Positions 1-47,663 of a stretch of DNA of 47,663 nt are shown piece by piece. The translations under genes were made by a program, and so were the position numbers. Position 1 is the stretch's first letter. Each line of letters starts with the position of its first letter. The DNA comes from Verrucomicrobiota bacterium (lineage in GTDB: Bacteria > Verrucomicrobiota > Verrucomicrobiia > Palsa-1439). The stretch covers positions 1 through 47,663 of the forward strand of contig VHCW01000030.1 in NCBI GenBank assembly GCA_016871575.1. Reading direction: 5' to 3'. The notes beneath the pieces were generated by a model. It ran no database searches, had not been told where the DNA came from, and was given only the letters and a program-made list of their open reading frames with translations.

Positions 1-1098
1 GCGGCTCAGTTGGTCGAGGCAGAGAAACGTGATGTTGGCGCGAATCGGCAGCGGCAGCAACAACCCTTCCTCCTTGCGATTCTCGGTCAACAGCGCGATG
101 CCACGGCGGACGGCGTCGCGCGGCGACCGGATTCGCGCGGCGCGCTTCTCGTCGCGCAGAAATATCTCACCACCGTCGGCGCGATCAGCGCCGAAGAGCG
201 CGCGCATCGTCTCGGTGCGCCCGGAACCCATCAAGCCGGCGAAGCCGAGAATCTCGCCGCGTCGCGTCTCGAAGCTGACGCCCCGCACTGCATCGCCCCG
301 GCGCAGTCCTTCGACCCGCAACGCGACCGGTCCCGGCGCTGCCGGATCACGTCGGATCGCCTCGCCGAGTTCGCGCCCGACCATCAGCCGCACGATCTCG
401 TCGAGCGACAGTTCCGCTGCGGGCCGGGTCGCGATCAGGCGGCCATCGCGCAACACGCTGATCCGGTCGCTGATGCGTTGGATTTCCTCCATGCGATGCG
501 AGATGTAGAGGATGGCCGTGCCGGCGGCCTTGAGCTTCGCAATCTCGGCAAACAACCGCTCGATCTCCGGCGCGGTCAGGGCAGCGGTCGGTTCGTCGAG
601 AATCAACACGTCGCAGCGCTGCGCCAACCCGGCCGCAATCTCGACCAATTGCTGGCGGCCGACGCCGAGGGATTTGACGAAGCAGCCGGGATCAATATCG
701 GTCAAGCCCACGCGCTCCAGGATACGGCGCGCGCGAGAGTGGAGTTCGCGCTGGTCAATCCAGCCGAAGCGATTCGGCAAGTTCTCCAGCAACACGCTCT
801 CGGCCACGGTGAGATTGCCGATGAGGTTCAACTCCTGCATCACCATGCGCACGCCATGATGCTCGGCGTCCTTCTTGTTTCGTGGCGCGTACGGTTCGCC
901 GCGCAATGTCATACTGCCCGCATCCGCTTTCACCAGCCCGGCCACGATCTTCGAGAGCGTGCTCTTGCCGGCGCCGTTCTCGCCCACCAAGGCGTGGACT
1001 TCACCGGCGCGAAGATCAAACGCAACGTCGTCCAACACCGGCCCGGCATACGCCTTGCACAGACCTTGAATCGTGAGGAGTGACGCGACAGGATTCAT
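1..1098 (-). CDS. Sugar ABC transporter ATP-binding protein (RbsA/MglA type), 3' end beyond window
   Basis: This is the ATPase of a ribose/galactose-type (CUT2) sugar importer and energises uptake at the inner membrane. The first ATPase domain has Walker A GENGAGKST at residues 39-47, then a VMQELNLI Q-loop, a signature region SLGVGRQQ and Walker B VLILDEPT. A second domain begins near residue 260, with the degenerate Walker A GLMGSGRTE typical of the C-terminal half of RbsA proteins. About 366 codons lie in the window. The family is usually about 500 residues, so roughly the last quarter is missing at the left edge. The ATG directly follows the TAA of the binding-protein gene (TAAATG), so the two are translationally coupled. 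The permease gene is expected beyond the edge. The sugar cannot be named from sequence. Confidence 0.93.
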   Translation of the reverse strand, partial: MNPVASLLTIQGLCKAYAGPVLDDVAFDLRAGEVHALVGENGAGKSTLSKIVAGLVKADAGSMTLRGEPYAPRNKKDAEHHGVRMVMQELNLIGNLTVAESVLLENLPNRFGWIDQRELHSRARRILERVGLTDIDPGCFVKSLGVGRQQLVEIAAGLAQRCDVLILDEPTAALTAPEIERLFAEIAKLKAAGTAILYISHRMEEIQRISDRISVLRDGRLIATRPAAELSLDEIVRLMVGRELGEAIRRDPAAPGPVALRVEGLRRGDAVRGVSFETRRGEILGFAGLMGSGRTETMRALFGADRADGGEIFLRDEKRAARIRSPRDAVRRGIALLTENRKEEGLLLPLPIRANITFLCLDQLSR

Positions 1099-2022
1099 TT
1101 AGGGAGCGGTGAGCACGTCCACCGGCGTGTCGCGGTCGGCGGGCGCGCTCTTGGTCTTTAGCATTTCGAGCGCGTACTCGATGCCAAAGACGGCGAGTTG
1201 GTCGGCGTGTTGGTCTGCCGTGGCGAGCACTTTGCCTTCCTTGAGCAATTGACGGACGGCGCTGATGCCGTCGTAGCCGACCACCAACACTTGGTCCTGT
1301 TTGCCGGCGGCGCGCAACGCGGCCACCGCGCCGAGCGCCATGCTGTCGTTGGCGCAGAGCACCGCCTTGAGACTGCGATGCTCCGTCAGCATCGCGGCGA
1401 CGACCGCATTTGCCTTGTCGGTCTCCCAATAACCGGATTGTGACGCGACGATCTTCATGCCGGCGGCTTTCATGGCGTCCTCGAAACCGGCCTTGCGCTG
1501 GATGCCGTTGAACGCGTTCGGCGCGCCCTCAATGATGGCCACCTGATCACCGGCCTTGAGCCTCTTCGCCAGCACTTCAGCCACGGCGCGGGCGCCTTTG
1601 CGGTTGTCCGGACCGACGAACGGCACCTTCAAGCCGCTGGCGGCGAGCACTGCGTCATCGAACTTGTTGTCAATGTTGACGACGATGATACCGGCCTGTT
1701 GCGCCTTCTTGCAGACGGGCACGAGCGACTTGGAATCCGCCGGCGCGATGACGAGCGCGCTCACGTTCTGGGCGATCATCTGCTCGACCAGATCAATCTG
1801 ACGGCTCACGTCGAGTTCGTCCTTGATGCCGTTGACGAGCAGCTCGTAATCGGCAGCGTGCGCTTTCTGGTGGGCGCGCGCGCCATTTTCCATCGTGAGA
1901 AAGAACTCGTTGGCGAGCGACTTCATCACGAGCGCGACGCGCGGTTTGGTGTTGTCGCTGCGCTGGCAACCGGCAACGAGCATGGAAATGAGGACCAAGT
2001 GGAGAAGTGTTTTGTTAAACAT
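1099..2022 (-). CDS. Sugar ABC transporter substrate-binding lipoprotein (RbsB-like, periplasmic-binding-protein I fold)
   Basis: This extracytoplasmic sugar receptor feeds the RbsA-type ATPase encoded immediately downstream. A lipoprotein signal peptide ends in the lipobox LVAGC at about residues 15-19. The mature part has the PBP-I pattern: RVALVMKSLANEFF, then DLVEQMIAQNVSALVIAPAD, DNRKGARAVAE, and ANDSMALGA with VVGYDGI. The length (307 aa) fits the family. I chose the ATG at 2022 because it puts the hydrophobic signal right at the N-terminus. An in-frame GTG at 2040 overlaps the sulfatase stop and would add six residues. The gap to the sulfatase is 14 bp, so sulfatase, receptor and ATPase look like one operon. 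The ligand is unknown; a desulfated sugar would suit the context, but that is inference. Confidence 0.92.
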   Translation of the reverse strand: MFNKTLLHLVLISMLVAGCQRSDNTKPRVALVMKSLANEFFLTMENGARAHQKAHAADYELLVNGIKDELDVSRQIDLVEQMIAQNVSALVIAPADSKSLVPVCKKAQQAGIIVVNIDNKFDDAVLAASGLKVPFVGPDNRKGARAVAEVLAKRLKAGDQVAIIEGAPNAFNGIQRKAGFEDAMKAAGMKIVASQSGYWETDKANAVVAAMLTEHRSLKAVLCANDSMALGAVAALRAAGKQDQVLVVGYDGISAVRQLLKEGKVLATADQHADQLAVFGIEYALEMLKTKSAPADRDTPVDVLTAP

Positions 2023-2036
2023 AAGAGTCGGGTTAG

Positions 2037-3518
2037 TCACAGTGCGGCACGTTTGGTTTTCTTGTCTTCGCCCGGCACGACATCGGCGGGTCGCACACCA
2101 GTGCCCGTGCGCTTGGTCAATGAGTCGCCGAGTTCAGCGCGCGCGGCCTCAGCGAGGGCTTCGAGGCGCTTCACGATGTCCGGATGCTTCGCTGCGACGT
2201 TGGCGGTTTCGCCGATGTCGTTCTTCAAATCGTACAGTTCCGCCGTTGCAACCTTCTGCTGTTCATACTTGGCCGGGATGCCGTCGCGACCGCCGGGTTT
2301 GCCGGCGAGCGTGCGGTAACTGTGGGGGAAGAAAAGTTTCCAGCGGCCATCGGTCACGGCCTGAAGCTGGTTGTTGGCGTAGTAAAGCCAGTAACAGTCA
2401 TGCGGATTTTTCGCGCCGCGTTCGCCGGCGAGCACCGGCCAGACGTTGAGGCCGTCAATCTTGTGCTTCGGCAATGGCGCGCCGGTCAAGTGCGCGATGG
2501 TCGGCAGGATGTCAATCGTCATCAGCATCGTGTTGTTGACGCTGCCCGCGCGGATTTTGCCGGGCCAGCGCATCAGCCACGGCGTGCGAACGCCTCCTTC
2601 CCACGCGGTGCCCTTTCCTTCCCGCAACGGCCCCGACGAACCAGCGTGGTTGCCGTAGGACAGCCACGGGCCGTTGTCGGAACCAAAGATGACCAGCGTG
2701 TTTTCTTCGAGCTTGTTTCGCTTCAGCGCAGCCGTGATCTCGCCGACCGACCAGTCAATCTCCATGATGACGTCGCCGTACAGACCTTGTTTGGATTTGC
2801 CTTTGAACTTGTCGCTGACGTAGAGCGGCACGTGCGGCATCGAGTGGGCGACGTAGAGAAAGAAGGGGCGCGCTTTGTTCTTCTCGATGAACGTCACGGC
2901 GCGCTCGGTGTACCACGTCGTGAGATGGCATTGGTCGGCGGCGGTGATGTTGGTGTTGATGATGGTCTCATTCTCGATCAACGGCAACGGCGGGAATTTG
3001 TCCGCCATTTCGGGATGGTACGGCCACATGTCGTTGGAATACGGCAGCCCGAAATACTCATCGAAGCCGTGTCGGGTCGGTAGGAACGGCGGGTGATGGC
3101 CGAGGTGCCATTTGCCGACCATGCCGGTGGCGTAGCCGCGTTGTTTGACCAACTCGGCGATGGTCATTTCGTTGGCACTGATGCCGTGTTGCGTCCTCGG
3201 CATAAGCGCCCCGTGGATGCCGATCCGGTTCGGGTAACAGCCGGTGAGCAGGGCCGCGCGCGATGCCGAGCAAACAGCTTGCGCGACGTGGAAATTGGTG
3301 AACCGGCAGCCTTGCTTCGCAAGCCGGTCCAGATGTGGCGTGGTGTAGCCTTTCGCGCCGAAGCAACCGACGTCGGCGTAGCCTTGGTCGTCGGTGAAGA
3401 TGATGACGATGTTGGGAGGATGCGCTTGCGGGGCCGCCGCAGCCTGCCAGCCTGTTCCGATGTGGAGCACCCCTGCGAGAAACGCGATCCGCACAATGGA
3501 GCCAGCTCTTGTGTTCAT
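2037..3518 (-). CDS. Secreted arylsulfatase (formylglycine-dependent, alkaline-phosphatase superfamily)
   Basis: This enzyme hydrolyses sulfate esters, probably on sulfated glycans in the periplasm. A signal peptide occupies about residues 1-29. The N-terminal motif [13 protein letters not shown] supplies metal-binding Asp43 and Asp44. The modification motif is C83-SAS-R87, followed by [11 protein letters not shown], so this is a Cys-type sulfatase whose Cys is oxidised to formylglycine by a maturase. Further conserved elements are GKWHLGH and SDNGPW. The length (about 493 aa) is normal. The ATG at 3518 was preferred over an upstream in-frame one at 3596 because the signal peptide starts there. 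It is first in an operon with a sugar ABC importer. The substrate is not predictable, since the S1 family is large. No maturase gene is visible in the window. Confidence 0.93.
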
Positions 3519-3590
3519 GGCGGGAATGTTTATCCCACTCCCCCTTGACCTGCAACAACAGAACCGGCGCCCGTTGACGTTTGGCTGTGC

Positions 3591-3619
3591 TTGCATTGAC
3601 GCAAGCCGAGCGGCATAAT
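3591..3619 (+). promoter_or_regulatory. Candidate sigma-70-type promoter for the dimethylformamidase-like pair
   Basis: The hexamers TTGCAT (3591-3596) and CATAAT (3614-3619) are separated by exactly 17 bp and lie 35 bp before the ATG at 3654. The -10 matches consensus at 5 of 6 positions; the -35 is weak. The -35 overlaps an imperfect inverted repeat, CTTGC-N6-GCAAG (3590-3605), that could be an operator site. Inference only. Confidence 0.45.
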
Positions 3620-3653
3620 CCGTGGCGGTCGCCCGTCAATTGGAGTTACCCTG

Positions 3654-5132
3654 ATGAAAACACGATTGTTACTAATCTGGATTGTTTGCTGTAACAGTGC
3701 ATTCGGAGCAAACCCCATCCAGATCGAGAACCGCAAGCCCGGCGCAGCGGACTGGCAACTCACGCGCGTGCGGCTCGACAGCCGCGAGGGGATGCGCTCG
3801 CCGTTCATCGAGGGCTATTGCTCGCGGCAATCCGTGCTCGCCGGTGAACCGCTCGACATCATGGTCTCCACCGACCCGCCGGTGCAATTCAAGATCGAGA
3901 TCTTCCGAACCGGTTTCTACGGGGGCAAAGGCGCACGATTGATGAAGACGCTCGGCCCGTTCCAAGGCAAGGCGCAGCCGGTGCCGAAACCCGGACCGAA
4001 AGACATCCACGAATGCAAGTGGGAGGTGACGACGCAACTCAAGATTCCGAAAGACTGGGTCAGCGGCGTTTATCTCGGCCGGCTGACGACGTTGCCGGAG
4101 GAGGCGGACCAACCGTACTGGCAGAGCTACGTCATCTTCATCGTGCGCGACGAGCGTCCCGCCGACATCCTGTTCCAATGCAGCGACAACACGTGGCAGG
4201 CCTACAACCGCTGGCCGACCAAATACTCGGTCTATACGCATCCGAAAGGCAACGGGCCGTGGGCCGATGTCAGCTTCGACCGGCCTTACGGTCGCCAGCC
4301 GCAATACACCGGCATCGTCAACGACCCGCTCTCGGTTGGTTCCGGCGAGTTCCTCTGCTTCGAGCAGCCGTTTTCCTACTGGCTCGAACAGCACGGCTAC
4401 GACGTGACCTATTGTTCCAACAGCGACATGCTCGCGCCCGACCGCGGCCTCCCGTGCAAGGTCTTCCTCAGCGTCGGGCACGATGAATACTGGGACATCC
4501 GCCAGTTCCGCAGCGCCGAGACAATGCGCGACGCGGGCGTGAACCTGATGTTTTTCTCCGGCAATGCGGTCTGTTGGGTCAGCCCGTTCCGCGCCAGCAG
4601 CAGCGGCGCGCCGAACCGCATCATTTTCCGCGGCGGCCCGTACGGCGGAAAGCAGGAGTACGCGCAGGATCGTCAACAGAAGAACGGCCCATTTCCCGAG
4701 CACGGCCCCGACGAGGGACTGCTCATGGGCGCCCGCAACGGTCGTCCCATCAACGGCGGCGCCGACTGGATTGTGACCAAACCTGACCACTGGCTATTTG
4801 CGGGCACTGGCATGAAACAAGGCGACCGCATCCCCGGTCTCGTTGGGTGGGAATACCACAATCTCGCGGCCACGGAGATTCCGGGCCTCGAAATTGTCGC
4901 TGAAGGCACGGTCTGGACCGGCGGCGGAGCGTTGTCGCATTACACCGCGACGATTTATCCCGGCCCGAAAAAGAACTTCGTGTTCAACGCCGCGACGATC
5001 TTCTGGTGTCAGGGCTTGTCCATGCCGCCGGGGCACACGCTGCCGTGGTCGCACTGGAGCCGGCCGCACGGCCCCGACCCGCGCGTGCAACGAATCACAC
5101 ACAACGTACTGCGAAAGGCCATCGGCAAATGA
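3654..5132 (+). CDS. Secreted N,N-dimethylformamidase beta-subunit-like protein, copy 1
   Basis: A signal peptide of about 19 residues precedes a beta-sandwich region (about 45-165). A C-terminal domain follows that resembles the large subunit of N,N-dimethylformamidase, with DNTWQAYN at 178-185, GSGEF near 229 and SVGHDEYW at 273-280. In the characterised enzyme the large subunit carries a mononuclear iron held by two Tyr and a Glu, and Tyr/Glu residues sit in the corresponding motifs here. I did not align them. Most relatives outside DMF degraders have unknown substrates, so the C-N hydrolase activity is only a guess. The stop overlaps the next ATG (ATGA), giving a two-gene operon with a close paralog. 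Secretion and the adjacent sulfatase and sugar importer suggest an amide-bearing extracellular substrate. Confidence 0.85.
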   Translation: MKTRLLLIWIVCCNSAFGANPIQIENRKPGAADWQLTRVRLDSREGMRSPFIEGYCSRQSVLAGEPLDIMVSTDPPVQFKIEIFRTGFYGGKGARLMKTLGPFQGKAQPVPKPGPKDIHECKWEVTTQLKIPKDWVSGVYLGRLTTLPEEADQPYWQSYVIFIVRDERPADILFQCSDNTWQAYNRWPTKYSVYTHPKGNGPWADVSFDRPYGRQPQYTGIVNDPLSVGSGEFLCFEQPFSYWLEQHGYDVTYCSNSDMLAPDRGLPCKVFLSVGHDEYWDIRQFRSAETMRDAGVNLMFFSGNAVCWVSPFRASSSGAPNRIIFRGGPYGGKQEYAQDRQQKNGPFPEHGPDEGLLMGARNGRPINGGADWIVTKPDHWLFAGTGMKQGDRIPGLVGWEYHNLAATEIPGLEIVAEGTVWTGGGALSHYTATIYPGPKKNFVFNAATIFWCQGLSMPPGHTLPWSHWSRPHGPDPRVQRITHNVLRKAIGK

Positions 5133-6613
5133 AAATGAAACTCTGTTTCGTCTTGTTCTTCGCTGCTGTTCTCGCACAAGCCAATATGGTTCGTGAAGAG
5201 AACCGGAAACCAGGCGCGCTCGACTGGCAGCTCACGCGCGTCCGGGTTGACAAGAACAATTACCGCTCGCCGTGGATCGAAGGGTATTGCTCCAAGCAAT
5301 CCGTGCTCGCCGGCGAGACGCTCGACATCATGGTCAGCACCGACCCGCCGGAAAAGTTCAAGGTCGAGATTTTCCGCACCGGCTACTACGGCGGCAGGGG
5401 GGCGCGGTTGATGACGACGCTCGGGCCGTTGCAGGGAACGGCGCAACCGGTGCCGCCCCTCGCCGAGAAACGGCTCCGCGAATGCCGCTGGAAGTCGTCC
5501 GCATCGCTGAAGATTCCCGCCGACTGGCCGAGCGGCGTTTATCTTGGCCGGTTGACGACGTTGCCGGATGCCGATGACAAACCATACTGGCAGAGCTACG
5601 TCATCTTCATCGTGCGCGACACGCGCAAGGCCGACGTGCTGTTCCAGTGCAGCGACAACACGTGGCAGGCGTACAACAAATGGCCCGACGCGTACTCGCT
5701 GTACACCGACCCGCGCGGCGCGCACGCTCGCGAGGTGGCCTCCAGCTTCGACCGGCCCTACGGTCGCCAAGCGCAATACGCCGGCATCGTCAACGATCCG
5801 CTCTCGGTCGGCTCCGGGGAGTTCACCAGTTTCGAGCGACCGCTCTCCTATTTCCTCGAAGAACACGGCTACGACGTGACGTACTGTTCCAACAGCGATT
5901 GTCTCGACGCCTCGCAACTCACGCGCAGCAAGGTCTTCCTCAGCGTCGGCCACGACGAGTACTGGGACGTGCGGCAATACGATGCGACCAAGACCGCCAT
6001 CGAGTCGGGCGTGAACGTGCTCTGGCTGAGCGCCAACTCGGTCTTCGGCGTCACCCCGTTCTCGCCGTCCTGCGACGGTCGCCCGAACCGCATCATCACG
6101 CGCGTCGGCCATTTTGCCGGGCTGACTGACGAAGAAATGGCGAAGGCGGAGAAAATCATGACGAAGGAATGGAAGCGCATGGGGCCGGACGAGAGCCTCA
6201 TCATCGGCGCGCGGACCATCATCCCGTTCAACGGCGGCGGCGACTGGATCGTGACCAAGCCCGGCCACTGGATGTTCGCCGGCACCGGCATGAAGAAAGG
6301 CGACAGCATCCCCGGCCTTGTTGGCTGGGAACATCACGGCGCACCGGCGAAACTGCCCGGCCTCGAAATCGTGGCCGAGGGCACCGTCTGGGCCGGCGGC
6401 GTCACCCCGGCGCGCTGGACGGCCACGATTTTCCCGGGGCCGAAAGGCAACTTCGTGTTCAACGCCGCAACGATTTTCTGGTGTCAGGGCTTGTCCATGC
6501 CGCCGGGGCACACGCTGCCGTGGTCGCACTGGAGCCGGCCGCACGGTTCCGACGCGCGCGTGCAGCGGATCACGCACAACCTGCTGCGGCGCGCGATTGG
6601 CGCAAACAAATAA
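5129..6613 (+). CDS. Secreted N,N-dimethylformamidase beta-subunit-like protein, copy 2
   Basis: This is a tandem paralog of the preceding gene with the same architecture and length (494 aa). A signal peptide (MKMKLCFVLFFAAVLAQA) is followed by ENRKPGALDWQ, then DNTWQAYN and SVGHDEYW. The ATG at 5129 overlaps the upstream TGA and gives a clean signal peptide; longer in-frame starts would run back into copy 1. The two copies are clearly similar along their whole length and share exact DNA blocks of 36 and 71 bp. The most divergent part is a loop at about residues 295-360, probably near the substrate pocket. No small (alpha) DMFase subunit gene is visible. Two paralogs might form a hetero-oligomer or have diverged in specificity; neither can be decided here. 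Confidence 0.85.
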   Translation: MKMKLCFVLFFAAVLAQANMVREENRKPGALDWQLTRVRVDKNNYRSPWIEGYCSKQSVLAGETLDIMVSTDPPEKFKVEIFRTGYYGGRGARLMTTLGPLQGTAQPVPPLAEKRLRECRWKSSASLKIPADWPSGVYLGRLTTLPDADDKPYWQSYVIFIVRDTRKADVLFQCSDNTWQAYNKWPDAYSLYTDPRGAHAREVASSFDRPYGRQAQYAGIVNDPLSVGSGEFTSFERPLSYFLEEHGYDVTYCSNSDCLDASQLTRSKVFLSVGHDEYWDVRQYDATKTAIESGVNVLWLSANSVFGVTPFSPSCDGRPNRIITRVGHFAGLTDEEMAKAEKIMTKEWKRMGPDESLIIGARTIIPFNGGGDWIVTKPGHWMFAGTGMKKGDSIPGLVGWEHHGAPAKLPGLEIVAEGTVWAGGVTPARWTATIFPGPKGNFVFNAATIFWCQGLSMPPGHTLPWSHWSRPHGSDARVQRITHNLLRRAIGANK

Positions 6614-6629
6614 ACGGCATACGAGGATT

Positions 6630-7289
6630 ATGAAAGAGTTGATGACGAAATTGCGAAGGTCTTTTTTTGCGGGGCTGCTCGTGCTGGTTCCGTTGGCGGC
6701 GTCGTTGTGGATCTTGTGGGCGGTGGTGACGTGGTTGACCAACTGGCTGCCGTTGGACACGCGCACGCCGGCGCATCGGATGCTGGCGTTGGTAGTTCTG
6801 GTGGCAGTGACCACCGCCATCGGATGGGTGACGCGATTGATGATCGGAAAACGGCTGGTGAGCCTGAGCGAAGAATTAATCGCGCGGGTGCCGGTGCTGA
6901 ATCGCACCTACGGTTTCATGAAGGAAATCAGCCAGACGTTGTTGTCGGGGCGCAAGACGGTGTTTCAACGGGTGGTGCTGGTGGAATACCCCAAAGCGGG
7001 CACCTATGCGATCGGATTTGTCACAAGCGAGACGAGGGGGGAGACGCAGGCAAAGACCATGACGGAAGTGGTGAATGTGTTTTTGCCGACAACGCCGAAT
7101 CCAACGAGCGGTTTTCTATTGCTGGTGCCCCAGGAAAAAGTAATCAATCTGGAAATGAGCGTGGGCGACGCCATGAAGATGGTCATCTCCGGCGGCAGCG
7201 TGATGCCGGCTTGGCCGATGACCGGGGAACAAACCGACCTGGCAGGCACCGCGGAAACGAATCTTGCCGGGAAAACAGAATTGCCCTAG
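6630..7289 (+). CDS. DUF502 family inner-membrane protein
   Basis: This 219-residue protein has two N-terminal membrane segments (about 11-33 and 49-70). A soluble domain follows with the family pattern IPVLNRTYGFMKEI-like (here ARVPVLNRTYGFMKEISQTL), then VEYPKAGTYAIGFVTSE, FLPTTPNPTSGFLLLVP and MVISGG. These are hallmarks of DUF502. The family has no firm biochemical role, though similar proteins are found widely in bacteria and plants and are presumed membrane-associated. The start at 6630 has a GAGG-like ribosome site (acgaggatt) just upstream. It lies 16 bp after the second dimethylformamidase-like gene on the same strand, so it may be cotranscribed, but it has no obvious functional tie. 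The Gly/Thr-rich tail after residue 195 is probably disordered. Confidence 0.85.
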   Translation: MKELMTKLRRSFFAGLLVLVPLAASLWILWAVVTWLTNWLPLDTRTPAHRMLALVVLVAVTTAIGWVTRLMIGKRLVSLSEELIARVPVLNRTYGFMKEISQTLLSGRKTVFQRVVLVEYPKAGTYAIGFVTSETRGETQAKTMTEVVNVFLPTTPNPTSGFLLLVPQEKVINLEMSVGDAMKMVISGGSVMPAWPMTGEQTDLAGTAETNLAGKTELP

Positions 7290-7328
7290 ACTGTCATTGT
7301 TCAACGCAAGCAACACAGGAGATTACCC

Positions 7329-7772
7329 ATGACCACCGTCCGACAACTGCTCAAAGAAAAAAAAGAAGGAACATGGACCATCAGCCCGAACGCCAGCGTC
7401 TATCAGGCCCTTGAAATGATGGCGCAGAAAGACATCGGCTCCCTGGCGGTTGTGGATGACCAGGGCAAACTGGTTGGGATGTTCTCCGAGCGCGATTACG
7501 CCCGCAAAATCGCCCTGCTTGGCCGCACCTCCAAGACCACCGCGGTCGCCGCATTGATGACGACCAAAATCTTCTACGTCAAACCCGACAGCACCGTTGA
7601 AGAGTGCATGGCGCTGATGACGGATACACGCACCCGCCACCTCCCGGTCCTCGACAACGGCAAACTCACCGGCCTCGTCAGCATCGGCGACATCGTCAAG
7701 GCCTTCATCACCGAGCAGGAAATCACCATCCGCAGTCTCCAAAACTACATCACCGGTTCCTACGAACTGTGA
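7329..7772 (+). CDS. Tandem CBS-domain protein
   Basis: The 147-residue protein is essentially one Bateman module. CBS1 spans about 17-65 (SVYQALEMMAQKDIGSLAVVDD, then LVGMFSERDYARK). CBS2 spans about 80-130 (DSTVEECMALMTDTRTRHLPV, then LTGLVSIGDIVKA). Such stand-alone modules bind adenosyl nucleotides and act as energy sensors or regulatory subunits; the ligand and partner cannot be told from sequence. The start has a good ribosome site (caggagattaccc). It follows the DUF502 gene by 39 bp. Its 3' end overlaps the convergent tsaC gene by 13 bp. Confidence 0.93.
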   Translation: MTTVRQLLKEKKEGTWTISPNASVYQALEMMAQKDIGSLAVVDDQGKLVGMFSERDYARKIALLGRTSKTTAVAALMTTKIFYVKPDSTVEECMALMTDTRTRHLPVLDNGKLTGLVSIGDIVKAFITEQEITIRSLQNYITGSYEL

Positions 7773-8677
7773 ACACCGGCGGCGCGCTGCAGCCGGTCGC
7801 GCACCGCCAAGCCGATCCCATTCCCCGCGGGCAGCACGCACAGGATCACGTCGGCGCCCTCCGCGTCCAACCGTCGCAACTCCGCGTAGAGATTCCCGGC
7901 TGTCGGCCGCAAAATGCCGATGCGATGTCCGCGCAATTGTTCGGCGCGCGCTTGCAGGGCCGGCTCGTCCTCGAACACCTCCACCGCCGCCCGCGGCGCA
8001 TAATGCTTCAGCGACATGCCCGGTCCTGCCAGCCCCTTGGCGGCCACTTCATCAGCCACGCCGCCGGCGACGCGCAGCCCGCCAAGTTCCTCCCGCGTCA
8101 CGCCGCCCGGCCGCAAAATCACCGGCGGCGACTGCGTCAGGTCGAGCACGGTTGATTCGATGCCCAGTTCTGTCGGCCCCGCGTCGAGAATCAAATCCAC
8201 GCGGTCGCCAAGGTCGGCGGCAACGTGTTCCGCGCGCGTCGGGCTTGGCCGCCCGAACCGGTTGGCGCTTGGCGCCGCAACCGGCAGTTGCGCAGCCGCC
8301 AACAACGCCTGCGCGACCGGGTGCCGCGGCATCCGCAGCGCCACCGTCGCGCGCCGCGCCGTCACCTCTTCCGGCACGCAGGCCGCCTTGCGCGCCACCA
8401 ACGTCAAAGGCCCCGGCCAGAACCGCGCCGTCAACTCCACCGGCAATTCCTGCGTCGTCAACCGCCGCGCCATCTCCAGTCCGCTGACATGGACGATGAG
8501 CGGGTCCCAGTCCGGCCGTTCCTTGGCGGCAAAAATCCTGCGGACAGCTTCCGGATCGAGCGCGTTCGCGCCGAGTCCGTACACGGTCTCGGTCGGGAAC
8601 GCGACCAGCCCGCCCGCGCGCACGACGGAAGCCGCGCGCGCGATGGCCGTTGGATGGGCGGGAACGATTCGGTTCAC
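7760..8677 (-). CDS. tsaC: L-threonylcarbamoyladenylate synthase (Sua5/YrdC/YwlC)
   Basis: This enzyme makes threonylcarbamoyl-AMP from threonine, bicarbonate and ATP, the first step of the t6A37 tRNA modification. The YrdC core (about 1-200) shows VVRAGGLVAFPTETVYGLGANA, then KERPDWDPLIVHV, FWPGPLTLV, VALRMPRHP and PSANRFGRPSPT. A Sua5-type C-terminal domain follows after MSLKHYAPRAAVEVF, so at 305 aa this is the long form rather than the short TsaC. The gene starts with GTG at 8677 and I see no strong ribosome site. It is a housekeeping gene between accessory genes, and its 3' end overlaps the convergent CBS gene by 13 bp. The symbol sua5 or ywlC would be equally proper. Confidence 0.94.
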   Translation of the reverse strand: MNRIVPAHPTAIARAASVVRAGGLVAFPTETVYGLGANALDPEAVRRIFAAKERPDWDPLIVHVSGLEMARRLTTQELPVELTARFWPGPLTLVARKAACVPEEVTARRATVALRMPRHPVAQALLAAAQLPVAAPSANRFGRPSPTRAEHVAADLGDRVDLILDAGPTELGIESTVLDLTQSPPVILRPGGVTREELGGLRVAGGVADEVAAKGLAGPGMSLKHYAPRAAVEVFEDEPALQARAEQLRGHRIGILRPTAGNLYAELRRLDAEGADVILCVLPAGNGIGLAVRDRLQRAAGVHSS

Positions 8678-8728
8678 GGCGGGCAGTGTCGCACAGCGAC
8701 AACCGGGTGTGAAGGCGTTTTTGTTGGC

Positions 8729-10228
8729 TCAGGCTTCTTCGACCAGCTTGAGGTTGAGCCGGCGGCAGAGTTCCTCGACGTGCGGTTTGAGGTCCCCGTA
8801 GAAGGTCACGCGATGCCAACCGAAGCCCCAAGTCTCCGTCAGCTTTTCCAAGTCGCCTTTGACGGCCGCCTCGAGCTTGGTGCGGCAGGCCATGTCGCTG
8901 AAGTTGTTGCCGATGGTCTTGGCTTGATGGAACAAGACTTCCCGCGTCTGCGGATTGATCTCCAGCGTGGTCGTCATGTAGCCCGACGGCAGGAGCGAAC
9001 GAACCGCCGCGCCTTGCCGGTCCTCGGAATGGGTGAGGATTTGATACGGATTCGATGCGCCCTTTGGCCCAAACGGCTTGGTCATCGCCACGCAGTGCGC
9101 ATAGACAATGGCGTTCTTCGCCGTGTCAATCACCGGGTCGGAAATGTAACCGGGACGGCCGGTCAACACGCCCATCACCGCCATCGTCAACGCCGACATC
9201 TGGTCGGCCTCGCAGCCGCCGACCATGCCGTCGTCGTTGAGTTGGCAGAATCCGAGGCACGGGTACGCCTTCAGGTGGCCGCCGTAGAAGCCGCCGAGGC
9301 AATTGATGCTGATGCCGCGCGCCTGGTGTTTGTCCAGCAGTTGTTTCATCGCCACGTACATCACGCCGCATTTCTCGATTGTCTCCGGCGTGACCGCCTC
9401 GATTTTCTGGGCCTTGCCGGCCCAGCGTTCTGCAAACTCTTTCGGCGGTTTTGTCCCGGCCTTCTCGTAAGCAGCCGCCATCTCCTCGAACTTGACTGGA
9501 ATGAACTCGACGCCGGTAACCTCCCTGCTCGCCTTGCGGAAGGCGTCGCCGCCCCAGCCGCCACCCACCACCAGCAGCCGCGTTTTCTTCAACTCTTTCA
9601 ACGCCGCGTCCATGTCAGGCATCGGCACGTCGTCGCTCTTGCACGACCAATTCCGCATCGCCGGCGTGTTCTTGCGGCGCATCGCGCGAAACGACGCCGC
9701 GCTGTTCTCTTTCACGGCGACCACGAACTGCCGGGCCGACGCCGCGATGTCGGCGTCCTTCGACGAGCTGACCCAGTCCACCGGTTTGCCGGTGCTCATG
9801 ATCTTGGGGAGCCGCGTCAGGAACAGGCCCGATCCGCCGAACAGATTGTCCACGATCAACGTCGGTTTGCCGGTGGCACTCAGCTTGGTGATGTCATTCC
9901 TCCAGCCAAGCCCCTGCACGCACAACAGATAGCCGTCCACTTCGGCGTCGGCCTTGATGACTTCATCCGCTTGTATCGGGTCGTTCATCAGACAGACGGG
10001 CAGGAACTCCACTTCTCGGCATTCCCGCGCCAGAAGACTCGTGATCTGCTTGCGGCGCTTCTCGAAGTCGTAGCCGATATTCGGCCAGATCGGTTTATCG
10101 TTGGGCGTCTCGCAGAACACGAGACGGACTTTCGGTTTCGATTCGTTTGCCCCAAGCGAACCGCATGTTGTGCTTGCGGCACAGGCCGCGCAGGCTGACA
10201 CAAACTGACGACGATTCATTGGATTCAT
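8729..10228 (-). CDS. Tat-signal L-fucose/L-arabinose isomerase-like protein
   Basis: The protein (499 aa) starts with a twin-arginine signal (MNPMNRRQFVSACAACAAS). The body resembles the L-fucose/L-arabinose isomerase fold. The N-terminal part carries RLVFCETPNDKP and repeated Rossmann-like segments; the C-terminal part has GISINCLGGFYGGHLKAYPCLGF, NDDGMVGGCEADQMSALTM and FGWHRVTFYGDLKP. The central Glu/Asp residues could be the metal ligands of this fold. The ATG at 10228 was chosen because it has a good ribosome site (ggaggacgaacc) and a matched promoter. It is divergent from another Tat-signal sugar-isomerase-like gene. Secreted isomerases of this kind are common in Verrucomicrobiota and Planctomycetota, but I know of no assigned reaction. 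Aldose-ketose isomerisation is inferred from fold only. Confidence 0.78.
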   Translation of the reverse strand: MNPMNRRQFVSACAACAASTTCGSLGANESKPKVRLVFCETPNDKPIWPNIGYDFEKRRKQITSLLARECREVEFLPVCLMNDPIQADEVIKADAEVDGYLLCVQGLGWRNDITKLSATGKPTLIVDNLFGGSGLFLTRLPKIMSTGKPVDWVSSSKDADIAASARQFVVAVKENSAASFRAMRRKNTPAMRNWSCKSDDVPMPDMDAALKELKKTRLLVVGGGWGGDAFRKASREVTGVEFIPVKFEEMAAAYEKAGTKPPKEFAERWAGKAQKIEAVTPETIEKCGVMYVAMKQLLDKHQARGISINCLGGFYGGHLKAYPCLGFCQLNDDGMVGGCEADQMSALTMAVMGVLTGRPGYISDPVIDTAKNAIVYAHCVAMTKPFGPKGASNPYQILTHSEDRQGAAVRSLLPSGYMTTTLEINPQTREVLFHQAKTIGNNFSDMACRTKLEAAVKGDLEKLTETWGFGWHRVTFYGDLKPHVEELCRRLNLKLVEEA

Positions 10229-10247
10229 GGTTCGTCCTCCACCCGCT

Positions 10248-10276
10248 CTTGTATCCGATCCCAGTGACGTTTTCAA
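10248..10276 (-). promoter_or_regulatory. Candidate sigma-70-type promoter for the isomerase-like gene
   Basis: On the minus strand, TTGAAA (10276-10271) and TACAAG (10253-10248) are spaced by exactly 17 bp, 20 bp before the ATG at 10228. The -35 matches consensus at 5 of 6 positions and the -10 at 4 of 6. The 5' untranslated region would be about 13 nt and would still contain the ggagga ribosome site. Prediction by eye. Confidence 0.5.
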
Positions 10277-10312
10277 GTTGCTCCTGACGCGGGTCTCGCT
10301 TAGATGTGTGCC

Positions 10313-11254
10313 ATGAACCAACCGATTTCACGTCGTGCCATGCTGGCGCGCGCCGCGGCGGCCGGGTTTGCGGCTGCGGCTGCGCCGCTCCGCGCAGCGC
10401 CGCAAGCGTCACCGGCAAAACCATTGTTCCGATACTGTCTCAACACCGCCACGCTGCGGGGACAGAACCTTCCCCTGCCGGCGCTGGTGGACATCGTCGC
10501 GAAGGCCGGCTACGACGGCATCGAGCCGTGGATCCGGGAGATTGACACGTTCCTCAAGGACGGCGGCAATCTCAACGATCTCGCCAAGCGCATCCGCGAC
10601 TGCAACCTCACGGTCGAGAACGCCATGAGTTTCGCCGAGTGGATCGTGGACGATGACGAGCGGCGGGCCAAGGCGATTGAGACGCTGAAGCGCGAGATGG
10701 ACATGGTTGCCCGTCTCGGCGGCAAACGCATCGCCGCGCCGCCGGCGGGCGCGACCAAGCAGACCGATTTGAATCTTCTCAAGGCCGCCGAACGGTATCG
10801 CGCCGTGCTGGAGCTTGGGGCCACGATGGGCGTTGTCCCGCAACTGGAGATTTGGGGCGGCTCCAAGGCGATGAGCCGGCTTGGCGAGGCGGCGTTCGTG
10901 GCCGTCGAGAGCGGCCATCCCGACGCGTCGTTGTTGTTTGACGTGTATCATTTCCACAAGGGCGGCTCCGATTGGCGCGGTCTCGCGCTGCTCAACGGCG
11001 CGCGGCTCCCCCTGTTTCACGTCAACGATTATCCGGCCGATCCGCCGCGCGAGACCATCACGGACGCCCATCGCGTTTATCCCGGCGACGGTGTGGCGCC
11101 GCTGGGCGGGATTTTCCGCGCGCTGGCCGGCATCGGTTTCCGCGGCGCGTTGTCGGTGGAACTGTTCAATCGCAGCTACTGGGAGCAAGACGCGCTCACC
11201 GTCGCCCGGACCGCGCTGGAGAAAACGCGCGCGGCTGTCCGCGCAGGTTCTTGA
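10313..11254 (+). CDS. Tat-signal sugar phosphate isomerase/epimerase-like TIM-barrel protein
   Basis: A twin-arginine signal (PISRRAMLARAAAAGF) precedes a xylose-isomerase-like TIM barrel (AP endonuclease family 2 fold). Probable metal-binding or catalytic residues are Glu179 (QLEIWGG), Asp210 (LLFDVYHFHKG), His236 (LFHVNDYP) and Glu283 (LSVELFNRSYW), matching the usual Glu-Asp-His-Glu pattern. The length is 313 aa from the ATG at 10313; an in-frame ATG at 10304 adds three residues. Such proteins include inosose dehydratases, hydroxypyruvate isomerases and sugar epimerases, so the exact reaction is open. It is divergent from the fucose-isomerase-like gene across an 84-bp gap. It is followed 3 bp later by a peptidase C26 gene and is very likely cotranscribed with it. 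Confidence 0.87.
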   Translation: MNQPISRRAMLARAAAAGFAAAAAPLRAAPQASPAKPLFRYCLNTATLRGQNLPLPALVDIVAKAGYDGIEPWIREIDTFLKDGGNLNDLAKRIRDCNLTVENAMSFAEWIVDDDERRAKAIETLKREMDMVARLGGKRIAAPPAGATKQTDLNLLKAAERYRAVLELGATMGVVPQLEIWGGSKAMSRLGEAAFVAVESGHPDASLLFDVYHFHKGGSDWRGLALLNGARLPLFHVNDYPADPPRETITDAHRVYPGDGVAPLGGIFRALAGIGFRGALSVELFNRSYWEQDALTVARTALEKTRAAVRAGS

Positions 11255-11257
11255 GAG

Positions 11258-11935
11258 ATGAAGCCGCTCATCGGCATCACTCCGTCGGCGGTCAGGATGG
11301 GTCCGTCGGGCAAGTACGGCGGGTTTTGCGACGTGATGTACTCGCGCGCGATCGAACAGGCAGGCGGCGTGCCGGTGGCGCTGCCGCTGACGTGTGTACG
11401 CCAAACGCTGAATCATTTCCTGTCTTTCTGCGACGGCTTTCTGTTGTCCGGCGGCGGCGACCTGTGCGAGGCGTCGGGCGCGTACGGGCGGCGGTTGACG
11501 CCGTCGGAACGCAAGACGCTGTCTGCCGTGGACGCGACGCGCGATGAAATGGAGATGCGCTTGGTGCGGGGGATTGCGGAGGGGGACATTCCGGTGCTGG
11601 GGATTTGCCGGGGAGTTCAGGTGATGAACGTGGCGCTGGGCGGGACGTTGCTGGCGGATATTCCCGGTCACCGGGACGGGACGCACGGCATCACGTGGAC
11701 TCGCCGGTTGTTCAATTGCCGGCGGGTGAACTCCTCGCATCATCAGGCGCTGGATCGCATCGCGCCATCGCTGACGGTCGTGGCGCGCTCCGGGGACGGC
11801 CTCGTGGAGGCCGTCGTGCGGCCGTCAGCGCGGTTTTGCGTTGGCGTCCAATTTCATCCCGAACGGATGGCGGGCTGTGACGGGCCGTTCAAGAAGTTGG
11901 TGGCAGCGGCACGGGCACGGGCTGCGGCTCGGTAG
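11258..11935 (+). CDS. Gamma-glutamyl-gamma-aminobutyrate hydrolase family protein (peptidase C26, class I glutamine-amidotransferase fold)
   Basis: This is a cytoplasmic Cys hydrolase of the PuuD family that cleaves gamma-glutamyl amide bonds. The nucleophile is Cys117 in GICRGVQVMN, preceded by the family's DGFLLSGGGD. His200 and Glu202 sit in VGVQFHPE and complete the triad. VNSSHHQ at 158-163 is also typical. The length is 225 aa, against about 240-255 in PuuD. No puuA or other putrescine genes are nearby, so the substrate is uncertain. The start is 3 bp after the upstream gene. The last 47 bp overlap the convergent PpiD-like gene, which is a long overlap. Both 3' ends encode low-conservation tails, so each frame remains plausible. 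Confidence 0.9.
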   Translation: MKPLIGITPSAVRMGPSGKYGGFCDVMYSRAIEQAGGVPVALPLTCVRQTLNHFLSFCDGFLLSGGGDLCEASGAYGRRLTPSERKTLSAVDATRDEMEMRLVRGIAEGDIPVLGICRGVQVMNVALGGTLLADIPGHRDGTHGITWTRRLFNCRRVNSSHHQALDRIAPSLTVVARSGDGLVEAVVRPSARFCVGVQFHPERMAGCDGPFKKLVAAARARAAAR

Positions 11936-13637
11936 GTTCCTCTTCCGTCTCAGGTTGCGCGACTGGTCGGGCAGCCGGTCTGCCGAAGTTGACCTGTTCT
12001 TCCCGCACCAGCGATTCGAGCCAGCTTTCATACAACGCCCGGCGATTGCGACTGAGAACCATTTCGGTGACGCGCGCGCGTTCGGCCTCGAACGCGGCGG
12101 GTTCAGGCGGACGCCGTTCGCGCAGGAAGAAGAACTGGCCGCCGGTGGCGGTGGTGATGAATTCGCTGACAACACCGGTTGGCATGCCGAGGGCGGCTTG
12201 CTGGATGCGGGCTGCGGACGGCGCGGCGAACTCGCGGTCTTCCGCCGTGAACGGGCCGTAGGTGTCGGTCTTCAATTTGAGCTCGACGCAGGCGTTGGAG
12301 AACGTCTTGCCACCGGAGAGGAGGAGGTTGAGTTTGACGAGCATGTCGCGTCCCTGCTGAATGGTGGCATCGTAACGGCGGTCGCTCTTGACGCGGTCAA
12401 CGACTTCTTGTTTGACCTCGGCGAAATCAGGGATGCGGCTCGGTTTGCCGTCGAGATATTCGAGAACGTAGCAACCGTCGGAGCATTCGATCGCGTCGCT
12501 GAACGGCGGGTCCGGCCGTCGGGCGAGCCAGAAGGCGGTTTCATAGAAAGTGCGCCCACTGACGCCGGGAATGGGGTCGTCCTGGGAGAAGAAGTCGGTT
12601 TCCTTGACGACGGCATTCATGTTGGTGGCGAGGTTGGTGAAGTTGGGGCGCGGCGCGTTTTCGTCGGGCACGAGTTTGATGGCGAGTTGCTGGGCCAGTT
12701 CGGCGGCCTGACGGCGCGCGGCGAGGGACGCGAGGGTGTCGCGGATTTCGGTTTTGACCTCGGCCAGCGCGTTGCTGTTGATGCTGGTCACGATGTTGGT
12801 GGCGCCGCCGGTGATGTTGGTGGTGAGATTGACGACTTGTGGATAACGCCCCCGATATTCATCGTAGTAGGCGTCCACGTCGGCATCGGGAACCTTGGCG
12901 GTTTTCTTCATGTCCGCGATGCCGAAGAAGGCGTAGCGGACCTTGACGAGGGCGGGTTTGCGGAAGGTTTCCTTGCGAGCGTTGAAATAGGCCTCGGCGT
13001 CGGCATCCGAAACGGTGATGGGATCCTTGTTGTCGGCCATCTCAAACTGGACGAGGTCAATTGTCAATTTTTCGTTCAAGGGACCGTAGTGGAGTTGCAC
13101 TTCCTGGGGAGTGGCTTTTGCGCCGGCGGCGACCCAATCGCGCAACTGGCCCAGCATGAAATCGTCCCGCATCAGTTCGAGGAAACGGCCTTCGGAGATG
13201 CGGCGGTTGTTGAGCAGGATCATGAAGCGGCGGTAGCGGTCGGAATCGAACATGCCCTGTTCGTTGCGGAAGACGGGCTGGTTGCGAATCCATTGCTCGA
13301 ACAATTCGTCAGGGGCGCGGATGCCGAGTTCGCGGGCTTTCCGCAACTGGAGAAGGCGGCGGACGGCTTCGCGCTTGAGTTCGTCCTGCATTTCGGGGGA
13401 GGAAGGCAAGTCGCGGCCGCTGCTGATGAAGTAGAGGTCCCGCACGTCGAGGCGCGCCTGCTCGTATTCAGCGGCGGGAATCGGTTTGCCGCGGACGGTG
13501 GGCAGGTCTTCCTCCCGGCGGTCGCTGCTGCTGGTTTGTGTGAACAGCATGACGAAACCGGGGATCAGCAGGACCAGAATCCCGCCGAGAAGCCAGCGTA
13601 TGTGTTTTCGGACTTTTTCTCCGTGTGATATGAACAT
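11889..13637 (-). CDS. PpiD/SurA-like membrane-anchored peptidyl-prolyl isomerase/chaperone
   Basis: The 582-residue protein has one N-terminal membrane anchor (about 12-33, WLLGGILVLLIPGFVMLF). A SurA_N-like helical region follows (about 45-170: VRGKPIPAAEYEQARLDV and FELMRDDFMLGQLRDW-like segments), then a long periplasmic part with rotamase-like segments. Overall this is the PpiD layout: it would assist folding of newly exported proteins at the inner membrane. The parvulin active-site signature is not clear by eye, so it may be a chaperone without isomerase activity. The C-terminus is a Pro/Glu-rich tail. The ATG at 13637 has an aaggaaa ribosome site. The gene is convergent with the C26 hydrolase (47-bp overlap) and divergent from pdxB. 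Confidence 0.82.
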   Translation of the reverse strand: MFISHGEKVRKHIRWLLGGILVLLIPGFVMLFTQTSSSDRREEDLPTVRGKPIPAAEYEQARLDVRDLYFISSGRDLPSSPEMQDELKREAVRRLLQLRKARELGIRAPDELFEQWIRNQPVFRNEQGMFDSDRYRRFMILLNNRRISEGRFLELMRDDFMLGQLRDWVAAGAKATPQEVQLHYGPLNEKLTIDLVQFEMADNKDPITVSDADAEAYFNARKETFRKPALVKVRYAFFGIADMKKTAKVPDADVDAYYDEYRGRYPQVVNLTTNITGGATNIVTSINSNALAEVKTEIRDTLASLAARRQAAELAQQLAIKLVPDENAPRPNFTNLATNMNAVVKETDFFSQDDPIPGVSGRTFYETAFWLARRPDPPFSDAIECSDGCYVLEYLDGKPSRIPDFAEVKQEVVDRVKSDRRYDATIQQGRDMLVKLNLLLSGGKTFSNACVELKLKTDTYGPFTAEDREFAAPSAARIQQAALGMPTGVVSEFITTATGGQFFFLRERRPPEPAAFEAERARVTEMVLSRNRRALYESWLESLVREEQVNFGRPAARPVAQPETEEEPTEPQPVPVPLPPTS

Positions 13638-13726
13638 GATGTTTTCCTTCGCGAAAAGTGCGGCGCAGAATACCTGCGGTCTTGAGCATCGTCAAATGCC
13701 AAAATCGCTGCTACACTGCCTCCCCC

Positions 13727-14809
13727 ATGAAGATCGTTGCTGACTCCAATATTCCGTTTGTCCGCGAGGCATTCGCCGGATTGGGTGATGTCACGCTCGC
13801 GCCGGGCCGTCAGATGAATGCGGCGATGGTGCGCGAGGCCGAATTATTGCTGGTGCGCTCCGTCACGCCGGTGAACCGGGCGTTGCTGGAAGGGTCGCGC
13901 GTGCGATTTGTCGCGACCGCCACCATTGGATTTGACCACGTGGACACCGCCTATCTGGCTGCACGCGGCGTCGGTTTTGCCACGGCGTCGGGCAGCAATG
14001 CGAACTCGGTCGCGGAGTACATCGTGGCCGCGATCCTCGAACTGGGTTGCCGAAAGCAATTCCGACTTCGCGACAAAACGCTCGGTGTCATCGGCGTCGG
14101 CAACGTCGGCAGCAAGGTCGTCGGCTACGCCGAAGCGCTGGGGATGCGCGTCCTGCAAAACGACCCGCCGCGTCAACGTGCCGAAGGTGGGACATTTGTT
14201 TCGCTGGAGCGCGTCGTGGCCGGGGCCGACATCATCACGTTGCACGTGCCGCTGACGAAATCGGGGCCGGATGCGACGTTTCACCTGCTGGAGCCGCGAC
14301 GAGGCATCATCATCAATTCATCGCGCGGCGCGGTGCTCGACAACGAGGCGCTGCTTACAGCGAAGCTCGACGGTCTTGTGCTCGATGTGTGGGAAGGCGA
14401 ACCGCATCTATTGCCGGGACTCTTGGAGAAGACTGACATCGCCACGCCGCACATTGCCGGGTACAGTTTTGACGGCAAAGTCAACGGAACGCGGATGATT
14501 TATGAGGCGGCCTGCCGGTTCTTCGGGGTTGCGCCCGCATGGCAACCGCAACTGCCGGCGCCGCCGGTGCCGCGGATGGAGGCCGATGTGCGGGGAATGG
14601 ACGATGAGGACGCGTTGCGCGGAATTGTCCGGCGAGTGTACGATATCACGGCTGACGATGCGGCATTGCGGTCTGCCCCGGAAAGGTTCGACCAGCTACG
14701 GGCCGAGTACCCGGTGCGTCGGGAGTTGTTCAACACTGAACTGGCACTGCAAGGAGCGGGTGAGAAATTGCGGCGGATCTGTTCGGTGCTGGGTTTTCGA
14801 GGCGTTTGA
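13727..14809 (+). CDS. pdxB: 4-phosphoerythronate dehydrogenase (D-2-hydroxyacid dehydrogenase family)
   Basis: This NAD-dependent dehydrogenase oxidises 4-phospho-D-erythronate in the DXP-dependent pathway to pyridoxal phosphate. The N-terminal MKIVADSNIPFVREAF matches PdxB. The Rossmann motif GVGNVGS lies at 123-129. Catalytic Arg200 (INSSRGAVLDNE), Glu225 (DVWEGEP) and His242 (ATPHIAGYS) form the D-2-hydroxyacid dehydrogenase triad. The length of 360 aa fits PdxB with its C-terminal dimerisation domain (from about 285). I used the ATG at 13727; the longer frame to 13658 gives an unlikely N-terminus. No other pyridoxine gene is nearby. A related dehydrogenase of different specificity cannot be wholly excluded, but the N-terminus and C-terminal domain favour PdxB. 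Confidence 0.88.
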   Translation: MKIVADSNIPFVREAFAGLGDVTLAPGRQMNAAMVREAELLLVRSVTPVNRALLEGSRVRFVATATIGFDHVDTAYLAARGVGFATASGSNANSVAEYIVAAILELGCRKQFRLRDKTLGVIGVGNVGSKVVGYAEALGMRVLQNDPPRQRAEGGTFVSLERVVAGADIITLHVPLTKSGPDATFHLLEPRRGIIINSSRGAVLDNEALLTAKLDGLVLDVWEGEPHLLPGLLEKTDIATPHIAGYSFDGKVNGTRMIYEAACRFFGVAPAWQPQLPAPPVPRMEADVRGMDDEDALRGIVRRVYDITADDAALRSAPERFDQLRAEYPVRRELFNTELALQGAGEKLRRICSVLGFRGV

Positions 14810-14817
14810 GCCGGAAT

Positions 14818-15639
14818 TCAGGAGGAGATATCAAGTTTCTTCTGTTTTTTCTCCTGTTCATATTTGGCGCGCACTTGGGCGGCACAGGCGGGGCAGTAGC
14901 CGTGGGTGAACAGGAGTTCATTCTTGCGAAAGTAGTCAATGATGCTCTCCCAGTGGGTGTCGGCGGTTTTGACTTTGCCGCATTCCATGCAGATGGGAAG
15001 AAACTCGGCCACCTTGTCGAGATGCCAGTGTGATTGGGCCAAGTCGCGCATGGCTTTCTCCAGCGCGGCGTGTTCTTCCCGTGTCCGGGCTTCCGCCTCG
15101 CGGCGGGCGATGATCTCGCGGCGCAACAGCCAGAAAACGCAAAAGAAGAGCACGGTGCCGCCGATGAGGATCGCAGTAACCGCCTTGACGGTGTTGAACA
15201 TCTGGGTTTGTTTCTGTTCGATGCGTTGATGGAGGCGAAGGTTTTCCTCGTGGCCGATGCTTCGCAGCAAGCCGCGAAGCTGTTCGGAGGTCTTCGTGTC
15301 TGTCGGGACATGTCCTTGTAATTGAGCCAAGCGTTGCGACAACAATTTCTCAAGGAGTTCCCATCGGGCTTGCTGGCGGACGTCCTCGTCAATCAATTGC
15401 CGCAACAGGCGCAGGTTCTTGCCAAGAACGCTCATGGCATGATCGCGCTGTTGGCTCTCGGCCATGATCAGGTGATTGTCGAGCAGGTTGATTCTCTGGA
15501 CTGTCTCGTAGGCACTGCCTTCCAATACGTCGCTTTGGATCCATCGCTGCACGGCACGTTGCCAGATCAGAATCGCGACTGCCACTGCCAGCACGCCCAA
15601 GCCAAAAAAGAGCGTGATTTTCATGTCTCCGGTCTTCAT
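14818..15639 (-). CDS. Two-membrane-segment sensor stub (CHASE3-like) with C-terminal Cys4 putative zinc module
   Basis: The protein (273 aa) has a first membrane segment (about 8-26), a periplasmic helical region (about 30-148) resembling 4-helix-bundle sensor domains, and a second membrane segment (about 151-172). A cytoplasmic coiled-coil (about 173-210) then leads into a Cys4 module: LPICMECGKVK (Cys217, Cys220), then W230, YF and THGYCPAC (Cys249, Cys252). This LPIC..C.K....W...HG.CP.C pattern is often found at the C-terminus of bacterial two-component and receiver proteins, but its role is unknown. No histidine kinase, HAMP or GGDEF domain is present. ATGs at 15639 and 15624 are both possible; an ATG at 15744 would extend it into the dnaK upstream region. 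It is convergent with pdxB. Confidence 0.6.
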   Translation of the reverse strand: MKTGDMKITLFFGLGVLAVAVAILIWQRAVQRWIQSDVLEGSAYETVQRINLLDNHLIMAESQQRDHAMSVLGKNLRLLRQLIDEDVRQQARWELLEKLLSQRLAQLQGHVPTDTKTSEQLRGLLRSIGHEENLRLHQRIEQKQTQMFNTVKAVTAILIGGTVLFFCVFWLLRREIIARREAEARTREEHAALEKAMRDLAQSHWHLDKVAEFLPICMECGKVKTADTHWESIIDYFRKNELLFTHGYCPACAAQVRAKYEQEKKQKKLDISS

Positions 15640-15876
15640 CTCGCGCCAGAATCTAACAGCTTTTCCTGCATTGGCCAGAATCTTCTTGCTGCGACAGCGT
15701 GGCGCGTATGGCGCAGTTTCAACCGCCGAGTGTGACAAACCCATCGGAGTGGCACACCGAACGCTTTTATATTAAGTCATTGATCTATCGCTGGTTGCAA
15801 GGAAATGGCCCCGCTTGGCATGGAGATAGCTAAATCCGCCAGCGGCATCTGTGTACAGAGAGGAGCCAATAACATT
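15640..15876 (+). promoter_or_regulatory. Divergent intergenic region upstream of dnaK
   Basis: This 237-bp region must carry the dnaK-groESL promoter. I see no CIRCE element (TTAGCACTC-N9-GAGTGCTAA) and no convincing -35/-10 pair. An AT-rich stretch tttatattaag at 15766-15776 could hold a -10. An imperfect inverted repeat, GTGTGACA (15730-15737) and TGGCACAC (15750-15757) with a 12-bp spacer, could be an operator. The ribosome site for dnaK is gagagga near 15857. Confidence 0.4.
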
Positions 15877-17820
15877 ATGTCAAAAGTTTTAGGTATTGAT
15901 CTTGGCACGACCAACTCCTGCATGGCAGTAGTCGAAGGTGGAGAACCCGTCGTCATTGCCAATGCTGAGGGTGGTCGCACCACGCCTTCCGTCGTTGCTT
16001 TCACGAAATCCGGTGAACGCCTTGTGGGACAGGCTGCCAAGCGCCAGTCCGTCGTCAACCCCACGAATACCGTGTATTCCATCAAGCGTTTCATGGGCCG
16101 CAAGTACGACGAAGTCGAACAGGAACGTAAACGCGTCCCCTACGAAGTCGTCCGCGCCTCCAACGGCGATGCCCATGTCCGCGTCCAAGTCGGCGGTGAG
16201 ACAAAGACGTTTTCCCCGCCGGAAATTTCCGCGATGATTCTCGCCAAGATGAAAGCCGACGCCGAAGCCTATCTCGGCGAAAAAATCGAAAAGGCCGTCA
16301 TTACTGTTCCAGCCTATTTCAATGACGCCCAGCGGCAAGCCACCAAGGACGCCGGCAAGATCGCGGGACTGGACGTGCTCCGCATCATCAACGAGCCGAC
16401 GGCCGCGTCGCTTGCCTATGGCCTCGACAAGAAGAAAGACGAGCACATCGCAGTTTACGATCTTGGCGGCGGCACGTTCGACATTTCACTGCTCTCCATT
16501 GGCGAAGGCGTCTTCGAGGTGCTCGCCACCAATGGCGACACCCATCTTGGCGGCGACGATTTCGACGAAGCCGTGATGAACTGGGTCATTGACGACTTCA
16601 AAAAGGAAAACGGCATTGACCTGAAAAAACAGGCCGACGCACTCCAGCGCATCAAGGAGGAATCCGAGAAGGCGAAGATCTCCCTCTCCAGCGCGATGGA
16701 GTACGAAATCAACCTTCCGTTCGTCACCGCTGACGCCACCGGGCCGAAGCACATCGTGAAGAAACTCACGCGCGCCAAACTCGAACAGCTTTGTGATACA
16801 CTGGTCGAACGCAGTATCAAGCCCGTGCAGAACTGCCTCCGCGACGCCCAGATGACCATGGACAAAGTGGATGAACTCGTCCTCGTCGGCGGCATGACCC
16901 GGATGCCGAAAGTCATCGAAGCCGCCCGCAAACTCATCGGCAAGGCCCCGCACCAAGGCGTCAATCCCGACGAAGTGGTTGCCGTCGGCGCCGCGATCCA
17001 AGGCGGCGTGCTCACCGGCCAAGTCAAGCAGGACATCGTGCTGCTCGACGTCACGCCGTTGACGCTCGGCGTCGAAACGCTCGGCGGCGTCCGCACGCCG
17101 TTGATCACCCGCAACACCACCATCCCGACCCGCAAGAGCGAGATTTTCTCCACCGCTGCCGACAGCCAGACCAGCGTCGAAATTCACGTGTTGCAGGGCG
17201 AACGCGAAATGGCCCGTGACTGCAAGTCGCTCGGTCGCTTCCACCTCACCGAGATTCCGCCGGCGCCGCGCGGGATGCCGCAAATCGAAGTCACGTTCGA
17301 CCTCGACGCCAACGGCATTCTTCACGTCAGCGCCAAGGATCTCGGCACCGGCAAATCACAGAAGATCACCATCACCGCCTCCAGCGGCCTCTCGAAGGAG
17401 GAAGTCCAGAAGATGCAGCAGGAAGCCGAAGCGCACGCGGAGGAAGACAAGAAGGCGCGCGAGAAGATCGAGACGCGCAACCGCTGCGATTCGCTGGTCT
17501 ATAACACCGAAAAACAGATCAAGGACATGAAGGACACGCTCAGCGCGGAGCAGAAGTCGAAACTCGAAGGCGCCATCGCCACGGTGCGCGAGGCGCTCAA
17601 GAGCGATGACCAGGACGCGATGAAGAGCGCGGAGGAACAATTGACGCAGGCATGGCACGGGGTTTCCTCGGAAATCTACGCCAAGGCCCGCGAAAAATCG
17701 GAATCCGCCAAGGCCGAGCCGAAAGCCGAAGAGACCGGTGACACCGGGGCGCCGAAGGCCGAAGGCAAGGTGGTGGACGCCGATTTCGAAGTCGTTGATG
17801 ACAACGGCAAGAAAGCATAA
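15877..17820 (+). CDS. dnaK: Chaperone protein DnaK (Hsp70)
   Basis: This ATP-dependent Hsp70 chaperone binds unfolded polypeptides in the cytoplasm with DnaJ and GrpE. The N-terminal ATPase domain has [10 protein letters not shown] at 6-15, [30 protein letters not shown] and [10 protein letters not shown]. The substrate-binding domain begins after [11 protein letters not shown], and a lid with a Lys/Glu-rich helical C-terminus ends in [16 protein letters not shown]. The length of 647 aa is normal. The ATG at 15877 has a strong ribosome site (gagaggagcc); a longer in-frame start at 15805 has no Hsp70 homology. It is first of dnaK-groES-groEL, all spaced by short gaps, so Hsp70 and Hsp60 are probably cotranscribed. 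grpE and dnaJ are absent from the window. Confidence 0.98.
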
Positions 17821-17853
17821 CCGGAAAACCAAAACCAAAAGGAGCAGAGAAGC

Positions 17854-18141
17854 ATGAACGTAAAACCGTTAGGCGATCGGGTGATTGTCCAGCCGATCGA
17901 AGCAGAGGAAGTCAAAAAGGGCGGCATCATCATTCCCGATACCGCCAAGGAAAAACCCCAAGAGGGCAAGGTTGTCGCCATCGGCGCCGGCAAGCGCGAC
18001 GAGAGCGGCAAGCTGATCCCGATGGACGTCAAGAAGGGTGATCGCGTGCTCTACGGCAAATACAGCGGCACGGAGATCAAAGTGGACGGCAAAGAATACA
18101 TGATCATGCGCGAGGACGACATCCTCGGCATCATCGAATAA
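17854..18141 (+). CDS. groES: Co-chaperonin GroES (Hsp10)
   Basis: This 95-residue co-chaperonin caps the GroEL chamber as a heptamer. The whole sequence fits: [17 protein letters not shown] at the start, the mobile loop [18 protein letters not shown] at about 21-38 with the GroEL-binding III tripeptide, then [31 protein letters not shown] and EDDILGIIE at the end. The ribosome site aaaaggagcag precedes the ATG. It lies 33 bp after dnaK and 24 bp before groEL. Confidence 0.98.
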
Positions 18142-18159
18142 CGAATAAAAAGGAGTTAA

Positions 18160-19791
<1,632 letters not shown>

Positions 19792-19811
19792 GCCGCACTG
19801 ACTGAAACTGC

Positions 19812-19847
19812 GTGGGGGCGGACCCTGACCGGTCCGCCCCCACTTTC
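19812..19847 (+). terminator. Rho-independent-type terminator after groEL
   Basis: A perfect 13-bp inverted repeat (19812-19824 and 19831-19843), GTGGGGGCGGACC with a 6-nt loop, is followed by a short TTTC tract. It starts 20 bp after the groEL stop. The T-run is short, so some read-through into rpoZ is possible; no separate promoter is visible between the hairpin and rpoZ. Confidence 0.8.
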
Positions 19848-19870
19848 ACGCTTGCGTTTCCAAAGGAATC

Positions 19871-20125
19871 ATGGACAATCGCGCCTCGCTCAGGATGAAC
19901 CCGAAATATTTAAACACCGCGCAGCAACAAGTTCCCAACCCGGAACTGCTCATCAACATTATCTCCCGGCGCGTCCGCCAGCTCGCCCAGGGCCATCGCC
20001 CGTTGACCATCACCGACCCGCGCATGGATTTTGCCGACATCGCCCTGAAGGAAATTGGCGAAGGCAAGTTCAATTACGAGATCGAGCCGCAGAAAGAGTC
20101 TGGCGACGACGAAGCCAAGCGCTAG
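19871..20125 (+). CDS. rpoZ: DNA-directed RNA polymerase omega subunit-like protein
   Basis: The 84-residue protein resembles the RNA polymerase omega subunit, which aids assembly of the beta-prime subunit. Supporting segments are NPELLINIISRRVRQLAQGHRPL (the conserved helix with paired Arg) and DIALKEIGEGKFNYEI (the equivalent of the E.coli IALREI region). The acidic tail ESGDDEAKR is like other omega C-termini. The ribosome site is aaaggaatc before the ATG. It lies directly after the groEL terminator on the same strand, with only about 25 bp between, and is convergent with a DUF2079 membrane gene. The match is short and done by eye. Confidence 0.75.
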   Translation: MDNRASLRMNPKYLNTAQQQVPNPELLINIISRRVRQLAQGHRPLTITDPRMDFADIALKEIGEGKFNYEIEPQKESGDDEAKR

Positions 20126-20149
20126 CTCGGCTTTGGGCGTTCAGAATCG

Positions 20150-21649
20150 TCACCACTGGATCGCGCCTCCCGGCTGGCCGACACGACGGAAGACAAACAC
20201 GTTGTCCTTGGCAAACAGCAGCCGATATGCGGCGTTTTGGGATATGAAGGTGAACAGCTTTTGCTGCACCGCCATTTCGCCGGGCAGGCCGGGGTAGTTG
20301 CCGTCGAACACAAGGTATTCATAGTCAAACACACGGTTGTTGTCCTGGCCATGCCAGCGAAGCGCCGTGATGGAATTGATGAACGGACGATCCACGAAGG
20401 CCGGCAACATATGATCGCCGCAGATCACGCTGGCCGTTTTCGGAATGCTGGCAATCGCCTCCAGCCGCGCTTGGTGCGCTTGACCGCGTTGATACTCGGA
20501 CGGATGCAGCCATTGATGATGCTGCGTCAGGCAGACCACCAACACAACCACGCAAAGGCTGCGGCTGTAGTCGCGCGCGCCAAACCACGCCGAGAGCCGC
20601 CGGCTCCAGAACGGCAGCGCCAACACGAAACTCGCCCAAATCTGCGCCCCCGGCAACAACCCGTACCAGTGCGTGAATGCCCGCAAAAACGGCCAGTCGC
20701 TCATCAGGTTGACACCCATTGCGGGCAGCGCGGTAATCCACGCCCAACTGCCGAATGGCAGCGCCAGCAGGAACGGTTGCAGGAAGTTTACAAGATAGCC
20801 GATGCGATCTCCGCTCGCCAAGGTCTGTAACACCCGACCGGGTTGGGTGGCCATGTTGCGGAGCGCTTCGCTGTTCGTGCTGCCCCAACCCGAAAAGTAT
20901 TTCGCCTGCGAATACAGCTCACCGGCCCACCAGTCGCCAAACATCGGCATGACAACTTGGCGAACGAACAGGAAATAACCCGCGCTCCATACCAACGGAA
21001 ACGCCACCCATCGCCAATCGCGCCGCCGCAAGAGGGCGTAGACACTGAACAGGACCGTGTTCAAGACGATGGTTTCCTTGGCCAGCAAACTTATCGCGAG
21101 AAACAACGCAAACCATTTGAAGTTTCGCCACTCGAAAAAAAGAAACGCGAACAGCAACGGCGCCAAGCCGAGCGGGTCGTCATGCAACTCCGCCACGTGC
21201 ACACGCGCCACCGGCGGAAACACGATCAACGCCGCCGCCGCAATCAGTGCGGTGACTCGGTTTCCCGTCACTTGCCGCGCCAGTAGATAGCCCGGCCATG
21301 CCGCAAGGCAGAGAGTCAGCGATTGCAGGAAGAACAGCGTGTTGACACTTCGCAACAGCCAAAAGACCGGCAGCCACAAAAACAACAGGAAATTCGGGTG
21401 CGATCCGAGCAGCGAGTAGTCCGCAGCAAAAGACCGGAACCAATGTCCGCGCAATGACTGGAAAAAAGCGTAACTGTATTGCGCTGTGTCCTGGCCATAG
21501 CTGTTGAAACTGCCGTTCTTGTAACAAGCCAGCAGCCAGAAACCGACTGTGGAGAGGGCAACAAGTCCCACCAAGGCCCAATTCGCTTGTCGCTCCGAAA
21601 GGTCGTTTGTTGTTTCCGGGCTTCTTGCGATGTCTTCTGTGCTCATCAT
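20150..21649 (-). CDS. DUF2079-like polytopic membrane protein
   Basis: The 499-residue protein has about ten hydrophobic segments and the layout of DUF2079 and GT39/GT-C-type membrane glycosyltransferases. Near the N-terminus it has NSYGQDTAQYSYAFFQSLRGHWF and DYSLLGSHPNFLLF, with the short acidic motif HVAELHDDPLGLAPLL after the fourth segment. In GT-C enzymes an acidic residue in the first periplasmic loop is catalytic; the GQD here is the candidate. The C-terminal part is soluble and periplasmic (ICGDHMLPAFVDRPF and VFDYEYLVFDGNYPG). The likely role is transfer of a sugar from a polyprenyl phosphate donor, but this is untested for the family. It lies 37 bp downstream of another GT-C-like gene on the same strand and probably shares its operon. 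Confidence 0.75.
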   Translation of the reverse strand: MMSTEDIARSPETTNDLSERQANWALVGLVALSTVGFWLLACYKNGSFNSYGQDTAQYSYAFFQSLRGHWFRSFAADYSLLGSHPNFLLFLWLPVFWLLRSVNTLFFLQSLTLCLAAWPGYLLARQVTGNRVTALIAAAALIVFPPVARVHVAELHDDPLGLAPLLFAFLFFEWRNFKWFALFLAISLLAKETIVLNTVLFSVYALLRRRDWRWVAFPLVWSAGYFLFVRQVVMPMFGDWWAGELYSQAKYFSGWGSTNSEALRNMATQPGRVLQTLASGDRIGYLVNFLQPFLLALPFGSWAWITALPAMGVNLMSDWPFLRAFTHWYGLLPGAQIWASFVLALPFWSRRLSAWFGARDYSRSLCVVVLVVCLTQHHQWLHPSEYQRGQAHQARLEAIASIPKTASVICGDHMLPAFVDRPFINSITALRWHGQDNNRVFDYEYLVFDGNYPGLPGEMAVQQKLFTFISQNAAYRLLFAKDNVFVFRRVGQPGGAIQW

Positions 21650-21686
21650 TAATAATCATGCGAACCCTACCAGCGCCGTTTCAGCG

Positions 21687-23237
21687 TCACAAGCCGGGAG
21701 TTTTGTCCGGGCGCAAGTAGAGCGTCAATCCCCATTGGTGTTTTCCGTGGCTAACATAGTCTGGCAGATGTTTCATAACGATTGCCTGCGTTGCCTGATC
21801 CGCGGGCGCACACAGACTGCCGAAAACGACCGCCTGCATTTTTTCCGGCAGGTGCGCACGGAAATGTTCTTCTCCCACGGCAAAGCCGCCCAGTTCACGA
21901 TCAATCAATCCGTACGACAAGTGATACAGCTTGCCTTCTGCCATCAGGTGCGCCAGCGGATTGTTGGGGAAGTACACCTGCCCCGGATTTTGCGCGATCA
22001 TCCGGCAGGCAATTTCCTGCTGGTTCTGGTCCAGCGCCCGCCAGATCTTTGGCAGGCTCTCCAAGCGGGCAGGCACGATCACCAACAGTCCTGCGGACAA
22101 TACGGCCAGCGCCGTTTTGGCTCCCGTGGCCAGCTTGTTGTCTGCCGTCTCGGTGGTGTCCGCCAGCAGCAAGACGGCCGCCAGCAGCCAGAAGTAAATC
22201 GTCAGATTCAGCGCGTTCAAATCGCCGCCCGCCTTGACCAGGTTCAAGAGCGCGGGCGGTACGTTGGCTGCTCCCACCACCGCGAACACCGGCCAACGCC
22301 CCATCGAAGTTCCCCGCCGGCGGCGCACGAAAAAACCGATCACCATTATTGCCAGTGGAAATGCCGACGCGACGGACAACTCTTGCACGGCTTGCAGCAA
22401 ACAGTTGATGCGGTCGCCCTGCCACGGATGACGGCTCGGCACCGTCACCAAGTTGAAGAACAGCGGTTCCCAGCCAAACAGCAGCGCGAAGACAAGCATC
22501 GCCACCGCCGCCGCGCCGGCCAACGCCAACACGTATCGTTTGAACGAAGCCGCGCCAAACAACCAGAACACACACACCGCCAAAGCCACCGGCATCAGCA
22601 GCATCGTTTGCTTTGCCCACACGCTCAGCACTGCCAGCGCCGCCGAGGTCCACAACAGTTTCCAGTCATCGGCATTCTTTCGCAGATAGATCGCCGCGCA
22701 CGCCAGTCCCGCCAAACCCAACGCCGGGGCATCCGCATGAACGCAGAACGCCGCATACTTCACGGGATACGAAAGCATCGCCAACAATCCGAAACACAGC
22801 AATGCCGCCAACCCCACTGGCCGCCGCCCCATCAGCCACACCGGCGGCGCAAATACCAATATCATGCTCACCATGCTCGCGATGATCAACGCGCCCGACG
22901 GTGATGCCGCCAGCGTCGCCGGCAAATAGACCAGCGCCGTCACGGGGCCGTAGATTGTGTTCAACACCGGCCCGACTCCCTCCGGATAGTAAAGCCGGTA
23001 GCCGTTCACCAGCGCAAACGTAGGCGCCAGCCGGGCGCCGTTCCAACCGAAGAAAGGCGCGGATAACACGCTCCGCGCGCAGATGCCGGCCAGCAGCAAC
23101 AGTCCGGGCGCCGCCAAGGCGGCTAGGAAACGATCCGGCACCGGCCATTCTGTTTTGCGCATCACCAAGTAAATCCCGATAACCGTCGCCCCGGTGAACA
23201 GCACAATCAGTGTCAGGTTGTAGCCGGTGAATTGCAT
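21687..23237 (-). CDS. Polytopic membrane protein, GT39/GT-C glycosyltransferase-like
   Basis: The 516-residue protein has about eleven hydrophobic segments. An amphipathic first loop carries NGYRLYYPEGVGPVLNTIYGP, typical of the start of many GT-C or dolichyl-phosphate-mannose-like proteins. A long periplasmic C-terminal part carries MIAQNPGQVYFPNNPLAHLMAEGKLYH. The start at 23237 (MQFTGYNLTLIVLF) puts the first membrane segment at the N-terminus. No glycosyltransferase family can be fixed by eye. It lies upstream of the DUF2079 gene and is divergent from smpB across a 55-bp gap. Both membrane genes might modify a cell-envelope glycan or lipid. Confidence 0.7.
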   Translation of the reverse strand: MQFTGYNLTLIVLFTGATVIGIYLVMRKTEWPVPDRFLAALAAPGLLLLAGICARSVLSAPFFGWNGARLAPTFALVNGYRLYYPEGVGPVLNTIYGPVTALVYLPATLAASPSGALIIASMVSMILVFAPPVWLMGRRPVGLAALLCFGLLAMLSYPVKYAAFCVHADAPALGLAGLACAAIYLRKNADDWKLLWTSAALAVLSVWAKQTMLLMPVALAVCVFWLFGAASFKRYVLALAGAAAVAMLVFALLFGWEPLFFNLVTVPSRHPWQGDRINCLLQAVQELSVASAFPLAIMVIGFFVRRRRGTSMGRWPVFAVVGAANVPPALLNLVKAGGDLNALNLTIYFWLLAAVLLLADTTETADNKLATGAKTALAVLSAGLLVIVPARLESLPKIWRALDQNQQEIACRMIAQNPGQVYFPNNPLAHLMAEGKLYHLSYGLIDRELGGFAVGEEHFRAHLPEKMQAVVFGSLCAPADQATQAIVMKHLPDYVSHGKHQWGLTLYLRPDKTPGL

Positions 23238-23292
23238 TGGCCGTGAATCTAGCTTGTATGATTGGCAAAGTCGCGCGAATAATGGGCGTGTC

Positions 23293-23751
23293 ATGCCGCC
23301 GACCATTCAAAACCACAAAGCCCGCCGGGATTATTTTATCGGTGAAACCCTCGAAGCGGGCATCGAGCTGAAAGGCACCGAGGTCAAGAGCCTGCGCGCC
23401 GCGCGGGCCTCGATTGACGATGCTTTCTGCAAGATCGAAGGTGGCGAATGCCGGCTCTACAACGCCCACATCGCCGCCTACGAGCAGGGCAACCGCTGGA
23501 ACGTTGACCCGCTCCGCCCCCGCCGGCTGCTGTTGCACAAAAAGGAAATTGACCATCTCACCGGCAAGCTCCAGACAAAAGGCACGGCCTTGTTGCCGTT
23601 GCGGATTTATTTCACCAAGAGTTACGCCAAAGTGCTGCTCGGCCTCGGCAAGGGCAAGAGCCAGTACGACAAACGCGAGGCGCTCAAGCGCAAGGAATCC
23701 GACCGCGAAACGCGCCGCGCCCTCGCCGACGCCCGACGCGCCAAGTTCTGA
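23293..23751 (+). CDS. smpB: SsrA-binding protein SmpB
   Basis: SmpB binds tmRNA and carries it to stalled ribosomes for trans-translation. Typical segments are NHKARRDYFIGETLEAGIELKGTEVKSLRAARASIDDAFC at the N-terminus (the beta-barrel and its RNA-binding loop), then YNAHIAAYEQGN, RPRRLLLHKKEI, LPLRIYFTKSYAKVLLGLGKGKSQYDKR and a basic C-terminal tail from RKESDRETRRAL. The length of 152 aa is normal. The ATG at 23293 gives the standard start. It is convergent with ybeY with a 5-bp gap. The ssrA gene is not in the window. Confidence 0.97.
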   Translation: MPPTIQNHKARRDYFIGETLEAGIELKGTEVKSLRAARASIDDAFCKIEGGECRLYNAHIAAYEQGNRWNVDPLRPRRLLLHKKEIDHLTGKLQTKGTALLPLRIYFTKSYAKVLLGLGKGKSQYDKREALKRKESDRETRRALADARRAKF

Positions 23752-23756
23752 CACTG

Positions 23757-24164
23757 CTACAACAGCGCCTTCAGCAGGCGGCGCTCGGCGGCGCGCATGT
23801 TTCGGCGTTTGGCAGGCGTCAGGTCGTCGTGGCCGTGGAGGTGGAGGATGCCGTGGACAATGTAGAGCGCCAACTCGCGCCGCGGCGTGGTGCGAAACCG
23901 GCGGGCATTGGCAATCGCTTGTTCCGTTGAGATGATCAATTCGCCCATCCCCTCGTACGCAAACGTCAGGATGTCCGTGGGGCCGGCGCGCCGGTGAAAC
24001 CGTTCGTTGTAACCGGCGATCTGCGCGTCGTTGACAAGGATGATGCCCAGCGTCTCCAGCCGCGACCGCAGCCTGGCAAGCGCCCGCGCCGCCAGGCGGA
24101 TGATCTCCTGGCGGTCAACGCGCATCCGGCGTTGCCGGTTGCGCGTGAAGACGACGGTGTTCAT
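23757..24164 (-). CDS. ybeY: Endoribonuclease YbeY (UPF0054)
   Basis: This metal-dependent RNase acts in 16S rRNA 3' maturation and 70S quality control. The zinc site HGILHLHGHDD occupies 104-114. His104 and His108 match the first two ligands of the H3xH5xH motif. The third position (114) is Asp rather than the usual His, as in some other phyla. Upstream family motifs are NERFHRRAGPTDILTFAYE and ELIISTEQA. The length of 135 aa is slightly shorter than E. coli (155). It overlaps phoH by 4 bp (ATGA) and ends 5 bp from smpB. The phoH-ybeY order is conserved in many bacteria. Confidence 0.95.
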   Translation of the reverse strand: MNTVVFTRNRQRRMRVDRQEIIRLAARALARLRSRLETLGIILVNDAQIAGYNERFHRRAGPTDILTFAYEGMGELIISTEQAIANARRFRTTPRRELALYIVHGILHLHGHDDLTPAKRRNMRAAERRLLKALL

Positions 24165-25147
24165 TTGCCGTTGGTCGTCTGGCGGCGGCGTTCGCGTTCG
24201 TCCTTGAAATGCGTGTAGGCCGCGACGATTTTTTGCACGAGCTCGTGGCGGACAACGTCCTGCCCGTCAAAATAACTGAAGGCAAGCCCCGGGATGTCCT
24301 GGAGCACGTCTTGAATCTCGATGAGGCCGGACACCTTGTGGCCGGGCAGGTCCACCTGCGTGATGTCGCCGGTGACGACGACCTTCGAGTCGAATCCCAT
24401 GCGCGTCAGGAACATCATCATTTGTTCGCTGGTCGTGTTCTGCGCCTCGTCGAGAATCACGAACGCATTGTTCAACGTGCGCCCCCGCATGTACGCCAGC
24501 GGCGCGATCTCGATGACGCCGCGCTCCATGTTGCGCTGGATTTCTTCGGGGTCCATCATGTCGTAGAGCGCATCGAGCAACGGGCGCAGATACGGCGACA
24601 CTTTTTCCTCCAGCGAGCCGGGCAGGAACCCGAGCGTCTCGCCGGCCTCGACAGCGGGACGGCAGAGGATGATGCGGCCCACGCGCTCGCGCCGCAACGC
24701 ATTGACGGCCATCGCCATCGCCAGGTAGGTCTTGCCCGTGCCGGCGGGGCCGATGCCGATGACGATGTCGTTCTTGCGGATCGCCTCGACGTAACGCTTT
24801 TGTCCCGGCGTCTTCGGCGCCACGGCGCGCCGGCGATTGGAGACTTCGATGCGCTCCTCGCTCAGTTCCGGCAGCGGCGGCAATTCGTTGCGGGTGACGG
24901 CATTGACGGCCTGCGTGAATTCCTGACGGCGAATGGTCGCGCCGCGGCTGACGGCTTTTTGGAGTTCACTGAAAAGCTCCTTGGCCTTGGCCACGTTGGC
25001 CGGGTCGCCGTCGAGGCTGATCCAATCCTCACGGGCCGTCACGCGCAGGCTCAACAGGTCTTCGAGGAGCCGAAGGTTTTTCGGTTCGTTGGCGTAGAGC
25101 GCCTGCGCAAGGCGGGCGTTGGCGTAATGCAGTGTCTCGCTGGCCAT
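24161..25147 (-). CDS. phoH: PhoH family ATPase
   Basis: This cytoplasmic ATPase of the PhoH-like family is often found next to ybeY and probably acts on RNA or ribosomes; the exact reaction is not settled. Walker A GPAGTGKT lies at 133-140 and Walker B VILDEAQN at 230-237. TGDITQVDLP near 259-268 is the family's DxTQVDL motif, and the RPAVEAGETLGFLPGS segment is also typical. An N-terminal KH-like region (about 1-80) precedes the ATPase. The length is 328 aa. The ATG at 25147 was chosen; the same frame stays open upstream but would run through the LysM gene in a different frame. It overlaps ybeY by 4 bp and lies 8 bp downstream of the LysM gene. Confidence 0.95.
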   Translation of the reverse strand: MASETLHYANARLAQALYANEPKNLRLLEDLLSLRVTAREDWISLDGDPANVAKAKELFSELQKAVSRGATIRRQEFTQAVNAVTRNELPPLPELSEERIEVSNRRRAVAPKTPGQKRYVEAIRKNDIVIGIGPAGTGKTYLAMAMAVNALRRERVGRIILCRPAVEAGETLGFLPGSLEEKVSPYLRPLLDALYDMMDPEEIQRNMERGVIEIAPLAYMRGRTLNNAFVILDEAQNTTSEQMMMFLTRMGFDSKVVVTGDITQVDLPGHKVSGLIEIQDVLQDIPGLAFSYFDGQDVVRHELVQKIVAAYTHFKDERERRRQTTNGK

Positions 25148-25155
25148 GGCCAAGC

Positions 25156-25755
25156 TCAGTCCTGCGGAATCGTCAGGACCTGGCCGGGATAAATCTTGTT
25201 GGGATGTTTGATTTTCTCTTTGTTCGCCTGATAAATGCGCGGCCATTTGAACGGATTGCCGTACACGCGCCCGGCAATGCGCCAGAGGGAGTCGCCCTTC
25301 TTGACGGTGTAAGCCGTCGGTTTCGGCGTCGCTTTCACCTTGGGCGGCGCCGGCTCGGCAATGGCGGGCGGCGCCGTTTCCACAATGACAGGCGGGACCA
25401 TCGGCGGCGCCGGTTCGATGACGACGGGTTGCGCCGGTGCGATGGGGACCGGCGTCATCTGCGTTTCGGTGGGCGCGGTGGCGGCCGGCGGTCCGCCGAC
25501 GAGATAGCCGCGGTTGCCCCATTGGCCACGGTCCACCCAGTAATGCTTGCGCCAAGTGGGGTAGTGGACCTTGACGAAATCGGCCCAATCCGGTTCCAGT
25601 TCGGGCTGCTGGACCACATCCAGCCCCTTCAGAAGCCGTCCTTGGGGCGGCGGTGTCTTGACCGGCTCTAATCGTTTCGGTTCCGTGGCGCAGCCGCCGG
25701 CCAACAACATGGCCGCGGCACACCCCAACGAGAAAAACTGCTGGCGACTCTTCAT
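25156..25755 (-). CDS. LysM-domain lipoprotein
   Basis: A 22-residue lipoprotein signal ends in the lipobox LLAGGC (Cys22). The middle (about 100-150) is a Pro/Ala/Val-rich linker. The C-terminal LysM domain (about 152-199: [50 protein letters not shown]) binds peptidoglycan. Residues 30-95 include a region with [23 protein letters not shown] of unknown fold. The start at 25755 has a strong aaggagg ribosome site and a matched promoter; the open frame upstream to 25905 is less likely. It is first in a LysM-phoH-ybeY operon, which pairs an envelope lipoprotein with ribosome-related genes. Confidence 0.9.
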
Positions 25756-25783
25756 AAGCGATACGTCCTCCTTGCTTGACAGC

Positions 25784-25812
25784 CGTATAAACCACCCACA
25801 CCCCACAGTCAA
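25784..25812 (-). promoter_or_regulatory. Strong candidate sigma-70 promoter for the LysM-phoH-ybeY operon
   Basis: On the minus strand, TTGACT (25812-25807) and TATACG (25789-25784) are spaced by exactly 17 bp, about 28 bp before the ATG at 25755 and 16 bp before the aaggagg ribosome site. The -35 matches consensus at 5 of 6 positions and the -10 at 4 of 6. The predicted start of transcription is near 25777. A short direct repeat, GCCAAAA twice, lies just upstream at 25822-25835. Confidence 0.65.
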
Positions 25813-25853
25813 TCCGGAAATGCCAAAATGCCAAAAGTTCTCAGTGTTGAGCC

Positions 25854-26321
25854 TTACAATTTCATGACATAGTGAACCTGCCGCGCCACTTCCTGAAAGC
25901 CGCAATCCGGGTAGAGATTTTGCCCGACTGGGTTTTGTGCGAGTGTTTCAATCTTCGCGTGCGTCATTCCGCGCCGGCGAAACAACGCCAAGGCCGCCTC
26001 GATCAGTTGCCGCCCGATGCCGCGTCCCTGACAATCCGGTTCCACGGCCATGTTGGGAATCCATCCGAGCCTGGTGGCGGAGTCGAACCGCGTGGTGATG
26101 TAGCCAAGGACGCGCCCTTCCTCTTCAGCGACGAGAATGCCATCCGGCTGCGCGTCGCAATCAGCATCAATGTGCCGTCGTTTGCGCCACGCCCAGTCCG
26201 TGCCGTTGAGCAGGCCGAACTGCTTTTCGATGTTGCCGTCAATGGAAAACGGCCCAAACGTGCGTGTGGTAATGTCCTTCAAAACCTCGCGATCCTCGGG
26301 GCGATAAAGACGAATGTGCAT
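25854..26321 (-). CDS. GNAT family N-acetyltransferase
   Basis: This 155-residue acetyltransferase uses acetyl-CoA to modify an unknown small molecule or protein amine. The acetyl-CoA-binding motif A is [22 protein letters not shown] (about 92-113), with Q/RxxGxG present as QGRGIG. The N-terminal segment [20 protein letters not shown] is typical of the RimI-like N-acetyltransferase fold, and a downstream [17 protein letters not shown] matches the usual motif B region. I used the ATG at 26321, which has a good ribosome site (aggagtg). Its stop lies 98 bp from the LysM start and it is probably a separate transcript. Confidence 0.88.
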
Positions 26322-26424
26322 GGGCAAACACTCCTGTTGTTTTCCGCGCGACTATAACACGCGCCGCTTTTCCCCGTCACCTGTTACTTCGTAGCGATTC
26401 GCGCTCCGTCGCGCCCATCTTCGC

Positions 26425-28767
26425 TTACTCGAGTGTTGGCCCGGCGATTCGCTCGCCGCGTTGTTGGCGGGTCTGGTCGGCGGGATCGAACGTGCCGTAG
26501 AACAACGCGTTGGCGTCCATCCACGTCACAAGACGCTCGATTTCGCCGAGGCTGAACGCGACGTTCTTGTGGCCGCGCAGCAGCATGTTCATCAACGGGC
26601 TGCGACGCGCGCCGAAGAATTCGGGCTGCGTGAGCGGTTCGCTGTTGTTGACGCGAAAATCACCGGGCCTGCCGCCCCACGCGGAGAACGGAACGCGCGT
26701 GGCCAACGCGTTGTAGGATGACGTGTACTTGCCTTGCGGCGCGCCGGTCAGCGTGAGGCCGGCGGCGGGTTTCTGGCCGCTGTGACAGGTGACACAAAGT
26801 TTGTCCAACACGGGCTGGACGAGAATCGGGTAGCTCAACGGACGCGAGCCATCAGGGCCGGGCGCGATGTCCGACGGCGGACGTTTCAACGCGAGCGCGA
26901 CGTTGCCCGGCGTGGGCGCGCTCGTGCGCGGTTCGTGACAGCCGATGCACGAGACGTTTTCACCGGGCTGAAGATAGGTGATGCTGCGCATCGTCTGGAC
27001 GGCTTGGCCGCGTTCATCAAGCGCCTGAAACGCCAGCCCGATTCCGGCGGGCGCGCGGAAAAACGCCGAGCCGTCCGGCTCGACCGGCACGGTGCCGAGC
27101 ACTTGTTTACCGGGCGAGGCGTTGGCGAGGCCGACGGTCGGCGTGTTGGCGTGGGGCGTTGTTTTCGGAAGGACTTGGACGATGCGCAGCCGTTTGATTG
27201 TCACGTCGGGCAGATACGGCCACGCGACGCGGACGTTTTGGAGGAAGAACGTGCCGGTCGCTGGAGCCGCCGGGACGGCGGCTGCTACACCGCGCGGTGT
27301 AGTGGCGTCCGTCCCGGACGCTGTTCCGGCTAATTCGGTCGGAAGCACCGGTGGTTTCGGACGGGCGCGCAACGGCACCGGCCAGAGGCTGCTGATGTCG
27401 GGATCGCGATAGAGCAGTTCCTTGTTGCCGAAACAGTCCACAAGATAGAGGCCGAACTGGTTGGGCGGGTTGGCGCTCGGCTCGCCGATGAGCGGGTCGA
27501 AACTGTACGCCGCCAGAAAGTATTTTTCCGACAACGGTAACGGTGTCCGATAACAATGCCCCGGCCACCGCGCCTGTTCCACCGGAACCTCTGGAGCTTT
27601 TGCGACGCCGGCCGGTGCGTGCCAGAAACCTTTCCCTTTGTCGCCGTGTGAAACCGGTGCTTCGCTTTCGGGGAAGAGCGCGTCGGGCGTAAGGCGCGTG
27701 ATCGGTTCAAGGCCATCAACGCCACGCGACACGTCGAGCAGAATAATCGAGCCAGCGGTCATCGCGTGGTGGGCGGCGGCGGTGGCCATGACACGGTGCG
27801 AGCCGGGCACCGGCTTCGCCTCCCAAACGCCGACGGGGTTGAGCGTGTGATTGCCGTAGAACGCGCGGACGTTGCTGCCGTCGGGACGGACAGTCCAGAG
27901 TTGCTGGTAATACACCGCGTTCCGATCCACGTAATCCCAGCGCGTGTAAAGAACGCGCCCGTCGTTGAGCACGGCGGGATCCCACTCGTGGGTCTCGTGG
28001 AAGGAAATCGTGCGCGGGTTGGAGCCGTCGGCTTCGGCGATGGCCAGCGTGTAGGTCGGACACGGCCCGCGTCCGCACCGGTGAAATCCGCCGCGGCGTG
28101 TCGAGATGAAGATGATGCGTCCGTCCGGCAAATAACGCGGCGCAAAATCATCGAACGCGCCATCGGTGAGTTGGCGCAGTCCCCGGCCATCGGCGGACAT
28201 CTCGTACAGATGATAGAAGTGGTCAGCGTGCTCTTCGCGACTCGCGGGCACTTTCTCGACGTGGCAATACGCGAACAACACACGTTTGCCGTCGTACGAA
28301 ACTTCCGGGTGTTGGTAACTGCCGGTAAGCGCAGCGAGTTGCCGGCAATGCATGGATGTACCGGGTTCATCGAGGACGAAGATGCCGCCGCCGGGGCGGG
28401 CGCAACTGCCGGGGTATTGCGTGAGCTGGTGGCTCATAATGCTCGGCACCTGCTTGACGAACAGCAACGGGCCGGTGCGCGCCAGCGGATTGCCCAGCGC
28501 GATGCGGCGGCGAAGCTGATGGAGTTTGCGCCAGGTTTCTTCGTTGCGCGGCGCGTGGCGCAGTTGCTCCCATTCGGGTTGCTCGCAGTGCAGGTCTGCA
28601 ATCAAGGCGTCGCCGCGTTTCAACAACAGTTCGATGGCGGCGGCGTAGGTGCTGGGGTTGCGTTCGGCGCCGATGCCGTCCTGCATCCGCCAGTCGCGCT
28701 CGATCAGTGCCTGATCCGCGTGCGCAGCACAACAGCAGAACAAAACCAGCAGCAGTAACCGGTTCAT
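26425..28767 (-). CDS. Secreted hydrazine-synthase-alpha-like protein with PD40-type propeller and two heme c motifs
   Basis: A signal peptide (about 1-17) is followed by an N-terminal region and a WD40-like/PD40 beta-propeller (about 100-450), with repeats such as HPEVSYDGKRVLFAY and APRYLPDGRIIFIST. The C-terminal part carries two heme-c-attachment motifs, CIGCH (Cys607-His611) and CVTCH (Cys658-His662). This is the layout of the family that includes hydrazine synthase subunit alpha, but relatives in Planctomycetota and Verrucomicrobiota are mostly of unknown function and are not evidence of anammox. Between about 482 and 510 lies an Ala/Thr/Pro-rich insert that coincides with a palindromic DNA element. 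The start overlaps the stop of the upstream DUF4838 gene by 4 bp (ATGA). Confidence 0.82.
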   Translation of the reverse strand: MNRLLLLVLFCCCAAHADQALIERDWRMQDGIGAERNPSTYAAAIELLLKRGDALIADLHCEQPEWEQLRHAPRNEETWRKLHQLRRRIALGNPLARTGPLLFVKQVPSIMSHQLTQYPGSCARPGGGIFVLDEPGTSMHCRQLAALTGSYQHPEVSYDGKRVLFAYCHVEKVPASREEHADHFYHLYEMSADGRGLRQLTDGAFDDFAPRYLPDGRIIFISTRRGGFHRCGRGPCPTYTLAIAEADGSNPRTISFHETHEWDPAVLNDGRVLYTRWDYVDRNAVYYQQLWTVRPDGSNVRAFYGNHTLNPVGVWEAKPVPGSHRVMATAAAHHAMTAGSIILLDVSRGVDGLEPITRLTPDALFPESEAPVSHGDKGKGFWHAPAGVAKAPEVPVEQARWPGHCYRTPLPLSEKYFLAAYSFDPLIGEPSANPPNQFGLYLVDCFGNKELLYRDPDISSLWPVPLRARPKPPVLPTELAGTASGTDATTPRGVAAAVPAAPATGTFFLQNVRVAWPYLPDVTIKRLRIVQVLPKTTPHANTPTVGLANASPGKQVLGTVPVEPDGSAFFRAPAGIGLAFQALDERGQAVQTMRSITYLQPGENVSCIGCHEPRTSAPTPGNVALALKRPPSDIAPGPDGSRPLSYPILVQPVLDKLCVTCHSGQKPAAGLTLTGAPQGKYTSSYNALATRVPFSAWGGRPGDFRVNNSEPLTQPEFFGARRSPLMNMLLRGHKNVAFSLGEIERLVTWMDANALFYGTFDPADQTRQQRGERIAGPTLE
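27264..27323. repeat. Palindromic REP/MITE-like element inside a coding sequence
   Basis: The centre is a perfect 18-bp palindrome, CTACACCGCGCGGTGTAG (27285-27302). It is flanked at equal 6-bp distance by CCGGGACGG (27270-27278) and its complement CCGTCCCGG (27309-27317). The whole element would fold into a long hairpin. It lies in frame in the HzsA-like gene and encodes an Ala/Thr/Pro/Gly-rich stretch next to the conserved TGTFFLQNV. I infer insertion of a dispersed repeat; only one full copy is seen in the window. Confidence 0.7.
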
Positions 28768-30569
28768 CGCGTGATTTCCGCCTCCAGTATCTTGAGGTAG
28801 TCCGCTTTGTCAACGTCGCGCCATTCGCGGATCCGTGTCAGCTTGCTTTGCTCGAAGGTCTGCTTGAACGACGGGAACCGGCTCCGCGCGAGTGGACGCA
28901 AAGCTTGCTGTGTCCGCGCCAGTTCCGCGATGGCGTAATCCACGCTCATCCGCGAGCGGCGGACGCGGTCAAGCGCGCCGGCATCGTCTTTCACGAGCAA
29001 CTCGGCTTGTTCCCAGAGCGCGTTGGCTTCGGTCAGCAGTTCGGGCGTCAGGTGTTGACTGGTCGGCTTGTCAAAAATCCTGACGTGGGTCTGTTGTTTA
29101 TCAGCGTAGTCGTGGATGAGGTTAAGGTACTGCAGAATCGCCGGAGCCGCTGCGCCGTAGTAGGCGGCGAGGAACTCGCGCGTCGCCAACGCTTCGTCGT
29201 AGTTCGGGTTCCAGAGAAACTTTGCGATGAGATACGCCTTCAACGCAACCATCTCACTGTCGGGCGTGTCGTAGGTGCCCTGCTCGAAAACGCCGGTGAC
29301 GCGGTTGGCGGCGAACAGTCGGATGTTGTCGTCGAGCAACCGCTTGTTCGGCATCGGCAACAGGTAATGCGAGTAATTCGTTGTGTAATCCCATATCCAA
29401 AGACGATTGCAGACCTTGGCCCACACTTGGAGGTCTTTGACGAATTTCTGGTTCGCCTCGTTGCAGCCGCTCGCCAGCGGATGGGCGAAACAGCACTCGA
29501 TGTTGCTGAGACGGATGACGACATTGGGGCACAGGCGCATCGTCTTCGGCGGCTGGCGCGACCATTGATAGGCGAGCGTCTCGACCATCTTGTCGGGGAA
29601 CTCCTTCTCAACGGCCTCTGCGACGCGATTCACCAGATGCAACAGCGGCCCCATCCCGGTCTCCTCGGCTTTGGCCAGCGCCGCGCAACGGTCGCACTCG
29701 CAAAAATCACGGTTGTCGCTCTGGCTGAGCGAGAAGACGGTCGCGTCGGGCTGCGCGCGCATTCCGGCGCGGATCGCCTCGGTGCAGAGGCGGATGACAT
29801 CCTCGTTGGTGCAACAAAGCTGGCGGGGACTCCGTTTGCCTTTGCGCAACGCGAAATATTCGGGATGCGCGGAGAAATACTGGTCGGCCGGCACCAGCTT
29901 GTCGAATGTGTGCACGAAGAACCCAAAGCCAAACTTGACGCTGCCGCCGTGCCGGGCGTCCAGTTCCGGAACCGGCGGACGAATGTTCTGCCGCTCCAAC
30001 AGGCGTCCGCGCCCGCCTTCGCCGTTGAGCCGGTTCCGCGCCATCCAGTTCCCGTCGTAGCTCTCCCACGTGTACGTCTCGCGGTACTCGAAGACCGGCA
30101 CTTTGCGCTCGTTCAATTGCGGCAACGGAAGCCGTCGGGCTTGCGGGACGCGTTCGATCTCCGGCGTGAACCACCGGCAGCCGAAATGGTCTTCGAGCAA
30201 ACCATAAACGCCGTACAGCGTTCCGCGCGGCTCGCCGCCGATGATCACTAGACGATCGCCGGCGGTGCGCAACACGTAACCTTCTTTGCCCAATCCGTCC
30301 GGCAAAACATAATGTCGCGATCTGCCAACGAGAATCTCACGCGGTTGCGCCGGCTCCGCGTCCGTGACAATCGGCAGCCGCGCGCCGGTGATCTTCTGCA
30401 GGTAAGTCTGGAGTTCTTGCGCGGCGTAATTGACGGACGGCGAGCAGTTCTTCGCGACGACGATGCGGTAATCGGACCGGCCCGCGTCAGCCAGCATGAG
30501 ATCCGTTCTTTTCGTGGTCGCACACGCCGCGAGGAACAGCGCCACGACGCTGAGCAGGAGGAATCGCAT
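28764..30569 (-). CDS. Secreted DUF4838 lipoprotein, copy 1
   Basis: A lipoprotein signal ends in FLAAC (about residue 16). The N-terminal part (about 30-150) resembles the alpha-glucuronidase/GH20-type N-terminal domain: NYAAQELQTYLQKITGARLPI, ILVGRSRH, LVIIGGEPRGTLYGVYGLLEDHFGCRWFTPE. The central DUF4838 domain has FSLSQSDNRDFCECDRC (a CxCxxC cluster) and a TIM-barrel-like pattern. This suggests a glycosidase-like enzyme acting on polysaccharides at the surface, but no activity has been shown. The length is 601 aa. It lies 2 bp downstream of the Tat AKR-like gene and overlaps the HzsA-like gene by ATGA. A second DUF4838 gene sits at 35877. Confidence 0.85.
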   Translation of the reverse strand: MRFLLLSVVALFLAACATTKRTDLMLADAGRSDYRIVVAKNCSPSVNYAAQELQTYLQKITGARLPIVTDAEPAQPREILVGRSRHYVLPDGLGKEGYVLRTAGDRLVIIGGEPRGTLYGVYGLLEDHFGCRWFTPEIERVPQARRLPLPQLNERKVPVFEYRETYTWESYDGNWMARNRLNGEGGRGRLLERQNIRPPVPELDARHGGSVKFGFGFFVHTFDKLVPADQYFSAHPEYFALRKGKRSPRQLCCTNEDVIRLCTEAIRAGMRAQPDATVFSLSQSDNRDFCECDRCAALAKAEETGMGPLLHLVNRVAEAVEKEFPDKMVETLAYQWSRQPPKTMRLCPNVVIRLSNIECCFAHPLASGCNEANQKFVKDLQVWAKVCNRLWIWDYTTNYSHYLLPMPNKRLLDDNIRLFAANRVTGVFEQGTYDTPDSEMVALKAYLIAKFLWNPNYDEALATREFLAAYYGAAAPAILQYLNLIHDYADKQQTHVRIFDKPTSQHLTPELLTEANALWEQAELLVKDDAGALDRVRRSRMSVDYAIAELARTQQALRPLARSRFPSFKQTFEQSKLTRIREWRDVDKADYLKILEAEITR

Positions 30570-30571
30570 CG

Positions 30572-31477
30572 CTATGCCGCTTTCCCCAGTTCACGCGTGT
30601 ATTGCGCGTTGGCGCTGACCTCGTCGAAGAACCACGGGAACATGCCGACGATGACGCCGTCGGTCGGCTTGATGTTCTCGAAGGCGAACTTGAACGCCGC
30701 GCGCACGCTCTGCTGGTTCGAGCAATGACGACCAGAGCCGAGAATCTTGAAACCGAAGCACGGTTGTTTCACTTGGCGGATGACCTGCGTCATCACCTTC
30801 GGGTCGTCGCGGAAGAAAGGCAGACCGAAATCGAGCATCGGAATCTCCTTGTCCTTGTTCACCGTCTTGCAGGTGAGGAAGTAGAAACAAGTCATGAAGA
30901 AATCCACTTCCCAACCTTCGTCGGCCACGCGTTTGATGCAGTCGGGATTGTGCGCCGAGACGCCGGCGAGCACGCCGGCGTCGTGCACCGCCTTGACGTA
31001 GTCGCGCACTTCGCCGGCTTTGCCGGCGGCGAAAAGACGGTCGGTCGCGCCGCCGTGGTGAACCATGGCAATGGGCTGTGCCTGCGCGACGGCATCCTTG
31101 ATTTGTTCGCGCTGCGAATGCAGGCAGATAAACGTCATTTTGCTTCCGCGCTCGCGCAACGGCCGAAGATACGGCAACGCGCGGTCAGGCGTCGAAAACT
31201 GGTGGGTGGTGATGCCGGCGCGCTCGCAATTCTGTAGGAACTCGACAGTGCGCTCCGGCGTGAAATACTCCTTCATATGCTGGTTGGCATGCGGCCCGGA
31301 GTAGGAATAGCCGAGGAGCGGATTGGACCCGGCCACCAACCGGCTGATGCGATGTTTGCCGAGTTGGATGGTCGGCATCGGTGTTGGCTCGGCTGCGTCG
31401 AGGAGTTGCTTCGGGCCGAGCGCGGTGGCTGCGGCCAGCCCCGCGATCTGTGTCAGGAAACTGCGACGTGTTGTCAT
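30572..31477 (-). CDS. Tat-signal aldo/keto-reductase-like TIM-barrel protein
   Basis: A twin-arginine signal (TTRRSFLTQIAGLAAATALG) precedes a barrel with an AKR-like beginning (IQLGKHRISRLVAGSNPLLGYSY). Strands then follow the usual AKR order: ERAGITTHQFSTPDRAL, KMTFICLHS, IAMVHHGGATDRLF, VLAGVSAHNPDCIKRV and FGFKILGSGRHCS. The usual AKR catalytic Tyr and Lys are not obvious at their normal places, so a non-reductase role is possible. It has 301 residues and a good ribosome site (aaaggaacga). Its start lies 13 bp from a palindromic repeat doublet. It is upstream of the DUF4838 and HzsA-like genes and probably in the same operon. Confidence 0.72.
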   Translation of the reverse strand: MTTRRSFLTQIAGLAAATALGPKQLLDAAEPTPMPTIQLGKHRISRLVAGSNPLLGYSYSGPHANQHMKEYFTPERTVEFLQNCERAGITTHQFSTPDRALPYLRPLRERGSKMTFICLHSQREQIKDAVAQAQPIAMVHHGGATDRLFAAGKAGEVRDYVKAVHDAGVLAGVSAHNPDCIKRVADEGWEVDFFMTCFYFLTCKTVNKDKEIPMLDFGLPFFRDDPKVMTQVIRQVKQPCFGFKILGSGRHCSNQQSVRAAFKFAFENIKPTDGVIVGMFPWFFDEVSANAQYTRELGKAA

Positions 31478-31490
31478 TTCGTTCCTTTCA

Positions 31491-31549
31491 TAGTAGTCGT
31501 CACGCTCCGCGTGACGAACAAAACATCACGCGGAGCGTGATGAGTACTT
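31491..31549. repeat. Inverted pair of REP-like palindromes (BIME-like)
   Basis: Two 24-bp arms (31491-31514 and 31526-31549) are complementary at 21 of 24 positions with an 11-bp loop. Each arm carries its own hairpin core, TCACGC-TCC-GCGTGA and its complement. The element lies between the ceramidase-like stop codon and the ribosome site of the AKR-like gene. It could act as a transcription attenuator, mRNA stabiliser or transposase target. It is unrelated in sequence to the element at 27264. Confidence 0.8.
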
Positions 31550-32946
31550 TATTTCCACATGGCGTTGATCATCTCGACGGTTCGATCCACCAGCACTTGG
31601 CCGCCTTCGGGTCCGACCATGCCGCTCTGGACGACCGCACTGTAGCCGCCACCAGCGACGGCTCGCACGGTCGGTAAGTAACGACCCCACCCGCCGGTCA
31701 GCTCGATGACGAACGTCTGCTCGGCCTTGCTGCGGGCTTTCATCTGCGCGCCGTAGTCGTGGAACAACTCGAACGGATTAGTGGCAATCGCGATGTCGCC
31801 AATCCGCAGGACGTGCACCTCAACGGTGAAGGTCGGTTCCTGCTCCTGCGTCTTGTAGCGGTCAATCGTTTTCTGATACCACGCGCTGCGGCGGCTCTTG
31901 TCGCCCTTCTTCTTCAGCGCCTCGATTTCCTTTTGGGCTTCCGCCACTTCCTTCTCTGTCACCTTGCGCACCGGCAACGCGATGTCCTCGACCTTGTGCG
32001 CAAACGGAACGTCCGCGCGAATATCTCGACGGGCCAACTTGCACACGTCGGCGACTTCGCGGGCGATGCGCCGACCGATTTCCTGCGTGCTGGTCAAGCC
32101 GCGCAGCTTTAGCATTCGTTCCTCGGCGGCCTTGCGATACATCGGGCGCGGCGAGTGATCGCCGCACGCGCCCGGCCAGCCGAGCACGAGACCATCGCGC
32201 CATTGCTCACGCACGTCGTGCCAGAAATCGGCGTTGACGGTCGAGCGGCCTTCGACCACCTGTGACGGGCATTCGACGTTGATACCGGTCGCCAGCAGCT
32301 TCTTTTCGTTGTTCCAGAAGAAAAGCAGTTCCAAGCCGTGGTCTTCGCGTCCTTCGATGCCGCGGAAGTTGGGATCGTCGGTCGCACCGTACATCTTGGC
32401 CGTGCCGTCGGCATAAACGGCGCGCCGGTTGTGGCCGACCACGGCGTGTCCCAAACCCCAACTCACGCCGCCGGGCTTACGTTGTTGCCACGCGCGAGCG
32501 CAGACATCCACCAGCCGTTCAATCATGAACGCAACGTACTCACTCGGTTGCATCACGCCGTCTTTCGGGATCTCGTACATGCCTTCTTCAATCACAGCCG
32601 AAGTGTGGGTGTGCGTGGCGGTCATGACGAGCTTGCGCGGGTCAAACCCCGGCAGCTTCGCACGCAAACGATCTCGCAGCGGCTCCGGAACCGTCGGGAA
32701 AAACACCACGATGTCGGCAGAGAGCAGAATCGCTTGCTCGCCCTTGCCGGCTTCGATGGCCACGGCTGTGGCCGTAATCGGATTGTCCACGCCGCGCGAG
32801 ATGCGCGTGTGGAATTGCCCCGCGAGGGCGATGGGTTTATCGGGTGTGATGCTGACGGTGGCCGCGCCGATGCGCAATTCGGCAGCAACGCCGTTCATTG
32901 CTGCCGCGGTTATCAGCAATGAAAGGAGAGTTACCAGATTGCGCAC
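31549..32946 (-). CDS. Secreted neutral/alkaline ceramidase-like protein
   Basis: A signal peptide (about 1-22) precedes a domain similar to the N-terminal part of neutral/alkaline non-lysosomal ceramidases: ELRIGAATVSITPDKPIALAGQ, DNPITATAVAIEAG, ILLSADIVVF and MTATHTHTSAVIEEG with the HxH zinc ligands. GHNRRAVYADGT follows. The ceramidase C-terminal immunoglobulin-like domain is not visible. The family uses a zinc-dependent amidase mechanism, so N-acyl bond cleavage is the natural guess, but relatives in this phylum are uncharacterised. The length is 465 aa. The start is GTG at 32946, supported by a strong cggagg ribosome site. It lies 27 bp after the DUF1080 gene. Confidence 0.82.
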   Translation of the reverse strand: MRNLVTLLSLLITAAAMNGVAAELRIGAATVSITPDKPIALAGQFHTRISRGVDNPITATAVAIEAGKGEQAILLSADIVVFFPTVPEPLRDRLRAKLPGFDPRKLVMTATHTHTSAVIEEGMYEIPKDGVMQPSEYVAFMIERLVDVCARAWQQRKPGGVSWGLGHAVVGHNRRAVYADGTAKMYGATDDPNFRGIEGREDHGLELLFFWNNEKKLLATGINVECPSQVVEGRSTVNADFWHDVREQWRDGLVLGWPGACGDHSPRPMYRKAAEERMLKLRGLTSTQEIGRRIAREVADVCKLARRDIRADVPFAHKVEDIALPVRKVTEKEVAEAQKEIEALKKKGDKSRRSAWYQKTIDRYKTQEQEPTFTVEVHVLRIGDIAIATNPFELFHDYGAQMKARSKAEQTFVIELTGGWGRYLPTVRAVAGGGYSAVVQSGMVGPEGGQVLVDRTVEMINAMWK

Positions 32947-32957
32947 AAGCGCCTCCG

Positions 32958-32973
32958 TTCGCCGTCCGGCGAA
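32958..32973. other. Intercistronic hairpin next to the ceramidase-like ribosome site
   Basis: A 7-bp perfect stem TTCGCCG/CGGCGAA with a 2-bp centre lies exactly between the DUF1080 stop codon (32974) and the cggagg ribosome site (32952-32957) of the ceramidase-like gene. It could modulate translation of the GTG-started gene or be an mRNA-stability element. It is short, so chance is possible. Confidence 0.4.
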
Positions 32974-33663
32974 TTACAGCGCGCGGAACTTCACGTTGCG
33001 CCAGCGCACGGAGAATGGGCCAGTGCCCTTCTTGATGCCGTGCACTTGAAAGCCGATGATGCCTTCGGGATCGTGCGGCTGGCTGAAATCGGCGGTCGGA
33101 ACACCGTTGATCCAGCTTTGGTAATGGTCGCCCTTCACGACGATGCGGTATTGGTTCCACTCGCCTTTCTTGAATGCGGCCTTCGCAGCGTCGGTGCGGA
33201 CCGCCTCGGTCTTCGTCAGGATGCTCCACCAGGTGCCGCGGCGCGCTTCGTCGTAGAAATCGCCGGCGGTGCCGTTGATGGCGATCTCGCACTGCGGCCC
33301 GAACACGCGCCCGGCGGGCAACGGTTTGCCGCTCTTCGAGCCTTCGGGCACCGGGTCGCCTTCCTTGGCGACGTGGCTGCGGACTTGGACGCCGGAGTTG
33401 AGCTGGTCGTCCACGTTGACCTCAAACTGAAGCTCAAAATCCTTGCACGGCGTTTTCGTGGCGAGGAAGGTGTTTGGGCTGCCTTCGACGGTGGTGCCGA
33501 CGAGCACGCCATTTTCAACCTTGTAGGAGGCGGTGCCGCTGACGATTTGGAAGTTGTCCAGCTTGCCGTCGGCAAACCAGTTCTCCCATCCGGGACAGCA
33601 TTTATCGCGGATGCAACCGGTCATGACGGAAACAATCAACAGGGCGGAAAGAAGTGTTTTCAT
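32974..33663 (-). CDS. DUF1080 (3-keto-disaccharide hydrolase-like) lipoprotein
   Basis: A lipoprotein signal (LLIVSVMTGC, about residue 16) precedes a single DUF1080 domain, a concanavalin/LamG-like sandwich. Typical segments are NGVLVGTTVEGSPNTFLATKTPCKDFELQFEVNVDDQLNSGVQVRSH, GPQCEINGTAGDFYDE-like and QYRIVVKGDHYQSWINGVPTADF with IGFQVHG. DUF1080 proteins have been assigned as 3-keto-glycoside hydrolases in some bacteria, acting after a glycoside 3-dehydrogenase, but no such dehydrogenase is in the window. The length is 229 aa. The ATG at 33663 was chosen over an upstream in-frame one because it starts the signal peptide. It is first in the series leading to the ceramidase-like gene. Confidence 0.9.
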   Translation of the reverse strand: MKTLLSALLIVSVMTGCIRDKCCPGWENWFADGKLDNFQIVSGTASYKVENGVLVGTTVEGSPNTFLATKTPCKDFELQFEVNVDDQLNSGVQVRSHVAKEGDPVPEGSKSGKPLPAGRVFGPQCEIAINGTAGDFYDEARRGTWWSILTKTEAVRTDAAKAAFKKGEWNQYRIVVKGDHYQSWINGVPTADFSQPHDPEGIIGFQVHGIKKGTGPFSVRWRNVKFRAL

Positions 33664-33769
33664 GGTGCTCCGGCTTTTACGCCGATATCGTTGAACGGAC
33701 AAGGAAAAACATCAGGTTGCGCGAGGGGCAGCAGAACGGGGCCGCTTTTGGCAGTTTTTTACCCGGTTT

Positions 33770-34171
33770 CTACAACCAACTGATCTTGATCTCTTTCTCC
33801 AGCGCCTTGAACTCCGTGTCGCCGGTGACCAGTTCAGCTTTCTTCTCCTTGGCCAGCGCGGCGGCAAACGCATCGGCAAGACTCATCTTGAAACGCGCCT
33901 TGAAATCAGCGGCAAGATCGGCGAGGCGGCGGTCGGCGGGGTGGAACACGATCGGGGCTGCGGCCAGTTCCCGCGCAACGGTTTCCCATGCAGCCTGCCC
34001 GTCTTTGCGGCGGATCGTGTATTGGACCTCAGCGTAGTTCACCTCGGTCATGTGGACCGGATGGTCGCGTTCGCCGGCGCGTTCGAGAATCTTCGCCACC
34101 ACCTCAGCGGCAGGCTCATCGCGCAACAGGGCCAGCAACGCGTGACTATCGAGAACCTGTGCTGCGGGCAT
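33770..34171 (-). CDS. PIN-domain toxin (VapC-like ribonuclease)
   Basis: The 133-residue protein has PIN-domain acidic residues: Asp8 (VLDSHALLALL), Glu43 or Glu48 (TEVNYAEV), Asp100 (LADAFAAALA) and Asp118 (LVTGDTEF). VapC toxins are Mg-dependent RNases that cleave tRNA or rRNA. The gene overlaps the antitoxin by 26 bp, the usual TA layout. The start at 34171 was preferred over an upstream in-frame ATG inside the antitoxin. Confidence 0.92.
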   Translation of the reverse strand: MPAAQVLDSHALLALLRDEPAAEVVAKILERAGERDHPVHMTEVNYAEVQYTIRRKDGQAAWETVARELAAAPIVFHPADRRLADLAADFKARFKMSLADAFAAALAKEKKAELVTGDTEFKALEKEIKISWL

Positions 34172-34439
34172 ATTTGGCTTCCTCCAACGCGATTTCCCCT
34201 GCTTTGTGCTCGGCCCACTCCTGCGCAAAAGGCTTGTCGCCCGGCTTGCGCTTCAGGATGCCGCGCAGTTTGCGGATCGTGACGGAAGTGACCGGCTTGA
34301 GCAGGATACCGTCTTCCGTTGCGGTGACAATCGCGCGGGTGCCGTCCTCGATGCGAAACAGCTTGCGCAACCGCATCGGAATGACGACTTGGCCTTTGGT
34401 GGTGAACCAGACGGAATCTGTTTTCAATGCTGTGCTCAT
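34146..34439 (-). CDS. AbrB/MazE/VapB-type antitoxin
   Basis: The 97-residue protein has an N-terminal swapped-hairpin AbrB/SpoVT DNA-binding domain (about 8-50: VWFTTKGQVVIPMRLRKLFRIEDGT, IVTATEDGILLKPV). The C-terminal part (about 51-97) would wrap the PIN toxin and block its active site. It lies upstream of and overlaps the toxin by 26 bp. The promoter at 34448-34475 would be autoregulated. The ATG at 34439 is used; an in-frame ATG at 34475 would start within the promoter's -35. Confidence 0.92.
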   Translation of the reverse strand: MSTALKTDSVWFTTKGQVVIPMRLRKLFRIEDGTRAIVTATEDGILLKPVTSVTIRKLRGILKRKPGDKPFAQEWAEHKAGEIALEEAKYARSTGSR

Positions 34440-34447
34440 CGGTGATG

Positions 34448-34475
34448 ATCTTACCAGACAACAAAAGTCCGTCAA
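34448..34475 (-). promoter_or_regulatory. Candidate promoter for the toxin-antitoxin pair (near-leaderless)
   Basis: On the minus strand, TTGACG (34475-34470) and TAAGAT (34453-34448) are spaced by 16 bp. The -10 ends only 8 bp before the antitoxin ATG at 34439, so the transcript would have a leader of about 2 nt or none. No ribosome site is seen before the ATG. This is consistent with leaderless translation. Confidence 0.6.
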
Positions 34476-34520
34476 GTCTATGCTTGTAGGAATTACATCA
34501 GCAATACGGAGTTCGCGCCG

Positions 34521-35840
34521 TCAGGACCGTGTTTCCCATGCCGACCGGGCGACGCGGAGCATGTTTTCGCCGAGGATCTTCCGAATGTCATCGTTCTTGA
34601 GGCCGCGCTGCACCATGCCGACAGTGAACAACGGCCAGTTGGTCCACGACAGGCTCGCCTCGGCGTGCGAGGCTGGCTTGCCGCTCTCCGCTGGCCAGAG
34701 ATGTTCCCAGCGCCCACCCGCAGACCGGCCCTCGGTCCGTTTTGGAATCTTTTTGCGCTCGGCTTCGTCGTTGCGCGAACTGTAGGCCACGTCGGTGCCG
34801 ATGGCGGCGTGTTCAGCGCCGAACTTCTTGACGATGTGCTCGATGTGGTTGAGGAACACGCTGATGTCACCGGCGCCGCCAAGGAATCGCGGGATGCAAC
34901 AAACGCCGACCAGTCCGCCGGTGTCGCAGATGGCGCGGATGACCTCATCGGGCTTGCCGCGGAAATGCTTGTACAACGCCGCAGCAGTCGTGTGGCTGGC
35001 AACCATCGGTTTCTTCGATGCCTTTGCCGCTTCGAGGCTCGTGCGCCAGCCGGTGTGCGCCACGTCCACGATGACGCCGACCTGGTTCATCTCCTCGATG
35101 GCCGCCCGGCCAAAATCGCTCAGGCCGCCGTCGCTCGGCTCGCCGCAACCGTCGCCGAGTGGATTGCGGCGGTTGTAGGTCAAGTGCATCATGCGAATGC
35201 CAAGCTGGTGAAAAATGCGGATGTAGCCAAGCTCGTCGCGCACGCTGTTCCACTGCTGGCGCAACGGCACGCCGTTGCCGGTAAAATAAAGACAGAGCTT
35301 GCCCTGCTTCTTCGCTGCGACGATGTCGTCAGGCTTCACGGCCTTGAACATTTCGTCGCGCATCAGATCGGTTGCGAAGGTGAACCGGGCAAGCCGTTTC
35401 ATGAGCCGCAACGGATCGTTGCCCTCCTCGCCGGCGTTCTGGAAAATGCACGTCACGCCGGCGGCGCGGAACGCTTCGAGGAACTCCTTCCGCTCCGCCG
35501 CGTTGGTGGCCCAGCGGGTCATGGACATCTCCTCGCGCAAGTCCGCCAGTTCCGTGTCCGACGCGCCGGCCTCGATGGCCGCGCGGAACGCGTCACCATC
35601 CACGGCCGCGCGCGGCGCGAAACCGTAGGACTCGAACACAAGCGAGTTGGCGTGCAGTTCGAGGCCGTGCTCCAAGTCTTTCTGGCTCGGCTTCAACACC
35701 GACAGCGCAACGGCGCGCGCCTTTTGGATTTTCTCGTTTGGCGGCGACAAAGGTGACGGTGCAGCGTGAATGTGAGGCAGAGCGCCAAGCAACGTCAAAC
35801 CGGCGGAGGTTCTCAGGAAATGACGGCGTGAGAAGTTCAT
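34521..35840 (-). CDS. Tat-signal membrane-dipeptidase-like protein (peptidase M19)
   Basis: A twin-arginine signal (NFSRRHFLRTSAGLTLLGAL) precedes an M19 amidohydrolase barrel of 439 aa. Conserved elements include IMMHLTYNRRNPLGDGC-like (here IRMMHLTYNRRN), GLSDFGRAAIEEMNQVGVIVDVAHTGW (His ligand), MVASHTTAAAL (His ligand) and AAIGTDVAYS. The usual first motif HxD is LHANSL here, so the second zinc ligand Asp appears as Asn. Renal dipeptidase relatives hydrolyse dipeptides or D-amino-acid dipeptides. The deviation suggests altered metal binding or another substrate. It is downstream of a DUF4838 gene by 36 bp. Confidence 0.85.
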   Translation of the reverse strand: MNFSRRHFLRTSAGLTLLGALPHIHAAPSPLSPPNEKIQKARAVALSVLKPSQKDLEHGLELHANSLVFESYGFAPRAAVDGDAFRAAIEAGASDTELADLREEMSMTRWATNAAERKEFLEAFRAAGVTCIFQNAGEEGNDPLRLMKRLARFTFATDLMRDEMFKAVKPDDIVAAKKQGKLCLYFTGNGVPLRQQWNSVRDELGYIRIFHQLGIRMMHLTYNRRNPLGDGCGEPSDGGLSDFGRAAIEEMNQVGVIVDVAHTGWRTSLEAAKASKKPMVASHTTAAALYKHFRGKPDEVIRAICDTGGLVGVCCIPRFLGGAGDISVFLNHIEHIVKKFGAEHAAIGTDVAYSSRNDEAERKKIPKRTEGRSAGGRWEHLWPAESGKPASHAEASLSWTNWPLFTVGMVQRGLKNDDIRKILGENMLRVARSAWETRS

Positions 35841-35876
35841 GGTTCGAGAATCTTACCACAGGAACAGTGCATCGGT

Positions 35877-38234
35877 CTATGGCAGACGTTTCAAACTGGC
35901 CGTGTCGAAATGGATTTCATCGTCTTCGCCTTGATCGTGGGCCGACACCATCCAGACAAGCGATTGGGCATCCGGTGGCGCTTGCACGACCACGGCCAGT
36001 CGTGTCCACTCTGTTGCCGCGTTGGCTGGCATCTTGGCGGATCCGCCGGCGCTGTCGGGCAGCCACTTGCCATCGGCTCGGAACTTGATGGTCAGGGAAG
36101 CATTGCCTTTCGCTTCCGCGCGGCCGCGCGTATAGACCGTTGCCAGATATTTTTCGCCGGGCTTCGCCGGCAACGTCTGCATCACGCACGCCGAGGCGGC
36201 AGAGCGGATGACGACGCCGTCTTTGCCGGAACGCGCGGCGGCCGGGGCGAACTCGATTTTGCCGGCTGTCTTCGGGCGGACCCATCGGGTCCAATGCGCT
36301 CCGTTGGATTCGAGGTCCGGGTTGGCGAGCAACTCCTGGGAGAATTCCGGCTTGTGGCGCAAGGCCAAAGCCGCCCGCGCGGCAGCAGCGGCATCCGTGT
36401 TGATTTTTTGCGCGGCCCATTGTTTCAGGAGCGGCTCGGCATCCGGATCGTCCGCCAACATCAACAACGCCGCGCTTACGCGCGCGCCCGGCGCATTGCG
36501 CGAACGTTCCTCAAACTTTTTCGGGCTGGCCGGCCGGTGCAACGGATGCGGATTGATGACTTCCTGCTGCCATGTCATGCGGGCCAGCGCGGCGTCCAGA
36601 TACCGGCGAAAATCCGGCGGCGAGCGCAGCGATTTCTCCGCCTGATAGAGCGCGGACCAAAGCTCCGTTTGCCGGAACCCATCGCTGTACAGGCGGACGC
36701 GTTTGCGGATGGTTTCATCGTCGTTCGCGGCGGCGCGTTCCGCTGTTGTCAGCAGCGCCCGCGCCTGCGCGCAGACATCGGCGGGCCAGAGGTCGAGTTG
36801 TTTCGCATCGTAGAAACCGGCCCACATCACGGTCGAGCCGGACGGGCGTTGCATCCAGCGGGCTTCCAGGAAGCGGAAGTAATCGCGCATTGCGTCGCCA
36901 GCGTTGCCAAACAGTCCCCGGCAAAAATCGTCCACCAGTTCCTTGGCGTTCTGGTTTACGTTCCAGAGCAGTTGCGAGGCGACCCACGCTTTTGGGCCGT
37001 CGAGCGACCATGTGGAATAAATCTCGGCATAAAATCCCCGCACACCGGCGTGGTGGGCGAATTTCAGGCTTTCTTCCGTCAATCCCGTGAAGATTCGCGG
37101 CGAGACGAAGCCGGAGCCGTAGTAGTAATCGTAAATGCCGACCACCGGCACCTTGGCGCACCACGTGCGGATGAGCTTCTGGTCGCCGGCGCGGATGGCG
37201 GAGTCGGTCCAGTTGGCGCGCCCGGCGGTGAGGTAGGGAATGACGCGCGGATGAACGGGGAACGTGGGCGGCGGTTCGGTGACATGATAGGCAAGGCAAC
37301 CGATGAATTTGTCGGGGTGCGTCTTCGCGAGGTGCTCGGCGGCGCGGTTCATGAAGGTGAAGAAACGATTCGAGTAATTCGGCAATCCGCGTGGCGTCTT
37401 CTGGTCGGCGGGATCGGTCGGGTCGAGTGCGCGGCAGGCGGCGCACTCGCAGAAGCCGGAGGCGGAAGTATCGTTGATCCCGAGCGAGAAACTGGCCGCC
37501 GACGGGTTCGCATCGAAATACTTTCGCGCCGCCTCGGCGGCGAAACGCGCAACTTCGGGGTTGGAGAAGCACGGTTGCCACCGGTGGTCATTGTCGTCCT
37601 GCGGTCGTTTGCGCTGGCCGTTGATTTCCGGGAACCACTCCATGTGCTGGTCGCCGAACTTCGACGGCACAAAGATGCGGATGAGGTTGTGATGGAAATT
37701 GTAGCGCGCACGGCAGAGGTTGTGGCGTTCCCAGAAGCCCTTGTCGAACGGCGCCGCGCTGCTCCAGAGGCGCGACTTGAATGACGGTTCCTGGCGTTCC
37801 ACGAGCCGCCCGACGCTGAGGCTGGCCCGGCGCGGCACGACTTCGCCAAGCTCCGTCGGGAAATACCAGCGCACACCAGCGTGTTTCTGAAGGAAACGAT
37901 AGACGGCAAACTCCGTGCCATGAGGGTTGCGTCCCGCCAGCACGAGGTCGCGGTCGCCGATGGTCTGGATTACGAACCCGTCCTCGTCGAGTGTGTCCAG
38001 TTTCAAGCCGGCCTTCTCCACAAACGCATCGCGGCCAATATGAATGCGCGGAGTGCCGGCGGAATCGCCTGTCGGCAGGCTTGCGCCGGTCATCGTTTTC
38101 AGCACGCGCTGAAATTCAGCCGTGGCGCGCTGGACTTCCGCCGGTGGATTGTCGGTCACGACAAGCGAGGCGCGCGGTTCCCCGGATTCGACGATGGGAA
38201 ACAGGAACGCGGCAGCCAAAAGGCACGTGAACAT
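35877..38234 (-). CDS. Secreted DUF4838 protein, copy 2, with C-terminal carbohydrate-binding-like domain
   Basis: This is a larger paralog (785 aa) of the DUF4838 protein at 28764. A signal peptide of about 17 residues precedes the GH-like N-terminal domain (about 20-140: ATAEFQRVLKTMTGASLP, IHIGRDAFV, LVLAGRNPHGTEFAVYRFLQKHAGVRWYFPTELGE). The DUF4838 core has FSLGINDTSASGFCECAAC. The C-terminal part (about 650-785) resembles a CenC-type carbohydrate-binding module (ELLANPDLESNGAHWTRW, VVIRSAASACVMQTLPAKPGEKYLATVY). A polysaccharide substrate is inferred. It lies 10 bp after the CocE-like gene and likely belongs to the same operon. Confidence 0.83.
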   Translation of the reverse strand: MFTCLLAAAFLFPIVESGEPRASLVVTDNPPAEVQRATAEFQRVLKTMTGASLPTGDSAGTPRIHIGRDAFVEKAGLKLDTLDEDGFVIQTIGDRDLVLAGRNPHGTEFAVYRFLQKHAGVRWYFPTELGEVVPRRASLSVGRLVERQEPSFKSRLWSSAAPFDKGFWERHNLCRARYNFHHNLIRIFVPSKFGDQHMEWFPEINGQRKRPQDDNDHRWQPCFSNPEVARFAAEAARKYFDANPSAASFSLGINDTSASGFCECAACRALDPTDPADQKTPRGLPNYSNRFFTFMNRAAEHLAKTHPDKFIGCLAYHVTEPPPTFPVHPRVIPYLTAGRANWTDSAIRAGDQKLIRTWCAKVPVVGIYDYYYGSGFVSPRIFTGLTEESLKFAHHAGVRGFYAEIYSTWSLDGPKAWVASQLLWNVNQNAKELVDDFCRGLFGNAGDAMRDYFRFLEARWMQRPSGSTVMWAGFYDAKQLDLWPADVCAQARALLTTAERAAANDDETIRKRVRLYSDGFRQTELWSALYQAEKSLRSPPDFRRYLDAALARMTWQQEVINPHPLHRPASPKKFEERSRNAPGARVSAALLMLADDPDAEPLLKQWAAQKINTDAAAAARAALALRHKPEFSQELLANPDLESNGAHWTRWVRPKTAGKIEFAPAAARSGKDGVVIRSAASACVMQTLPAKPGEKYLATVYTRGRAEAKGNASLTIKFRADGKWLPDSAGGSAKMPANAATEWTRLAVVVQAPPDAQSLVWMVSAHDQGEDDEIHFDTASLKRLP

Positions 38235-38244
38235 GATGTGTGGG

Positions 38245-40089
38245 TCAGGGGATTATCGGGAGCACGATATGCGACGGATGGGCGCGGTCGTGGCAGATGG
38301 TGTTGACGGCGGTGATGACGCGACGGTGATCGTTGAGCGGCTCGCCGGTGTTCGGGTTCACGTCGAAGCGCGGGTAGTTGCTGCTGGAAATGTCCACGCG
38401 GATTCGATGGCCTTTCTTGAAGACATTGGAAGTCGGGTAAAGCCTGATCGTGAACGGATAGATCGTGCACGGCTTCATCAGTTTTTCCTGCTTGAGCGAT
38501 TCGCGGAACCGGGCGCGGACGATGCCGTCGGTGATGTTCAGGTCGAAACCGCCGGAGAAATCCTCGCTGGGCGGATACACATCAATCAGCTTGGCGGTGA
38601 AATCGGTGTCCACCGCGGACGACGACGCCCAGAGTTTGACTTCAATCTCGCCGGTGACCTCAATGTCCTCGGTCAGCGGTTCGGTCTGGAAGACGACAAT
38701 ATCATTGCGGGCCGAGAGCGGGATGGGGTACGGGTACTTCCAGAAGTTGGTGGCGCCGCGTTGATTCCAAGCGCCGGCCACCAGCGTGATGCCGTCGCCG
38801 GAGGAGAGGCCGCCGCCGATGGTTGGCACGGGATTGCGCGGGTCGAACTCGAAACTCGTTGACGCGCGGGATCCGGCGGGTTTCGTCCGACTGAGCGCGC
38901 CGCCCGCCTGAAGATAAAACGGCGTCAGGCGCGCGCGGGCGAGCGGCCATTCGCGTTCGTCGCGCCAGAAGCCACCGTGATTGAGCAGGCCTTTGTCGGT
39001 CTTCGAGCCATCGCCGGTGCCCATGACGAAGATGCGGACTTTCGTGGCAAACGGCGCGGACTTTCCGATGGAGTTGTCGAGACCCTTCAACCAATGGTCG
39101 TACCACTCCCGTCGCCATGCCAGTTCATCGGCGATGGCGGCGTCCTTGCCGAAATCCACTTGTCCGTGCGATGAGGATGCCTGCCGTCCATGAATCCACG
39201 GCCCCATGATGAGATACACTGGACTTTTTAGCGTCTTGGTCAGCGCCCCGAAGTTCGCCGTCGTGTTGCCGGCCCAAGAATCGTACCAGCCGCCGACGAG
39301 ATAGACGGGAATGTCTTTGTAGCGTTCCGGGTAGTCCACGATGTTGTTCTGCATCCAAAACTCGTCGTTCGCGCCCCGTCGCATGGCCTCGACCAGCCAT
39401 TCCTCGTATTCCGGCGCAAATTTCAATGGCGTCATGCCGCGCCGCAACGGCAGATATGAGAGATAGTGAATGCGGTTGGTGCTCATCACCGCGAGCGCGG
39501 ACGCAACGGACGGATCGCGCGAGCCGCGGCTGCCGCGCCCGGCGTTGATCATGATCCAGTTCCAGAAACGCATCTCGAACGCGCCGGCGTTGCGCAGGGA
39601 TTGACGTCCAAGATTCGACATCGCATCCACCGGGATGATCGTGACAAGCTCCGGCGCGCGGGCCAACGCCATCGCGTGTTGGGTGCCGCCGACATAGGAA
39701 GTGCCGACCATGCCGATCTTGCCGTTGCTCCACGGTTGGCGTCCGATCCACGCGCAGCAGTCCACGCCGTCGGGACCATCGTCCACCAACATGTGCCACA
39801 CGCCTTCGCTGGCATAGCGGCCGCGCGTGTCCTGTGCGACGAATGCGTAGCCGTGGCTGGCAAAATAAGTGCCGAATCGTTTTGCGCCGTTCTTGTTGTA
39901 GGGCAACCGCGTCAGGATGACCGGAAGTTTTTCCGTGTTGTTCGCCGGCAGATAGATGTCGGTGGCCAGCTTCACGCCGTCGCGCATTGCAACCATGACG
40001 TTGGTGTGAACGGTGACTTCAACAGCAAAGCCAGTCAGGGCGACGCAAAAAAACAGGACGGCAGCAAAGAAGTTTATGGTCATTTTCAA
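38245..40089 (-). CDS. Secreted CocE/NonD-type alpha/beta hydrolase (X-Pro dipeptidyl-peptidase S15-like)
   Basis: A signal peptide (about 1-22) precedes an alpha/beta hydrolase of the S15 group. The nucleophile Ser131 sits in GTSYVGG, preceded by the oxyanion-hole region TRLPYNKNG and QDTRGRYASEG. A C-terminal jelly-roll (from about 430: EPLTEDIEVTGEIEVKLWASSSAVDTDFTAKLIDVYP) is typical of the family. Substrates range from X-Pro peptides to cocaine and acyl esters. The length of 614 aa is normal. Its start overlaps the stop of the unknown upstream gene by 4 bp (ATGA). Confidence 0.92.
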   Translation of the reverse strand: MKMTINFFAAVLFFCVALTGFAVEVTVHTNVMVAMRDGVKLATDIYLPANNTEKLPVILTRLPYNKNGAKRFGTYFASHGYAFVAQDTRGRYASEGVWHMLVDDGPDGVDCCAWIGRQPWSNGKIGMVGTSYVGGTQHAMALARAPELVTIIPVDAMSNLGRQSLRNAGAFEMRFWNWIMINAGRGSRGSRDPSVASALAVMSTNRIHYLSYLPLRRGMTPLKFAPEYEEWLVEAMRRGANDEFWMQNNIVDYPERYKDIPVYLVGGWYDSWAGNTTANFGALTKTLKSPVYLIMGPWIHGRQASSSHGQVDFGKDAAIADELAWRREWYDHWLKGLDNSIGKSAPFATKVRIFVMGTGDGSKTDKGLLNHGGFWRDEREWPLARARLTPFYLQAGGALSRTKPAGSRASTSFEFDPRNPVPTIGGGLSSGDGITLVAGAWNQRGATNFWKYPYPIPLSARNDIVVFQTEPLTEDIEVTGEIEVKLWASSSAVDTDFTAKLIDVYPPSEDFSGGFDLNITDGIVRARFRESLKQEKLMKPCTIYPFTIRLYPTSNVFKKGHRIRVDISSSNYPRFDVNPNTGEPLNDHRRVITAVNTICHDRAHPSHIVLPIIP

Positions 40090-40988
40090 AATCGAATTTC
40101 CTTTCGTTCAATATGTGACTTGGTTTCTGTTGCGAGCATCTTTGCGGCCTGTTTCCATGACGCCTCGTCAGTCTCGACGCCGCGTATGATGACCGCCGCC
40201 TCGAATGTTGTACCCTTGGTCAGTGCTGTGTGCGAGTAAATCTGGTTGTAAAGTTTGTGATAGACGGTCTTGTCCCAGTAACTCGTCTTGATGCCCTGCC
40301 CGGCAAGCGGGTCCGGATACCACGCAAGCATGGCACGCCGGTTCTGCGGGTTGTAGATCGCCGTCCACTTGGGATCATCCCGCAATTTGAAATTGCCGGT
40401 GTTGTCGAATTTGCCTTCGAGGATCGTGCCGTCGGGTTTCTCGGCAATCCATTCCGTCGTGCCCGGCAGCCACGGATGCATGAAGGCGTAGAGCGTGCCG
40501 ATCTTCACGTCTTCAGTCACTTCGTAGCGATGGCGTTCCATGATGCAGTCATCAGTCACAATGTACGTCGCCTCCAACACGAGCGGTCCCATCATGGATT
40601 GCTTGCGAATCTCGGCGCGCCGGCCGCGATAGACGGCTTTGTCGGTGAGATCGCAAGGTTTGCCGTCCACGGTCAACGTGACGCGCTTGATCTGTTCGAT
40701 GCCGCCTTCGTTGTGGCCGGTGCCGATCCATTTGCCGCCCTCCGCTGCGAAGACCGTTCCGTAAAAACCGACTCTGCCGGCCACCACGTCGCCCTTGAAA
40801 AGGATCCGGTGAAACGTCCACGCCCGGTCACCGGCGAACTCAACCTTCAAGTCGCGCGTCTCAACGGTGACGACATGCGGCGGTCCGGGTTTTGGCCCCG
40901 CTGCAAACGACAACGAAGCAGCCTGCAGGAGTCCCATGATAATGAACAAACCAAGGCGCGATTGCGGATGGCGGATGAAGGGGATCAT
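40086..40988 (-). CDS. Secreted sandwich-fold protein of unknown function
   Basis: I do not recognise the family. A signal peptide (about 10-30, LGLFIIMGLLQAASLSFAAG) precedes about 270 residues that look beta-rich: TVETRDLKVEFAGDRAWTFHRILFKG, KRVTLTVDGKPCDLTDKAVYRG, LEATYIVTDDCIMERHRYEV, YAFMHPWLPGTTEW. The pattern resembles mutarotase-like or supersandwich domains that bind sugars. The start overlaps the stop of the upstream esterase gene by 4 bp (ATGA), and the stop overlaps the CocE-like start by 4 bp, so it is tightly coupled to two hydrolases. No catalytic residues are evident. Confidence 0.8.
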   Translation of the reverse strand: MIPFIRHPQSRLGLFIIMGLLQAASLSFAAGPKPGPPHVVTVETRDLKVEFAGDRAWTFHRILFKGDVVAGRVGFYGTVFAAEGGKWIGTGHNEGGIEQIKRVTLTVDGKPCDLTDKAVYRGRRAEIRKQSMMGPLVLEATYIVTDDCIMERHRYEVTEDVKIGTLYAFMHPWLPGTTEWIAEKPDGTILEGKFDNTGNFKLRDDPKWTAIYNPQNRRAMLAWYPDPLAGQGIKTSYWDKTVYHKLYNQIYSHTALTKGTTFEAAVIIRGVETDEASWKQAAKMLATETKSHIERKEIRF

Positions 40989-42316
40989 TTTCTCAGGAAC
41001 GCTTCGAATTGGGCGAGGATTTGACGGGTGGCGCCGCGATGGGCAATGTTGTCGAGCGGCACATCACGCGGCGCCGCCGGCGGATAGACATCCCAGAGTT
41101 TCACGTTGTCGTTCACGCGACGGCCAGTGAGTTGCTCGGCCACGGCATCGGTGGTGAGGGCGTCCGCCGGCCACGGATCGAAACAACGGTCGGTCGCGGC
41201 CAGAACCTGTTCCTTTTCGTTTTCGCGCGGGATGGATTTTTTCAGGCCGAACTGCTTGGCCAGAAAATCGCCCGCGAGCACATAACGCCGCGCGTCCCAC
41301 GAATGACCGCCGGTGACGACGCGCGCCTCGAACGCTTTCTCGGCATCGTGGGCGCGATAGACGCATCGGATTTTGCGGGCGGTGTGGTAGAAGAGGTCGG
41401 GAGGAAACAACGGGTCGCCGTCGCCTTGGAAGATGAACAGCGGCCGCGGCGCAAAGCTGCCGAGCAACTGCCACATTTCCAACTGGCCGACCACGCCGGG
41501 CAGGACGTTGCAGTGGCAGTGTTTCTTTTCCTTGCGCGCCACGAACTCGAACGTGCTCGGATACCCGGACGACGACAGCGCCGCCAACTCCGGGCAGAGC
41601 GCGGCCAGAAACACCGTGAGCGTGCCGCCGCCGGAATTGCCGATGGCCGCCACGCGGCGCGCGTCCACGCGCGGTTCTTTCAACGCCCACGCGATCCAGC
41701 CGAGCGTTTCCATCACGATCAACCCCTGCACGCTCAACCCGCACGCAAACGGTTTCACGCAATTGCTGTGGCCCATCGCCGCGCGTTCGCCCTGGCCAAG
41801 GTTGTCGGGACACAACACCATCGCGCCGCGACGGGTAATGTGTCGCGCCATGCGTTGATAACCCTCCGCCAGTTTCCCGCCTTTGCCGTGTCCGCAACAC
41901 AACACGACCAGCGGCAACGGTTTCGACGGCTTCCCGTCGGGCAGATACAACAACGCCGTGGCGGCGACGCCGGGCCAGGAACTGGCGCGCAGCATCTCGA
42001 TGCTGCCGCCGTCGAACGACACCGCGCGCGCTTTCTCTGCGCGGATTTTGGGAATCCATTCATCGCGGATACCAAGACATTCCTTGGCGACGCGGGCAAT
42101 CGCCTCGCGGTCGGCCGGCACGGCAGGGTTGCGGTCGGGCATTCGCAAACGCGCCTCGGCAAATCGTCGTTCGTAGTGTTCGAAGAGGTCATGCGCGGAA
42201 GCCGGTGTTATCGCGCCCTGCGCGATCCCGTGACAGATCCGTTCCAACAGCGAAGCCGAACCGAGCAAGCCGAGTGTCTTGATCAATTCCCGACGAGTCA
42301 TGAGGGATGGTTTCAT
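40985..42316 (-). CDS. Tat-signal alpha/beta hydrolase (acetyl-xylan esterase-like)
   Basis: A twin-arginine signal (MTRRELIKTLGLLGSASLL) precedes an alpha/beta hydrolase of 443 aa. The nucleophile is Ser228 in AIGNSGGGT, the acid is probably Asp300 in QGDGDPLFP, and the His is in VTGGHSWDARRYV. An oxyanion-hole HG sits in VLCCGHGKGGKL. This resembles acetyl-xylan esterases and 4-O-methyl-glucuronoyl methylesterases, and its context of secreted carbohydrate enzymes fits deacylation of a polysaccharide. It is first in the series of coupled genes that follows. Confidence 0.86.
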   Translation of the reverse strand: MKPSLMTRRELIKTLGLLGSASLLERICHGIAQGAITPASAHDLFEHYERRFAEARLRMPDRNPAVPADREAIARVAKECLGIRDEWIPKIRAEKARAVSFDGGSIEMLRASSWPGVAATALLYLPDGKPSKPLPLVVLCCGHGKGGKLAEGYQRMARHITRRGAMVLCPDNLGQGERAAMGHSNCVKPFACGLSVQGLIVMETLGWIAWALKEPRVDARRVAAIGNSGGGTLTVFLAALCPELAALSSSGYPSTFEFVARKEKKHCHCNVLPGVVGQLEMWQLLGSFAPRPLFIFQGDGDPLFPPDLFYHTARKIRCVYRAHDAEKAFEARVVTGGHSWDARRYVLAGDFLAKQFGLKKSIPRENEKEQVLAATDRCFDPWPADALTTDAVAEQLTGRRVNDNVKLWDVYPPAAPRDVPLDNIAHRGATRQILAQFEAFLRK

Positions 42317-42392
42317 AAGATCGAGTTTGAGGATTGTTGCAGCCGCAGGCTACGCTCTCGCACTGTCCGTTAGCAAACACAAAAACGCGCCG

Positions 42393-45300
42393 CTACGGCC
42401 CAAGACGGATGCGGTAGAAGAACGATGACGCGTTTGTTGCGCCGCCGGTGTGAACGTGGTTGGTGACGCTCTCGCCGACGCCGGGCACGTAAATCACCGG
42501 GTTGAAATCAGCGAAACCAGTGCCGGGAACCGAGTTCGTCTGCACCACGTAACTCTTCCCGCCGACGGCTGTCCATGTGATGCGAATGTCGTCACCCTCG
42601 CGCGCCATGCTGACGACACGCAGGCGCGAGGCACTGTTTGTCGGGATGGTGCCAGCCTGCGACTCTTTGAGGTTCGACATCCCATCGCCGTCATTATCGC
42701 CACCGGCGGTGAGGAGGATACCGTTGTTGATGAAGGTAAAGAAGAAATTGGTGTTACCGTAGATCACGTCAATGACGCCATTGTTGACCACGGGGCCGTA
42801 GAATGCCAGTGTCGCTCCGTTGGTGGCGTACATGGTTCCATTGTTGGTCACGGTGCCGGTGAAAGCAAACTGTCCGCTGGCGACTTCCGCGATAATCACT
42901 CCTTGGTTGAACAGGTTCCCGTTGAAGATGCCGCCGCCGCGCATGGTTTGGCTGGCAACCAGTGTCATGCCTCCCCCGGTGCGTCCCGTGACATCGAGCC
43001 GTCCGCCGCTGGCGATGGTGATGGTCGGGCTGTTGGTGAGGGTGGCGTTGCCACCGAGCGCCAGCGTGCCCTCGTCAATGCGCGTGAAACCGGTGTAGAG
43101 GTTCGTGCCGCTCAAGGTGAAGGTGCCAGGGCCGGTCTTGACGATGGCGATGTTGCCGCGGATATGGGCATTGTATTCGGAATTCGTGCCGGCCGGAACA
43201 TTCAGCGTCAATGTGCTCAAAGCCATGCCGCTGTTGGTCAGGATTCCTGCGGAGGTTGCCGAGCCGTGGATCAAGCCGGCGATTTGCTGGTCGAACCCGG
43301 CCATATCGAGCGTCACGGTGCCGGGTTCGTTGAGGTTGACGGTGGTGTTGGTCGGCAACACATTGTTCGCGCCGAGGAAGAACCGTCCCTCACTGAAGAC
43401 GGTCGAGCCGCCCCAATTGTTGTTCGTGTTGGTCAGGATGATGGTACCAGCCCGGAACAGCACCCTGAAGTTGTTGCCATTGTCGGTAATCGGCCCGCTG
43501 ATGGTGAGCGTGCCGCCACTGGTGCCGCCCGAAATGCGCGCGCCGTTCACGCAGATGACAATCGGTCCGCCCCAAGTGGCGCTGCCCGAATGAACTTGCA
43601 GCCCGCCATGGAGACCGGCAGCCGCATTGAAATTGTACAGTGTGACACCGCTGATCGTCACGCCGTCGGCCAAGTTAAGAAAACCGTGGGCGCCGCCAAA
43701 GCCGGCAGTGGCAATCCCGCTGACGCCAAGCGCGAAACGATTGCTTACCAACAACTGCCCGGCATTGACCACGGTTGCGCCGCTGTAGGTGTTGGAAGCC
43801 GTCAATGTGAGGATGCGGGAACCAAGCCGGGTGAGGCCGTTGCCGATCCCGTTATCGGTGATCTGGCCGGAAATCACCGTGTCGCTGTTGATGGTCAGCG
43901 TGCGGCTCCCGTTCGTCAAGAAGACGGTGCCGGCAAAGATGAGATTGCTGCCGCCGCTCAGGATCGTGGTGTCAGCAAGGAGCACGGCTGTATTGGCGAT
44001 GACGGTATTTGTGTTGGCGGCGGAACGGATCTGGCCGCCGTTCAGATACAAGACGCCGCTTCCGATGGTTGCGCCGGCAGCCAAAATCACCTTGCCGCTG
44101 TTGAGGATCGTGTCGCCGGTGTAGGCGTTGCTGACAGAGAGATTCACGGTGCCGGGGCCGGTGATGCTCAACGGATTGTCCCCGGTGATGATGCCGGCGG
44201 CGGTCAACGTGCCGTTGTTGATCGCCCAAGTGTTCGTGCCGGCGAGCACGACCGGCGCGGTGAGCGTGTACGTCCGGTTGCTGAGAACCGTGATGCCGTT
44301 GAGGATGCTCAGTTGCGCGCCACCGGAAGCGGCCACGAAGAAACTGGCGTTGCGATTGAAGACGAGATTGCTGACGGTGCGGCTGACGGAATCCACGATG
44401 CAGGTTGAGCCGCTGTTGCCGAAGATGACGGTGGCAGCGTTGTCCGGAACCCACGACGGCGACCACTTGGAGATGTCAGACCAGTTGCCGCTGGCGCTGG
44501 CGCTGATCCACGTCGAAGTAACGGGCGGGCCGACGATGATGGTTCGCGAGTTGGTGCTGACGCCGTCCGCGCTGCTGACAATGAGCCTGACGGTGTTCGT
44601 GCCGATGCCGTCGTAGGTGTGCGTGATGGCCGTGTCGGTAATGTTGGTATCGCTGCCGTCGCCAAAGTTCCAGTTGCGGTTCGTGATGGCGCCGACAGAG
44701 AGGTCGGTGAACGAAACGGCCAGCGGCATCCCGCCGTTGGTTGGGTTGGCGGTGAAGAAGGCGATGATCGTGTCGTTGCTGTTGATGATGCCGTTGTTCG
44801 TAAATCCGTCGTTGAAGACAAGACTGCCGCCACGGGCATACAGGAGGCCATTGTTGACGACGCCCGCATCGAAGACAATCGTCGCGCCGTTGGTGGCGAC
44901 GATGCTGCCGTTATTCGTCACCGAACCGGTGAAGGCCAATCCGATGCCGGTGCCGGCGAGAACCGTGCCGTTCACCAGCACGCTGCCGGAGATGGTGCCG
45001 TTGCCGGACAACATGGCGTTTTTCTGGACGGTCAAGAGGTTGGCAATCGAGAGCGAGCCGCCAAGCAGGTTCACCGTGGCATTGTTTGCGCCGTTGCCAA
45101 TGATCAAGTTGTTGGCAAACACGCGACCGTTGTCGGCGATGATGAGCGTGTTATCGGCGCCGTTATTGCCAACGTAGAGGTTGCCCGCATTGGTCCAAAT
45201 CGAGCCGTTGCCGGTCACGAATGCGCTGTTGCCGTTGGCCGTGGTGTTGCTGCCGATGAAGCCGTCGGTGTTGAACACGACACCGCCATTCGTGATGACC

Positions 45301-47633
45301 AGCGCATTGTTAGCGCCGTCGTTGCCGACGTAGAGGATGCTTCTGTTGCTCCAGACAGAACCGGAACCGACGACGAAGACGGTATTGCTGTTGCTTCCAA
45401 GCTGGTTGCCAAGGCGCCCGACGGTGTCGAACAGCGTGCCGCCCTCGGCGATGATCAGCGTGTTGCCGGAGCCAATGTTGCCAACGTTGAAGTTGCCGCT
45501 GTTGTCCCAGGCAGAGCCGCTGCCGGTGATGAGCGCGCGGTTGTTGACGCTGGCAGCCTCACTGCCAATGAAACCGTTCAAGCTTTGCACCAGCGCGCCG
45601 TTGCTGACCGTCAACTGATTGCTCGTGCCGATGTAGCCGACGTAGAAGTTGGCCGAATTACTCCAGATGGAGCCGGCTCCCGTCACCAATGCCGCATTGT
45701 TGCTGCTGGTGGAACTGGAGCCGATCCGGGCAGAACCGCTCAGCACCAGCGCCCCATTGGTGACGGTCAACTGGTTTCCCCGGCTGTTGTTGGAACCGAC
45801 AAACAGATTCGATGCATTGCTCCAGACCGAACCGCTGTCGGTGACCAACACCAAGTTGCCGCCCGTGCCGCCATCGTAGCCGATGTAGCCGTGCAGGTCT
45901 TGCACCACCGCGCCGTTGCTGATGGTCAACTGATTGCTGGTGCCATTCATTCGGACGCTGTTGGCGGGGAGATTCCATAGCGAGCCGGGATCGGTGACGA
46001 GCGCCACGTTGTTGCTGCTGCTTTCGTAGCGACCGATCCAAGCGACGCTGGTGTTTGCGACGCCGCCATTACTGATCGTCAGCGAGTTGCCAGAGCCGTA
46101 GCGACCGATGAATAAATCGCTGGTGGTTGTCCAAATGGAACCCGTACCTGCGATAATGACAGCGTTATTGTTGGCGCCATTGGTATATCCGAGGTAGCAG
46201 ATGGCGCTGTTCACAGCGCCGCCGTTGGCAATGGTCAGCATGTTGCCGGAGCCGGCGTAACCGACGTGGAACCAAGTGCCCGATATGTTCCAGAGCGAAC
46301 CGGAGCCGGTGACGATCATGCGATTGTTGTCATTGTCGCGGCCAATAACACCATCACTACTGCAGAATACCTGGCCTTGGTTGGTGATAATCACCGTGTT
46401 GTTCGCGCCCTCGAAGCCGAGATAAAGCTTGCCGTTGATGCGCCAGACCGAACCAGAGTCGCTAATGCTGACGACGTTATCGTTGGCGTTGGTGTATTGG
46501 CCAACATAACCATCGTCGCTGAACACCGCGCCGCCGTTGGTGACGACCAGCGTATTGCCGGGACCGTAGCGTCCGACCACGAAGCCGGCCGAGTTTGTCC
46601 AAATGGAACCGGGACCGGTCACCGTGACCGTGTTGTTGCTTGAATCAGTAGTGTAGGCGATGTAGCCGACTACATTTGCCAGTTGCGCCCCTCCGGCAAT
46701 CAACAGGCTGTTGCCGGATGTGTTGGTTCCGACCAAGAAGTTCCCTTGTTGCCGCCAAAGCCCGTTGCCCGTGGCGATGACCACGCCGCCGGTGGTTGCG
46801 GCACCGATCTGGTAGTTCTTCGTCAGCAATACGCCACCGGCAAAACTCACCGTGGCCGTTCCATTGCCGCCGAGCGTCACGGGAACCACCGTCCCATCCA
46901 GAGTGCCCGTGTTGATTGCCAGTTCACCGTCCACCTCCAGCGTCCCAAATCCGCCAGCGCCCGCTGTCAGCGTCACACCGCCGATGCTGAGCCGGCCTCC
47001 CGGACCGACCACGACGTTGACCATCGCCCACGACGGCGTCTCCACCGACAACGTATTCGTCGAGCCATCCGGCGCGGAGACCATCACAAACCAGTTCGTC
47101 AAAGTCCACGGCGCCAATACCGGCGTCTGAGAATCTACTGTCACGGTCTTGGTGTTGGCATTGGCGATCACCAAATAGGACTGCGTGTTTGTGGGAGCCA
47201 CTCCCAGCGACCAGCGAGCGTCTTCCCGCCACAGGCCATTGCCGGCGTCAATCCACGCGTTGGTGGTATCGGTCACGTTCTGGTAGGAGCCGTGGACGAC
47301 CAGACTGCCACCGGCGAAATCCGCCGTGCCCAGATTGAAAACAGTGCCAAAAAACTCGGCCACGCCGCCATTGACCGCGCGGAGCGTGCCGTAACTGACG
47401 ACGTTGCCCGCCACGCTCAACGTTCCTCCGTCGGCGCTCAGTGTTCCCCAATTCGCCACTCCCCCGGTGATGGTGCCCGAGCCGGCCACTGCGTTGCCAT
47501 TGGAAATGCCCAGCGAGGAAACCGACAAGGTTCCGTGGGCGCATCTTGACACTGCCACTATCATGGGGGCGTGAACGGCACCCCACCCACGTCTCACGAA
47601 CCACCAACCGTGAGAGGACCATGAACACATCAT
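42393..47633 (-). CDS. Giant repeat-rich secreted-type protein (autotransporter-associated beta-strand repeats, PKD domain); N-terminus uncertain
   Basis: The frame encodes about 1746 residues. Residues about 45-290 are Gly/Asn/Thr-rich beta strands. Residues about 289-846 hold about eleven repeats of roughly 52 residues (see the repeat feature). A PKD domain follows at about 955-1035 (NRNWNFGDGSDTNITDTAITHTYDGIGTNTVRL). Residues 1040-1600 carry autotransporter-associated beta-strand repeats, and the tail has DNDGDGMSNLKE with a C-terminal sandwich ending in FFYRIRLGP. No outer-membrane beta-barrel domain is seen. The first 34 residues (Trp/Arg-rich, no signal peptide) do not look native, and the frame has no stop to the window edge. 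The true start is therefore probably outside the window or lost. It could be a surface adhesin or a secreted structural protein. Confidence 0.75.
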   Translation of the reverse strand: MMCSWSSHGWWFVRRGWGAVHAPMIVAVSRCAHGTLSVSSLGISNGNAVAGSGTITGGVANWGTLSADGGTLSVAGNVVSYGTLRAVNGGVAEFFGTVFNLGTADFAGGSLVVHGSYQNVTDTTNAWIDAGNGLWREDARWSLGVAPTNTQSYLVIANANTKTVTVDSQTPVLAPWTLTNWFVMVSAPDGSTNTLSVETPSWAMVNVVVGPGGRLSIGGVTLTAGAGGFGTLEVDGELAINTGTLDGTVVPVTLGGNGTATVSFAGGVLLTKNYQIGAATTGGVVIATGNGLWRQQGNFLVGTNTSGNSLLIAGGAQLANVVGYIAYTTDSSNNTVTVTGPGSIWTNSAGFVVGRYGPGNTLVVTNGGAVFSDDGYVGQYTNANDNVVSISDSGSVWRINGKLYLGFEGANNTVIITNQGQVFCSSDGVIGRDNDNNRMIVTGSGSLWNISGTWFHVGYAGSGNMLTIANGGAVNSAICYLGYTNGANNNAVIIAGTGSIWTTTSDLFIGRYGSGNSLTISNGGVANTSVAWIGRYESSSNNVALVTDPGSLWNLPANSVRMNGTSNQLTISNGAVVQDLHGYIGYDGGTGGNLVLVTDSGSVWSNASNLFVGSNNSRGNQLTVTNGALVLSGSARIGSSSTSSNNAALVTGAGSIWSNSANFYVGYIGTSNQLTVSNGALVQSLNGFIGSEAASVNNRALITGSGSAWDNSGNFNVGNIGSGNTLIIAEGGTLFDTVGRLGNQLGSNSNTVFVVGSGSVWSNRSILYVGNDGANNALVITNGGVVFNTDGFIGSNTTANGNSAFVTGNGSIWTNAGNLYVGNNGADNTLIIADNGRVFANNLIIGNGANNATVNLLGGSLSIANLLTVQKNAMLSGNGTISGSVLVNGTVLAGTGIGLAFTGSVTNNGSIVATNGATIVFDAGVVNNGLLYARGGSLVFNDGFTNNGIINSNDTIIAFFTANPTNGGMPLAVSFTDLSVGAITNRNWNFGDGSDTNITDTAITHTYDGIGTNTVRLIVSSADGVSTNSRTIIVGPPVTSTWISASASGNWSDISKWSPSWVPDNAATVIFGNSGSTCIVDSVSRTVSNLVFNRNASFFVAASGGAQLSILNGITVLSNRTYTLTAPVVLAGTNTWAINNGTLTAAGIITGDNPLSITGPGTVNLSVSNAYTGDTILNSGKVILAAGATIGSGVLYLNGGQIRSAANTNTVIANTAVLLADTTILSGGSNLIFAGTVFLTNGSRTLTINSDTVISGQITDNGIGNGLTRLGSRILTLTASNTYSGATVVNAGQLLVSNRFALGVSGIATAGFGGAHGFLNLADGVTISGVTLYNFNAAAGLHGGLQVHSGSATWGGPIVICVNGARISGGTSGGTLTISGPITDNGNNFRVLFRAGTIILTNTNNNWGGSTVFSEGRFFLGANNVLPTNTTVNLNEPGTVTLDMAGFDQQIAGLIHGSATSAGILTNSGMALSTLTLNVPAGTNSEYNAHIRGNIAIVKTGPGTFTLSGTNLYTGFTRIDEGTLALGGNATLTNSPTITIASGGRLDVTGRTGGGMTLVASQTMRGGGIFNGNLFNQGVIIAEVASGQFAFTGTVTNNGTMYATNGATLAFYGPVVNNGVIDVIYGNTNFFFTFINNGILLTAGGDNDGDGMSNLKESQAGTIPTNSASRLRVVSMAREGDDIRITWTAVGGKSYVVQTNSVPGTGFADFNPVIYVPGVGESVTNHVHTGGATNASSFFYRIRLGP
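45096..46769 (-). repeat. Tandem array of about eleven 52-residue (156-bp) repeats in the giant protein
   Basis: Each unit reads like GSGSxWxNxxxLxVGxxGxxNxLxIxNGG followed by a GxIG segment and NNxVxVT. The conserved Trp falls at residues 293, 345, 397, 448, 501, 553, 604, 657, 709, 761 and 813, giving steps of 51-53. Copies are divergent in DNA, so the array is old rather than freshly amplified. Confidence 0.85.
47592..47615 (+). other. Hairpin overlapping a possible plus-strand ribosome site
   Basis: A 7-bp stem, TCTCACG (47592-47598) and CGTGAGA (47609-47615), with a 10-nt loop partly covers the purine-rich stretch gagagga (47612-47618) just before the ATG at 47621. It could be a translation-control hairpin or part of an element end. 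Short, so chance is possible. Confidence 0.3.
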
Positions 47634-47663
47634 CAGAACCAGCCCGCTCGCTGCGGGAACTGG
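47621..47663 (+). CDS. Possible start of a plus-strand gene running off the window
   Basis: An ATG preceded by gagaggacc opens a frame of 14 codons (MNTSSEPARSLREL) that continues to the window edge. If real, it is head-to-head with, and would overlap, the odd N-terminus of the giant protein, supporting a disrupted or truncated 5' end there. Too short to identify. Confidence 0.25.
   Translation, partial: MNTSSEPARSLREL

Follow-up and report, generated by a model that had tools for sequence, protein, structure and literature searches.

Surface placement of giant proteins in Verrucomicrobia is poorly described. The repeat TIGR04393 is already known from both barrel-bearing and barrel-less proteins. 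Type Va autotransporters join a beta-rich repeat passenger to a translocator barrel (PF03797), and type IX secretion in Bacteroidota acts through a terminal beta-sandwich of ~100 residues that is found on many unrelated exported proteins. For GlyGly-CTERM and PEP-CTERM, unrelated proteins share only their C-terminus and homologues swap sorting signals (PMC3237569). Here we show that, in a giant repeat protein of a Verrucomicrobiota bacterium, the place that sister proteins give to a barrel or to PEP-CTERM is held by a phylum-concentrated C-terminal domain with a predicted fibronectin-III-like fold.

The window, meaning the whole stretch of DNA analysed (47,663 nucleotides), is the complete contig C30 of a draft genome with 257 contigs. 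The repeat-protein gene runs on the minus strand from position 42393 upward in a frame that is open to the contig end. The first-pass annotation of this DNA had recognized the features of the gene, left its strand unstated, and taken a 1746-aa ORF with its start at 47633 for the whole protein; this 5' end is not a gene start, as the ORF continues past the edge of the contig, and the final 127 bases of the contig lie outside the gene. The features are as follows.

42393..47536, minus strand: giant repeat-protein gene, 3' part (5'-truncated), frame open to the contig end and coding up to the target-site duplication
47537..47663, plus strand: ISKra4-like insertion sequence, left end, including the transposase start ATGAACACATCATCAGAACC..., recognized by a terminal inverted repeat in common with the C72 end and by a 45-base recurrence
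47528..47536 and C72:189-197, no strand assigned: target-site duplication of 9 bp, reading ACGGAACCT on the gene strand, with identical flanks on both contigs
45042..46757, minus strand: eleven-unit TIGR04393 array, 51-53 residues per unit, spanning ORF residues 293-864, with a predicted all-beta structure
44538..44726, minus strand: PKD domain, ORF residues 970-1032 (PF18911, E 4e-11)
43053..43148, minus strand: best PATR/TIGR02601 beta-strand repeat by profile match, ORF residues 1496-1527
42639..42698, minus strand: TSP3-like calcium loop DNDGDGMSNLKESQAGTIPTN (PF18884, 19.2 bits, under the 25-bit cut-off)
42396..42716, minus strand: C-terminal tail, TSP3-like loop plus sandwich with a predicted fibronectin-III-like fold, ending at the stop codon

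The eleven Trp-anchored units of the array begin at ORF residues 293, 345, 397, 448, 501, 553, 604, 657, 709, 761 and 813, and self-identity of the array at lag 52 amounts to 0.277, with a maximum of 0.152 across all lags in 500 shuffles. TIGR04393 matches the ORF in 10 stretches (E 8e-64, 211 bits, curated cut-off 23 bits), so that by profile match the 52-residue unit is this named T5SS/PEP-CTERM-associated repeat, a family that the first-pass annotation missed while describing the eleven-fold array and its period of 51-53 residues correctly. The PKD domain and the autotransporter-type strand repeats that it had also proposed, together with the profile searches for them, were both recovered in the ORF: PKD_4 matches residues 970-1032 at E 4e-11 and PATR (PF12951) matches at E 1e-13 in the Pfam search, and TIGR02601 matches at E 8e-14 in a profile search. 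AlphaFold2 modelled three array units as all-beta (pLDDT 90.6, pTM 0.89), and a fold search of the array against solved structures returned no significant match, the best being autotransporter and ice-binding beta-helices (E 0.2-0.4). The protein thus resembles TIGR04393/PATR proteins in its unit and period, its strand repeats and the Sec signal peptide of its 5' half, and differs from them by ending in a TSP3-like loop plus sandwich and by adding a PKD domain. The novelty sits in the tail, and the repeats are not novel.

The 5' half of the gene was found on another contig. The last 45 bases of C30 recur identically at four other contig ends (five including C30), and the partner end of the same element occurs at six contig ends, with 188 bases (100 in one case). 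One of these partner ends, C72:1-188, immediately follows a signal peptide and 14-15 further TIGR04393 units. The element ends of C72 and C30 share the terminal inverted repeat GGGCGYATYTKGRCACTGCCAC; read on the element's strand, the C30 end encodes the start MNTSSEPARSLREL, and the C72 end encodes a transposase C-terminus that weakly matches NF033572 (ISKra4; E 1.3e-6) over 53 residues only, below the whole-protein cut-off. The 9 bp adjoining the element are ACGGAACCT on C72 and C30 alike. Exact 9-bp matches were observed in three of 30 right-left end pairings (C72-C30, C46-C70 and C62-C90), and the remaining pairings involving C72 or C30 mismatch at 6-9 of 9 positions. When the duplication is counted once, the rejoined halves give exactly 2525 codons in frame, and an uninterrupted 1918-residue protein from a genome of the same family (G291:C34) aligns gap-free across the junction with 38% identity over 328 columns. 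Since the element has inserted at least six times in this genome, C72 and C30 could be two separate genes, each struck by its own copy; however, the identical flanks of this one pairing, the reading frame kept across the junction and the intact relative spanning it make such a coincidence very improbable. As judged from these sequences, the gene has been cut in two by an ISKra4-like element that duplicated 9 bp of its target, and the C30 ORF is the 3' fragment of the gene.

With the flanking end assigned to an insertion sequence, the start at 47633 and the first ~43 residues of the 1746-aa ORF belong to the element and form a false N-terminus, a reminder that at a contig end the apparent N-terminus of a protein may be transposon sequence. 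The signal peptide that the first-pass annotation lacked is the one opening the C72 half, MNCIKRSVAVLVCAFALAAAARAED, which by eye has the features of a Sec signal peptide. The split implies that the allele in this assembly is broken, its N-terminal piece being exported but tail-less and its C-terminal piece lacking a signal peptide; the draft assembly may conceal a mixed population.

The absence of a barrel, already pointed out from the letters alone, was upheld: the Pfam search found no PF03797 in the ORF, which in this respect is unlike a type Va autotransporter, and the same library detected PF03797 in the C61 sister protein of this genome (E 1e-51) and in eight array proteins of relatives (E 7e-52 or better). 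The C61 protein, a 3485-aa frame at G000:C61, 3285-13739 on the plus strand, is a complete type Va autotransporter combining ~31 copies of the TIGR04393 unit with a PF03797 barrel. Likewise, no PF07589 match was obtained in the ORF by Pfam search, with positive controls in sister proteins, and its tail carries no PEP motif, transmembrane helix or basic C-terminus, in contrast to PEP-CTERM proteins, whose signal takes the same C-terminal place in sister array proteins. Among the sampled array proteins, nine end in a PF03797 barrel, four in PEP-CTERM (in one case scoring slightly below the Pfam cut-off) and three in a sandwich tail, two have other ends, and four run off the sampled stretch. The sandwich-ended relatives, G291:C34 and G291:C11, have neither calcium loop nor barrel (profile E 8e-9 and 7e-8). 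Proteins with this repeat passenger therefore end in no fewer than three different ways. Two exosortase-family genes (C21:29343-29621 and C52:3920-4207) indicate that this genome probably has a PEP-CTERM system alongside its tail proteins. In addition, the array protein G289:C7 of the same genus is apparently broken by a frameshift that separates its array frame (2184 residues) from its barrel frame (1126 residues); giant array genes may often be disrupted or mis-assembled.

The tail contains the DNDGDG motif and the sandwich that had been noticed at the outset, and AlphaFold2 models it as a six-stranded sandwich (mean pLDDT 86.8), predicting a fibronectin-III-like fold. A fold search against the PDB gave no match reaching E 0.001; the best relevant sequence match is to the fibronectin-III-like protein 3mpc (E 0.001), accompanied by weak matches to glucanase/chitosanase domains. 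PDB profile matches to Toxin A repeats and calmodulin were judged to be chance or loop matches. Pfam and NCBIfam hold no model of the sandwich and only the calcium loop scores (PF18884 at 19.2 bits, the cut-off being 25 bits); matches to NCBIfam Amuc_1099, seen in 20 of 41 tails, were dropped, because they span only the 24-residue calcium loop and fall below the cut-off. The DxDxDG calcium loop ahead of the sandwich is shared with the bacterial TSP3 repeat (PF18884), yet it makes up only the first ~25 residues of the tail, and the two G291 array proteins have the sandwich without it. Our literature search, limited to open-licence papers, retrieved no description of the tail.

A search for recurrence of the tail found it to end seven proteins of this genome at E < 1e-33 (on C16, C18, C21, C30, C67, C156 and C180), so it is not unique to the repeat protein; those on C21 and C180 resemble each other and the seven, one of which is a subtilase, are otherwise mostly unrelated. 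Three weaker variants in this genome (C64, C99 and C120) are also terminal. For complete tails in closed frames, pooled across this genome and others and including a few near-duplicate loci, the distance from tail end to stop codon is at most 12 residues in 72 of 76 tails, and the other four copies, in three proteins, are internal. Profile matches that cover no more than the calcium loop, in Bacteroidota, Myxococcota and others, are mostly internal. The tail proteins carry subtilase, DUF11, laminin-G-like, CotH, glycosidase, RCC1 and DUF362 domains, and by a crude hydrophobicity test signal-peptide-like N-termini were present in 20 of 26 tail proteins compared with 67 of 238 neighbouring frames (Fisher p 2e-6). 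With 72 of 76 copies terminal, diverse Pfam content and signal-peptide enrichment, the tail behaves as a domain common only at the C-terminus of unrelated exported proteins. Two DUF362-type tail proteins of this genome carry an N-terminal membrane segment and so may need no surface tag. The tail was detected in 126 of 289 genomes sampled from Verrucomicrobiota and in none of 148 Bacteroidota genomes, and the named full-tail matches of a contig search with a single tail sequence as query almost all belong to Verrucomicrobiota in the broad sense. Two loci, L063 and L064, are apparently one and the same, labelled Verrucomicrobia (ADurb.Bin018) and Armatimonadota (USMO_maxbin.175), which probably reflects a mis-binned or mislabelled genome.

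Together, these observations make the tail a good candidate for a C-terminal targeting domain specific to this phylum. The full protein would consist of a signal peptide, 14-15 repeats, a spacer, 11 repeats, PKD domain, PATR block, TSP3 loop and sandwich tail; it would be exported through Sec as a beta-rich protein and is probably surface-exposed. By the same logic as for GlyGly-CTERM and PEP-CTERM, the tail may place or keep such proteins at the surface via partner machinery, by analogy with type IX C-terminal domains. We assign a probability of about 50% to this account as a whole, i.e., a Sec-exported repeat protein of ~2525 residues, a split gene and a tail for surface placement. The earlier suggestion of a phylum-peculiar sorting or surface-attachment signal is accordingly strengthened as regards recurrence on unrelated proteins and concentration in one phylum, and sorting or anchoring itself keeps the rank of a candidate function; neither of the two outcomes named beforehand as counting against it, a predicted barrel or a tail confined to this protein, came up. 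Among the known signals, the globular type IX domain resembles the tail more than PEP-CTERM and GlyGly-CTERM do, whose membrane helix the tail does not have. Unlike a type IX system, however, SprA (PF14349, SprA_N) was found in none of 20 genomes including this one, by a query that finds it in three of three Bacteroidota; no T9SS sorting-domain family matches the tail in Pfam/NCBIfam or appears among the best 50 PDB fold matches, none of which reaches E 0.001.

The fibronectin-III-like fold is commonly used for ordinary accessory domains, and the tail might be one of these, binding glycans or proteins or stabilizing its carriers and often placed last in this phylum; in that case Sec would export the protein, which would be held at the surface either by its repeats or not at all. 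The predicted fold with its weak matches to an Fn3 protein and to glucanase/chitosanase domains, the strong divergence of the tails (mean column identity 28%), the four internal copies and the carriers with subtilase, lectin-like and glycosidase domains are all in keeping with such a role, and no partner translocon or processing enzyme was found that would favour targeting. Nevertheless, an accessory domain would not readily account for the almost constant spacing between tail and stop codon in 72 of 76 copies, nor for a tail that occupies the place of two known C-terminal sorting or anchoring devices within one repeat family. We regard this reading as nearly as likely as the targeting reading. 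A bolder version of the latter, in which the tail would be the recognition domain of an undescribed Verrucomicrobiota outer-membrane secretion or surface-attachment pathway, analogous to type IX and substituting for barrel or PEP-CTERM, appears unlikely at present. It is less probable still that the missing barrel merely reflects decay or an assembly artefact, an ancestral, normal autotransporter having been rearranged so as to lose its barrel. Such a history would fit the insertion-sequence break in the gene and the sisters with barrels in this genome and genus, yet the gene closes with a conserved, intact domain and a stop codon, and two uninterrupted array proteins of a relative, G291:C34 and G291:C11, are barrel-less as well and finish with a related sandwich.

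Under the targeting reading, the tail offers a concrete handle on surface placement in this phylum, as it is without a Pfam/NCBIfam model, is present in 126 of the 289 genomes and is interchangeable with two known C-terminal devices. A profile of tail-positive versus tail-negative genomes could reveal a partner protein, following the precedent of phylogenetic profiling for the exosortase and rhombosortase partners (PMC3237569).

Further observations concern the element and the surroundings of the gene. Right ends of the ISKra4-like element lie on C46, C54, C62, C67, C72 and C124, and left ends on C30, C70 (both ends), C84 and C90, each of the at least six insertions breaking the assembly. The C54-C84 flanks share 8 bases, which, with the exact 9-bp pairs C46-C70 and C62-C90, suggests that several scaffolds are joinable. 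Three mutually similar proteins with an ADITPDRPV-type motif stand in a row upstream of the C72 half. Downstream of the gene, on the minus strand between window positions 28764 and 42316, are genes for two DUF4838/GH67N-like proteins, an S15 peptidase, a Tat-signal M19 dipeptidase and a ceramidase-like protein, and a 24-base tandem repeat of 2.2 copies is located at window positions 25342-25395.
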